Assembly (NCBI GenBank): GCA_010093515.1
Contig: MU001675.1
Coordinates: forward strand, 1,011,371 to 1,075,370
Length of the DNA stretch: 64,000 nucleotides
Source of the DNA: Lineolata rhizophorae
Lineage: Eukaryota; Ascomycota; Dothideomycetes; Lineolatales; Lineolataceae
Reading direction: 5' to 3'
Made by a program: the position numbers and the translations under genes. This document shows, one piece after another, positions 1 to 64,000 of this stretch. The notes below the pieces were generated by a model that was not told the origin of the DNA, did not search any database, and worked only from the letters and a program-made list of their open reading frames with translations. Within the stretch, counting starts at the first letter, position 1, and each line of letters opens with the position of its first letter.

Positions 1-1791
1 GGCTACGGTGGCGTGGAGCCTGTGCAGGAGCCCACCACCCCCGGAGAACGGAGGAAGCAGCGTGACCGTGCGCTTAGCATGGGAGAGGCGAATCCACCCA
101 TGTCGGCGGCGACGAAAGCCTCTATATTTCAAGCTAAGGAGGATGCCTTGTTTCGTAGCGCCTACTCTGGATTTGCTCCTAGCGGAGACAACTCGAATGC
201 CATAGTGCCGGAAGAGACCAAGAGTCGCATCTGGTGGCAAAAGTCGGGAGAACAACAATTCCTCGACACGACGGTTATCGATCCCGCTCTCCTAGAAGGA
301 GAGCAGAATGGAACGACTGTTGAATCTGAAACGGACTTGGATGAAGAAGAGAAAATGTTTGCGAAAGCCGTCGAAGAATACGAGCCAGAACCACTCAAGA
401 TTGCGCAGCCCCTCGATCCCGAAGAGGCTGCGAAAGAAAAAGAAATCGAGGAGCTCCTTGACGAAGTTTCTGAAGCTCTCGAGACTATATACTCCATGCA
501 GCGCATCCGCACGTCATCCATTGCCTCTAATTCACGCACTCCTGTTGGCCAGAGCTCGTCGCTCACAGGTCTGACTGGCAGCCCGACCACACCTTCTCAA
601 GCCGAAACTGACATATATGAGATGCTAAAGTCGCAGCTCTCCATCCTGATCTCGATGTTACCTCCTTATGCCGTCGCTAAGCTGAACGGAGACAAGTTGG
701 AACGTCTTAATCTTTCTCAGAAAGTCGTTACCCGTACGCCTAACTACCACGGTGTAATGGAGGAAGACCAAATTTCCCGTATGGCAAAGCAGTCTGCACT
801 GAGTGCTGCAGCCGGCTCTTCTGCATCCGTTCCGCCACGTATGGGTGCCGGACCTGGACCTGCTGGAGCACCTCATCAGTATCCGACCCTAGCGGGACAG
901 TATGGCGCTCGACCGGTTTCGACCCCTGCGCATTCTACCACACAGCAAGTCCCGCCACACCTTCGCGGACCTCAACCACAATCCTACTATCCGCAGCAGC
1001 AAGCACCAAACGTGCCTCGTAGCAACAACGCAAGCTATGCGCGACCAGCGTCCGGTAGCGGCGGTGCCACCCACCCGCAGGCTTACCAGGCCTCCCCCAT
1101 GAACTACCAACAGCAGCGTCCTGGAGTAGGTGGCCACCCAACCCCGCACTATCAAACCCCGCAGCAGCAATACCACGGACACCAGCATCGGCCCCCTCAT
1201 CCTCCCTCGTCCGCCGGCTATCCGTCTCACCACCAGCAGGTGCAACAGCACTACAACCACCCTGCGTCCGCCTACGGTGCACGTCCGGCTTCGCAGCAGT
1301 ACGCCAGCAATGGCGCCCCCGTCGCATCCGCGCTGTCGCCGTCGCCGCAACCCCCGCGGCCCCGCACCGTCTCACCGCTCAAGCCGGCCACGACGGCCAC
1401 GGCGGGATCCGCCCAGCCGAGCGCCTCCGGCTACGCCCAGGGGGGGGGCGGCCAAGCGCGCAGCATGTACTTCCCGCCGGGCCAGCAGACGGCAGCGGTC
1501 GCTGCAGAGGGCTCGGCGGCTGCGGTGCCGACGTCGACGCCGACGCCTACCCTTACGACCGAGCACCAGCTGCTACGAGAGAGGCAGCGGGCGCAGCAGT
1601 TGGCGGCGCAGCCGCAGGCTAGAGTCGCGGCGCAACAGCAGGTTGGCGCGGGTCCACGAGCGATGGGTGCTTCCAGGCAGGGACAGCAGCAACAGCAGGG
1701 AGGAGCGGAAAGGAGAACAGGTGGCGCGGGGCCGGGTGTTGGTGGTGGGGTCAATGGAAGCACGGAGAATTGGGTGAGGTTCAAGACGTGA
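1..1791 (+). CDS. Conserved fungal nuclear protein, C-terminal part (possible chromatin-remodelling subunit)
   Basis: The frame is open from the first base of the window, so the 5' end lies outside; the first in-frame ATG (M35 of what is visible) is not a believable start. About 596 residues are visible. The first 230 hold the conserved-looking parts: an aromatic segment with RIWWQKSGEQQF, an acidic and helical stretch, and a block around LPPYAVAKLNGDKLERLNLS. The rest is low complexity, rich in Gln, Pro, Ser, Ala and Tyr, as in prion-like tails of transcription and chromatin proteins. From memory these blocks resemble filamentous-fungal relatives of RSC or SWI/SNF subunits (Ssr4 or Rsc58 type), but I could not test this and the family call is weak. 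No intron is visible. The stop is TGA, and the next gene starts 1.8 kb downstream on the same strand. Confidence 0.7.
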   Translation, partial: GYGGVEPVQEPTTPGERRKQRDRALSMGEANPPMSAATKASIFQAKEDALFRSAYSGFAPSGDNSNAIVPEETKSRIWWQKSGEQQFLDTTVIDPALLEGEQNGTTVESETDLDEEEKMFAKAVEEYEPEPLKIAQPLDPEEAAKEKEIEELLDEVSEALETIYSMQRIRTSSIASNSRTPVGQSSSLTGLTGSPTTPSQAETDIYEMLKSQLSILISMLPPYAVAKLNGDKLERLNLSQKVVTRTPNYHGVMEEDQISRMAKQSALSAAAGSSASVPPRMGAGPGPAGAPHQYPTLAGQYGARPVSTPAHSTTQQVPPHLRGPQPQSYYPQQQAPNVPRSNNASYARPASGSGGATHPQAYQASPMNYQQQRPGVGGHPTPHYQTPQQQYHGHQHRPPHPPSSAGYPSHHQQVQQHYNHPASAYGARPASQQYASNGAPVASALSPSPQPPRPRTVSPLKPATTATAGSAQPSASGYAQGGGGQARSMYFPPGQQTAAVAAEGSAAAVPTSTPTPTLTTEHQLLRERQRAQQLAAQPQARVAAQQQVGAGPRAMGASRQGQQQQQGGAERRTGGAGPGVGGGVNGSTENWVRFKT

Positions 1792-3585
1792 GGCAAGTTG
1801 AATTGTAGGGGCTTTGAAGTGGTGTTGAAAGTGAAAGGCTGAAGAGGGGTTCGATATTGGATTGGCTAGGATGGAAGTGAAAAGGTGATGGGAGAGTACG
1901 GAGTTTCTCTAGCTGGGAAAGGGTATATGCAATCAGTAAGGCCGCATGAAAGGCTTGTGCAAGTTCTTATCACTTTTTAGTTTTGCTTTCTCCGGGTCCT
2001 TTTGCTCTTCTGAGGCTCCTAGATAAGGAATGGTTTTGGGGGTGAAATCATGCTTGGCCCGTGTTGATAGTAGGGCTAGCTTTTATTTTTGCGCCGGTGC
2101 CTTATTTTATAATCTTGCTATTTCGTGCCATTCACTCTGGGTATACTGGATTAGTACGTGTAAGGTAGGACCCAAGATTCTTGAAGCTAGTTGTGTTAGT
2201 TGATCAGTCAAGGGGAGCATGAGATGATATTGTGGCTCTTGCAGAAATATAGTAGTATAATTGGTTGAGGTTGAAGTGGGACGTTGATTCATAATGGTGG
2301 AATAATTTTGTGCGGATTGAATGGTAAAAAGACGATTGTGGGCATTTCTATTGTATTACCACGTGAAGACTTTCGGGCTTTTGATTCCGCAGAACTGAGT
2401 GTAGAGGTTTGTAATTCCTATTATGGTCACTCATGTGATCTGTGGTCGCTCAGTTAAATAGGTCAATTAACTTCTACATAGATGCTCACTTCTACTCTAT
2501 GATTTCATATTTCATGAAAGTTTTGTGATCCAGACGCACAATTCGTGAAGCACAGAGAAGTAAGCGCCAAGCACACGTACACTGCAGCGATCCATTGTGT
2601 AGATCTGTTTGGTGTTTGGACTCCATACAAAGCGGGAGCCCGCTCCACGTGGGAGCTCCCGCTTCACGGATTCCGTCTACACAGTTCTATATAGCAACAA
2701 GTATTTGAGAACTCCAGCTGGGTTGTAAATGTATAAAATCTCGTAGATGGCCTCTCTTCAGGGATATCTTCAGCCTTGCACTAGCGCACGAGGTGGCCTA
2801 TGTAGAACAAGGTGCAGATTGCCCCACTATCAATTAGCTAAGGAGGGGTAGGTAGTACATAGAAGCTACCTCGGTAAGTTGGCAAATCTAGCGTCCCTCA
2901 GGGTATCCGGTCTCTTCCACGTCCTTTTTCACATCTATATTCTGAGCTATATACTTATTCGATAGTGTAATCCGAATAAATTTGCGAGAATACGAAGGTG
3001 AAGTCGTGTGTATTAAGGTTTCTCACTACTTCAAAATGGACTTGAACACTATCCAGCACTAAGCACGTGCTACCCCTTAAGCGACCTGCCTACCAAATCA
3101 ATACCTTGGTAAACATCTGAAAACAGGTGACTGCGTCGGTTGCTGCAGCTTCCCAGGCGATGCTGCTGATTCAGCCCCAACACAAGGCTGGACACTTTCG
3201 TTCATGTCTCTTTCAAGCATACATCTCCAACCTTCTCCAACCACAGGCTGTGTTAGACCTGACTTCATCTTTCATGCGGTTTAGACAGCCATTCTTTTCC
3301 CAGTCACACCAACTACGTCTTTCCCTGCTTCACCCTTCCTCGCCCGGCTACCTTCTCTACCCTATCGCGCTGCATTCAGCTTCAAGTGGATTGCAGCCTG
3401 GACTCTAGTCTTCGTGCGCACCACTTGGCTCTTGGTCTGTAGCGTGTCTGTAGCGCGTCTACAACACCAATCACCACCATCTAGGTATCCATTCGCAATG
3501 AAGACTAGATAAACGAGATGATGCCATATCTAAATTGGCTAGACACTAATCTAAACACCAGACTTAGCTTAGCGCTTTTCCCAAG
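1792..3585. other. Intergenic region: 3' flank of the first gene and RdRP promoter
   Basis: There is no convincing gene. A 93-codon open frame at 3127-3408 begins with GTG, has no recognisable domain, and lies in a pyrimidine-rich stretch (about 3270-3370) typical of fungal promoters and leaders. The only structured element seen is the inverted repeat at 2596-2683, listed separately. Confidence 0.6.
2596..2683. repeat. Short inverted-repeat element (hairpin or MITE-like)
   Basis: The 8-bp ends TGTGTAGA (2596-2603) and TCTACACA (2676-2683) are perfect inverted repeats. Nested inside is a second near-pair, GGACTCC/GGATTCC, and a perfect 9-bp stem, AGCGGGAGC (2631-2639) with GCTCCCGCT (2654-2662), around a short loop. 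The whole 88-bp unit could fold as a broken hairpin. No obvious target-site duplication is seen. It could be a tiny MITE-like relic or a structured 3' UTR/promoter element. Confidence 0.45.
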
Positions 3586-6500
3586 ATGGAGGTATTCGCA
3601 TGGCGGATCCCGCCACAATGGAACGACAAGAAACTCACCGTCTTTCTCCGGTCCCATCTTGCCAAACTCAACATCCACACGTACAGCTGCCGCTTGACGA
3701 AAAACCGGGGCTGCGCGATTATCTCTTTCGTCTCAAAAAGTGACGGGAGCAAGTTTCTCAATATCTACGGCGAAGTCTCAGCTCAGAACACGCGTCAACG
3801 CATTGGAATTCAAGGGCAGACCTTCGTGTTCAAGGAGAGCAAGTTTGCTATTGATGACATGCTGCGGCATGCCTTGCAGTACCAGGAAGAGCGGCGCGTC
3901 CAGAGCATGTCCAAAATCCCCGCGTTAGCCCAACCGCATAACAAGTGCAAGCGTCATTATCAATTCAAGTCGCTAGATTGTGGGGTTTGGGCTTACGCTG
4001 GAACCACACTGGTCTTCAAATCATATTTTAGAGATTCACGGGCAGGAGACTTAGCTTTCGGAGACGCGTCGCTAGTTTTGTTTCTGCGAAACCAAGCCAG
4101 CACAGTTGAATACAAATACAATGACATGGCCTTCATCGAAGCTGACTACTACAGCATCCAGTCGGTCATAATTGGATACGATCCTCGGCCGACATTGACC
4201 TTCACGTTCAAGAACCCACCGAAGATCTCAACCAGGACCTGGATCAAGGAAACCCGGTCTCAACAAAACGTGGTTAAAAAGCGGCGAATGCCAGGAGTGA
4301 CGGAGCAGCATCACTCAACTGCTGGCAGCTGTTTTGTGTACCGCATCGTCATCCTAAACGAAAACAGCATTTATGCCATACAAAACACCTTCTTAAGGAA
4401 TCCAGCCTTACCTTCAGCCTCCTTCCAGGATGTGAAGTTCAGGTCCTCTCCCAAGAGTTTTTCAGAAGAGCTCAAGGATCTGGAGCAGACGCTTTCTTCC
4501 CAAACCTACTTGAGTATGCCATTCCAGATCAAGTTCCAACTTTACCGCGTCACAATCAATGGTTGGATGGCACCAGCCAAGGTTCAGGCTCTGATCCCAA
4601 ACGTGAATGCTCTCCAACTTGCCTATGGCAGCGATACAATCTCTGAAGGGCTTCGAAAGTTCTGCGAGGATATTCCGGTACCTGGGCCCGAAACTACAGC
4701 AGAGCAATTGGAAATGCGAGAGCTTTCGAAGGTCCTCATTGAGTGCATCAAATCGCCGAAGCAAGCGAACTCTATTTACCGAATCCAAGAAAAGCACAAG
4801 CATCTTGCCCTAATTCATCGCGTGAAGGTCACACCGACTGGGATTGCTCTCGAAGGACCCTGCTTAGAAGCCAAAAATCGTGTGCTAAGGCTTTATGACA
4901 AGTACATGGAATTCTTCATCCGTGTCGACTTTTGCGAGGAAGACGGAGAAAAGTTGACTAATGAACGCGACGTGTGTCTTTCTTTGATCCTTGATACGAG
5001 ATTCAAGGCCGTGCTTAACGACGGCATCCAGATCGCCGACCGACACTTCTCGTTCCTTGGATTCTCTCATTCATCGCTTCGAACACAGTCGTGCTGGTTC
5101 ATGGCCCCTTTCGTTCAGGACCGCCAAATGACACTAGCTCAGAATGTCATCAAAAGCCTTGGCGAGTTCACGGAGATACGAACACCTGCGAAGTGCGCCG
5201 CGAGGATCGGGCAAGCTTTTTCCGATACTAGATATGCTAAGACCATCCCGAAGGAAGCAATCGTCAAAATTCCCGATGTTGAGCGCAACGGTTACGTCTT
5301 CAGCGATGGCGTGGGTGTTATATCGCCTAAGCTCTTAAAGAAGACGATCAAGGCTTTGAACCTTACAAGGGGTGTGAAGCCTACAGTGCTTCAGATACGG
5401 TTCGCAGGTGCTAAGGGAGTAGTCTCTATAGATTCCCGCCTCGAGGGAGATCAGCTGTGCCTTCGGCCCTCCATGATCAAGTTCGAGGCCCCTAACACCT
5501 TTGACATTGAGATCTGTGGCTCAAACGAGGTTCCTCTGCCGATGTATCTTAATCGTCCGTTGGTCAAGATTCTCGAAGACCTAGGAGTTCCTGCATCCAA
5601 CCTTCTCAGACTGCAGGAGGACATGATCAACGAACTGAAGGAGCTAACTTACAATCCTGTCAACGCCGCGACTTTCCTCGAGTTCAACTACGTAAATGGG
5701 TGCGCGGATCCTTCAGGCTTGATTAGGCGACTCAACGACATCGGCTTGAATTTCCATGATGACCCTTTTCTTCGGTCGTTGGTCGAGATCACGGCCGTTA
5801 TGCAGTTGAGGGATATTAAGCACCGGGCGAGGATTCTTGTCAAGAACGCCCATACGCTCTATGGTATCATGGACGAATCAGGATACTTGAAGGAGGGCCA
5901 AATTTACTGTACAGTGATCGACCGGAATGGTGTACGGAAAGTTTATGTGCAAAACAATGTCATGATCACGCGATCACCTGCTATGGATCCTGGTAAGTTG
6001 AGAATGTTATTCATCCTTTCGTGCGGATGTTTATGTATGCAGGCGATGTCCAGCTCGTCCAGGCGGTAGATGTGCCAGCAAACTCGCCCCTTAACAGCCT
6101 CCAAAATGTAATCGTCTTCTCTTCGAAAGGTGACCGCGACCTTCCCAGCTGCCTGAGCGGTGGAGACCTTGACGGAGATCTCTACAACGTGATATTCGAC
6201 AAAAAATTGATCCCTAAAAGGGCCTACAACCCGGCAAGCTATGCTCGTCCGCGGCTTAACGAACTCAGTAGGCCTGTGTTGCCTCGAGACATTACTGATT
6301 TCTTCATCCACTTCATGAAAAACGACAAGTTGGGCATGTTAAGCAATGCGCACATGCAAATTGCGGATCGGAATCCGGAGGGGACTGTATTCCCGGACTG
6401 TGTGCGTTTGGCCGAGATGTGCTCAACAGCTGTGGACTTTTCGAAGACGGGTATTGAGGTATGGACTTTTGGCGATATTAGCCATACATACTTACGAAGT

Positions 6501-7477
6501 TTGCACGATGACCATATTTACTGACTTGGTTCCACTATACATAGGTAGATATGAGTACTTGTCCGAAATACGATCGCTTCAAGCCTGACTTCATGGCTTC
6601 GGGCCCTCGTTTGATCGTCTTAGACAACCACATCACCGGTTTCCAAGAGGATGCATTTATCGACGGCGACGATGAAGAGGACAACCCACTGGAAGACATT
6701 CTGCCCCGCCACTTGCCGAAGATGTTCTATAAGTCCGACCGCGTCCTGGGGCAGCTGTATCGCGCCGTTGACGAGGAGCAGTTTTTAACATCCCTGAAAG
6801 TCTCGCCGATGAAGTCAAACGGAAACGGACTCGTAACTTACACCAGCAACGGCAGCAGCAACGTTAACAACAAGCCCTTGATGCAGCGGCTCTGGGCCTA
6901 CGTCGAGCGCGAGACGCGTGGCCTCCAGTGGAAGCACCACGAGCCCATCGCGCGCTCGATCCGCGCCACTTACGAGTACAACGTCAAGTCTATCATGTAC
7001 GACTATCAGCCGCTGCCAGGCTCGCCGCTGACGGAGCTGGAGACGTACGCGGGCTTCGTGCTGGGGCGCAAGCGCGGCAGCGACCGCAGCAGGCGGCTAC
7101 GCGAGATGAGCAAGAGTCTGAAGGAGCGCTTCGATCGCGACGTCGCGGCCACAGTCGAGGAGATTATGTTTGGGGAAGGGGGATTCAGAGAGGATGATCA
7201 GCAAGGGGCGGAGGATTATGACGATTACGATGACGATGAAGAGGACCTTGCTTCGGGAATGGGTGGGTTGAAACTGAATGGTCATGATGGCGGCGGGGAG
7301 GAGGCGCTCGTGAGGGCCGTGGCGTGCTTGTACGTGGGTATGGAGGCGGATACAGACGAAAATATGGGTGGGCAGAAGAGGAGGCGTGTGAGGAGCTTCC
7401 AGTACGTTGCGGCGGCGGTGTGTCTGCGGGAGCTCGAGAGGTGGCAGAACGTGTTTGGGCCATTGAGGCGGATTTGA
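3586..7477 (+). CDS. RNA-dependent RNA polymerase (RNA silencing)
   Basis: This predicts a 1251-residue cellular RdRP, the enzyme that makes double-stranded RNA from single-stranded templates for Dicer in quelling, transposon silencing or meiotic silencing. Exons are 3586-5992, 6043-6458 and 6545-7477; the 50- and 86-bp introns have GTAAGT and GTATGG donors and close the frame exactly. The N-terminal 65 or so residues look like the RRM-like domain of the Sad-1/Rdp1 type rather than the QDE-1 type. The catalytic loop DLDGD, which binds the metal ions, is at residues 844-848, preceded by the family signature PGD...AVDVP at the first splice junction. Near the C-terminus is an acidic Asp/Glu/Tyr insert followed by a helical ending. 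The ATG at 3586 fits the conserved MEVF start. No break is visible, so the gene looks functional. Assignment to one of the three fungal paralogue clades is not certain. Confidence 0.93.
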
Positions 7478-8302
7478 GGAGTGGTGCTTGTGAGAAGCGG
7501 ATGCCGGGTTAGGAGGGACGATACTAGTACGGAGATTCCTGAGGATGTGATGGTAATGTCGTGGGCAGAATGGTAGGATGACCAGGTGCATACTTTTACA
7601 AGGTAAAGGGCGGTTTCTGCGGCGTTCTACCATCGCCGTCTTCTGATCTTTGTGGAGGCGTAATATGCTCTCGGCTTCTATGTTGCTGAGGAGAGTATGA
7701 GGATACGTGACTGTGGAAAGGGAATGCTGCTGGAAAGGACAGCCGGGGCCGACTTTCGTGAGGTTGGCAGTAATTTCATGGGAGGAATAAAGCGATAAAT
7801 GTGTCGTGAAGGCGGCGTTCTGTTGTGGTCTAGGACTGTTGTCTTGTCACGGGCATGAAAGCGTACGATGATTTCGGTCTAGTAATCAGTATTGTTCAGA
7901 TTCCTGTACTCGATGGTCCCACTCTTTTGGTTCCGTGATGTGTGGATGCTGCTTCTTTGCTAACTTGTAAGCCACATCACCGCCCATTTTGTATTGTATG
8001 ACTACGACTGAAACAATGCGGTCGTAGTCATTCATCTGATATTCTTGATACTAACTCCTTGAGATTGCTTTCTCTAACCGTAAAACGACCAGAATGAATG
8101 GCTCCAAAACCACCCCCAGACTCTATTTCACTTCATACGCTCCCCATGCGAAATGCTTTCGGGTATCATTGATCGGCCAACCCTATGGCCATGCCAACGC
8201 CAAGTTCCATGAAAATGCCAAGTTCCTCTCAACTTCCTCCATATCACTACCAACCCTCCCAACTTCACCAAAATTCCCCCCACTCCAAGCAGCCTCAACC
8301 TC
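7478..8302. other. Intergenic region between convergent genes
   Basis: This is the shared 3' flank of the RdRP and the J-protein gene. It is AT-richer than the coding DNA and has only short, unsupported open frames. It probably holds both 3' UTRs and polyadenylation signals. Confidence 0.6.
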
Positions 8303-10246
8303 CTACTTCCTCCTTTTCTCCTTCTTCCCTTTCCCTCCGCCTCCCCCACCTCCACCACCACCACTACCACCACCAACCCCCTTCCCCGCCGGCGCCGCAT
8401 GCCCAAAATCCCCAATATGCTGGAACAGCCTCGTCCTCGACGGGAAGTCCGCCGCGCACACGGCGCATCTGAACTTGTTGCTCCGGGAGCTGTCCTGGGC
8501 GGCGGCGGCAACGGCGGCGGCGGCCTTTTTGGCGCGCTTCTGGGCCGCCTTGCCGAGCTTGGGCTGCGATGTCGCGGCAGCGGCAGTATTGAGGTCAGGA
8601 TCGGGATCGAGGCTGAGCTCGTTGCCGGCTAGGCGCGCGGAGACGGTATCGCGTAGCGCGTAGTCGGAGTCATTGTCGTCGTCGGCGCCGTCGTCCTCGG
8701 AGGGGGGAGATGGCGCGGTGGAGCCGGTAGCGGCTGCGGCTGCGGCGGGAGCAGGCGCGTTCGCGCGGGCGAAGGAGAGTTTGGTTGGGGAGGGGGACGG
8801 GGTGCGGGAGCGTTTGTAGCGGGCTGTGTCGGTGTCGAGATCGGCATCTCGGTCGTCGTCGACGAGCTCGACGTCGGGGTCATCTTCGCCGGATTCTGGA
8901 TCGCCGTCGCCTTCTGATGTAGTGTCGGCTGCCACGCGCATGCTCTTGATGCCGTCTGCCAGGCTTGCGTGCGCGCCGTTGGCATCCCGTTTGGCCTCCT
9001 CGGGGGCATCTGCGATGTGGGCCTCGGCTTCGCCTCCTTCCGGCGCCCGATCCTCGTCGTCCTCTTCCTCGTAGTCTTCGTCCTCGTCGTCGTCCAAGTT
9101 CAGGTTCCGATTCTCCTTCCTCATCTTGCGCCGTAGCGCGGCCACCGCCTTCTGATGCTTCTTGCTGCGCTCGTGCGCCTCGAACTGCTTCTCGCTCTTG
9201 AACCTCTTCCTGCACGCCACACACTCGAACTCCTCATCTGCGCTACTCTCGCCGTCCCAGACCTCCTCGCCGGCCTCGTTCGCGTGCGCGCTCGGCTGCG
9301 CGCTCGTCCCATTATCGTCCTCTGTCCTCCGCCTCGCCCACTCCGGCACCGCGTCCCCTTCCCCCGCAGCGGCAGCATTGCGCTCCCGGGCCCTCCTCGC
9401 CTGCTCCCTCGCCCTCCGCCGCAGCTCCTCCTGCCTCTGCGCGTCGCTGCGGGCGTCCGGCTCGAAGCGCGGATCCCTCTTGCGCGCGAACGCGACGAGT
9501 GCGCGCACCGCATCGTTGAACTCGCGCGCCGCCTCGTCGCGCAGCCGGCGGTTCTCTTTCTCCATCCAGCGGCGCGTGCGGCGGTCCGGCGCGTCCGCGA
9601 GCTTGTAGGCGTCCCGCCAGGCGAAGGACTTGCGGGTCGCGAAGGCGGCCCAGGCGGCGTAGAAGGGCTTTGCCACGTCGGCGTGGGTGTCGGCCGCGTG
9701 GCCGAAGGACGGGTAATCCGGGGCAGCGACGCCCTCGGCGCGCGCCGCGATGCCTTCTTCGCGGGCCAGCGTCTCGAACGTCTCGCGCAGGAAGCCGAAG
9801 AAGCCGTCGGGCGCGTCGGAGAAGGGCACGCCAGAGTGGAAGCGGCGCATCATGCGGGCGATGTCGTCGGCGGTCGTGATGCGCACGCCCTGCTGGTAGA
9901 CCGGGCCGCCGGCCGCTCCTGCCGCCCCTCCGTTCTGCCCGTCCGGCGCGAGCGGGTCGTCCCCGCGCAGGATGGCCCCCTCGTGCGCGTCATACCAGGC
10001 GCGTTCGTGCGGGTCCGACAGCACCTCGTAGGCGGTCTGGACCTCGGCGAAGAGCGCGGTGGCGGCTGCTTCGCGCCCGTAGTTGCGGTCCGGGTGCAGC
10101 TCGAGCGCCTTGCGCCGGTAGGCGCGCTTGATGTCGTCGGTCGAGGCGGCGCGGTCGATGGAGAGGAGCGCGTAGTATGAGGTTTTGGGCTCGGAGGAGG
10201 TGGGGGCGCCGCCCGCGGCGGAGGCGGAGGATTGGCCGGCGCCCAT
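8303..10246 (-). CDS. JJJ1: JJJ1-type J-domain and C2H2 zinc-finger protein
   Basis: The single-exon gene predicts 647 residues. JJJ1 is a cytosolic Hsp70 co-chaperone that works with Ssa-type Hsp70 and Rei1 to release Arx1 from late pre-60S ribosomal particles. The J domain spans about residues 22-88, with the invariant HPD at 51-53. A charged helical ZUO1-like middle region follows, then a first C2H2 finger (CVAC...H...H) near 341-365 and a second (CAVC...H...H) near 590-615, with acidic and Ser/Asp-rich linkers between. It ends in a Gly run and a Lys/Arg tail. The frame stays open 17 codons upstream to a TTG, but the ATG at 10246 (MGAGQSS) is chosen as the first real ATG just before the J domain. 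Two fingers plus one J domain is the usual JJJ1 order. Confidence 0.93.
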   Translation of the reverse strand: MGAGQSSASAAGGAPTSSEPKTSYYALLSIDRAASTDDIKRAYRRKALELHPDRNYGREAAATALFAEVQTAYEVLSDPHERAWYDAHEGAILRGDDPLAPDGQNGGAAGAAGGPVYQQGVRITTADDIARMMRRFHSGVPFSDAPDGFFGFLRETFETLAREEGIAARAEGVAAPDYPSFGHAADTHADVAKPFYAAWAAFATRKSFAWRDAYKLADAPDRRTRRWMEKENRRLRDEAAREFNDAVRALVAFARKRDPRFEPDARSDAQRQEELRRRAREQARRARERNAAAAGEGDAVPEWARRRTEDDNGTSAQPSAHANEAGEEVWDGESSADEEFECVACRKRFKSEKQFEAHERSKKHQKAVAALRRKMRKENRNLNLDDDEDEDYEEEDDEDRAPEGGEAEAHIADAPEEAKRDANGAHASLADGIKSMRVAADTTSEGDGDPESGEDDPDVELVDDDRDADLDTDTARYKRSRTPSPSPTKLSFARANAPAPAAAAAATGSTAPSPPSEDDGADDDNDSDYALRDTVSARLAGNELSLDPDPDLNTAAAATSQPKLGKAAQKRAKKAAAAVAAAAQDSSRSNKFRCAVCAADFPSRTRLFQHIGDFGHAAPAGKGVGGGSGGGGGGGGGGKGKKEKRRK

Positions 10247-11176
10247 GGCGGTGGCGTGGTCGGCGCTGGGGAGGTTGAGGAGCTGTTGTTGCTGCAAGCG
10301 CTGGGGTCTGGCCGGCGACGGTGTGGCGAGACGTCTGGCCTCGCCGTAGGGCTGGATCTGACCTCAACTCACCACCTCAGCCCTCGCCTTGGGCCCGTCT
10401 CACGATGTCCGCCCCTGACGCAAAAGAAAAAAAAAGTCTTCGCTCGATGCTCGAGCGCACGTGCATGCGAGAAAGCCACAGCGGGCAGAGTCGGCTCGAT
10501 CGCCTCGGGACTGCGTGTCGCGATTACGTGACGCGGTCGGATCCTCCGCAAAGCGCTCGCGCAGCCAATCACGCCCGGCGCCGCCCCCGCCCGGCCCGAC
10601 CGCTCCCGGGCGCCGGCACCGCGCCGTGGCCCGGGCTCCGCGGCACGCGACACAGTGCCTTCTTGGGCCTGCGTGTGACGAAGGACAAGGTTTTGCCGCG
10701 CATCGGCCGGGGGCAGAGCGCGGGAACCACTTGGCTGCAGCGGTGACGATGACAAGGCCGGCGCGTGGCCAATGGCAGGGCCGGCTTGCGAGCGGCTCCC
10801 GCAGGCCTCGAGTCCGGCTGGAGCGTTGCTGGTCGCAGTTTGGGCGTTTCGGGCCGGCTAGGACGGATCGGGGCTTGGTTTTCGCTCTTGGTGCGGCGAG
10901 CGGGCTAGAACTGGAGAGCCTTCGAGGACTCTCAGCCGGTGTCGCTGAGAATAAAAAGTGGCGTGGCCCCCGGTCCCTGGTCCGGGGACGAAGATCGATC
11001 TGGGCTTCTCTGCGTTTGTGGCACGCGAAACTACGTTGCGAACAAACAACAGAGCACCGACACCGACGTAATATTTACCGCGCACTGATTCCGACTTCAC
11101 GGTGCAGCATCTTCCAGGCATCCTCGACCACAATCATTTCCACCGCTACCATTGCTATTACCGCAACCAACATCCC
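10247..11176. promoter_or_regulatory. Bidirectional promoter between JJJ1 and the SPX-RING gene
   Basis: The 930-bp divergent interval is GC-rich. CCAAT boxes are at 10565-10569 and 10769-10773, and a TATA-like ATAAAAAG at 10951-10958 lies about 220 bp before the SPX-RING ATG. Open frames here on both strands are GC-driven and unsupported. The motifs are read directly; their use is inferred. Confidence 0.5.
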
Positions 11177-13301
11177 ATGAAGTTCGCCCACATCTTCCAA
11201 GACCACCTCACCAAGGACGGCTTCCCGCAGCACTGGGTCGACTCGGCCATTTCCTACCGCCAGCTCAAGAAGTGCATCAAGCGAGTCGAGGAGGAGCTTA
11301 CGGCGCTGGGCCTCGACGCCGACACCTTGACGGCGCTGCTCAAGAGCGTCGAAAAGGGGACGACGTCGTCGACCGTCTCGTCGAGAGCTTCGAGCGTCGC
11401 CGCGTCGCCTAATGACGAGGGGAAAGGCCGGGATGGCTTGGTAAGCGGCGGCCATGATGAGGAGGTGGCTGATGTAGGGGCCGAGAACAGTGGAGCGACG
11501 CGCGAAGGTACAGCGGAGGGGGAGGAGGAGGAACACGAGCACGAGGAAGAAGAAAACAAACCGTTCGAATACCGCCTTTCCCGCGCGTCGTCCTCCGCGC
11601 CCTCTCCACCAACCGCCACGCTAAACACTCCGCCGTCCCGCCGACCCCGCTCCTCGTCTTCCCCGCAGTTCGTCCCCCACCTCCTCTTCGCCGTCGACGA
11701 GCGCACCGGCCAGCCCCTCGACGCCCGCCTCGCGCCCGAGACCAAAGCCTACCTGCACGAGCTCGCCGTCCGGCAAGGCCTGACGGACGTGCGCGTGCTG
11801 GACGTCAGCGAAGGCGGCCACGATGACGACGGCGACGGCGGCAACAACGGCAAGCGAGACGGCGGGGACGACGTGCCGGATTGGGCGCGCGAGGCGAACA
11901 CGGCGACGGTGGACACGGAGACTAGCGCGACGACGGCGTCGGCGGCGTCGTCGCGCACTAGTTCGACGAGCCCGTCGTGGCGGAACGGTACCGACGCTGC
12001 GCCCGCCATCCGCATGGTCTCGGTCCCGCTGCACTCGGACACGCTCTTCTTCGCGCAGCTGTGGCGCGAGCTCTCCGGTCTCGCGTCCCTGCAAGCCGCG
12101 GAGCAATCCGAGCTATTCTCCGCCGTGGCGGCGCTGCGCGACAAGGTGGCTAAGGTGGCGGACCCCGCGCGCGGGGGCGGCAAACTACTGGGCAAGAAGC
12201 TGGCGATGCACAAGTCGGATCTGCCGGTGTGGCAGCGCATCTTCGCGAGCTATGTGGAGAGGGAGGTGTTTTTTGCGACGGGCGAGGTGGAGCATGGCGC
12301 GAGGGGGTACGAGGAGGCGAGGAGGCGGTTCGAGGGGTGGGTGGCGGACTTGAAGAGAGAGGGACTGTTGAAAGGAGAAGGAGAAGGGGAGGAGGCGGAC
12401 GGGGAAAGGGGAAGGAAAGAGAAGGGTGAGGTGGAGACCGACGATATCAAGGACGACGACATCAGCAACACCAACAACAGCAGCCACCACAACCACCACC
12501 ACGCCCGCACAACCAGCACCCAAACCGACGCCGCAATCAGGCTCCGCTCCTCCTCCTCCTCCCCACCACCGCCCGAAAACAGGCCCGCGACCCGCGGCTT
12601 CAAGCGCAAGGAATCCGCCGACGCCCTCGCCCTCTTCGTCGCCCTCAACCGCCGCCTGCTCGCCAACCTCCTCTTCATGGACCTTAACCGCGCCGCCACG
12701 GCCAAGATCCTCAAGAAGTTCGACAAGCGCACCGCGCTGGGGGCGCGGCCGTCGTTCCTAGCGGCCGCGACGGCCGGCGGCGGGAGGGCGGCGGCACCCG
12801 CAGGCGCGGGAGCGGCGGGAGGAGGAGGGCCGAGCGGCTACGACGTCGGCGCCCTGCTGGCGCGCGACGTGACGCAGGCGGTGTGCGCGGCCGTGGCGCA
12901 GGAGCTGCTGCCCGCCGTGCCGCAGCTGACGGACTGGCTGTGTCCCGTCTGCTACGCGGTCGCGTACCGGCCGATCCGACTGCGCTGCAAGCACCTGTTC
13001 TGCATCCGGTGCGTCGTCGTCATGCAGCGGACCCGGACGGCCCGGTGTCCGCTGTGCAGGGAGACGTGCGTGTTGGAGGCAGATACTTGTGAGTTTGCCC
13101 AACACCCCTTTTGTGTTTGCTGTTCGTTTAATACGGTGTTTGCTGACTTGGTGTTCCGTAGCGACGATCGATTGGGAGTTGGGGAGGTGGCTGAAGATGT
13201 ATTTTCCCAAGGAGGTGCATGCGAAGCATAAGGACAACTTGAGGCAGAATAGCGTCGAGGAGTATGGAGAGGAGTACATTGACAAGTGCGTTGTCATGTG
13301 A
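11177..13301 (+). CDS. SPX-domain RING-finger protein (RING-14 type)
   Basis: This predicts 683 residues from exons 11177-13088 and 13162-13301; the 73-bp intron has a GTGAGT donor and joins within a Ser codon. The N-terminus MKFAHIFQDHL begins an SPX domain, which in known members senses inositol pyrophosphates and so phosphate status. The SPX region is broken up by long Ser-, Asp- and Glu-rich inserts. A C3HC4 RING follows at about residues 588-628 (CPVC...CKHLFCIRC...CPLC), implying E3 ubiquitin ligase activity. After the intron comes a conserved-looking end with WELGRWLKMYFPKE. Filamentous fungi carry one such SPX-plus-RING protein, often annotated RING-14. The substrate is unknown. The upstream in-frame region lacks a better ATG; the chosen ATG matches the canonical MKF start of SPX proteins. 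Confidence 0.92.
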
Positions 13302-13751
13302 AGATTCTTCTGTAATGTGGAAGTGGGGGAAGAGGAGAGGTACAGCGATATCTCACGCGCTTAAGTTTGGAAGGATGTTCGATGTTTTACTTTTCCCTCC
13401 TTTTTTTTTGTTGATTTGTTTGCTTAAGTGCATGAGATACCCACGATATCATAGGGTGGATTCAGTTCTGTTTTATATGCTTTGCCATTTAGACGGACTT
13501 GACAAGCTCATTCTTGACTATGCGTCAGAGGTCAAAGGAACCTGCAGGACATACAGGACGTTTGTGGGTTCCCACCGCGTTTTTCAGGAATCTAGGCGAT
13601 AGGATAATTTTTGGCTCGTTAGAGATGCATCTAGCGGCCATAAATACATAATAAGATAATAATATGTGGTAATAAGTTTCGCGTGAGATGAATTCTAAAC
13701 TGAAACCAAAAAGAAGAAAAACCCCCCCAGGAACAACAAACAAGCAAAGCT
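13302..13751. other. Convergent 3' flanks
   Basis: This 450-bp stretch lies between the SPX-RING stop and the stop of the membrane-protein gene. It is AT-rich with T- and A-tracts and shows no gene; it is presumably two facing 3' UTRs. Confidence 0.6.
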
Positions 13752-14686
13752 TTAGATCTCCCCTCTACTCTTAGAAATGTTCTTGATCTGGCGCTTGGTC
13801 TTGATGCGCCGGTAAACCAGGTAGTACGTGACGGCCGTGAGAATGTAGACGGCGCACTCGAGGATGCCCATGTACCATCCGACGGACTGAACAACCAGAT
13901 GTCAGCCAAAAGCTCCAGAGCCGGACAAGGCTGGTTCTCGCAGAAGACGAGGTTGGACCAAAAAAGGGAAAAGGGAACAAAAAAGCTCACCTGAATATCA
14001 CAATATTGCTCGAAGTTGACCTCGTTGGCAAAGACCTCCTGAATGTTCTGGGCGGCCTCGGAGCAACTCCAGCCCCACAGATCATCCGTGCGCTTCTCAG
14101 TCCTGTACACGACGACCGTCGCGATCCAGACGCCGATCTCGCCCAGCACCGTGAGCCAACCGAAGACGCCGGCGACGGCCGCGACAACGTTGGCCGAGGC
14201 GACGGAGCGCATGTAAGCGACGAGGATGCCGAAGTTGAGGAGGAGCCCGGTGGCGGCGATGCCGAAGTAGAGGTAGGTGGGCCAGGTCTTGGAGTCCTTT
14301 GCCCATGCGGTGCGCTCCTCGACGCCGCCGTCGGGTCGCGTCACCTCGCGGAAGACGTCGCGGGTCGAGAGGAACTTGTACAGCGTCATGGTGATGGGGA
14401 TGAAGACGCCGATGGCGACGAGCGCCGAGAGCACCCGCGATATGAGGCGCAGCTTCCGGATGCGCTGCTTAAGCTGCTGGTCCTCGGCTGTGATGCCCCC
14501 GTAGCTGTTGTCCTCGGCGTCGTGCGCGGGGACCGGGCCCGAAGGCATGTGCCCTGGTGTGGCATGTTGCTCGACGAGCATCATGGGCTTGAGGGGGAAG
14601 CCGTGGCTGGAGGCGGAAGAAAGGGGCGGTGAAGGGTGCGAGGGCGCCGTGGAGGGGTGGTTGTTGTAGTAGCTTGCGGATGCCAT
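13752..14686 (-). CDS. Four-helix membrane protein of unknown function
   Basis: Exons 14686-13991 and 13886-13752 (104-bp intron, donor GTGAGC, acceptor TTCAG) give 276 residues. The first 70 or so residues are Pro/Ser/His-rich and probably cytosolic. Four hydrophobic segments follow, at about residues 80-105, 133-160, 165-195 and 235-257, and the protein ends in a basic tail (RRIKTKRQIKNISKSR). Between helices three and four is a Cys-containing loop with a WGWSCSEAAQ motif. The four-helix arrangement resembles MARVEL-like proteins, but I do not recognise the family. The unspliced frame would read on into the intron for another 119 codons; splicing is preferred because it supplies the fourth helix. 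Confidence 0.8.
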
Positions 14687-17178
14687 TGTAATGGAGGGAG
14701 AGTAGGACGATTGATTAAATGTCTAGATGTTCGCCTGGATCCCTCCCTGCTCTGAACGCCCACGCGTATTACGGCTCGCAATCGCTTTGCTATCCCTCGA
14801 AATACTCAGGATTTCTCCTGGATCGTCGTCTTCAGACCGAAACTGTAATTACGTCGATGGCGGGGAGGACCCTTGCTGCGCGAAAGAGGCACAGTGAAGC
14901 GCGCTGAAAACGTCGTCACAGAGGTCCCGAATTGTCGTGGACTCTGTCGATGGATTTCCTGATAGGGTCGTCGATCCTATGCTTGGACTTGGGTTTCAGA
15001 CCCCTTGGCGTCGTTGCCCGTCCCTCGTTCCTGTCGATCGCTGCGTCGAACAGGGCCCACTCGGGTGGTGGTTGTTTCAACTTCCGGACGTCCAAGGAGA
15101 GCAAGTGACGAGTAGCTGCAACGATCACCGGACAATCGCTAAATTTTGAGAACGAAGTTATTAAGAACGAAGGAAGAAGATTGAAGATGAGGGGAATCGA
15201 TTGAGAAATTAGTTAGCAATAAAAAGGAAAAACAAAGCGGTGACTGATTCCTTGCTTAGCCTCAAGGCCACTCGTGTCAGCTACGCTTTCCGCTACCGTA
15301 GGCCTAGAAGCAAGCAGGGACTGGCCGCCCTACGAGTCAATCCAGCACCCACAACAACAAAAAGTGTTCTCTCGCAGCGCTGGGTGAAAAGAATGAAGGG
15401 AGTAGCTGGAAGCAGCGCCTCAGCTAAGGCTGAAGGAGAACCCTCTCCTTTCTTATCAAGCCCTCTTCAACCCTTTTCTTCGCGGGTCGGGATCCGTTCC
15501 ATGCAGGGCCGGCCATGCAAGCCGAGAACGCTATCCCCCTCGCGATCAAATCTGGGGTGGCCACCTCGCCCAGCGCCCCGCCGCCCCGTCAGCGCCGAGC
15601 TTAATCATTCCCGTCGACCAAGCCCGCCCAGCTCAATTGGTCGCGGCACCCGCACGGCCGAAGCTTGCGGCTACTAAGTTCGCTGGCTCGTGCTGTCGCG
15701 CAATGGAGCAAGCGGTGGGGGAGCTGAGAGCAGGGGCAAGTGGCACTGAGAAGCCTTGGCGCATGCTTGGCTCGGCGTTGGCCGAGCCAACCCAGAGACG
15801 CCGCCGTTGGAGACGGCGCGCCGGCTTGTGGCTGTGGCAGGGAAAAGAAATTGGGGGCACGGCATTAACGAGACGTGAGGCTTGCATGTGGCGCAGTGGT
15901 TGCAAAGCATGCGCGGAAGCGAAACGGTGTGTTTGGTGCCGCGCCGCTTATTTTTAGGCCTGCTTATACAAGCTGGACTGATCACGGAATAGGGTACGCT
16001 TGCAGGGATTGGTCCGGTCGCACGGACCGTGGCACCAAGGTGGAATGAGTCTATCCTGCGTGCGGCAGCACATCAGCGAAATTGAATCGTTTCGCATTGC
16101 GATGTCTCGGGCTTGGTAACAGGTTTAGTCATGGGCAGCTGAGGTGTAATCGTTTTCTGGTGTTTCCCTTTGAGAACCAAGGGGATGAAGACGGTCGGAC
16201 AGTCTAGCTATGTGTGTATGTACTTCGTACCTCGAAACCACTGACCACGCGTCGAATCAAGATTGAAATCTCTCCGCCACTGAATTATTGCTTCCTAAGC
16301 ATGTATTCTCTGCTTCATATCACTCCGCGTGCCTTACTTTACCATAACGAGAAAAGTAAGTTAACCTTCCCTCAGTTCGTGATGCGAATACGAGTTCCTA
16401 TTTCTACCAAATTGACCAAAGCAGTATACCAATCCCGTATGCTTCTCATCCTATGTGCAGTTCTAGACGCCACTTGGCCATCTGGTTAACAAGTTCTGCT
16501 GTCCAGTCTACTCTCAACACTTTTCTCCAAGCAGCATCTGACGCCAAAAGCTCGACAAATAACGAAGCGGAACATGTCAACAAAGCCCGCCCAGGCAAGA
16601 GAAAAGCAAAATAGGAAGCACCCCTAGCGTCTACTACTGCTGGAAAAAAACACCACTCCGACTTCGTACGCCGTGACTATTCCAGACACTTTACATGTCC
16701 ACATTAGCTGTCAAGCACTAGGCAATCACAGCGATTTCATACCCCTCAGCCGACACGAGTCCCAAAGACGCACAACACCCGCAACATACCTGCTCTGACT
16801 TAACACGTACTAATACAGCCTATCAACCGCTCTCAGACCTCAACCACTCCACTAAGCGGCTACTAATGCCCTAGCCAGCCTTTGCAAGCCCACCGCCCGC
16901 ACCGAATCGGTCCTGATATCTTTTTCTCCTGTTAGAAATAAAAAGTCCACAATGAACAAGATGTAGAGACACACGAAGAGAGACTAAGCAGCACAAGAAC
17001 CACCCAGTGCCCAATCTAGCCGGCCTAACTCCCGTCCGTTCATCCCGTTTGTCTTCCATGAAAGCGGCGCTGTTCGCAATTCAACGCCTCGACCCGTACA
17101 CACACGCACTAGCTAGCTAACCCCCATTGCACTACCCGCTCACGCATAAATGTCCTCTCTCCCACTCATCCTCATCCC
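14687..17178. other. Intergenic region (about 2.5 kb)
   Basis: This holds the promoter of the membrane-protein gene and the 3' flank of the exportin gene. Short open frames (for example at 15240-15677 and 15637-15957) show no domain and poor starts. A perfect 10-bp hairpin at 15767-15790 is listed separately. Nothing else is supportable. Confidence 0.55.
15767..15790. repeat. Perfect 10-bp inverted repeat with CGG-N6-CCG core
   Basis: TTGGCTCGGC (15767-15776), a four-base spacer and GCCGAGCCAA (15781-15790) form a perfect palindromic stem. It embeds CGG-N6-CCG, the spacing of sites bound by fungal Zn2Cys6 dimers. It lies about 1.1 kb upstream of the membrane-protein gene. Function is inferred only from the symmetry. 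Confidence 0.4.
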
Positions 17179-20100
17179 TCATCCAAACATATCCGCCACT
17201 CCCGCCAACGCCTCCTCCCCTTCCCCAACACCCCCCTTCCCACTCGCTCCCCTACCACCGCTCTCGCCCACCCCCTCCTGATCGACGTTCATATACCTTT
17301 CCGCCGCGGCGCTCCGCTTGCGCCCCTCGGGCCGCTGTACCTTGCCTAGTTCGTGGATGCTGACGCCGCGCACGCTGGCGAGCAGATCAAGCACAAGGGC
17401 ACGCTGCTGGCGGTCCTGCGGCGCCGGGTGCGCGGCGAGCGCTTCAATGGCGCGGTCCAGCTTGCGCGCGCGGGGGGCCTCGGCCATGCCGGGCAGCGAT
17501 AGGAGCACTTCTCGCGCAATCGGGGCCTGGACGGCGCCGCCGTCGGACTTCCCACCGGCCGCGGGAGCGGCGGCATCCAGCCGCACGATTGTCGCAATCA
17601 GTCCTGCCAAGTCGCGCTGGATATCGACGAAGTACGGCTCATGTAGGCTCGTGATGGCCGCCTGGAGAATGTCGTAGCAGATGAAGTTGTGGATTGGGCC
17701 TGGGGCTCGGTAAGTCGGAATGGTAGCACGCAGGCCGCGGATCACGACGCCGACAGAGCGTGTGTCGCGCACGCGCAGCATGTTTTTGGCGAAGACGAAG
17801 AGGCGTTCTAAGATGGATGGGGTGGCCTCCACGAACTTCCAGAGTGGCTCCGGCTTAGGGTTGTTATTGGTGTCGGTGTTCTTAGAATTGGCGTCTTGCT
17901 GGCCGCCGCTGTTCTCGGACGCCGATTGGGGGTTTTCTGCGAAGGTGTGGTGATGCGCGTTAGAATCTGCAATCAATCCATCGCTCCACGAGCAAGTTAC
18001 CTCGACCTAAAAAGCGTTCAAACTTACCAATCCCCTGCTTGTTTGACGCCATGAGCGACGTCAGCAGCGATACCGCCGTATAGGTCAGTTGTCTGAGTAT
18101 ACTCTCCGACTTCATCTCATCGCCGAGCTCCTCCTCCCTGCTCGCCTCCTCAAGCTGCAACTGACCGCTCAGCCTGTCCCACTCGCCGGGTATTTTGCGG
18201 TCCAGCTGCGCGAACAGCATCTCGACCAACGGCGGTAAGAAGTGCGCCCGCAGGTGCGGTGGACACCCGTCAATTAGGTGAGTGCTCATGCTCAGCAGGA
18301 CCGAAAGATGGTGGCTCGACAGGGCCGCCGCGTGGGTGTATAGCGCCTCGGCTAACGGCCGCGGTAGGTCCGGGATGCCGTAGAAGAAGTCGCGTAGCTT
18401 GACTAGCGTGAAGATAACATAGTAAGAAGAGTCGCGGACCTGGCGGGCGGAGCCGCGCACGGTCGAGGCGAAGCCTTCGTAGGCGTCCTTGGACCCACTC
18501 ACCCGCGCGAAGAAGTCATCCCGGCTCTCCTTGGAGATGCCCGCTTGCCAGAAGCGGTCGGTGAGCATGCGCTTGATGACGCCTTCCCGCAAATTCACCG
18601 GCAGTTGCTGCCATGTTTCGGGGTCGTTGAAGGCCTGCGCGTACCTGATGAGCTGTAGTAAGTTCGGTAGCACGTCACGGATGGTGTCTGCCCAGAGCGT
18701 GCACGTAAGCTCGTACGCCTGTGTTCCTTCCTGCACCTTCTCCGTGGACGCGGAGAGCAATGCTCGCGTTAACCGGAGCGGGAGTCGCTGTTGTCGGCTC
18801 ATGATCTCCTCTTGCAACACTCGGCCCTCAGGGTCTAGCTGCTTGGAGGACCAATCTTCGATTTGATGGAAGCCTCGTAACATCAGGAACTCCGGTAATT
18901 GACCAAGGCCTAGCAGCTCGCAGAACCCCTGAAAGGACTGCAACGACTTCCCAAACTCCGGATCCTGCCACGCCTCTCTCACAGGCCTGATCATCTCGCG
19001 TAACCTAGCCTCCTGAACCTCGCGGTCTAATGTCGTTGACCGATGCACGATAAGGAAGAGAAACGCAATGAAGCCATGTCTCCGCCTCTCTGCTACGCTC
19101 GGCTTCGCCAGCAATGTATTGACCTTGGCCTCTAGCTCGTCGTATACGCTCAGGAGCTGGTCCGGGAAAGCCATTGCCAAACGTTGCAATTCCGTATGAC
19201 AACACTGTTCCAACGACTTTACCGAGTCCGCGTACGCGGGCATTCCCGGGGCGTCGAGGTCGGGAAGGCTGACGATGTACTCAAGGATAGAGATAGCGAG
19301 GCTGGGCCTCGTTGAGAGGGCTTTGGTAGATATCGTGACGATGAGGGAGATGATGCGCTTGATGATTTCGGGGTCCTGCTCGCCAACATTGGATGGTTAA
19401 TCTCAAACCAGACGGAATGCGTCTGAAAGCTTATCAAACCAGACGTACCATGAACTGGATCGTCAATATAGTCCTACACCAATTCTCGAAGATGTCGTGC
19501 AAGTCGTTCTTCGTGCGCTCGCTCTCCGGGTCCCCCTCTAGTGAGTGTTCCCACTTCAGATATCCCCTCAGCGCGGCATCGATACCCGCGATCTGCGCAT
19601 CGGCGCGAAGCACCGACATCGAGTTTTTATTGTAATTTTCCGCTGCCCCTCCTAATATTAGCATGTTCTCGACAAGCCCAACGTCGTCAGCCAAGCAAAA
19701 CCTCATCACTCACGCTGAAACTTCTCCCCACCGCCCGCATACAGCTCCCTGAACAGCTCCTCTGCCTGGCCCAGTGTATGCTGCACCGCCTCACGCGGCA
19801 ACTTCCACACGATAACCTGCACCACATCGACGCAGTACCGCCTATAGTTCCCCAAGAATGCATGCCGTTCCGGAATGGTATCAATGTCATAGCTCAGGAA
19901 TCGAAAGGTGGCGTTGTCCGAGTCCTCGGGCAGGTACTCGTAGCGCACCAGCCGCGCGGCGCACACCTCCATCAGCCCGCCGATCAGGGCGTTGACCGTG
20001 TCCGAGTCGCGCACGACGCGGCAGCGCAGCAGGCGCGTCCACGCGTGCAGCACCGGGATCGACACCAGCAGGCTCTCGCTCTTGAGCACGTCAAAGAGCA

Positions 20101-21433
20101 GCGCTAGGAAGCCCGGGATGTCGTTGCCGTCGGGCACGAGCTGGGGCCGCTGCTCGAGGCAGTTGGCTAGGTGCGCGAGCAGTTCGGCGATCTTCTTGCA
20201 GAGGTCGTAGCGGCCATCGTCGGCGAAGGCCTCGACCTCCTCGATGCAGGGAGCTGCCGACCACGTGTATAGCTGGTGGAGCGGGCCGACGCTGTCGGCG
20301 AAGTACAGCGGCGCCACGATGTCGACGAACTCATCGTCGTGCAGGTGCGGGCGCGAGTAGATGGCATACAGCGCTTCGACGGCCGCCATCTGAAGCGGCA
20401 CGTCCGGCACCGTAACGGCCTTGCAAATGGCCTGGATGCAGCCCGTCAACTGTAGCGCCTTGGGTATGATCCAGGGGAATACGGCCTTGAGCGTGCCGAG
20501 CACGCGGATAGCTAGGCCGCGTGCCTCGCCGCAACCCTGGTTTTGCATGGCGATGCTGGCTAGACACCATTCGAGCACGTCGCAGAGCCGCTTGACCCAT
20601 CCCTCGGTCCCGTACCGCACCTCGGTACCCAGCTGCGATGCCGCGCTCTCGCGCTGCGGGAAGTCCTCCATCATGGCCTGCTGTGGGGTGAAAATCTCGA
20701 CACAGGCGCGGCCCAACTCGTTGTTGCGCAGCGCAGCAACTGGGTCATCGCGGTTGAACACGTCTTCTGCGAGCGTTTCCAGCACCACCATTACAAGGGT
20801 GCGCTTCTCAGCCGAGCCGCCACCTTCGCTGCCCCCGGCGCCATTCTGCGCGCCTTCATCCGTCCCTCCTGTCGCGCCGCCATTGATGTTTCTATCGCCC
20901 GCTTCCCACAGGCCTCGCACCAGTATCTCGTCCATGCTATCCCAATCCCCAGGCCAACATCTCTTCGCCACCTCCGCCCACACAACCGCAATCTTGTTCC
21001 GAAGAAAAAAGGCATCCCCAGTATCCACGCTAGTCGCTAACTGTACCGTCCACGCCCTCAGTTGCGCCCGTTCGCCGGGCCCGAATTCGTCCCACCCATA
21101 GGACACGGCGTGCTCGATCATGCTCAGGCCGTATAGTCGCAGATGGCCTGGCGACTGCTTGGCCGCCGCAAGAGAGAAGCCATATTGCGGGGCGGAAGGG
21201 TGACGCTTGGCCTGCTCGAGGTAGGCCGACGCGGCTCGGCGTGTCTCGTTGGTGGAGCGGGGGTCGTGGACCGCAGTGAGGGCCGCCGGGATCTGGGCGA
21301 GGTCGGGGGAAAGGTCGGCGTTGGTGTCGGGGCTGTTAGGGAAGGGAGCGGCGGCCGGCGGAGGGGATGAATAGCCATTTGCAGGTGAGGTGTACTGGTC
21401 GAACGCGCCAGGGGAGGACGCCATGCCGTCCAT
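17179..21433 (-). CDS. MSN5: Exportin-5/MSN5-type karyopherin
   Basis: Four exons, 21433-19714, 19651-19449, 19375-18028 and 17966-17179, predict 1352 residues; the introns are 62, 73 and 61 bp and every junction keeps the frame. Family members are importin-beta-like HEAT-repeat carriers that export phosphorylated transcription factors, tRNA or double-stranded RNA cargo with Ran-GTP. The N-terminal part carries the conserved exportin-1/importin-beta block (LRNKIAVVWAEVAKRCWP and the following WDSM), and helical repeats run to the end. A disordered Ser/Pro/Asn leader of about 40 residues comes first, and a Gly/Glu-rich tail last. The frame stays open upstream to a TTG; the ATG at 21433 is used. 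Length is slightly above the 1200-1250 usual for the family, mainly because of the leader, low-complexity inserts and tail. Confidence 0.88.
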
Positions 21434-22697
21434 GACGGCGGATTGGGAGCCAGGTACCAAGAGTCTGAAGGAAGGGTTCCGCGAGTCGACTGTAGACGAG
21501 GTCGAAAGCGGGAGGAAGAATCGGCGTCGCCGGAGTATTCCGTAAGCGGTGGCGTGCTGTAAGACAAGTAGGCGGGCAGGAAACTATGCCGTACGAATGG
21601 AGGACGCAGGACGAATGGGAAGTAAAGAGTGGCGGTGGGAAACTCGAGGAGTCAGAGGGAAAGCACTAGCCGGGTATTTTTGTTGACTGGGCGTACTGTT
21701 TGCCTCAGTCACCGGCACCTTCTCTTACCGTCTCCCCTTACTTCTGACGCGCGCCGTTGAAAGTCCCCGCGACGTCTAGAGAAGGGCGAGAGAAAAGGTT
21801 TAACAGCCCACGCGTTGGTGCGCGCGCGCGTAGTGGACCCCCGACCGCTACCAAAGAGCGCGTGTCAATCGGGCGATGTCTTTCAATCGCTCGCTTGGCC
21901 TGTCAAGGGAGACGGCGGAGGTCTTTCCGTCGTTGCACTGCGAGGCCGGCGGGCAATAAATAGGGAAAAAGAAAAAGAAGGTTGGGTTGCCGTGGGCGTC
22001 CCAGGCAAGGGATCCAGGCCCTTTCTGTTCCTGCCCGTTCCGGAGCAAGCTGCAACGTTCCTGCCTAGTAAGAAGCAACGCCCGCCCTCGGACCCACGGC
22101 CCACTCTTCTTTAAGGAGCCTTTTCACAAGGCGAAGCGCGCGAGCAGAGTCAAGGGACAACGGCCAACATGTTTGGCGTCGGCGTGGTGAGTCAACGGCC
22201 CGGGATCAGCGGTGCGGGTGAAGTGGTGGTGTTGGTCGTGATAACACGAGAGGGAAGAGAGAGGACGAGCACCGAGTGAGTTCGCACGGAGCAGTACGTC
22301 GCGTGGCATGACAGGTTCGGTCTCGTCCGCTGGCATGCAGCTACCGCTTTCGCCCGCGTGCATCGGCCGGCCTTTTGGGCGGGTGAGGCGCACCGCCACC
22401 GCACGTGGGGGGCGCGCCACACCGTCCAACCGTTCCCCGCCACCGCCGAACGCCTCTGCAGATCACGAGCCTCATGTAGGCACTACGTAGGCGCATGACG
22501 GAGAATCTACCCTGGCCTGGTAGGCGATGGACGACTTCAAAGCCAGATACAAAATTGATACTCCGTGTATTCTCAATATGCTATCACTGCGTCCCAAACA
22601 TGCAGGGCAACGATTACAACTTGAATGCCCACGCGCCGCCTGCCAAACGCCTGAAACAACGCACATACCGCAAGACGCCCACCACTACGCCATCCGA
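21434..22697. other. Intergenic region: exportin promoter and sterylglucosidase 3' flank
   Basis: About 1.26 kb between two minus-strand genes. Small open frames on both strands are not supported by any domain or splice signal. The part near 21760-22120 includes a (GC)-rich run and A-rich stretches typical of a promoter. No RNA gene was recognised. Confidence 0.55.
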
Positions 22698-25357
22698 TCA
22701 CATAACCCCACACCCCCTCGGCAACTGCTGACACTGCTCCAAATACCCCTCTTCCACCTCCTCGCCCTCGGCATCCACCCCGGCCCCTCCCAACTTCCTC
22801 ACCACTCCTTTAACCTTCACCCACTGGTCTCCCTCTGCATGCCACCACCTCAGCTTCTGCACCACCACCGCATCGCTCCCTCCATCCTCACCCCCCTCTT
22901 CCCTCTCCCCTTCCCCCTCATTCACCTCCACGCTCTCCACAACCCACTTCCCTCCGCTGACCTCGACGCTCACCCGCCCGCCCGACGACGGCGGGAAATG
23001 CCATTCCGGCAAAAAAACCTCGGTCGGCGCGCCGTCTGGCGTCGCACTCGGCGCAACGAGGTTGAGTGTGAACGTGCAGTTCCTCAAGTCGAAGCCGTAC
23101 GCGGTGACGTCGCCGTGCGTTGCGATGGGTGTGGGCCGTATATACGCTTCGGCCGCTCTGAACCCGGCCTTCAGGATCAGAGACTGGCTGAGGGGGGTCT
23201 GTGCCTGCGCCGGCGTGCCTGAGGCGCCGTTGATGGCGCGCGGCACAGCAGAGTTAGATGAGGAGGCGGAGGCAGTCATATTTTCGGCGGTGAGGGTCCG
23301 CTTGAGCGTCGAGGGCGAGATGGAGGCCGATTCGGACAGGTGAGACTGCGAGTAGGAGGGCGAGGCCGGGTCGAGGGAAGTGCGGGAGGGGTTCGCGGAC
23401 AAGAAGGCGCTTGAGAGAGGTGGAGGCCGGTCATCGCGGGAAAAGATGGAAAGATCCTCGCCGTTCCAATTGTCGCCCCAATAGTGGTTGTTCTAGGCGC
23501 ACATAGCTAGAAGTCAGTGGTTTGATAGGCAACAAGTAGAGAAACTGGGCAAGGGAGCTGAGAATGGAATGCTCACCCCAGCCACATAAGCCCACAGCGT
23601 AAAGCCGTTGATCAGGCTGCCTTCAATAGCGAAGTGGTTCGCATCCATGGCGAGTGCCTGACTCGTGTAATCGCCCGTCTTGTACGCGTACTTGTCGTCC
23701 ATGTCGTAAGGGATGCCGATCTCGGTGAAGACGCACGGGTGGTTGCCCATGTAATCAAGGCCTTCCTGGCGAATCGCCGACAGCTGGTCGCGGAGACAAT
23801 TCCGGATGGCTGTTTCGCCAATCTTGACCGCGAAAGCCGGAGTCAGGTATTTGCCTCTAAGAATGCCGAACACGTCTACGTTCCATATTCGGTTCCTGAG
23901 ATCATGTCAGCGATGTGCCGGCAAGACTGTAAGCATATGCCATAAGCGCAACGTACCACTTCTTTGTTATAAGCGTCACTCCATCGTAATAATGCGGAGA
24001 GAAAACCATGTTGGGATCATCATCCGGGCCTCCCTTGATAGACGGCGGAATCTCTAACACGGGCGGCTCGCAAAACATGATGGCGTCCGGAAACACGCTC
24101 TTAACCATCCTACTATGCCTACGCCAATAATCCATAAACCAATGGTTGGTAAAGTACTCGTATGTAACCGTATCATCCGTACCAGGCCTCTTGGCGAAGT
24201 AATCCTTGCGCAAGATCTCGTCTGATGCCGGATCCCACACGCCATGCTGAGCCCACAGGCACTCGCCTAGCCTCCACCCGGGGTCGCGCTTCCAGCCGTA
24301 GCGAGAATCGTCGTAGTCCTTTGGCAACCATGCCATGGTGCCAGCGGGGTCGACGAGCACGCTACCGGATTTGAATGGGCCCATGCCGCCGAAGTCCCAC
24401 GTCTCGACCTCGCACGCGCGGCCGGAGCCGAGCAGCATGGCCTGCCAGGCCGTTGGTGATGTGCCCTTCTGCAGCTTCTGCTCCTTCGGTATGGCGGTGA
24501 GGTCCTGGTAGCCGACGAGGCCGCGATTGGGCTCGTTGATGTTCTCCCACCCGACAACAACTCGTCCTTCGAGGTCCCCAGCCTCATGGATTCGCCGCGC
24601 GAGGTGCCCGCATGCGCTCAGAAAGTGCTCTTGCAAGTAATCCTGGATGTTCTTTCCGTCGATGATGGCGCGCGGCGCGAAGTCGCGCCCTGCGAAGAAG
24701 AGCGTCCACACAGTCTGGCATACCAGTCGCGTGTAGTTGGTCGTCCAGATCATCTTCGGGAAGTTTTCGGGCTGCGGGTAAAGGTTATGAACAATGGCCG
24801 CCTCGGTCACGTCAAAGGCGCGCGGGTTGAGTCCGCAGGCATAGAGGGTCCACATGGGTGCGCCAGAGCCGCCGGAGAAGCGGGACCACTGTTCGGTGCG
24901 GGCATCATGGGTCAGCGAAGGATGGCCATTGCTTATGTTTTCTAGTGGAAGGTGAGGCAAGACATACGACATCCTGGTGCGGGTCCATGAAGATGTAGAA
25001 CCCGTAATCTTTTGCAACCCGCAACACCTCGATCGTGTGCTGTATCCACTCCTCGTCGTACTTGTCCGGGCCGGCATGCTCGATAGCCTCCCAAGTGAAA
25101 ATGTAGCGAATCGTGTTGTACCCGAACTTCTTCAGGCGCGCGAAATGGATGTGGGCATCGTCAACCGTAAACGGACGCCCCACAAATGAGATGTCGTCAC
25201 CGTCGAAGAAGCCCTCAGTGACGTGCGATGGCATGTCCGGGTGAGCCGGCAGCTTGGCGTCGCCGGCGACGTTGATGCCGTGGATGGTGACCTCGCGGCC
25301 CTGCTGGTCGCGGAAGCGCGTGCCGTCCACGCGAAGCCGCATCACAGGGGGAGCCAT
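22698..25357 (-). CDS. EGCrP2/Egh1-type sterylglucosidase (GH5)
   Basis: Exons 25357-24968, 24888-23957, 23895-23577 and 23492-22698 (introns 79, 61 and 84 bp) predict 811 residues. Family members (yeast Egh1, Cryptococcus EGCrP2) hydrolyse ergosteryl beta-glucoside in the cytosol or vacuole. A GH5 barrel is evident: the acid/base Glu lies in NINEPN (E249) and the probable nucleophile Glu in FTEIG (E499), with WGDNWNGEDLS near the start of the last exon. A beta-rich C-terminal domain of about 230 residues follows. There is no signal peptide. The ATG at 25357 has a strong context (AACATGG) and starts the conserved MAPPVMRLRVDGTRF; in-frame ATGs at 25495 and 25663 would add a basic N-terminal extension and cannot be excluded. 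The gene looks intact. Confidence 0.9.
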
Positions 25358-26039
25358 GTTCACTAGAGGCCTACGCTTCCTGAGGCGCCTCCTGGGCTTC
25401 GACTTCCGCGGGGAGGAGCCCGTGAGACGCGCGAGGTGGGCCGAGAGGCGCGAAGCTACGAGTCTGCGAGTCTGACGGAGGTGCACAATTACCATAGCCG
25501 GGACATGATGAGGGAGGGAAAGGAGCGGAGGCACTCGCGGCCGGGGCTGTGGAGGAGCGAGGATATAAGCAAGGCAGCAGGAACGTGACTTGGGGGCGGT
25601 CCCAAGGGAGTCCGAGTGCTGGTTGGAAGCCGGTTGAGGTGGTGAGGTTGTGCACCTGAGCATGCGACGTCGTCATTCGCTCGCTTCCAAGCTGCCGCAC
25701 CCCTGGGTCCCGAGCCAAGCCGGCTTCGTTGTCCCATTCCTCATACGGCAATTCCGCGGCCAAGACTCCCTTGGCTGCAGTGGCCGCCTCGGGTGCCGGA
25801 AAAAGGTGGCCCCGCGCCGCAATTGAAGCTGCCACCTTGCGACATTGCAGCTCTATTTGGGACCGCGATGACTTAAATTTAGCATTTCACTCCTTCACTC
25901 TCTGCCTCATTCGGCTCTTCTGTCTACGTCGCGCGCTCTCTAGCGGAGCTTCGGCCTCCCACCGATGCACCTTTTCCCTTGCACTTAATCTTGCTTTTCC
26001 ATCATCGGTGCTGCAACCTGCCGACTCTCTCCAGTAACC
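25358..26039. promoter_or_regulatory. Divergent promoter, sterylglucosidase / DNAJC3-type gene
   Basis: A 682-bp divergent interval. A TATAAG-like element is near 25564. Part of it (25358-25663) is open in frame with the sterylglucosidase and may encode an alternative N-terminus. No other gene is seen. Confidence 0.45.
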
Positions 26040-27721
26040 ATGTACCTCCCGTCGAGCCTCCCACTCCTTGCCCTGACCACCCTATTCTTCACGTTTCCTA
26101 CTCCCTCTCTCACGCTTACCGCAGCCGACTTCCCTGCAGATGCGCCCACATCGCAGCTTCTCTCCGCTGCGGCTAGCGAGCTTGCGGCGGGCCACTCGTC
26201 GGACGCGCTCTCCCTTTTCGATGCGGCTTTAGCGCGCGATCCCTCTGACTACCTCGCCCTCTTTAAACGCGGCGCGACGTACCTCTCATTGGGCAAGACG
26301 AACCAAGCCCAGGCTGACTTCGACCGCGCGCTCGCGCTTAAGCCTGACTTTGAGGGCGCGTTGTTGCAACGCGCGCGGCTCAAGGCGCGGCGCGCCGACT
26401 GGGCCGGTGCGCGGCGCGACCTGAAAGGCGTGGGTGCGAAGGGAAAGGAAGGCGAGAGGGCTAGGAAGGAAATTGCTGAGTTGGAAGAGGCGCAGGGCGC
26501 GGCGGCGCTGGCGTATGATGCGGAAGCGAAGGGACAATGGGAGGAATGTGTGAGCCAGGCGGGCGTGGCGGTCCAGGTCGCGAGTCAAGCTGTCGAGTTG
26601 AGGAGGCTACGCGCTAGGTGCAGGGTTGAGGCTGGAGATACGGTGGAAGCGCTGGCGGATCTGCAACATGTGGTCGGACTAGCGCCGGGAAGCGTGGAGC
26701 CGCACTTGCAGATTTCTGCCACGACGTTTTATGCCCTAGGAGAGACGGAGAAGGGGTTGTCGGCAATAAGGAAGTGTCTGCAAAGCGATCCAGATTCCAA
26801 GGAGTGTATGAAGCTGATGAAGAGGGAGAAAAAACTAGAGAAGGGGATAAGCAAGGTGAAGCAGATGCTTGAGCGGCAACAGTTCGCCAGCGCGACGAGG
26901 CTCCTTATCCCAGCTGGAGAGGACACGGGTTTGTTGCAGGACGTCAAGGACGACATGAAGGAGTATAGGGCTGCCGGTTACATCCATGGAAAGGCAACTG
27001 CCGGCCTTTATGCTACTCTTCTTGAGATGACGTGCGAAGCGTACTACCAAGTAAGATCCATGCTACTGCCCTCGCTCCCAATCAAAATACTCTGATATCT
27101 AATCACGCAGTTAAACAGATGGGCAATATGAAAAAAGCCGCACCCTACTGTACCGAGACACTAACCCTCAAATCCGGATCCCTGTACCCGCTCCTTGCGC
27201 AAGCGCGGCAGTTCCTGGTCGACGACGACTTCGAAGCGGCATTGCGCGTGCTCGCCGATGCCAAGGATGGCGGCCACGGCTCCCATCCGGAGTTCACCCG
27301 CCTCATGCGCGAAGCCCAGATGCTGCAGCGCCGCTCCAAGGAGAAGGATTACTACAAGGTCCTAGGGCTCAAACGCGACGCATCGGAAAAGGAGATTCGC
27401 AAAGCGTATCGCGGCCTCACCAAGCTTTACCATCCGGACAAGGCCGCCGCGCAAGGCATCTCCAAGGAGGATGCCGAGAAGAAGATGGCTGCGATTAACG
27501 AGGCGTATGAGGTGTTGAGCGACCCGGAACTAAAGGCGAGGTTTGATGCTGGCGACGATCCGAACAATCAAGAGCATGGTTCGCCGTTTGGCTCGGGACC
27601 GGGCAATCAGTTCTTCTTCAAGCAGGGTGGTGGGCCATTCGGTGGGGGAGGGAGCGGATTCAAGTTCGCAAGCGGAGGGTTCGGTGGGTTCGGAGGGTTC
27701 CCGAATAACTTCGGGTTCTAG
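26040..27721 (+). CDS. ER-luminal TPR and J-domain co-chaperone (DNAJC3/P58IPK type)
   Basis: Exons 26040-27050 and 27119-27721 (68-bp intron, donor GTAAGA, branch TCTAATC) predict 537 residues. A signal peptide of about 28 residues (MYLPSSLPLLALTTLFF) sends it to the ER lumen. TPR repeats fill about residues 35-400 and bind unfolded clients, and a J domain lies at about 414-490 with HPD at 442-444, which would stimulate the ER Hsp70 BiP. The C-terminus is a Gly/Phe-rich tail ending PNNFGF, and no KDEL-like signal is present. The acceptor just before ATG GGC is the only one keeping the frame; a nearer AG at 27109-27110 leads to an early stop. Domain order and length match animal P58IPK and its filamentous-fungal relatives. 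Confidence 0.93.
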
Positions 27722-29034
27722 GTCCACTGCGGATCCAAACTTGCTCTTTTGTTCTGCACTGTTGTGGCGTTCGTTCACACCTGGTGCTGCATGGACGGGT
27801 GCTTTTGGCGTTTTATTGTTCGAGAAGAGGTTTTTCCTAACCTTTCCTGCAGGGAGGCCTTTCGATATTCATTTCTATTTCCCATTTAGGCTACGTTCTC
27901 ACGAGCTTATTGCCTAAAACAAAACCACAAATACTATGTAGTTTAGCCAACTACTGAAAAATAGCCAGCAGGGATTGACTAGCCGTCCCGCACACGTGGC
28001 CGATACTTTGCCCACCTGGTCAAGAGACTAGCGGTCAATTGAATCACGCCGCGCACCTGCTGAGGTGCTCAAATCTCAAAAGCATCCGCATGCATGAGAC
28101 CTGAAAGATGGAATTGTGAAAGTGAAGGTAAACTTAAAATCGCTGCGGACCAGTACTGGCTCATACATGCTTACACTAGTGATCTTAAAATGTCAGGCGA
28201 TAGCACCTCACTTCCAGAGGCGAGTCATCTTCATAATAAGCAAAGACTTCTGTAATTTCCTTCGTCGACATTCACTTTCATCTACACTTCACTAGACGCA
28301 GGTAATCCTCAAGGCTACCTACGCGTCTCCACCACTTCGAGCAAGGGTGGTATCTTATAGAACTCTGAATAGCAGAAACACAATATCCCTCCTTCCATTT
28401 TTATATTCACTTTGAAGTCTCTATCGAAGAACTCGAACCTAATTCCCATTAGCAGAGCGGCCAGGTTCAATTCCCACACATCGAGTTCTCCAATGCAGAT
28501 ACCGCCCCAGACCTACTCCTCAGCAAGAGTTCGCATGGAGGTTGTAAGTCAACACGAAAATCTCAATAAGTTCCTCACCGATCAAGCAACCTAGACGATT
28601 CCTTATTTTACCCAGCACTATGTTAACAGGAGACAACAAAATCACCTCCATCTAGACCCGGTATATTTTCCAGGCCGAGCCGCCCAGTTACCATTCTATG
28701 CGCCTTAAGAGTGCGGACCAGTGCAAAACCCCTCGCCGACTCTACCTCAAAGAAACTGATCCGCTCTGGCACCACTCGATATGCGGTCACTAGTCGGTAC
28801 AAAGAATGCGCGCCACGATAAGTCGATGGGCATGCCGGCCAAACGAAAACAGCCTATGCTGCATCGCTTTCCGGCTCCGCTGCAACTTGTGACTACCTTG
28901 CCAACCCTGCAAATGCGGCACAAGCCCGGCAGGCCCCAAGCAAGATATCTCTAAAACTGCACTTCAACGCCGATCCATTTCCTCCCTTTCTCCCTCCTTC
29001 ACTCACAAAACCCCCCCCTCTCACCTCCACTCCC
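27722..29034. other. Convergent intergenic region
   Basis: About 1.3 kb between facing stops. It is AT-richer than its neighbours around 27900-28700 and shows only chance open frames. A sequence like a tRNA B box at 28464-28474 was examined and rejected. The last 100 bases before 29034 are C-rich and read as the complement of the LDB17 3' end. Confidence 0.55.
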
Positions 29035-31094
29035 TCACCTCCCACCCCCATTCCTCGCGGCCGTAACCCCCGTCCCCGTCCCCACCATGGCCACCACATC
29101 CCCCTCAGCCCTCTCCCCCTTCTCCCCCTCCGTCTCCCCACCCGCCTTGTCCCTCCCCCTCTCCCCCCGACTCGGCGCCACCACGCCCGGCCTCTCCGTC
29201 TGCGCCGCCATCTCCGCCATGCTCAGCGAGCTCCCCGTCTGTCGCGCGTCGTGCACGCTCATGCCCAGCATCTGCCTGCGCGCGCGATCCTTCTGCTCCG
29301 CGGCGCCGCCCGTGGCCGCGCGGCCGTGGTGCCGCGGCGGCGGCGGCGGCGGCGGCGTCGACGAGTGCCCGTCGACGCGGCGGCCGTGGCGGCGGCCGTT
29401 GGGCACGGGCGGCGGTGTTGCGCTGGGCTTCGCTTCGGTGGCGGGGGCGGCCGGTGCCGCAGCGGCGACGTCGGGCACGGGCGTCGCTTTGTCCGCGATG
29501 GGTTCCTTGGGGTCGCGCAGCCAGGCGACGGCCTCGCAGCGGCGGACGAGGCGGGCCGTGGTGTCGTCGACGGGGGCGAAGTGAATGCCGGACAGCTTTC
29601 CCTCGTCGGTGAGCAGGGCGAGCAGCTTGCGAACCTCGTCGCGCTTGTAGTGGGCGCCCTCCTTTGCGATCTGGCTGTTTGCGAGGAGCGGGTGGAGGAC
29701 GCGCAGGTACGTGTGGCGGAGGGCGGTAGCGGGCGCCGAGTCGGCCGGCAGGTCCAGCAGGTTGCGCACCACCACGTCAAGCAGCACGTGCAGGTCGTTG
29801 GTGTAGAAGTATTCGGCCGTCGAGGGCGATTGGAAGAGGAGGTAGAGCAGTTTGAGGATGAGGAGTTGGAGCGACGTTTCGGATTCGCGGTTTAGGAGGA
29901 GGATCAGGTTCTCGCCGAAGGTCTTGTAGAGGTGGCCGTGGGTAGAGAGGGCTTTGATGACGCGGTTAGTGAGGGGTTGACTCGAGGCCGTGGACATGAC
30001 CATGTATTGTTCATTAAGGACTAGCTGAAATGGAAACGTTAGCGTTGGGGCGTCCTATCGGCTGGGTAGGATTAGACCTACAAGAACTCGAATTACAGGG
30101 TAATGGTATGGATCATTAACGTCGTCCGAAAGCTGCTCGATAATTTGAAACAAGTGAAGCACAAAGGCGTCGTCGACCGCCACTAACCCGCCGTAGCATC
30201 GTCAGCACCCACGTCTTAACTGCCTAACAGTCTTATGACAAGCTCGGACCCAAACCAAGGTCTCAGGACACCCGTACCTAAGTCTTCCCATGTCAAGGGC
30301 TGTATGCGGGACATCTCGTAAAGCAGCCTGAGCAACAGGCGGTGCAAACGGAAGTCACTGTTTAAATTGGGCGATTGTATAAGCTCGATAAGACGCGGAA
30401 ATGCGCCCTCGGTCTGCATCATCTCGAAGGTTTCATCATGATGGATGCCGTCGAAGAGAAGGAATGCAGTAATGATATGAAGAGTAGGCGGGTCGTCTTC
30501 CTGCTGGGATGAAGTCTTCGATCAGCCTGAAGCAAGCGCTCGGATCCGACCCGCTCTGCGCGAGTAGCACTCGTGCAAATGCTCGGCCTGGATGAAGGAG
30601 CATACCTGCAACAAGCAATATACCAGCTGCCGCCGCACATACTCCTTGTGGTCGGCATATAGGCATGCCTCCAGCAGCTTAAAGGTACACCGTAGGACGT
30701 CATCTTCGGATTGAAGGTACTGGTCTTGTCGAGTCAGCCGCGGTCTAGTCCGCCGTCGGCAGCACGAAGAGGCCCGAATCGAACGTCACGGACGGGGCCA
30801 TTGACTCGAGCCGGAATTGGAGACGCGAGAAGGGCATACCTCGAAAATTGGTGGTGAAATGCAGATAGGTGCGCAAGGCATTGTCTATTACTTCGTGCGA
30901 GTCGCACTTCTTCGTGACGATGTCTTCGAGCTCTAGATGCGTGGCGAAACAGACGGCTCGTTAGCTGGAGGATCCCGAGTCGTGGATGCAGCGACATGGT
31001 TCGCAGGTAAGGACGCAGATTGGCGGCATGTGCGGCGCGTACCATCCCAGAATTGCTGCTCGTTCTCCAGGCTGTAGGACACGTCGAGCTCCAT
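29035..31094 (-). CDS. LDB17/Dip1/SPIN90-type actin regulator
   Basis: Six exons (31094-31043, 30932-30840, 30724-30606, 30500-30278, 30182-30082 and 30024-29035) with introns of 110, 115, 105, 95 and 57 bp give 525 residues. Family members activate Arp2/3 to form the first, unbranched actin filaments at endocytic sites. The N-terminus [17 protein letters not shown] and the core [23 protein letters not shown] and [16 protein letters not shown] form the leucine-rich all-helical SPIN90/Ldb17 domain over about residues 1-370. The C-terminal 150 or so residues are disordered, with a proline run near the middle that is a plausible SH3-ligand site, as in yeast Ldb17. All splice phases close. The five introns crowd into the first 590 coding bases. 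Confidence 0.88.
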
Positions 31095-32484
31095 TCTTCT
31101 GCTGCGGCTCCTCCGCGACGGGCAGCTTCATGATCTACAACGGGGCGCGGTAGGGAGAGCTCCCGCGTGCGGGCGTTGGGCGGTGCTGGCGGTGCGCGAC
31201 GCGGGGTGCCGTCGACAATTGACACGCTGCATCGATTTGTCGTCGGTGCCCCGGGCGTGTGACGTTGGCGGCAGGAGGCCCCTGCCACACCGTCGACCGC
31301 GCCTGCATGATCCAGCCACAAGCCCGCGTGCCGGTCTCGAGCCGGGCCGGGCAGGTAACAGCGCGCGGATCCGTCTACTTGGTCCTTATCTGCACCGATG
31401 ATACGCACTGCGCCCCTCGCACGAGAACACTGCGTGTGAGTGGACCAAGCGGACGATTGCAAAACACCTACGCAGGCGCTGAATATTTGCAGCGCATCCG
31501 GTGATGATGGACGGAGCGGTCCTCCCGTCAAGGGCGCTTCCGCAGATCGGTTCGGCTAGCGATACGCTTACGTAGTATTCAGCGAACTCGACATGTCATC
31601 GGTGATAGGTCCGAGCCATCTGGACTGGGCCTCGAGATCAGGCATTCCCAATTTCACCTGCCGCTTTATAGGGTGAATCTCTGGCGTGAGGCGCCGGCTG
31701 GAGCTGGTGCAGATAAGCCACCCCGAGGCTCCCTACCTCGACGCTGGCGATGCAGCTGCAGGCTTGCAGCGTGCAGAAACTCTCGTGTCTCTATGAGTCG
31801 AACCTATTATCAGCACGGCGTGGATTGGCCAGCGGCGACTTTCGCTTTTCTTGACCATGCTGTCTCACCCTTTAGTGCACTGCAGTATCTCTTCCAAGGA
31901 GCGTGCGATATCTAGTACGTCGAGCACAGCCACTTCGCAAGGATCGTATCCGACGCGACATCACAAGCAACTCGCTTATTTCAGGGAAATGAGCTTGAAG
32001 CAGCCTCCTCTTCTCCGTTTTGCAGTAATGCCAATAAAGCCAGCTTCGTGTCAGTTCTTGTGGGGGTGGCTGTGGAAGTGTCCTTTACTGCGGGGAAGTG
32101 GAGATGTCGGAGGCAGGACCGCGCTGTTGCCTGATGTGTCCGCCCACTTTAAGCCGTATCAGAGCTCCAATTGGGTCGGAAACTTACCGCGCAACCAAAC
32201 AAACCTTGTCGGTTTTGAGCTTTTGTCTACAAAACTTGGGGATATCATGGCCGCTGCTGCCTGCTCCATCGATGTGAGACTTGCACTGCCCCACATCCAA
32301 AGGGAACCCAACAACACAGTCCGCGTTTCTGTCTCACGTATAAGAAGCTACCTAACTCTCGATGCTTCGCTTGTCATTACCAAGCTTTCATCTTCCCAGA
32401 CCTTTGCTTCGAGAAATTGTTTGACTGGGCCACTCCAATTTGCACATTTTCAGGCACTACCCTGTTGTACGCTCCGTACTGTCA
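31095..32484. other. Divergent intergenic region
   Basis: About 1.4 kb between the actin-regulator and AAA-ATPase genes, holding both promoters. A 280-codon frame starting at 31851 overlaps the AAA gene in another frame and has no domain; it is not accepted. A pyrimidine-rich stretch around 32380-32460 fits the AAA leader. Confidence 0.5.
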
Positions 32485-34816
32485 ATGAAGATGAAGTTCA
32501 TCCAAGGAGGCCCTGGGCGGTTCCAGATAAGTTCCGAGGGCAACAGCGCAAAGATTGGACTCCGTCTGCGCATCTCGGAAGGTTTCAAGCACTGGTACTA
32601 TGGAAACCACAATCCCACTCGGAACCTGGATCAGGTCTTTCCGGGGTATGTAGACGGAGACAACAAGCCCGAGCAGAACCGCCGCGACGATGACTCTGCA
32701 GACTCGATCTGCAATCTCAAGGAGGCCGGCACTCTCCCTCCTGGGATGAAAGCGCCTGATGCACCGTCAAAGAGCACCAACAACAACGTCGCTACTTCCA
32801 ATAACAAAGGCGGCTTGGCTCGCGGGACAAGGAATGAGTGCAAGACTCTCGATGCCCGGTACGACAAACGCGGCGATCTTACTGTGTCGGAAAGCTCGAA
32901 GCCGTTCGATCTCATCAGCAACATGGACAATAAACCAACCACTTTGTTCGACGAGTACTGCATGGTGGTGACGCGCAAATACAGCCAGGACAACAAGCTA
33001 GAGTCGACGACGTTGAAGATCCAGTCGCCATTTATTGTTACTGCTCTTCGCAACATTATCAAATACTCCCCGGATGTGCCTCTGGATGTCTCTGACGTGA
33101 TCGACATTGGCGATCCCCCGGCGATCATCTACCACTACCGCCACGAGCTCGCAACATACGCCTGCCAAATCGCCGGCGCCGACGAAAACTCTCTGCAGAC
33201 AAAGCTCCACATCAACTATCTTTTGGCTTACTTGCGGGTCTGCATGGGAGATGACATGGACCAATGCGAAGCCCACCTAGCCAAAGGGCTCATCAAGTAC
33301 GACTGGCTGTGGATGCTCTACCGTCCCGGCACGTTGGTCTACTCCTCGGGGGCAGATCAGCTCTACTTCTTCGAGCGCTCCGAATACGTCGAATGCGGCG
33401 GAGGGCACGCCTTCATAGTGCACTGCCACGTCATCAACTACGACGGGGTCTCCGTTGGCAAGGAAGTTCGAAAGGTAATTTTCGCACAGTTTAGCGGCCC
33501 GCGCGAATTGTCTTGGCTGGACCTGCTGCCGCTCGAGTACTGCGACGACGTCGACGGCTTGAAGCGGAGGCTCACGGAGCGTGGCCGTGTTTTCCTTAGT
33601 CTGCGCGGCGTGCACCAGCGGGCACACCCAGAGCATGGCCGCGTCATCGTCGATTGCAAGACATACCAACAGCGCGTATTCCCAAAGGAGATGTACAAAA
33701 AGCGCATGAAGATCGAGAGCAAGAGCAGCTGTGTCTGCCGTGTCTGCTCTAAAAAGGTCGCCCAGACGAAGGACGATTACGATCATGAACTCCGCGAACT
33801 CTCGGAGGAGGAGATGATGCTTTGCTCGGCGACGGTGTACGGCTTCACGCTCAAGCACCACAAGTGGAAAGAGTTCCGCGTGAACGACCTTGCTGAGATT
33901 GACTGGAAGACGGATGCAATTCGTGGCTTGGTCATGGACGATGCGCAGAAGAAAGTCATTCTGAGTCTTGTCACGTCACGTCTTTTCGTTGAGGGGAAAG
34001 AAACTGGCGTTGTTGAAGGAAAGGGCAAGGGACTTGTAGTGCTCTTGCACGGAACCCCGGGGACTGGAAAGACTCTGTAAGAACTTCTCTTTTTATTACC
34101 CACAATGCATGGGTACTTTCTAGGCTAACTTGCGTAACTAAGGACTGCCGAATGCGTCTGCGAGCACCTCAGACGCCCGCTTTACATTGTCGGCGGAGGA
34201 GAACTTGGAATCAAGCCCGCCGATCTAGAGAGAAATTTGAAAGATATTCTAGCTCTGTCGGCACGCTGGAACGCTATTACTCTTATCGACGAAGCGGACA
34301 TCTTCCTCGAACAGCGTAGCGCCACGGACTTAGCTAGGAACAGCCTTGTCTCTGGTAAATACCAACCTTGCTTCCCAGCCTCGCAGTCATCCCCACTACA
34401 GGTTTCACTAACAACGCCCAGTCTTCCTCCGCGAGCTCGAGTACTTCACCGGCATCCTTTTCCTGACGACCAACCGTGTCGAGCGCTTCGACGACGCGTT
34501 CACGTCGCGCATACACCTCGCCCTCCAATACCCGGACCTTTCGCGCGCCATGCGCCGCGACGTCTGGGCTTACAGCCTCGCGCGCTTCCCAGCCGCCGAT
34601 GTCCTTGTCGATGTCGGGCCGGACTCAAAGGACCTCGACGTGCTTGCTCGGGAAGACCTGAATGGCAGGGTCATCTCGTATGCAGTGCGCACTGCCAAGG
34701 CACTAGCGGACGCGGAGGGAGAGCCGTTGGGCGTGGCGCATTTGAAAGATGTGTTGGGGGTGTATCAGAAGTTTAATCGAAGGATGCTAGACGGGAAGAG
34801 CGCCGTATCGGGCTAG
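32485..34816 (+). CDS. AAA ATPase with large N-terminal domain (DUF7025-like)
   Basis: Exons 32485-34076, 34143-34354 and 34422-34816 (introns 66 and 67 bp) predict 732 residues. The C-terminal AAA module has Walker A GTPGTGKT at 523-530, split from the rest by the first intron, Walker B ending LIDEAD at about 578-583, and the sensor region FLTTNRVERFDDAF with a following SRIH arginine finger. The 500-residue N-terminal region belongs, from memory, to the DUF7025-containing group that is greatly expanded in filamentous fungi. It includes a Cys-rich CVCRVC patch near residue 415. No cellular role is established for the group. The frame is open upstream to a TTG; the ATG at 32485 (MKMKFIQGG) is used, and a second ATG lies two codons on. 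All key ATPase residues are present. Confidence 0.85.
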
Positions 34817-35376
34817 TGAGTTGTTTGTGCCGGGCCCGGATTTTGACAGTTGTCTGGTCGAATAGGCTGCACTCCATATAGGAGTAGACTTACAAGCCCG
34901 GTCGATCGTCAAGCTGTTTATGGAGCACCTAGAAACAAAAACTAAAACATATTTCTTTGGAATGACGCACAAGAGACAACGTAGTGCTGAACTCTGACAA
35001 ATCCCTTCACTTTTGACTGTAGAAGTTTGCCAATCGCGTCGCCCCAAGCAAGATTCCCAGGCGGGTACCCGTCGAGTTCGGATAGATGATGGTTGACGTG
35101 TTCCTGCCTCGCCCTCTCTCGCCCTCTCACACCCTCTTGACGCCTTCTTGGCGCCTAGCCTTGCCCTCTCAGCAGTGATCTCGCCCTCTCTCCAAGGGTC
35201 TTCCCTGTCCCTTAGCCGCTTTGCGGCCATAAAGCGGCGACGAGGCTGAAAGGGCTTTTCAGAGCGGCACATAAGTCTATCGCGAGCCCCTAGCTCGCCC
35301 TGCACCGCAAAAGTCCACTTGTCAGCACGCACGACGCCATCACCGCCAATCAGCATCACTTGCCGCCTTATCGACC
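34817..35376. promoter_or_regulatory. Promoter of the C2H2 gene with repeated decamer
   Basis: About 560 bp. It contains four copies of T(C/T)GCCCTCTC at 35109-35118, 35119-35128, 35161-35170 and 35181-35190, and a partial copy near 35294. An 8-bp inverted repeat GCCGCTTT/AAAGCGGC follows at 35215-35238. The clustering 140-270 bp before the ATG suggests binding sites or a pyrimidine-rich leader; function is inferred. Confidence 0.5.
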
Positions 35377-36741
35377 ATGTCAGCCGGTGACGACTTTATG
35401 GACTGGATGCAGTTGCCGGCATGGATGTTTGACTTGACGCAGTTCTCCGGTGAAGCCTTGGAGCCAATCGTTGGCGAATCTCGGGCTTCGCGGTGAGTTT
35501 TTTTTTTTCCCACTTGCTAACTCAGAGGGCGAAACTGGCAAAAAGTGCTAGTAAGGGCTTGGCAACAGATTTGGCGACGACTGCCTATGGAATGACAGCA
35601 GGTGTCGGAAGTCTACCACCTCAATCCGAACGAATTCTCGCCAGTAATGCCCCGCCAGTAGTGAACCAGTAAGTCTTCAAATATGTCCGCCTCTAATATT
35701 TCTGAATTTATAACATGTGATTTTTTAAGGCCCGAATTCCACAGCGTCCCGTGGCTAGACCCAACATCGATCAAGCCAATGACATCCGAGCGCTCCATCA
35801 TTTCGAACACAATGGACAACGAACCAGATTCTACCGTGCTCAACCAGTGTTCATACTGTAATCAGATCTTCGATTCGACGTCACTCCTAGTTCCCCATGT
35901 TAACTTGCACCACAAGTGCCGCATTTGCGATAGCAAATTCCACAAAGCTGAGGAACGCGAACTTCATGAGAAACAGCACACCTGCTGCGGGTGCAACACG
36001 ACGTTTAGATCAATTGAAGAGTGCAATGAACACCAGCTGAGTCACTGCAAATGTGACATGCGCGGTTCAGATCTCGAGGACGCAACTGAGCGTGTGCGTG
36101 ACCAACACGGCCACATGTCGTGTGATTTTTGCGAATTTAGAGGCCACAACAGGGAAACTGTTCGGGTTCATGAAGAGGAGGTGCACACAGGTATCCTGCA
36201 CAGATGTTCTGAATGCGGAATGACTGCCGACTCTAAGTCAAAAATCAAACGCCATGCGAGGTACAGCGGGCACAGCCCATACAAATGTCACCAAAGTGAC
36301 TGTATCGCCGCATTCTCTCGGGTGGATGTTTACAAACGCCACATGTTGTCCCACAAGAAGGATGCGAGGGGCTTCCCCTGCACAGAGTGCGACCGATATC
36401 AAGGCCCAAAGGTATTCAAGCGCTACGATCATCTCACTCAGCATATGCAAAAGACCCACAACGTTCATCTAGATACGAGCCTTAGGTATATTAGCAACGT
36501 CCCTGTTTGTCCACATAAGACATGCGCGGACTACCGAGATCTATCGCTACCATCTCTGACCCCCCGGGAAATGAAACCATTCAAGGCGAGATCGGAGTGG
36601 ACGGCTCACATGCGAACTGAGCATAAGGAGTCTCCGTTTCCCTGTGCTGAACCCGGGTGTGATCGTAAGGAAGGGAAGGGATATTTTCGCAAGCGTGACT
36701 TGGTAAAGCATATGAAGGCCGTCCACAATGGAGGGGAATAG
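35377..36741 (+). CDS. Multi-C2H2 zinc-finger protein
   Basis: The model 35377-35492, 35528-35668 and 35730-36741 predicts 422 residues. The last exon carries a tandem array of Cys2His2 fingers, about eight, several irregular in spacing, over residues 130-420; examples are CSYC...H...H, CRIC...H...H and a large final finger with CAEPGCDRKEGKGYF. This suggests a DNA-binding regulator. A Met/Trp-rich N-terminus (DDFMDWMQLPAWM) comes from exon 1. The first intron is only 35 nt with an 11-base T run, so the 5' end is less certain; an in-frame ATG at about 35591 is the alternative start. The second intron is 61 bp with GTAAGT. No Zn2Cys6 cluster is present. The gene lies between the AAA ATPase and the methyltransferase; no target is known. 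Confidence 0.78.
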
Positions 36742-37963
36742 TTGTCTATGGATGTCTTGGGTGCTAGTGGGATCAATGGCACATGATACACTAATTTTGC
36801 TTTGATTTCGGTCTCGTTCTTTCACTTGGCTCTGTTTTTTTCTCCTATTTCTCAATACAATACGCTCATTAGCGATGCTAGCTTGTTTTTGTCCTTGACT
36901 AGAGTTTCTTCGCCTAACTAGAGGCTTTGAAATTATAGCTCAATTCTTTTGTCAAGATCTACTCCAAACGTCCTTGTGAATCTTATTTAGGAGCGTGATT
37001 GCAGCACGCTCTGCTGAAGGTTGTCCGGACGTCTGCCAACAGACGCACTTATTGTCGCGACCATCCATGAGGCTTACGTCAACGAGGGCGGGTCTTCAGC
37101 CCTCCCTCGCCGCTCGCATCGCTCGCAGGGCCCCCGCTTCGTTCGCCTTAAGACCCCGCTCTATTTTGCCTCAATCCAGACCTAAATTCAGATCCTGCAC
37201 GCAAGGAATAAGATCGCTAGCGTAGTGCAGTCATGAATAGACCACATTATATATGCTCCAAGCCTAGAACGAACGCGGAAAAACGCAACCTGAAATCCAA
37301 CATAGCACACAAAACACGCGAATGAGCTGAAACTTGAGTGCTTAGAAACGAGACTAATGCAAGTACCCGCGTTAGCACTTGGTGGTCGCCAGGCTAAGAC
37401 CAAAGGAGTTTAGCAGCCGTAGCTCTTTCGACCATGAGCGGTTTACCTTTTTAGGTATGTACCTACGTACGAAGTATTTCTATTGGATTCTGCTCTTCTG
37501 ATTGGTGTTTCTGTAGAGATTTAGTGTGGGGCCCTATTAATTCTGCAGTAGAAACAAAACACACAATATGGTTAAAATTTCGATTGTATTGTTCTCTACG
37601 GTAATTAAGTCCTCAATCTCTATCGTGTGAACTTCGCCAAGTATGCCACTCGGCTACGCCAAAGCGACCGACCCCTCGCAATGCGTAGTGGGCAAAGAAT
37701 TTGTAGTCAGCGGCGAAGTCCCGCCGGCGACTATAACCCTGGGCGCGTCTACAACTTCCGTGGTAGACAGGGCATCTCGAGGCGGGGCGGTTGCAGTGCC
37801 CCGCGCGGCCCGACGCACCAAATAAGAATACGTATCCCTCTCGGTTTTCACAACACCTTGCACTCCCCACCTTTTGTACATAATTCCCACCAAAACCTTT
37901 GCTTCATTGCTTTCTTGCGTTGTTTTGATATTGAATCCACCGGCATCGCTTTTCCGTTCGGAC
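36742..37963. other. Intergenic region, AT-rich with a GC-rich block
   Basis: About 1.2 kb. Most is AT-rich, but 37640-37830 is strikingly GC-richer and holds two adjacent inverted repeats: GTCTAC/GTAGAC around 37748-37768 and GCGGGGC (37782-37788)/GCCCCGC (37798-37804). Open frames here are short and unrecognised. It may be the methyltransferase promoter or leader, or a foreign insert. Confidence 0.5.
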
Positions 37964-39510
37964 ATGGCTACCTCGGAGCCAGAAGTGCCGAATCCCGTCA
38001 TCGAGCCAGATGTGGGTGTGTCTAAATAAGGGTCTTCAGCCTCGAATCATGCTATTGACTAATTGTGATCATGTCAGACAAGTGATACAGATTCGGCCGT
38101 GGGAAGCGATATGTACGTTAACTCCACCTGTCCGATCTCTTTATGTACCTCTCACTCACACCCGCACAGCCACAGCGAACTCATCTCCTTGACCTCCTCG
38201 ATCACCGACTTCGTCTACAAGAACGGGCGGAGATACTCAGCCTATCGAGGTGCTAAATACGTCTTGCCAAACGATGAAGTTCGTTAGAACATGTGGAAAG
38301 CACGGGAAATGCTAGCCCACGCGCTAACAGCAATTCGACTAGAGGGAAAGCGATCGGAATGACCTCCTCCACCATATCTACGGCATTATGCTCGATGGGC
38401 GTCTAATTATCGCACCGATCGGCAACCATCTGAAGCGTATATTGGATATCGGCACTGGAACTGGAATATGGGCTATCAATGTCGCCGAGTAAGTTCCGCT
38501 CAGTTAAACTAAGCCGTCATATAACTAACTCGAGGTTTCCACGTCTACGTAAACAGCGAGTATCCGAACGCTGAAGTGATTGGTAGAATCTATCTTTCGA
38601 TCAAAGCGCGAGAGAATGGCACTAACTGACTATTAGGAACGGACATTTCGCCAATCCAGCCGTCATGGTTCGAAGCAACACATACATTCTGCATAGCATT
38701 TCAAGTTGACCTGACGTCGAGAACAGGAGCCCTCCAAATCTCCAATTCGAAATTGACAACGTAGAGCTGGACTGGACGTACAGTAAGATTTTCGACCTGA
38801 TACACTTTCAGAACTTGAATGCATGCATTTCAAACTGGCCAAAGTTGCTGAAGCAGTGCTACGAGTAAGTACCCGAGAAATTTAGTTCCCTTCTAGTATT
38901 TGCATGCCAAATCAAGTCTAGACGACTAATGTCGCAAAATCATCCAGCAACTTGGCCCCAGGAGGCTATCTCGAAGCAAAAGAAACCGACGGTGTCACGG
39001 TCAGCGATGACAACTCTATCCCAGAAAATTGCCACCTAAGGCGGTGGGAAAAGGAGTGTAGAGGGGCATGCGACAAACTCGGCTTAGACACTTCGATCCC
39101 GTGGCGACTAAAGGACATGTTTAAGGACGCCGGCTTTGTCGACATCAGAGAGCAGACCTGGAAAATGCCCTTTAACGCCTGGCCGAAAGATCCACAACTC
39201 AAGCAGCTGGGAAGGTACCAGTTGGTGCAATACTTGGATGCGCTCCAAGCCTATGCGCTGGGCTTGCTGGTTGAAGTGCAGGGATGGACCAAAGAGGAGA
39301 TGGAAGTGTTCCTTGTGGGGCTGAGAAGCGATTTGAAGAACACGAAGTTCCACGGATATAATGTTTTGTAAGTCCTTCTTTCCTATGTTGTGCTTTTCAA
39401 TTCTACTCGTCAAATTGAGGTATTATCCGCCCTGCTGGTCGGATCTTTTCGCTAACTTTAAATTCAACAGTCGGGTCGTTACCGGTCGAAAGCCTAAGGC
39501 TACATCATAA
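37964..39510 (+). CDS. LaeA-like SAM-dependent methyltransferase
   Basis: Nine exons encode 330 residues: 37964-38011, 38078-38112, 38170-38278, 38343-38488, 38557-38582, 38637-38667, 38727-38864, 38948-39367 and 39471-39510. The eight introns are 57-103 bp and all phases close. The Rossmann motif LDIGTGTGIWA is at about 98-108, followed by the acidic SAM-ribose strand (EVIGTDIS), the PPNLQFEIDNVE block and GGYLEAKE, the order seen in fungal LaeA/TAM-type methyltransferases. The YRGAKYVLPNDE block precedes motif I as usual. Relatives influence secondary metabolism or development, but most have no known substrate, and it is not LaeA itself on present evidence. Two introns begin with the rare donor GTTCG (38279 and 38668). 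No secondary-metabolite backbone gene lies in the window. Confidence 0.85.
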
Positions 39511-41203
39511 TTGCATTTATCTAAAACAACGATGTGAGGGTGATAATTCAACGGATTTAATCGATTTAGCTATCTCGCACTCTTCGGATTGTGAAAGAGC
39601 TTTGATTTTGCCCATAACACTTTAGCTTTTAACATTCAATATTTCCTACCTGGTTATTCGCTAACATTAAGGTATCGAAGACCCCTAGTTCTGTCTTTGT
39701 CTAATTTCGTTGTTCGATAACGTTGTCGCGATCACAAATAACTATGGTTTAACGTCGCTGATGTTTTCTTCAATGCCTAGATCTGAGTATGTGCTAATGG
39801 CACACTCATTTCGCCTAATCTTTTTTGGGTCCCGGATGTCCAAGAGCTGTTGGCGATCTATATTAATTCTTTCCCGTAAATGTGCATGCTAGACTACGTA
39901 TATCTCGATGTTTCCTCAAATACTGCTAGATATTCCGGACAATCTTTAATCAATCAGGGCCAAGAGTAGCCGATACGAATTGTGCCCTTTCTTCTCGTTT
40001 TCCCTTTTTGTGTTTTCGAACGCATTTTCCAGGTTGCAATACCGACAAAGTGCCCTGTTAGAATGCGTTATTAGAACCCTTCTAGCTATTTTACTTACCC
40101 TTTATCTAATATTCTTGCGCATGGTTGAATTATCGCGATAAGAGTGCTAGACGATAAGCTTACCTAGACGTGGCTAGTCTTGGCTTGATGCTTGTTATGC
40201 TGTATAACCTGACTGCTGCGTAGACTGGTATTGAATGCATGACGTGTCATCATAATTTCATTTTCTACCGGCCTTAGTCTTATTGCTATGTTATATCTAT
40301 CTCAAACCGTGCAGCTCTTTGGCTGAAATAAGCTTGATTCTAATATCAATGCATTAGCCGCTATTTGGCGCCAGTGTGCTACTTGCCGCGATATTATTAC
40401 AATGTAAGCCAAAATATCTGTATTTGATGAAACTTTCGGTCCGAATGCGGTACTTTGCTCGATAGGCTCGGCTCATTGTCAACTTTCTCGCCTGCTTTCT
40501 TGGTTATATCTTCTACTTTCCCTATTAATCGTTTGTAAGGAAGCTACCTAGAAACGTATGGGAACAAGTTAGAGAAGAAATGAGTTGCTCATGTTCAGAC
40601 GGTGTCATGAATATCTCCTATTTACACAATCAAACTAACAACCCGGGGCAAAACCCCAACTCACCTTGGCACTCCTTTGTCCCATACGATTCTACATGTC
40701 TAGCTGGGTCTCTAGTGACCGGCATTTGACTTCCTAGCACCACCACCCCTCCTAAATTAATTCATTTCAGTGCAGCTAAATTTCTACTCAACGAAGACTA
40801 GCCAGACTCAACCCCAAGATGCCAATATCAAAGCAGAAATGGTCCTTTCTTCTCCCCCAAAGATACGTATTTATTATACTAGGACATGGTACTTCCCGCA
40901 GCACGCAACTTACCGATCACTGTCCCAACTATTCAAGCCCGGCACCAAGACCGAGCTGTGAGACAAAACAAATACACACAACACAACGCCTCGCTATGCA
41001 AACCGCACCGTGCTCGCCTGTAGCGGTATTCACCACGTCTTTTCCCACCACCTTGCCAACCAATCTCACCACTTCCCTTTTACAACCCTAGTTTCTTACC
41101 CGAAACAAGATCAGCAGACCAGCCTTTACCTCTCTAGCTCACTTATCCACACAACCCGCATTGCACAGCCTTCCGACCGCTCGACCGCCATGACCCACAC
41201 CCT
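39511..41203. other. AT-rich intergenic region
   Basis: About 1.7 kb, the longest AT-rich stretch in the window, particularly 39511-40740. It has frequent stops in all frames and no recognisable element ends. It could be simple 3' flank, or repeat relics altered beyond recognition by mutation (for example RIP); I cannot show either. The final 250 bases belong to the 3' flank of HRD1. Confidence 0.5.
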
Positions 41204-44200
41204 CTACTCCCCCTCCTCACTCGCATCCTCAACAGTCGCCCCCCTGGGCCTAGCCACCCCTCCAGGCGCCCCCTCCTCAGCTCCCGCCACCCTCCTCGCT
41301 GCCGCCTCCCCCGCCTTCCTCCTCGCTTCCTCCTCCCCTCCCACCGCGCCCTCCACCAACCGCCCATTGCCCTCACGCACATCCTCGTTCGCCTCCCCAG
41401 CCATTCGCGCCTCCCCATCCTCGCCCCCATGCACCCTCCCCGCCGCCTCATCCACCAACCGCACCGCCTCCGCGACGGCCGCCGCGCCACCATCGCCATC
41501 GCCATCGCCGTCGTCACCCTGCCCCTGCCCCTGCCCCTGCCCCTGCCCCAGCCACCACTGCGGCACCTCCATATCCCGGAGACGCGCGCGCTCGCGCTCG
41601 AGCTCCTCGCGGCGGGACTCGCGCCCGCGCCGCGCGGCCGCGGCCTGCGCCTGCACCGTCGCGAGGCGGTCGCGCATCTCGGCGAGGCGGTGGGTGGGGC
41701 TGCGAGGCGGGGGCTGCGGGGGCGCCCCCTGCGCCAGGGGAGACGCGTTCGGTTGGAGCTGGTGGTGATGCTGGCCGTCCACGGCCGACTGTTGTTGGGT
41801 TGGCTGCTGCTGTTGTTGGGGCGGCGGGGGGGGAGGGGGAGGTTGGAGCTGGGCGAGGAGGTCGGCGGTGGAGGAGGCGTTGTTGGCGCCGGGGGCGGCT
41901 GTGGGTTGCGGTTGGGGTTGGAAAAGGGCGCCGCTGCCGCCGCCGGGACGGACGGGGCTGTAGGTGCGGGAGGCGGGGACGCTGGAGGCGCCCCGCGCGG
42001 CGGCCGCGGCCGTGGGAGGGAAGCCTGGCTGGGGGAAGGTTGGCTGGGGGTTGGCTTGATGCTGTTGCCGATCCCCCCCCACAGAAGTCGCCGCCGAGTC
42101 TGGCATGGCCGGTTGCTGTGTGCCTGGCGGTGAAAACCAGGATGGCCTTTCACCCCTCGTATACATCGGCGTCAAGCGCCATCCTTCTGGCAAAGCGACT
42201 CCTTCAGGCAGCCTCGGATCGCCCGGGCCCATGGCCTGGCCCGGCACCAAAGGCTGCTGCTGCTGTCGTTGCTGGTCTCGGCGGCGCTCTCTCGAGTAGT
42301 TGTGCCAGTCCCGTAGGTTCTGGTTCGGCTCGAGACCTTGCTGGAGTTGGGCCCTGACACGATCGGCTCTGGCTCTGATACCAGCGATCCAGTTCTCGTT
42401 TCCAGCACCAGGGACATTACCGCCGGCCGCGCCAGCTCTCGTTGCACGGACCTCTTGCCACTGGCGACTTAGCCTGTCCAGCTGTTCCTGCGCAATGCCC
42501 AACCGCGCCATTTCCGTCATGATCCTATCTTGCAGTTGCTGAATCTGCCTCTCGATGGATGTGCCCGCCACCGGCCCTCCACCAAGGTCACCTCCTCCAA
42601 GCCCCAATGCACCTAGCCCACCACCAGCGCCTTCCGCTCCCGCATTCGCGCCTCCCGCGTTTGCTGCGTTCATCCGCGCCGCCGCAGCCGCTAGCGTAGG
42701 CGCAATCGGCCCGTCCGGATGTGGAAATGCGTGCGGAAGCTGCTGGTCACCCCCGCCAGCGCCGGCGAGATTCTGGCGCTCGAACACAATCTGGATCGGG
42801 CCCAACTGGAACGTTCGTCTCCGCACGCCCGGCCCGGGCCGATTCCCCTCGCCACCACCGCCGCCTCCTCTATCGTTCTCGTCGTTGTCGGCACCGCCGT
42901 CGCGTCGGTCATGCGCACCGGCTCCGCCGGCGCCTCTATCACGAGCGTGCCGGTGGCGGTGTCTGCGGCCGTGGTTGGCATCCGCGCGCGGGACGACGCT
43001 GCTGCGGCACGTGGGACAGACTTGTTGACGCTCGAGCCAGCTCCTCAGACATCCGAAGTGCAAAATATGACCGCAAGGTAGCTTCTTCGGCTTTTGGCGC
43101 TCGCCGAGGGCCCGCATAGTCGCCTCGTCGACTTCACCGTTTGCTCCAAGGCCTTGCGTCTCGATGCCGCCGCAGTACATGTCAGATCGGCATATGATGC
43201 AGGTAGACTCGGTGGCGAGGTCCTCGGGAGTCGCGTCTGGGTAGCGGCGCTGCATGTCGCGTGTAGCCTCTATGTAGCGGAAGTAGGAGCGCACGCGGCC
43301 GGCGAAGGCGCGGAAGGTAAGATAAAGGTCGCGAAGGAGATGGATCGGAGTGACGGAGAAGAGGACGAGAATTATGAAGTAGGCGCTGAAGAGAAGCAGC
43401 TTCACAAAGTCTGGTATCCGCATCAGTGATATGTTCCTCAAATTTGTATAGGGAAATGGGCGGAAAAGAGCGGCCACGTACCTGAAATTATGTCCACAAT
43501 GAAGAGGCACTGCCCTTTCTTCTCCCATCCCGGGACGTCGACGTCGTTCTCGTCAACATCTTCTTCACGCGGTACGCCGGCCAACGCGGCGTTCACAGCC
43601 GCGTCGGACCCGTTTTCGTTCTCCCGTGCAATGCGCTCACGCTGCGCCCGCACCTGCGCCTTTTTGGCTTTGACCATCTTCACAGTCTGCGCGGCCGTAA
43701 TATTCCCGTCTACGATGAAAACCATATATTTCAACGCTGAGAAGACGGCCGAGAAGAGCAGGATGATGAACTCGAGCGAGAACATGAGCATCATGCTCGG
43801 CCTGGCCTCATCCAGCACCATCATGATGACCGTCCGGGTCATATAGTACGAGAACGAGGCCGTTATGCCCAGCGCGGCGCAAAGGCGCGTGTGGAACAGG
43901 CGCGGGTTTCGCGGGGGTTGCTGGTCGAGCTGCTCGATGCGTTTGTCGGTGATCCAAAGCCAGACCTTCGCGTTGAGGGACGACACCAGCAAGAATATCG
44001 ACCACGGTCCGATCTCATCCCGGAACATGGTCATGGCAAACAGCGTCTCGATGATATTGAACCAGGCGCGTTCGCGCACCTGCTCGGCCTCGAGAACGCG
44101 CAGTTCGCCGAAGACGAGGCGCTGGAGGTTGATGGAGAGGGCCCCGGCTAAGAAGAGGGCGAAGTTGGCCAGGACCTGGGCGGAAGAAAAAAAACCAGAT

Positions 44201-44460
44201 TAGTGCTCCAAGCCTGGAGATGGACATATGTGTGTTCCGGCGAGCATTTGCGACGACTTACGAGGATGCATTCATTGGACTGGCCGAGATAGACCGCTGC
44301 GGAATAGAAGTTGGGACGCTCGCTGAAGGCCCGGAGAAGTACCATAGCCGTTGAGGCCATAGTAGCCTACACATATTACTTCCGTATTAGCTGGATCCTT
44401 CCACGTGCAGCAAATTCATTGCTGATGGGGCCATACCACGACGTAAAGCTTGAGCCGCAT
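41204..44460 (-). CDS. HRD1: HRD1-type ERAD E3 ubiquitin ligase
   Basis: Exons 44460-44437, 44366-44262, 44175-43482 and 43410-41204 (introns 70, 86 and 71 bp) predict 1009 residues. HRD1 is the multispanning ER-membrane ligase and retrotranslocation channel for misfolded proteins. The N-terminal 315 residues hold the hydrophobic helices (FYSAAVYLGQSN, LANFALFLAGAL, PWSIFLLVSSLNAKVW and others). The RING-H2 domain is at about 345-409 (CIIC...CGHILHFGC...CPTC). The remaining 600 residues are unusually long, low complexity and rich in Gln, Pro, Gly, Ala and Glu. The first exon encodes only MRLKLYVV; it is preferred over an internal ATG at 44360 because it restores the conserved MRL start and has good GTATGG, GCTAAT and TAG signals. 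Confidence 0.9.
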
Positions 44461-45669
44461 CCTCGCGGGTCGCTCCGACCGCGGAGCTCGCTGCACTCAC
44501 GAACAGCTGGTGGATATGGCGATTACGTTGAAAAGGCGGAGGCGGAATTGCGATCCATGCAGAGTGGTGGCAGAGTACGTTGCACAAGGAGAGACGAGCG
44601 GTGAGAAGGCAAGCTAGTGGTTGGAGAGGTTCGGAGCGCTCCGCACAGGAAGCGGGCATTGAAGACAGCTGTCGTCGCCGAAATGTCGCGTTTGCGTCCA
44701 CGCTGGGCCGCGCCGGCCGCCGGGTAGCCAATCGGGAAGGGCCGAACGAGCTACCGTGGTCGTTTGCGCCACAACGCCACCCGTGGCGCGCATCACGCCG
44801 CACCGATCTTCCCTTGTTTCCACCACCACCACTCCCTCCGCTCGTTCGGACTCGGGATAGACGGCAGCAGTGCGGCATAGGCAGGCCAACATCGCCATTG
44901 GATGCTTGCCAAGAGCGGAGTTGGCAGGCTGCGCACTGTAGTCTACCGCGGCACGTGAAGCCACGCTCGTGGAGCTTTGCGGGGACAAATTCCCCGTTAA
45001 GACTACATCGATTCTTAGACTCCTTTCGTGGTGACTGACATCATCTAGCTGGCCTCCGCGGCAACCTACATAGCGCCGCAGACGAAGCTGAAGATCCGTT
45101 CTCCGACCGGATGTGCCGAACCCTTGCGCCTGTCGGTCTCGGACCGAGACGCGCCAAGAGGCTCTGCAACCCCGACGATCCGCAGAGCCCCCGAACCGCC
45201 GACTGAGAACATTTTCGTAATAAAGTTCACTCGGGCGGTGCTCTGGACGGCTCCATTATCGGCCCGCAAAGACAGCATGCCTGTTCCCGGTCCGTCAGTG
45301 TCTGCGGCGGCCTATCACAGGCAGCGTTAACGCCAAGAAGGCCGTAGAGGGGCAGGTGTCGTCGGGACGTCGTCCACGAGAGGTTGCTGTGGGGTACGCG
45401 GGGAGCGGGGGTGCCTCGCATTAGCCTGGCAGGTTAGGCCGCGTTTTCGAGCAATGCAACCAGGGCGGTCTATGATGAGGAGGCTGATCGGTAAGGCGAG
45501 AGCGATGTCGTCGTCCGGGGATATTTAAAGGACGATGCCAGGGTAACCCAGAGTTTGGCGGGTAGAACCACGGCAGCTGGACTCTACAATCATTGTGTGC
45601 GAGTGCCCGACCTTCATAGAAGCCGACTTACTGGATCAATTGGTCGCGCCTCAGTTCGGCAAGCCCTCA
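44461..45669. promoter_or_regulatory. Divergent promoter, HRD1 / GH32
   Basis: About 1.2 kb. A TATA-like ATATTTAAAG at 45521-45530 lies 140 bp before the invertase ATG. Open frames on both strands are short and unrecognised. A GTG-started frame runs into the invertase from 45555 but is out of frame with its signal peptide. Confidence 0.5.
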
Positions 45670-47695
45670 ATGCTTCCTGCATGGATGTACGCTGCGGTCG
45701 TGGGTGCAATTGCACCGCTGGCTGCGGCGCAAGCCCAACTCACGGCCGACATGATCGAGAGCATGGGAAACAACAGCCTCTTCACTCGTTGGCGCCCGAT
45801 ATCTCATTTCATGGCTCCGGCAGGATGGATGAATGTCAGACTATGCCCGGTTCCCATTCTGCTTCAGAGGCTCTCACTGATCTCTCAACGCAGGACCCGT
45901 GCGGCCCCATGTACGACCCTATGAGAGATACTTACCACCTGTTCTATCAATGGCACCCTAATCATGTCAATTGGGGCAATATTTCCTGGGGCCATGCGAC
46001 CAGCAATGATCTCATCACGTGGGCCGACGTGGGTGGCTGGCAGGACGACCAAGCTCAAGCCCTTGGAACGGGTCCAGTTGGTTCCTATGACGGGCTAGGA
46101 ATCTTCTCCGGTACGGCGCAGCCCGTGAATCTTCACGGAGAAACCGACGGAAACCTGACCATTTTCTACACCTCGGTTTCGCGACTCCCGACCAACTATG
46201 CGCTTCCGTACCTGCCAGGAACGGAGTCGCAGAGCATCGCGACGAGCAGCGACGGCGGCCTCACGTGGCAGAAGTGGGAAGGGAACCCCTTCCTGGACGA
46301 TCCGCCCGACGGCTGGAACATTACCGGCTGGCGCGATCCGTTCGTCGAGCCCTGGCCGGCCATGGACAGTCTCCTGGCCCACGACTCGCCGCACTACTAC
46401 GCCGTGTACGGCTCCGGCATCCGCGAGGCCATCGGCCCCCGCATGCCCTTCTACAGCGCGCCCGCGCGCGACCTCGCGAACTGGACCTTCCTGGGCGCCC
46501 TGTGGGAGCCCGCCGCCAACTCGAGCCTCGGCTCCGTCCTCGCCACCGGCAGCAACGGCTTCAACTTCGAAGTCTCGGGCTTCTTCTCCCTGCCGGACCC
46601 CTCGGGCGCTCTCCACTTCTTCGCCCAGATGGGCTCCGAGGGCGGCAACGTCTCCTTCCACCCGTCTGGTCACTGGGCCCTCTGGACCGAAGGCATCGTC
46701 ACCCGCCGCGAGAACGGCTCCGTCGAGCTCACGCCCGCCTCCGCAGGCGCCGGCGACTGGGGCAACCTGTATGCGCTGACATCCTTCGTCGACGGCAGGA
46801 ACGGAGATCGCCGCGTCCAGTGGGGGTGGAGCCCAGAGGACGTCGCCGAGGAAGGCTTCGCGCTCACGCAGATGGGGTACCAGGGCGCGTTGGCGCTGCC
46901 GCGCGAGCTGTTCGTGCACGTGGCGGAGGGCGTGGCGAACTCGGACGACGGCGCGCTCACGGAGAAGGGAAACGCGCGTGCGGTGCCGAATGCGGATGGG
47001 ACGTCGTTCACGGCGTACACGCTCGGCATCAAGCCGCTTCCCGACGTGGTGGAGGGGCTCCGCGCTGGTGCGACGGCGAAGGAGTTTGATGTCGGCGCCT
47101 GTGCCTCGAGTAGCATGCTGATGCAGCAGGGCAGCGATCACATGGAGCTCGTGGCCTCGTTCTCGCGACGCTCCGCTGGGGCGCGTGTCGGGTTCACGGT
47201 TGCGGCCTCGCCGGACGGCGAGGAGTATACGAACGTGTACTACGAGCCGGCGAACCACACCATCGTCGTGGACCGCGCCCACTCGTCTACCATCTCGCAG
47301 TTCGCTAATTTCAGCGTTGTCGGGTATTTTTATCCGTACACGCTGGCGGAGACGGGCGAGCAGGAGGAGATTAATATGACGGTGTTTCTCGACGGGAGCT
47401 TGCTCGAGGTATATGCGAACGATAGGTTCGCGCTTACGACACGGATATACCCTAGTCGGGAGGATAGCGGGGGATTTGGGGTCTTCGTGGATGGCGAAGG
47501 GGCTAGCGCAGAGGTAAGCACCGTGAAGGCTTGGCTGGGCACAGCAGATGTGTGGCCGGAGAGGCCGGCGGACAGTAGCAGTGAACTGGTGTGGGATTCG
47601 GCGGAAGAAACGGGGAACTACAGTAGGTTATCCCTTGTACCATGCGAGGGAAGAGGTTCGCTAATCGTGTCTTAGCTTGGTGGACAGGGAATTAG
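45670..47695 (+). CDS. Secreted GH32 beta-fructofuranosidase (invertase/fructanase)
   Basis: Exons 45670-45834, 45894-47622 and 47676-47695 (introns 59 and 53 bp) predict 637 residues. A signal peptide (MLPAWMYAAVVGAIAPLAAA) directs secretion. The five-bladed GH32 catalytic domain has the nucleophile Asp in WMNDP (D56, at the first splice junction), the transition-state stabiliser RDP at 202-204 and the probable acid/base Glu in FEVSGF (E281). A beta-sandwich domain follows from about 460. Many N-glycosylation sequons are visible. It would hydrolyse sucrose or fructans outside the cell. I end the protein with a 20-nt third exon giving NYTWWTGN, which fits the family; without splicing the frame stops at 47675 with an unrelated tail. 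The promoter carries a TATA-like element. Confidence 0.9.
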
Positions 47696-47922
47696 AGGAG
47701 TGGTTTCTCCGTTGTGATTGTCCCCCGCCAGACCGCGAAGTGGCTGGGGTGATGACTATGCTTGTTCATGCAACGCTTCTGTATATATCTACAGCGCCCA
47801 CGGTAAATATTCTCTATGATCTTAGGACTGAGCTAGTTGCTATCATTTCGTTTTGTGCTAGTTTCCGCGCGTACGATTTCAGTTCAGCATTAAAATCATA
47901 GTTATTCGAGTTCCTCCTTCCT

Positions 47923-49954
47923 TCAGGATGCCTTCTTCAATACGGCGTCTACAACCTCAATGATGCGCATTAGCTCCTCGTCTTTCATGGGCTTACCCAT
48001 GACCTGCACTCCGCATGGGCCGCCTTCCATGGCCTCCTTGTTGTCTGCGAGTGCGAATCAGTCCTAACTTTAGTGTGGCTACCGTTGTTCACTGACTTAC
48101 ATGGTGGCGTATATTTGACATCTCGAACGTATGGTTCATCAAGCTTCTTGTCTGCCTTGAGGAACGGCAGCGCTGCGGCAGGGTACTAATAGCACACGAA
48201 CCCACGATTAGCTCTCCTATGCCTTGAGTCATCACGCACGGCGGTAAAACTTACGTCCAGCAAATTCGCCAGCACCGTGTACGGCGGTAGGCCATACATG
48301 TCATGCGGCGGAGGACTCCCCTGATATGTCGGCATGAGAATAGCATCCAACCCCTCCCGCACAATTACGTCCTTCCAAGCCTTCTGCGTCATCCGCCTCT
48401 GCACATTCAGCCCGTACACATCATCCAGGCCGGGCGCCCAGTCAGCCAACTCCGGATGCCGCATCGTCGCGATGCTCTTGATGAACGGCTCCCCGCTCGC
48501 GGCGACATGGCCCACGGCCGTCTTCTTCGGATCCATGGTGAAGTACTGCCACGATAGTTTCAACGTCGCGGCAATCGACGGCACCGCATCGTCCGGGATC
48601 GGCACGACCGCGTGGCCCGCCGCCTCGAGCGCCTTCGTCGCCGTCTGGAGCGCCCGCAATGCCACCGGATGCACCGGGTACGTCGCCTTCTCCTCGACGA
48701 ACAAGCCGATCCGCAACGTCTTCCCTCGCGGCACGGGCGGGACCTCTCGCCAGGGCCCACCAACCGCAGCCTCGTCCCGCGCCCACGGATCGTCCCCGAT
48801 CGCGTTCTTCAGGAACAAGCCGAGGTCGCGCACGCTCGTGGCCAGGGGTCCGCAGCACGGCGCGATGGGGAAGGCGCCCGGCCGCGCCGGCGACGTCTGC
48901 CCCGTGTAGGGCACGCGGTTGGCGGTCGGCTTGAAGCCGTAGATGGCGTCGCACAGGGCGGGGATGCGCACCGAGCCGGCGATGTCCGTGCCGACGCCGA
49001 GGAGGGAGCCGCGCAGCGCTATCAGCGCGCCCTCGCCGCCAGAGGAGCCGCCGGCCGTGAGGTTAAGGCGGTGAGGGTTTAGGACGCGGCCGTAAATGTT
49101 GTTTTCGGAATCGGCCGTCTACGGGTGAGATTAGGGAGGATTCTCGGTCATGGGTTTGGGAGGGGAACGGAGACTGGATATTGGAAGAGCGAGAATCTCA
49201 CCATGAGTGTTTGAGGGAGGTTGGTCTTGACGAAGACGACGGCGCCGAGTTCAAGCAGAATGTCGACGATTGTTGCGTTCTGCTTTGCTAGGCCTCGTGA
49301 TATGAACGACACGAAGCCGATGGTGCTGGCCACACCCTTGACATCGTATCCTAGGACAATTGTGAGCTAGTCGTGACAGCAAATCTGTGGTTTCTTATCT
49401 TACCATCCTAGAAATGCGGCATGATTAGATGACGTTCACGAATGTAGAAGACAGCGATGTTTGACGTCTACCTACCTTGAGGCTAATTGGCAGGCCATGA
49501 AGAGGTCCCAGTGCCTTCCCCTCCTTAGACATGTATTCGTCTAGCATCTTTGCCCTCTCCAGGGCTTGATCGAACATCATCTCTGTCAAGCATCCCGTCT
49601 AGAAATATCCCACGTCATTAGTTCCACCAACTTTCAATTGGTCACAGATATCCAGTTCTTCCTTACCAACTGATGCGCAATCGCTGCGCGTTTGCAGAAT
49701 GCCGTTGCTACATCTATCGCCTTGATTTGACCGCTCGCGAGCTCGTCAAGCAGCGCGGTGGCGTCGTAATTCTCGGTGAGGGCAATGTCATCTTCGGAGA
49801 GGAGCCCACACGTGCGCGGCACATGCATGACGCTGACGTCCGACGATTCATTCACATCCTTGAGAAATGATGCATCGAGGCGCCATTCTTGCGGCAGTTT
49901 GGCGTCCCTTTCGGCACGCTTTGCGGCCGCGATTGATTGCCAGTCCGTAGACAT
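47923..49954 (-). CDS. Amidase (amidase-signature family, acetamidase-like)
   Basis: Seven exons, 49954-49667, 49598-49476, 49407-49404, 49350-49202, 49118-48255, 48185-48101 and 48044-47923, predict 544 residues with all phases closing. The Ser-cisSer-Lys triad is visible: Lys137 at the end of LPISLK, the cis-Ser in GGSSGGEG (about S213-S214) and the nucleophile S237 in GTDIAGS. The enzyme should hydrolyse carboxamides, resembling fungal acetamidases or general amidases; the substrate is not predictable. No signal peptide is seen, so it is probably cytosolic. The third exon is only 4 nt (GATG), needed to join Lys137 to the conserved DGYDVKG. The ATG at 49954 is the first true ATG. The gene converges on the invertase with 227 bp between stops. 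Confidence 0.87.
49404..49407 (-). other. Predicted 4-nt micro-exon of the amidase gene
   Basis: GATG is preceded by a TTTCTAG acceptor and followed by a GTAAGA donor, between introns of 68 and 53 bp. Skipping it would shift the frame after the catalytic Lys137. Including it restores the D-G-Y-D order typical of the family. It is predicted from sequence only. Confidence 0.65.
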
Positions 49955-51069
49955 TGTCGAAGATGACAAGCTTGCAAAACTTCGGATAGAAGCCGAATCT
50001 TGCGACTTAGAGCAAAAAAGTTAGTATGGAGTTTGTGGTCGGATACGTCTAAGAATATTTAATCAGTTTATCAGGGCGTATGCAGGTCTGAGAGCGGGGC
50101 CGCAAGCTCGCTCAATAGCACAACTCAAAGTGGGGCTGTAAGAACAGACAGAAAAGAGATGTCGGGATGTCTATAAGAACCTTTGCTCTCACATATAAGG
50201 GCAGTAGTTTCCGTGTGCCCTCTGATTAATACCCTCTTTCGTTATGACAAATTGGGCGAATGATGAGGTTTGGAGAGCGTGTCGATGAACAGCATGGATG
50301 TTGAGGTTCGTACCGGCAGTTCCACTCGGCTACCGGACAACTTATCATCGCTCGGCTCTCCACTCTTAAGCCCGAATTAGGGATGGCGTGCAGGATTCAG
50401 TATACTTTTGTTGTTCGTTCCTTATGGAGGGAAGCGATAGTATTGCCACCGAGAAAATGTGATTTTGGCCTCGAGCTTCTTTCCATTGGCTTTTGGTTTC
50501 TAAACGTTTCCGAGGCTTTCGGAAGGCCGGCTGGGCTGCTTAGCAATACCCTCCTGTCTTCCTACCTATAGCACGCATTCTGTTGTGCAAACGCCTGTTT
50601 TGAATTTCAAGTACGTGGCGACCAGCACTTATTTTGCTGTTTTCGAAGATAGTGAGCGAAATAGGCATACCGTCAATTTTTTGATGTGGCGAGGTGTTTA
50701 GCCGCTTTTACAGCCAAAGTCTTAAAATAGAAGCCTTATTGGCTGTAGAGCGTAGATCGGAGTTCAAGGCCCTCGCGGCTGTGTTGTGGCTGACGCTACT
50801 ACGTGCGCATGGAGGCCCCATTAGCATCCGGATACTATCATCTCATTCGTCAAGAGGCCAAATTCCGAGACGTGCAACGCCCTGAGCGCGTCGCGTTCAC
50901 TAGGCGTAAGCCAGCTGAAACAGTAGTTCGATCGGAATGACTTTAACGCTGGTTGATTAGATATTCCGCCTTTATTCCGTACCGAATGCATTCCTTTCGA
51001 CTTAAATGATCCTTCCGCCATGTCAAGCGCACTTTGTGCTACCTAATCGTTCTTTCGGCGTGTCTTATC
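49955..51069. other. Divergent intergenic region
   Basis: About 1.1 kb upstream of both the amidase and the membrane-glycoprotein gene. It is AT-richer, with no gene or RNA recognised; small open frames at 50383-50571 and 50694-50885 have no support. Confidence 0.5.
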
Positions 51070-52999
51070 ATGTCCTCTTCTCGAGATCTTTCGCAAGAGA
51101 CTTTGACTTCAGATTCCATTCCCTCGGGCGGTTCCGACAGCAGGACCGAGAATATAAGTTATGCCCCCATAACACAGCAGCGCACACCAACTTTTGGGCC
51201 GGATCCAGAGAAGGAAAAGGCCTTGTTTGCTCATGCAAGGGTGCGAACGGACGATTCGTTGTTAGGATCATACAGTAAACACCACCCATGAGACGATCCC
51301 TCAAAGGAACCCAGTACTAACTACCTCAGGTCGGGATCCGAATCAAGGCTTAGATGAGGCCCTGAACATCGCACGTCCTAACCGGAGTAGTAGAGAGTTT
51401 GCAAAGCGTAACCTCAAAAGACTACTCCGCTCTGGGCTGGCAAGATGTGTCCTCAGTTGGTGCCTCATCACCGGCTTCCACATCTTGTCCTGGCAATACA
51501 GAGACCAGGTGATTAGCCCAAGCATGAAGTCAAGATTCGATGTCATTACCGTCGCCTTGTCTATTGCCTTTGGTTTGAATATCGCGGCTGGTTTGCGAGA
51601 GAATGCGCTCAGTTTGAGGTGGTGGATCGTGAGCTTCAGGAAGAGGCCTCCACAAACGGTAATCCATGCCTTCCACCGGTTTAACGCACATCTCGCTAAC
51701 TTGTTGGGAAGGTCGACCTGATATTACACTGTGATGATTTTTTAAATATTATGAAGCTTGTTGTAGTCGCAAAGGAAAGGACATTAGTCTTTTCCTGTCT
51801 GTTCTGGCTTTTGCTCAATGTTGTGAGTATTGGTCCCCTACCGAGGAAAGCTACGACTCGAACCCTGCGACACTAACACGACCTAGTTGGTACAAGTCGG
51901 CATCGCGGTCCTAGGCCTTACCTTCGAAGCAGTTCCGGGGGTAGGAGACATCTTTCTTAGGCCCGGCCAGAATGACGTCTCCATACCAAACATGGAAAGC
52001 TTTGCACGACCGTCATATTTTTCGGAAGAACAATCGGTTCAGTCCTATTCCGCGCATGTTCTAGGAGACGTTGGATCTAGCTTCAATTTTTCTGCGCTCC
52101 CCGATGAGCCTCTGGAAGGGAAGCCCTGGGCCTCAAACCCTGCGTCATTCTGGAAAGGAAACGATTACTGGGAATACGTGTTCCTGGACTCGGCGCCATT
52201 TGAGGGTTCAGCCAACCCGCGTGCTGTATCCGTATACAGCAATCGGGTCGTGCGTTCCTCAGCCAAATGCGTGGTACCTCCTTTCAACGCCACGCTGGAG
52301 GGTGACCTCGAAGTTATCCATGCCGAGGGCTCGGATAGGAACGTGAGCTTCCCGTCCATCGCCACGCTCAGCCAATCAATCTACTACCTGACACGACCCG
52401 TCCTTTCGACCGATGGCAGCGAATCCGGCAACGGCACCTGCGGCCCTGGGTGCAGCTCGGTCCAGATTTTCGAGCCTCGGGCCGGGCCCGCGGCCGAGGG
52501 CACGGCCTTCTACGACAGCTTCTTCTACTACGACTGCAACGTGACCGTCTCGTCCAACACGCCGGAACTCTCGGCGCGGAACGCGGCGGTCGCGGCACAG
52601 GCCATCGGCCTGTCCGGCCAGGTGCATTCGGAGTTCTTCTTCGCCAACGGCTCCGAGATGAGCAACCAGTTCGTGGCGTACAACTTCGGGCTGCCGTTCG
52701 GCACCGTGCAGAACAACAGTGCGACCGGCATGGCGGAGCAGCTGTCGCGGTTCGCCATCGGCGTCGTGGCCGCTGCGGCCCAGACGAATCCGGCCAAGGT
52801 GGTGGACGGCGCGCAGCCGGCTCAGGGGTTCCGCCTGGAGATGGAGCTGCCGGTGATGTTTTCGGTCATTCTGGGGCTGATTGGCGGCGTGCAGCTGGCC
52901 TTGGTGATTGCGACAGCGTGGGTTTGCCGGCAGGTCGAGATGCCGGAGGAGGTAGACCTGGCACGGAAGGAAGAGATTCGGCGACGATACATCCTTTAG
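51070..52999 (+). CDS. Fungal four-helix membrane glycoprotein, function unknown
   Basis: Exons 51070-51274, 51330-51658, 51712-51822 and 51887-52999 (introns 55, 53 and 64 bp, with CTAAC-type branch sites) predict 585 residues. A disordered, Ser- and charge-rich N-terminus leads to two hydrophobic segments at about 120-175. A third, CLFWLLLNVLVQVGIAVLGLTF, spans the last splice junction. Then comes a large ectodomain of about 300 residues with several N-glycosylation sequons and paired cysteines (NGTCGPGCSS). A fourth membrane helix near 545-570 (SVILGLIGGVQLALVIATAWV) and a short charged tail end the protein. From memory this is a family common in Sordariomycetes with no assigned role. Coding GC rises sharply in the ectodomain. 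The last exon alone would open with TTG and is clearly not a separate gene. Confidence 0.83.
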
Positions 53000-55900
53000 C
53001 GGTTTTCAAGTTTGTTTCACCAGCATATAATGGCGTTGGTGGATGGGACCATTAGGGAAGGATCTCACGACTGGCCGGTCCGAGATGGAAACGATGCGCG
53101 ATATGATAGACGTGAATATACGAAGTCAATTTTAGACGCGGCGTGCTTCATTGGGTTCTTGCAAGGTCGGCTTGGGAGGCGTGCAACGTACAGAAATTGA
53201 GGGGAGGCGGATGTGTATGACGCGGTACGGTGCATGGCAAGAACGACAAGCGAGCTCCGGCTTCATGTTTGGCGACGATCCGTTCAATGCTGTAGTGCAC
53301 CCCTATTTTAGCCGTCGCTATTTCTTGGGTTTACGAATTCTTTTGCCCCCAGATACGCTTCCTGTACCACTATATTGAACTCAGTCATGTCCCTCCTTCT
53401 CGACTAGGCATAGTTGAAGTCCGATGATCCTTCATCACTACGTCACCATGCCATTCGCTCGATCTTCCCCTCGGTAGAAGACATGGCATCACTTAGGAGA
53501 GTATGCAAACTGCAAAAGGGTTACTTCAGAATACCTTCTGATTACTTTTTGGGACCATTTACAACCACAATTCTAGCGATTCAAAGCAATGGGTTTGCAT
53601 TGAGTGCGGCTTAATGTCCGTCAAGTCCATATTTCCTCCACCACGACCTCGCCCGTCTCTCATTTCAACATCTCAATATTGACTTTGCGAGCGACATCCA
53701 AACTCCCTTTTCCACACCCCACCACGGCGAGAACAATATCAAGGCTGCCCCCCCGTGACCACTGAGACGGGTAGATCTCGCTTCATGGGAAACGAACGAT
53801 CGCCAAGCCCAACCGGCCAAACAAATATTCGGCCCCCACTCGCCAGTGCCGCTTCCTTTCATCACCAATCGCGATCTACCACTGAAGCTCGTTGCAGTTT
53901 TTGCGCACCCCGTCAGCGGCACCGTAGGAAGGTTGCATCATTGGCCGATGGGCTGCAGCCCGCATTTTGGATGGCACTTTGGTGCGAGTTTGTACGTATG
54001 CGGTTCCCAGAGATGCGTGCGCTCGAAGGGAGGAAAAGCCGCGCGACCTGCGCTCTAAATGGGATGCATCCCTCGCTCGATACGTTCAACCTGCGAGACC
54101 TGCACCAAACCGTGGCGTTTCTGCAAACGATTCCCCGTACGTGCGCCGAGTTGTGCCAACCGAGCGATCGCCTGTCTCTCTCTCTCTTTCACACACACAG
54201 CCCCCACGTGACGTACCGAAAAGGGCATTCAAACGTGCGCAAAACCCACGCGACTCCTGCACGCACGCCCCCAAACCACCGCGGCGTACCCCCTGCACCT
54301 GGGCTGGGCGCAGCACAGCACGCTTGCGGAGTCGACCAACCGACAAGCCAGACCCTCTCTCCTCGCACGGCAGGCGCGAACTCGGGTCCTTCGCGTCGGA
54401 GGACGACGCGTCCAGCGCGGCAACCTAGATACCTACCCTCTAACGCGCGCGCGCAGGCATCCTCGCCCGAACGCAAACGCATACCTATGTACCTAATCCT
54501 AGCCCTCGCATGTGAAAATCCCGCCCATCGCCCACCGCCCACCGCCCCTCTGCACAACCGCGACTCCCGGCCGCCCCCCTCCGACGGCATCGCTCGCACG
54601 CTCGCACGCATGTCGCAACCGGGACTCACGCCTGCGGAAAACGAGCAGGGCGGGTGTGCGGGGCGGGGCCGGGTAAGCGAGCAGCAGCAAAGTGAGAGGA
54701 GGGGATGGAGATCTGGGAGTGGAAGGGAGGGGCTGGCGGATCGCAGATCGGGCCGGGGGGCCCCTGTCGCGGGGTTGAGATTGGATGCTGCGTTTGTGGG
54801 TAGGGACGTAGTAGATATCGCGTCTCGTGACCTCTCGCCTTTCTTCTTTTTTTTTTTTTGCGGGGGAGAACACGGGGGTGAGGGGTGGGTGAGGCTGGGG
54901 GTGGTTTGGGAGTCTGATTGCATTCTGTCCGCGAAGAAGTGAGCGGTCGGATATGTCCATGTGCGGCGAGAATTGGTCTGCGGGCGCGCACGGCATCGAG
55001 ATGCGCAAAACAAAAAAAAAGAATTGAGAGTTTGTGTGTGTGGGGCGAGAAGCCTTTTACCGAGCTATAACGTACTGTGGCACTCGCTGTACATACATAC
55101 ATACGTACGCCGTACTAGTACATGCTCGTGATGTGAATAGGGCCGAGAGCGGGTCGGAGCTTCCAGGGTCCTCTGGCGGCGCGACGGGGCTCTGATTGGC
55201 CGCGCGATTGGCGAGCGCGGACAAGGAGAGAAAGGCCGGACGCCTGGAGTTTGGGCATTGATGGCTGCGTGTGGAGGTGGAGGTGTGCGCCGACGGCGCG
55301 GGTTAATATCCCGAGGGAAGTGGGGAAAACGGACATTGATACATGACGCCGGGAGTTGTCGCGCATGGGTTTGCAGGAAGCAAGGGAGGAAAGATCGTTG
55401 CTCGCGAGGTACGGGTTCGTGCGAGTTGCGAACAGATGACATTGTTCCTGCGTACGGAGCACTGGCTGGTGGCTGCACTCCTGAACAGTCCCTTGCCCGA
55501 ATTGACAAGGCATCGCCGGCGCATCCCGTGTAAACAAGGCACGTCGTCGTATGTAGGTTTTGACGGACAGGGCGGGCGCACGACGTCGGCCGCACAAGGC
55601 GCGGACGCAGCTGTCCTTTGGCCCCTTTTCCGCCGCGTGCGCAGCCCGTCGTGACTTGTGCTACCTTGGCTGTCACTCAGGGCAATGTAGGACCTGCCCG
55701 CCCTGCTCCCTTCGCGCGGACGTGCATCTAGTTCTGGAATGCCCAATATGCCTGACGCCTCGGTGAAACTCGGCCCAAAGCCAGCGGGGCCTAACTACGA
55801 AAGACGAGCGCGAAAGGAAAAGAAAAGAAATTCGATCCCCAAACGGTGTGGGTGTGCACGGAAAAGAACTCCGTGTTACATAAGTTCTCTCCAAGCCCAG

Positions 55901-58477
55901 CCCAAAACTCCACAAAAGAGACAACGTCGCCAGTCGGAAAGGAGCAAGGCCCGCATAAAAGGCCGGCGCCGCCAATTGGCCTCGGTCCAGTCGGCCGAGG
56001 GGGGCGACATCCGCCTCCCGCCTCCCGTCGGCCCATGCGCCCGACCAACCGCGTCTTCGAGAATGCTTCTTCCGTCATCGCGGGCGTGTCCCTTCGGCAA
56101 TGCGCATACTACCTACGTCCTACGTATGTAGGCATGCACGTACGTCCTATCTACCTGCCATGTAGCGGTTGGGCGCCCGTAGTAGGTCTGCACATACATA
56201 TGACGACGGCGGCCCGAGGGCCTGAGGGGCATACGCCGAAAACCGTACAGGGCGACGTAGGGCACGCATGTACGCACCTACATAGGTAGCCGGTCTCGAT
56301 CCCAAGCCGAAGCCGCAATTGCAGATGCGCCCTTCTTCTTGCGGGCCCGGGACGAGGCCAGGGGACGCAACGACACGACCAGACTTCCATCGCAGCAACG
56401 GACGTAGTATGTAGATACTCCGTACCTCCCTCCCGCCCGCCAGGCCCCAGACCCAGATCCAGGCCCGCCCAGCCCAGTCCAACCCAGCCCAACCCAACAA
56501 CAAATGCGCCAGGGCCGGGTTCCCGGGCCCCGGTCCCGGCCGGCGCCGTCGTGGTACATACCAACCCAACGAGCCACGCTGCGCGTGTACATACTACGTA
56601 CGTACGCAGTCCGCCGGTTGGGCGCTCGCAGGCAGTGGCGGCGCGGGCGGTGGTAAGCGCGGCTTAGGCTGGGCTGGGGGGCCTACGGGGAGAAGTTGCG
56701 TACGTACCATCATGCATCGTAGTACGGAGTAGGCGGGCAGGTATGGCGGTGAGGGAGAGGGAGAGAGGGACGGCGGAGCGCGGGCTTTGGCGCGGCGGGC
56801 CGGTTAGGGCAGGGTGGGTGGGTGGGTGTGTGCGGGTGATGGCGAGTCGGGTGATGGCTGCGTCGGCGGCGATGGGGATGTGGGGACTGCGGGAGCAAAT
56901 CGTGTGGATTTTTGGGGGATGAATGTTTAGGCCGTGCGGGAAGGGGAGGGGAGGGGATGGGTTTCCTCGATGGCGGCGTTGGGCTGCCGGCAGTGTGCGC
57001 TTGCGGCTGCGAGGTCGTCGGCCGGCGGCGTGCAGCGAGAAAGGGGAGAGCGAAGAGGTAGCCGGGCCAGGCAGATTGCATCCGTTATAATGGACGCAGG
57101 TATATGTAGCAAATACTGCGCCGGGCGAGCAAGCACTTGCAGTTGCGGACGAGAGTTGATTGATGGAATTGCTCCGCACGCGTACAGAGAGCTAGACCGG
57201 CACCAGCACCAGCTCGCCCGCTCTCTCTCTCGTCCCAATCCTTTTTACCCTTCTCGTTTCCCCCTCGAACTTGCCTCCTTTTCTCCCAATCGTCACCGTC
57301 CGGGCTGCTTTTGAGCCCCTCCCTCCTTGGCGCGGTTCCCTTCGCGGCGCCGGCCTCGGTTCTCGTCGTGCGACCGGCGCCGGGCCTGCAGCACATGCAC
57401 TGTTCTGACAGCTCTGACAGCCGCAGCCAGCAGCCAACAAGCAGGCCCCCCCCAGCCCGCCGGCGCCGGCCGGCCCTACGTGCCGTCGTCGCTCTCAGCG
57501 CACCGGCGCAACTCCGTCCGCCGCCACCAAAAGGCCCGAGGGCTTCAAGGAGGTGTGGAGCTGTGGTTTTTGCGTGTGGGCTTCCGTCCGGGTCGCGCGA
57601 TCCCAGATCTCGCTCTTTGGACCTTTGACCGCCCGGCGGGGCCTGCAACACCACCATCACCACCACCACCACCTACCTCCACCCACCTCGCCACCACATT
57701 TCCCGCCCTTCTTCACCCTTTCCACCCGGCCTTGCCAGCGACCAGAGATCGCCCTGCCCGTTCCGTCCCGCTCCGCTCCGCTGCGCCGCGCTCCGGGGGT
57801 TCGCACACCCGTCGCCCCGTCCTTTTCGCCCAAAAAGGCCTGCCCGCCAGCTGTCTCAGTCGCCCTCCTTTTCTCTCACCTCCAACCCACCGTCCGACCG
57901 GGCGCGCCCCCGGACGCTCCCAGTACAAGAAAGAGGGTGGCCGGCGCACCACCCCTACCACCACCAGCACGAACCCTCCACTCCACCTTTCGCGAGCGCG
58001 ATCCGATCGTGTCCGTGTCAGCTGGACGGCGACCCGGCGCCGGACTTCCTGCCCGCCCGCCATACTCTGACGTCTACACGCGCTGCGCACACACACGCAC
58101 GCAAGGCCGTACACCACCACACCCACCACCACCACCACCGGCCGGAACCGCACGCCGCACGCCTCGCCAGGACCCGCCCCAACCTAGCCCCGACCGCGCC
58201 AACGCCCGCCCGCCGTCATGGCCGCCGCGCCCGCGCACTCCTGAGGGGGCGTGAGTGTGTGCGTGTGCGTGTGCCCTGCGCGCGTACCAGCTGCCTCAGC
58301 CGGCCAGCTAGCTAGCTAGCTAGGCTGCCCGCTTCGGGGGAGCTACATACCTACCTACTTGCTACGTAGGCAGGTCAGGCCTGCCTAGCGCAAAAAGGCA
58401 CGCACGCACGCACGCACGTAGGTACGTACGCGCGCGCGCGCGCAACTGAGACACTGGCTGCAGAGCGCCGTGTTACT
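53000..58477. other. Long gene-free interval upstream of the folliculin gene
   Basis: About 5.5 kb. The first 700 bases are ordinary 3' flank. The rest is GC-rich and dense in simple-sequence motifs: CT and CA runs near 54175-54205, TACA repeats at 55090-55104, CTAC/GTAC palindromes near 56108-56155 and 56590-56606, AGCT repeats at 58306-58323, GCAC repeats at 58398-58418 and CG repeats at 58429-58443. Many long open frames on both strands (the largest, 53755-54942, about 395 codons) are GC-driven, low complexity and domain-free. A non-coding RNA, long leader or extended promoter is possible but unproven. Confidence 0.5.
58306..58443. repeat. Cluster of microsatellites next to the folliculin start codon
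   Basis: AGCT repeats (58306-58323), GCAC repeats (58398-58418) and an uninterrupted CG run (58429-58443) fall within 140 bp, ending 34 bp before the predicted ATG. They probably lie in the promoter or leader. Such tracts vary in length and can form unusual DNA structures. Confidence 0.75.
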
Positions 58478-61400
58478 ATGGATTTTATAGTGAGTTCCTG
58501 ATCCCTCTTTTTTTTTTTCCCTGGCTTGTTGCCCCCTCCATTTTTGTTGTCCACGCTCTACGCATCCGGGCGCGTCTGTCCATCTGTCAAATCGGCCCTG
58601 GGGGCCGCTCTCGCGCGACGAGCGGACCACCGCCGCAAACGGGCTTGCGGCCTGAAAGCGACGGGCGGGCTGTTGCGCGCCGGATGCGAGAGGCGGCCAG
58701 GGACGAGGACGGGCGCGGAACGATCTTCCGGCTCGGAGATTATTGCCGCCAGACGGCTCAGCCCGCCTTGCGCTCCCGTGCCCTCCATCAAGTGCGCCGC
58801 AGCTCGGGCTGCCGTCCCGTCTGAAGTGCGCCGCTCGGCGGCTGGCAGCCCGCGTGTGCGCGTGCGCGCGGGCTTCGCGCGCGCCGTCCCGTCCCGCACC
58901 CTCCACCGCCGCCGAGTACCCCACCACCATGGACCACCTCCAGCCTGCTTCGCAACAACGCCGCCACGAGACTTGGATCACCTTGGCGCCGTCTATACCT
59001 CTACCCTGCATTTTACATACACACTATGCGCACTTCCCTCGACTTTCTTCCTCAAATCGCTCCTTTCATATATATATTGTCCGGCCTCCCCGACTAACGA
59101 GCTACAACCCCCTCCGCCAAACAGATCTCGCTCGCGCACTTCTGCGAGAAACACGGCCCGACCTCGATCCTATGCACGCAAATCGTCCCAGTCGCCTGTC
59201 CCACCTGCCATCCATGCGCCGGTGGCACGCCCTCGACCGACGACCTGCCCCGCAGCTCCGCCGGCACCGGGTCCTCGGGCTTCCCTTTCGCCTACGAACC
59301 GCCGCCGCCGCCGTCCGACACGCCCAAGCCGAGCACGACCACAACGCCAACAGCAGCAAACGCCCAACACGGCGACCGCGACGCCGAGAAGCACAAAGGA
59401 TCCCACAACCTCCACCAACACCACCAGACCCGCTTCGCCACCGGCGGCGGTCCCACCAGCCTCACCGCCTCGCCCGCCGCCCTCGAGACGCCGCCCACCA
59501 GCCCCCGCACCCCGTCCACCTCGTCGCATAACCCCTACTTCCCCTCGGTGTCTCTAGGCACTGCGGCGTCGCCGCCACCGCTGCCGCCGCCACTTCCCCG
59601 GCAACACGCCGCCACCATCAGCACCACGGCCGGCATGATGGGGCCGGGCGGCGCCCCCCAGTACCAGGCGGCCATCGGCCCCGGGGCCGGCGGCGGGACC
59701 CGCTTCAGCGACGCCTTTTTCGGCGCCGGCGCCGGCGCCGCCGACGAGGCCTGCGAGAACTGCGCCTTCGTGGTGCCGCGCGACGTGTCGGCGAGGCTGC
59801 CGGACGGGGCGCCCGGCAGCCCGACGAAGGACGGACGCGGCCGGAATGGGTGTCCTGTGCTGCGGACGACGCAGAATGTGCTCGTTGTGGGAGGGGGTGG
59901 GGATGGGGATGGTGGACGAGCAGCGAGGAGGGAGAAGGTGGCGGGGCGGGAGGGGAGGAGGAGTAGGGGGCATGTTGGGGTGAGAGGCGGAGGAGGAGGA
60001 GGGAGGGGAGGTGACGGGTGCACGTCACAAGGGCCCGTCGCCGTGTCGGATTCCGAGGGCGACTCGTGCGGGTCCGTCAATGGGGGTGTGCCGGTCGACG
60101 CGGCAAAGGTGGTAGCTGCGGCCGGCGGAAACGCATCGTCCGGGGCCGCGACGACGGTGCCGCATCTATCGTCGTCGTCTTCGCCGCCGTCGGTGCGGTC
60201 GCCGTCGCCGTCGACGTCGCCGTCGCCCTCCTCGTCGCCGCACAGCCCGTCGTCCTCGTCCCCGTGTTCGGCCTCGCCCTCGTCACCGTCCAGCGACGGC
60301 GGCACCTTCTCGCACGCACACGCGCACGCGCACACGCAGCGCTCGCACCACTCTCCGCACCAGCGCCATCATCACCACAGCCACCACGCCGATCAGGACC
60401 CCCAACCCCACAGCCACCGCCTCACCTACCTCACAACGCGGCAGCCCTCCTCCCCCACGGCATACTCCCTCCTCCGCCGCTCCTGCATCCGCACCCTCTC
60501 CTGCGAGTCCCTGCCGCGCGGCTCCTCCTCGGGGCCCTTGTACTTCGGCGACCCCGTCGCCGGCTACACTATCGCCTACATCTTCCGCCTGCCGGACCCC
60601 ATGGCGCGCGGCGCGCGGCGCACCTACGCGCTGCTGGCGCTCGGCGGCCGAGAGAGCTGCAGAGTGAGCGCGGCCATGGTGATGGTGACGGAGGTGTTTG
60701 AGAGGATGGCGGCCGACGTGGTGGCGAGGGCGGAGAGGGTGTTGGAGAGGAGGGAGAGGGAAGGGTGGGCGGCGGGCGGCTTGGGCGGTCTGGGGCTGAG
60801 CTCGAGCTTCGGGGGTTACGGCGGCGGGGGCCTGCCGTTGAGGACGGGCAGCGTGAGCGGTGCCGTCGGCGCGGGCGGCGGCCCGGCCAGCTCGCCGGGC
60901 AGCCCGCTCGCGCCGAGACCCGGCGCCGCCGCGTCGCCGGTGAGGGAGCGGGCGAGGGAGCAGCAGGCGAAGGAGAAGAAGGACAAGGAGAAAGAGAAGC
61001 AGCAGGCGGACGGCGCCGCGACACCGGGACCGGGACCGGGACCGGCTCCGGCCCAGGCGAGTCCTAAGCACGCGCCCGCCGCGCCTGCGCAGGCCGCGCC
61101 CACCTCGCCGACGTCTCCCACCAGCCCCACCAAGACCTCCTCGTCCGCAACCACCACCATCTCAGCACCAACAGCCGCCCCGCCGGCCGCCTCGGCCGCC
61201 TCCCGGCCCCCGCCCCCCGGCCGCCTGCAATCGCACTCGCACCCCCCGTCGCCCATGGCGCGCACGCACGCGGGGGGCGGCCCCGCGGGCGCCGGCCCCG
61301 GCGCGGGCGCGGGCGCCGGCCCCGGCCCGCACAGCGCCGCGGGCATCACGCCCGTGTCGTCGTTCCTGTCGGCCAAGAAGGTGGACCCGGACGGGTATCC

Positions 61401-61533
61401 GCGCGGGCCCGAGGCGGCGGGCCGGCCGCGGGGCAAGGGCCTCGCCGAGATTGTCGGCCAGGAGGGCTTCTTCGTCGAGGTGCATGCACGGTTCTGTGTT
61501 TTGCTGGGGAGGCTGGTTGGGGGGGGAGTGTGA
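58478..61533 (+). CDS. LST7: Folliculin/LST7 homologue
   Basis: The model 58478-58489 joined to 59125-61533 predicts 806 residues. Folliculin-family proteins (yeast Lst7 with Lst4, human FLCN) act at the vacuole or lysosome as GTPase activators for Rag GTPases in amino-acid signalling to TORC1. Exon 1 encodes only MDFI; after a 635-bp intron exon 2 starts ISLAHFCEKHGPTSILCTQ, the family's N-terminal longin-type opening. Other conserved parts are the CENCAFVVPRD block, YSLLRRSCIRTLSCESLPRG, GPLYFGDPVAGYTIAYIFRL and the final VEVHARFCVLLGRL. Between them lie very long Ser-, Gly-, Ala-, Pro- and His-rich insertions. Gene length and splice choice at the 5' end are inferred from frame closure and family sequence; a further 3' exon cannot be excluded. 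Confidence 0.78.
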
Positions 61534-61909
61534 GGTGTAGAATGTGTGTGTGTGAGTGTTTTGGGGTGGGTTGGGGGGGGGGAGGGCGCTCCGTCTTCTT
61601 GTTCTGGGGCCTTCTGGCTTGTCGCGCGTAGGCGGTTCTTGTTGGGTGTGGTGGTTGCCGTTGGTTGAGACGGCTGCTTTTGGGGGGTTTTTTTTTCTTT
61701 GGCTTTCCAGACCGCTGATTAGAGGGTAGTAGTGCCTCTTCTAGCGCCTTTTTGCGTCCTCCGTTCCTGGTTCCTGGTTCCTGGTTCGAGATACCCTTCT
61801 CGCTCGTCCTGCTGGCGAGATGTTAGCGTTTCTGCCGCGCCGCAGGGGGTGGGGGATTTGCTGCTAGCGCCTCTTTTATTTTCTTTTCTTTTCCTTTTTT
61901 TTTTGGGGT

Positions 61910-61940
<31 letters not shown>

Positions 61941-64000
61941 GTGAGGCCTCCCCGTCTTCCCTCTGGAGCGATTCTTGGGGCTTCGCTGGATGCTGTTATA
62001 GATTGTTCTTTGTGCATCCCCCCTCGTGTGCGTAGGTGCGCCCTCCTTGTTGTTGGGCTGGTTGATACGGTCGATTCATGACTGGTGTGCTTTTTTTTTT
62101 TTGTGCTCCAAATGAGCGTGGTTCTTTTTGACGGCCTTCGAGATGCGTTATGTGTTTCCTTTCTAGTCTAGGGATTTGGGTGGTTGGGGCTGCGGTGGTG
62201 TGTGTGTGTGCGTGCATGTTGGGGAGGCGATGAGGGTGAAGGAGGAAGGTGGCGGGCAATGCAGGCTCGGGCGCGATGTGATCGCCTTGGCGGAAGAAGA
62301 GATGAGATTCGCTAGTTCAACGGCCGTCTAAGTTCTCTGGGCCCGGTTCGAAATGCGTGTGGGTTGCGCATAGGGAGGTGGGCAGGCAATGGGGAAAGAC
62401 TGGCGGTGTAGTGGAGTGGAGTGGAGTTTTGGGACTCGGGTCTTTGTAAGATAGTAAGATAGCTATTTGAAGTTGTTGACGGCTGCGTTCTGGCTCTGAG
62501 TTGGTGGGTTTGCGATTGAGTACGGTGTCGTGAGGGAGGTCAGTGGGTGGATGCGAAGAGGATAGAGGACGGATGAGAGGTACGGATAGGGAAGTGTGAG
62601 GTGGCAATGTGAGCAGAGCCTCGAGTTATGTTCGCACGCGGTTCCGGGAAGACGGACATGGGAAGTGATCACTACCTAGGCTAGAGGAGAGAAGGGGATG
62701 CTCTAGCCTGCAGGCTTGTGAGGTTTGCGGTTTTGGTCGTTCGTTTTGTAGTCGGAAGGGCCGAGAAGAACAGAAGGCACGGGCGCGAGACAGCGGAATG
62801 TAGTGATGAGATGGGTTGCGAAAGAAGAGCAAGCGTCCGAGAGTTCCAGTTTTCCTCGGCCCTCTGAAGCCAAAACTAAGCTGGGAACGAGTGTGAACGC
62901 GGGGGTTTTGCAACTGAGCAGAGGGGAGAGAACTTCAGAGGAAAAAAAAAGAGGGCAAAAAGTACTATGGAAGAGGAAAAATTTTCTTTCTCCCTCCGCT
63001 GAGGACCCTGCTGGTTGGCCGGTGAAGCTGGTCGGTCGGTTGGCGCGCTGTCGCGCGCCGGCGCGGCGCCCGTGGACCGTTCGAACTTGGCGGGTACCAC
63101 TTACTAGCTACGTACGTAGTAGCACGGTCGCCGAGTGGATGAATGGACGGATAGGGATGATGCCCGTGCGCTGCTGGGGAGATGAGGACCGGAGTGGTCG
63201 AGCGGGAGTGTGTATGTGTGCGCGTGCCCGACGGGCAGGCAGGCAGGTGGGATGGCCGGTGAAGTGGAGGGGAGGGCCAAGGCTCGGGCGGGTCGTGAGG
63301 GTGGATAGGTTGGGTTTTAGGCGGTGATGGGATGGGCATATGGCTGTGAAGGATGAGGAGGTCAGGAAGCCGAAGGTATGACGGGAAGCGAGGGATGTTC
63401 TGTCGTATATACCGCCCTGGGCGTATGCCGTGCCTACAAGTGACTCCAGTGCATGCCATACTCGCAGCACTTGGCGTTCCTAAGTGGAGACTCATCACGC
63501 AATGAGTCTTAATGCCCGGCTAGGAGCGAAGAGCGAAAATCCAAGGTTCACCCCGCTGGCGCTAATTGAAGCATTTGAGTCGGGATGTGCTCTATATACG
63601 TAATACATAGAAAGCGCGGCAGATGCTCTGCCGTTGCAACACCTCACCCAATTGCCGTTTTCGTGTTACCAAATGCGATCTCTGTTTCTAGCGAATCGGC
63701 GCTTTTTACTTTCGGCGCTACAATATCTATTCGTTTTCCTTTGGTTCTGCTGGCTTAGGCAAAAAGCTAAACCGCGATGCCTAGGATGGGCGGACACGTG
63801 TGAAGCGGGGTTGGCCAGGTTGGACGGAGAGACGAGTTGAGTGAGTGGAGTAGTAGTGATTGCCCCGGGTGGAGTGGGCTCTCGGGCCTGCGGAGGCGGG
63901 CGTTAGTGAAACAAGCCGTTGGCCCTAGAAGTGGAGCACAGTGGCGTGAGGGCCGAGCGAAACGAACTTTCATGGGACGGAAGATTTGGGGCACCGAAAT
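61534..64000. other. Intergenic region to the window edge
   Basis: About 2.5 kb with no convincing gene. It is rich in G, T and A tracts, including the G30 run listed separately and a CTACGTACGTAG palindrome at 63108-63119. Open frames (for example 62803-63327) have no domain. It may contain the 3' UTR of the folliculin gene and the promoter of a gene beyond the window. Confidence 0.5.
61905..61939. repeat. Poly-G tract (30 consecutive G) after a pyrimidine run
   Basis: GGGG at 61905-61908, one T, then 30 uninterrupted G at 61910-61939, directly preceded by about 40 bases of T-rich pyrimidine tract. It lies about 370 bp after the folliculin stop. It could form a G-quadruplex, and its exact length is prone to sequencing or assembly error. 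Confidence 0.9.

Follow-up and report, generated by a model that had tools for sequence, protein, structure and literature searches.

The window analysed here is a 64,000-nt stretch of the genome of Lineolata rhizophorae. An amidase gene lies on its minus strand at 47923-49954, and the spliced model comprises seven exons that encode 544 residues. The six introns of the gene are all of the GT-AG class and are 53-83 nt long. Two further loci lie nearby. A long plus-strand open frame at 45495-47675 is convergent with the amidase gene and presumably resembles an invertase-type GH32 enzyme, and minus-strand open frames at 41204-44199 carry a CIICR..CPTCR motif and resemble what we take to be a membrane RING ligase of the Hrd1 type. 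The features of the amidase gene are as follows.

49667 to 49954, minus strand: exon 1; ATG at 49954, 3' end reading ..AIAHQL
49599 to 49666, minus strand: intron 1, 68 nt; GTAAGG..CTAAT..TTTCTAG
49476 to 49598, minus strand: exon 2, ..GPLHGLPISLK; its final codon is the catalytic-lysine codon by alignment, and it ends in phase 0
49408 to 49475, minus strand: intron 2, 68 nt; GTAGGT..CTAAT..TTTCTAG
49466 to 49471, minus strand: alternative donor GTAGAC, overlapping the intron 2 donor, 4 nt inside intron 2
49404 to 49407, minus strand: proposed micro-exon GATG, 4 nt; Asp codon plus first base of a Gly codon
49351 to 49403, minus strand: intron 3, 53 nt; GTAAGA..CTCAC..TCCTAG
49202 to 49350, minus strand: exon 4, GYDVKG..LPQTLM; its G codon is completed by the micro-exon base
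49119 to 49201, minus strand: intron 4, 83 nt
48255 to 49118, minus strand: exon 5, with the amidase signature motifs GGSSGG and GTDIAGS
48186 to 48254, minus strand: intron 5, 69 nt
48101 to 48185, minus strand: exon 6
48045 to 48100, minus strand: intron 6, 56 nt
47923 to 48044, minus strand: exon 7, with the stop codon inside

The 544-residue product matches the amidase profile PF01425 with 300.1 bits (cut-off 27) over positions 2-444 of 445, the cut-off being the curated one. We take PISLK, GGSSGG and GTDIAGS to contribute the Lys, the cis-Ser and the Ser of the amidase triad, respectively. All three motifs are in register with those of three solved amidases (alignments shown), namely 6kvr, a fatty acid amide hydrolase entry, 8wv2, an amidase family protein, and 4hbp, fatty-acid amide hydrolase 1.

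The problem posed by this gene is one of phase. The last base of exon 2 is 49476 and the first base of exon 4 is 49350, and exon 4 requires one base ahead of GA-TAC-GAT to read G-Y-D-V-K-G. When exon 2 is joined directly to exon 4 at these outer sites with GATG skipped, the result is a frameshift and an early stop. The tetranucleotide GATG (49407-49404), which is preceded by ..CATTTCTAG and followed by GTAAGATAAG, is 1 modulo 3 in length and thus brings exon 4 back into frame with exon 2. Its inclusion gives K-D-G-Y-D-V-K-G and an intact 544-residue amidase, and the predicted mRNA reads ..AGCCTCAAG-GATG-GATACGATG... An acceptor AG stands directly before the four bases and a donor GT directly after them (TTTCTAG-GATG-GTAAGA), and the flanking introns are of viable size (68 and 53 nt), each with a branch site (CTAAT and CTCAC). 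The earlier note, which left the strand unnamed, had described GATG as lying between a good acceptor and a good donor just after the amidase catalytic lysine. The strong acceptor TTTCTAG and the donor GTAAGA, in introns of 21.2 and 19.2 bits, bear out the first statement, and the second holds on the minus strand, where exon 2 ends in PISLK.

The residue that follows the lysine is almost always acidic in relatives. The same genome contains at least 15 other amidase genes by profile, according to our grouping of at least 25 matches, and 13 of them show the site in tblastn (L020/L021 and L026, with no tblastn match at E 1e-3, were left out). The lysine is kept in 12 of these 13 homologues and is Gln in one; the position after it holds D in 12 and E in one. 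The alignment is gapless through eight residues past the lysine in 12/13 own-genome homologues, which marks the expected length of the segment; L015 has a 3-residue insertion six residues beyond the lysine, and L011 has one extra residue slightly farther along (multiple alignment A1). The Gln belongs to L015 (1951-2148), where it takes the place of the catalytic lysine (VVVQDN) while the following Asp is kept, and this amidase-like homologue is possibly an inactive or altered amidase. Bacterial relatives were taken from alignment A2, as the best 80 of at least 529 loci; none were found when they were sought from a single full-length protein. In these 80 loci the lysine is invariant (80/80) and the next residue is D in 40, E in 39, T in one and V in none, so that an acidic residue follows the lysine in 79; an indel near the site occurs in two. 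Overall, 92 of 93 relatives have an acidic residue there (13 from the same genome and the best 80 of at least 529 bacterial loci).

Other ways of joining exons 2 and 4 were enumerated under two limits, a minimum intron length of 40 nt and splice boundaries no more than 30 nt inside either exon, keeping only solutions that were in frame and free of stops. There are 22 of these, nine with a single intron and 13 with two. The earlier note had called the GATG arrangement the only one it found that keeps the frame and restores K-D-G-Y-D. This stands, as KDGYDVKG is given by one of the 22 solutions, the GATG one; the frame by itself is kept by others too. None of the nine single-intron solutions gives K-D. 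A second double-intron solution also gives K-D, with a 30-nt exon, a 41-nt second intron and the donor GTCACG. It was rejected because the altered sequence KDGKIRNHRFAGVAST, reading on as GKIRNHRFAGVAST, keeps K-D but swaps Y-D-V-K for foreign residues. The conserved protein at the length of its homologues is assembled by GATG; one other solution, an intron at 49471-49351 that gives KVGYDVKG, keeps the length with Val in place of Asp. As judged from the sequence, length by itself fails to separate these two models. Among internal exons of 1-28 nt in the 125-nt interval, with introns of at least 45 nt, only GATG restores the frame without a stop.

Splice sites were scored with donor, acceptor and branch-site matrices built from 78 introns predicted by coding potential within 278 kb of the genome, with the amidase gene masked. 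This model superseded an earlier one that had given only 15 introns. The training set is noisy and self-trained, without RNA support, and carries a score floor of 15.5 bits, so that any comparison with the training minimum is circular and scores below it are low partly by construction. At 21.2 and 19.2 bits, introns 2 and 3 fall inside the range of the other four introns of the gene (17.7, 19.5, 20.4 and 24.3 bits). As a positive control, the homology-supported intron ranked first among in-frame single-intron alternatives at 4/4 of these other introns, with the runner-up within about 2 bits at two of them. Two details speak against a micro-exon: none of the other five introns has a branch site scoring as low as the CTCAC of intron 3, and the intron 2 and intron 3 donors rank at percentiles 28 and 51, respectively, of the training set.

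The rarity of such an arrangement was estimated by shuffling the 125-nt interval 20,000 times with its dinucleotide composition preserved; the first 6 and last 25 nt were fixed and both introns were required to be at least 45 nt. A frame-restoring exon of 1-28 nt of any quality appeared in 5,728 of the 20,000 shuffles, one whose two introns each reached 15.5 bits in 127 (28 of them with a 4-nt exon), and one as good as the real micro-exon at its weaker intron in 2. A 4-nt exon that gives K-[DE] appeared in 57/20,000 shuffles at any score and in 0/20,000 at 15.5 bits or more. There are 394 AG-N4-GT sites on both strands of the window, and only GATG is equally good on both sides. Additionally, 53 GT..AG stretches of 110-140 nt whose outer sites were comparable were searched, regardless of frame, for internal exons of 1-30 nt flanked on both sides by introns as good as these. 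The sole positive was the amidase locus, and the other 52 gave none.

Judged on reading frame, conservation of the protein, the quality of the splice sites and the length of the introns, the micro-exon is supported as the best explanation of the locus. We regard it as highly likely that GATG is a genuine 4-nt exon, included constitutively, and that the fungal amidase-signature gene to which it belongs is functional.

The reading that comes closest to it is a single 121-nt intron at 49471-49351 that uses the overlapping donor GTAGAC and yields K-V-G-Y-D at unchanged length. It keeps the frame and the length of the homologues, its acceptor is strong, and its PF01425 score stays high at 293.5 bits, compared with 300.1 for the micro-exon model and 285.4 for a variant with LTIVL ahead of G-Y-D. 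Its junction would read ..CTCAAG-GTAG-GATACG.., and the spliced sequence contrary to it is ..CTCAAGGATGGATACG... Its donor, at 0.9 bits, ranks under every one of the 78 training donors, and the whole intron reaches 12.2 bits, although scores beneath the training range are partly by construction given the 15.5-bit floor. The total is 7 to 9 bits under either micro-exon intron. Any GTNNGT donor automatically carries a GT four bases into the intron, and GTAGAC is hence no independent signal. Val after the lysine is found in 0/93 relatives (13 own-genome and the best 80 of at least 529 bacterial loci), the intron is 121 nt long against 53-83 nt for the others in the gene, and the strong in-frame acceptor and donor pair inside it goes unexplained. 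We consider this reading unlikely. The same donor enters a second proposal, in which GATG would be subject to a regulated switch: inclusion would give Lys-Asp, skipping with the first donor would give a frameshift and an early stop, and skipping with the +4 donor would give an amidase of the same length with Val. The last outcome follows from the way in which the +4 donor (GTAG-GTAG) exactly offsets the 4-nt exon. If the switch were true, a single pre-mRNA could yield the active enzyme, a modified one or a transcript that is discarded. GTAG-GTAG, with its overlapping donor, arises as a by-product of the GTNNGT consensus, and we hold such regulation to be improbable.

A decayed gene or an assembly error would place a frameshift beside a single intron and make GATG a coincidence, and a loss of 4 nt near an exon edge would indeed produce the same phase mismatch. 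The rest of the 544-codon model is open and the four other exon junctions are frame-consistent, and a frame-restoring micro-exon as good as this one arises in only 2/20,000 shuffles; decay or error is thus very unlikely. Still harder to credit is the use of the first donor with another acceptor. Two such introns keep the frame. The intron at 49475-49367, which places L-T-I-V-L before G-Y-D, scores 10.8 bits and has a poor branch site. The intron at 49475-49337 scores a respectable 17.2 bits and joins K to G-V-A-S-T (junction ..CTCAAG-GGTGTG..); it is 139 nt long and removes D-G-Y-D-V-K, six residues adjoining the catalytic lysine, a deletion seen in 0/13 own-genome homologues. A complex twin intron (stwintron) would consist of an outer intron whose donor or acceptor is split by an internal one, the two being spliced out in succession so that no exon is left between them. 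It has fungal precedent in the composite introns with consecutive splicing reactions described in the available literature and offers 357 nested in-frame solutions, the best with 18.2 bits at its weaker step, but it is scarcely believable here: in all 357 the lysine is followed by V, Q, N, T, G or L and in none by D or E, so that no nested solution pairs a split splice element with the right protein, the best-scoring one deletes D-G-Y-D-V-K, and the intron 2 AG and the intron 3 GT are each complete alone.

In the micro-exon reading, GATG would supply the Asp codon right after the catalytic lysine together with one base of the next Gly codon, and it would be flanked by two ordinary short introns, probably of the U2 type. 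As 4 nt are too short for acceptor and donor factors to sit on together, the introns are most likely removed one after another, and constitutive inclusion by two consecutive splicing steps is the most likely course. With either order of removal, the second step would still find complete sites. An intron at the site is found in 0/13 own-genome homologues (tblastn), hence introns 2 and 3 are specific to this gene among those compared, and the presence of two introns four bases apart needs explaining. The idea that intron 3 arose by copying of intron 2, or of any other intron in this gene, was rejected, since 15 intron pairs were aligned and none rose above shuffles. For a one-nucleotide exon, Nelson and Syed propose that a cryptic exon was adopted to repair the frame within a motif (PMC12940212). 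By analogy, such an adoption could account for GATG. A separate observation concerns intron 4 (49201-49119, after ..LPQTLM), which has an apparent counterpart in the paralogue L018, where the match breaks after LPQSIM. The two may occupy an old position common to both genes, unlike introns 2 and 3.

Very small exons have been described in other fungal genes, and the comparisons below follow the parts of the cited sources that were available. The closest is the one-nucleotide exon of the CYP621A P450 genes of Fusarium, found in 20 orthologues and covered by reads in two species (PMC12940212). Like GATG, it is a tiny phase-correcting internal exon in a conserved enzyme motif, with two short introns replacing an over-long single one, and it was inferred with an intronless homologue as length marker, the approach used here for the amidase. 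Unlike it, the amidase exon has 4 nt rather than 1, is known from sequence alone in one genome, and does not belong to a P450. Two 3-nt exons in the lipS genes of Dactylellina haptotyla are mentioned in passing (PMC5639578); they too are exons of very few nucleotides in a filamentous fungus, and differ in being a multiple of three. An 8-nt micro-exon of CYP5141A1 lies in a conserved motif (mentioned in PMC12940212), and exons of at least 6 nt occur in P450 genes of Phanerochaete chrysosporium (PMC1184071). Both are very short exons of enzyme genes, as here, but they are longer and basidiomycete. Xlr2 of Trichoderma contains a 20-nt microexon that is glucose-regulated and was missed by the gene model (PMC11121469); it resembles GATG as a frame-changing micro-exon of a filamentous fungus, and differs in its length and its regulation by glucose. 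Stwintrons are composite fungal introns removed by consecutive splicing reactions (PMC6616335, PMC5639578). The amidase locus shares with them a composite intervening sequence and, probably, two consecutive splicing steps, whereas both of its introns have complete sites and leave four coding bases between them. The available text of a further stwintron article (PMC9024468) contains no micro-exon terms, and in that of PMC3990503 such terms occur only as a read-mapping setting. A literature search conducted mostly at the level of titles and the beginnings of abstracts found no micro-exon in a fungal amidase. The earlier note had called internal exons of this size very rare in fungi. They are rare, yet the documented fungal cases include exons of 1 nt, supported by RNA reads, of 3 nt and of 8 nt, so GATG is rare but has precedent. 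It is very probably a real further case of a known fungal phenomenon in a different enzyme family.

The consequences reach beyond this gene. A gene finder unable to place a 4-nt exon would call it truncated, frameshifted or Val-substituted. More cases could be sought by screening for a conserved motif with a phase mismatch and an intron of about twice the usual length that contains an internal AG-Nk-GT. If confirmed by RNA, the 4-nt exon would join the few fungal exons below 6 nt found in the literature search, again within a conserved catalytic motif, and it would support the persistence of such exons where the motif tolerates no other repair of the frame.
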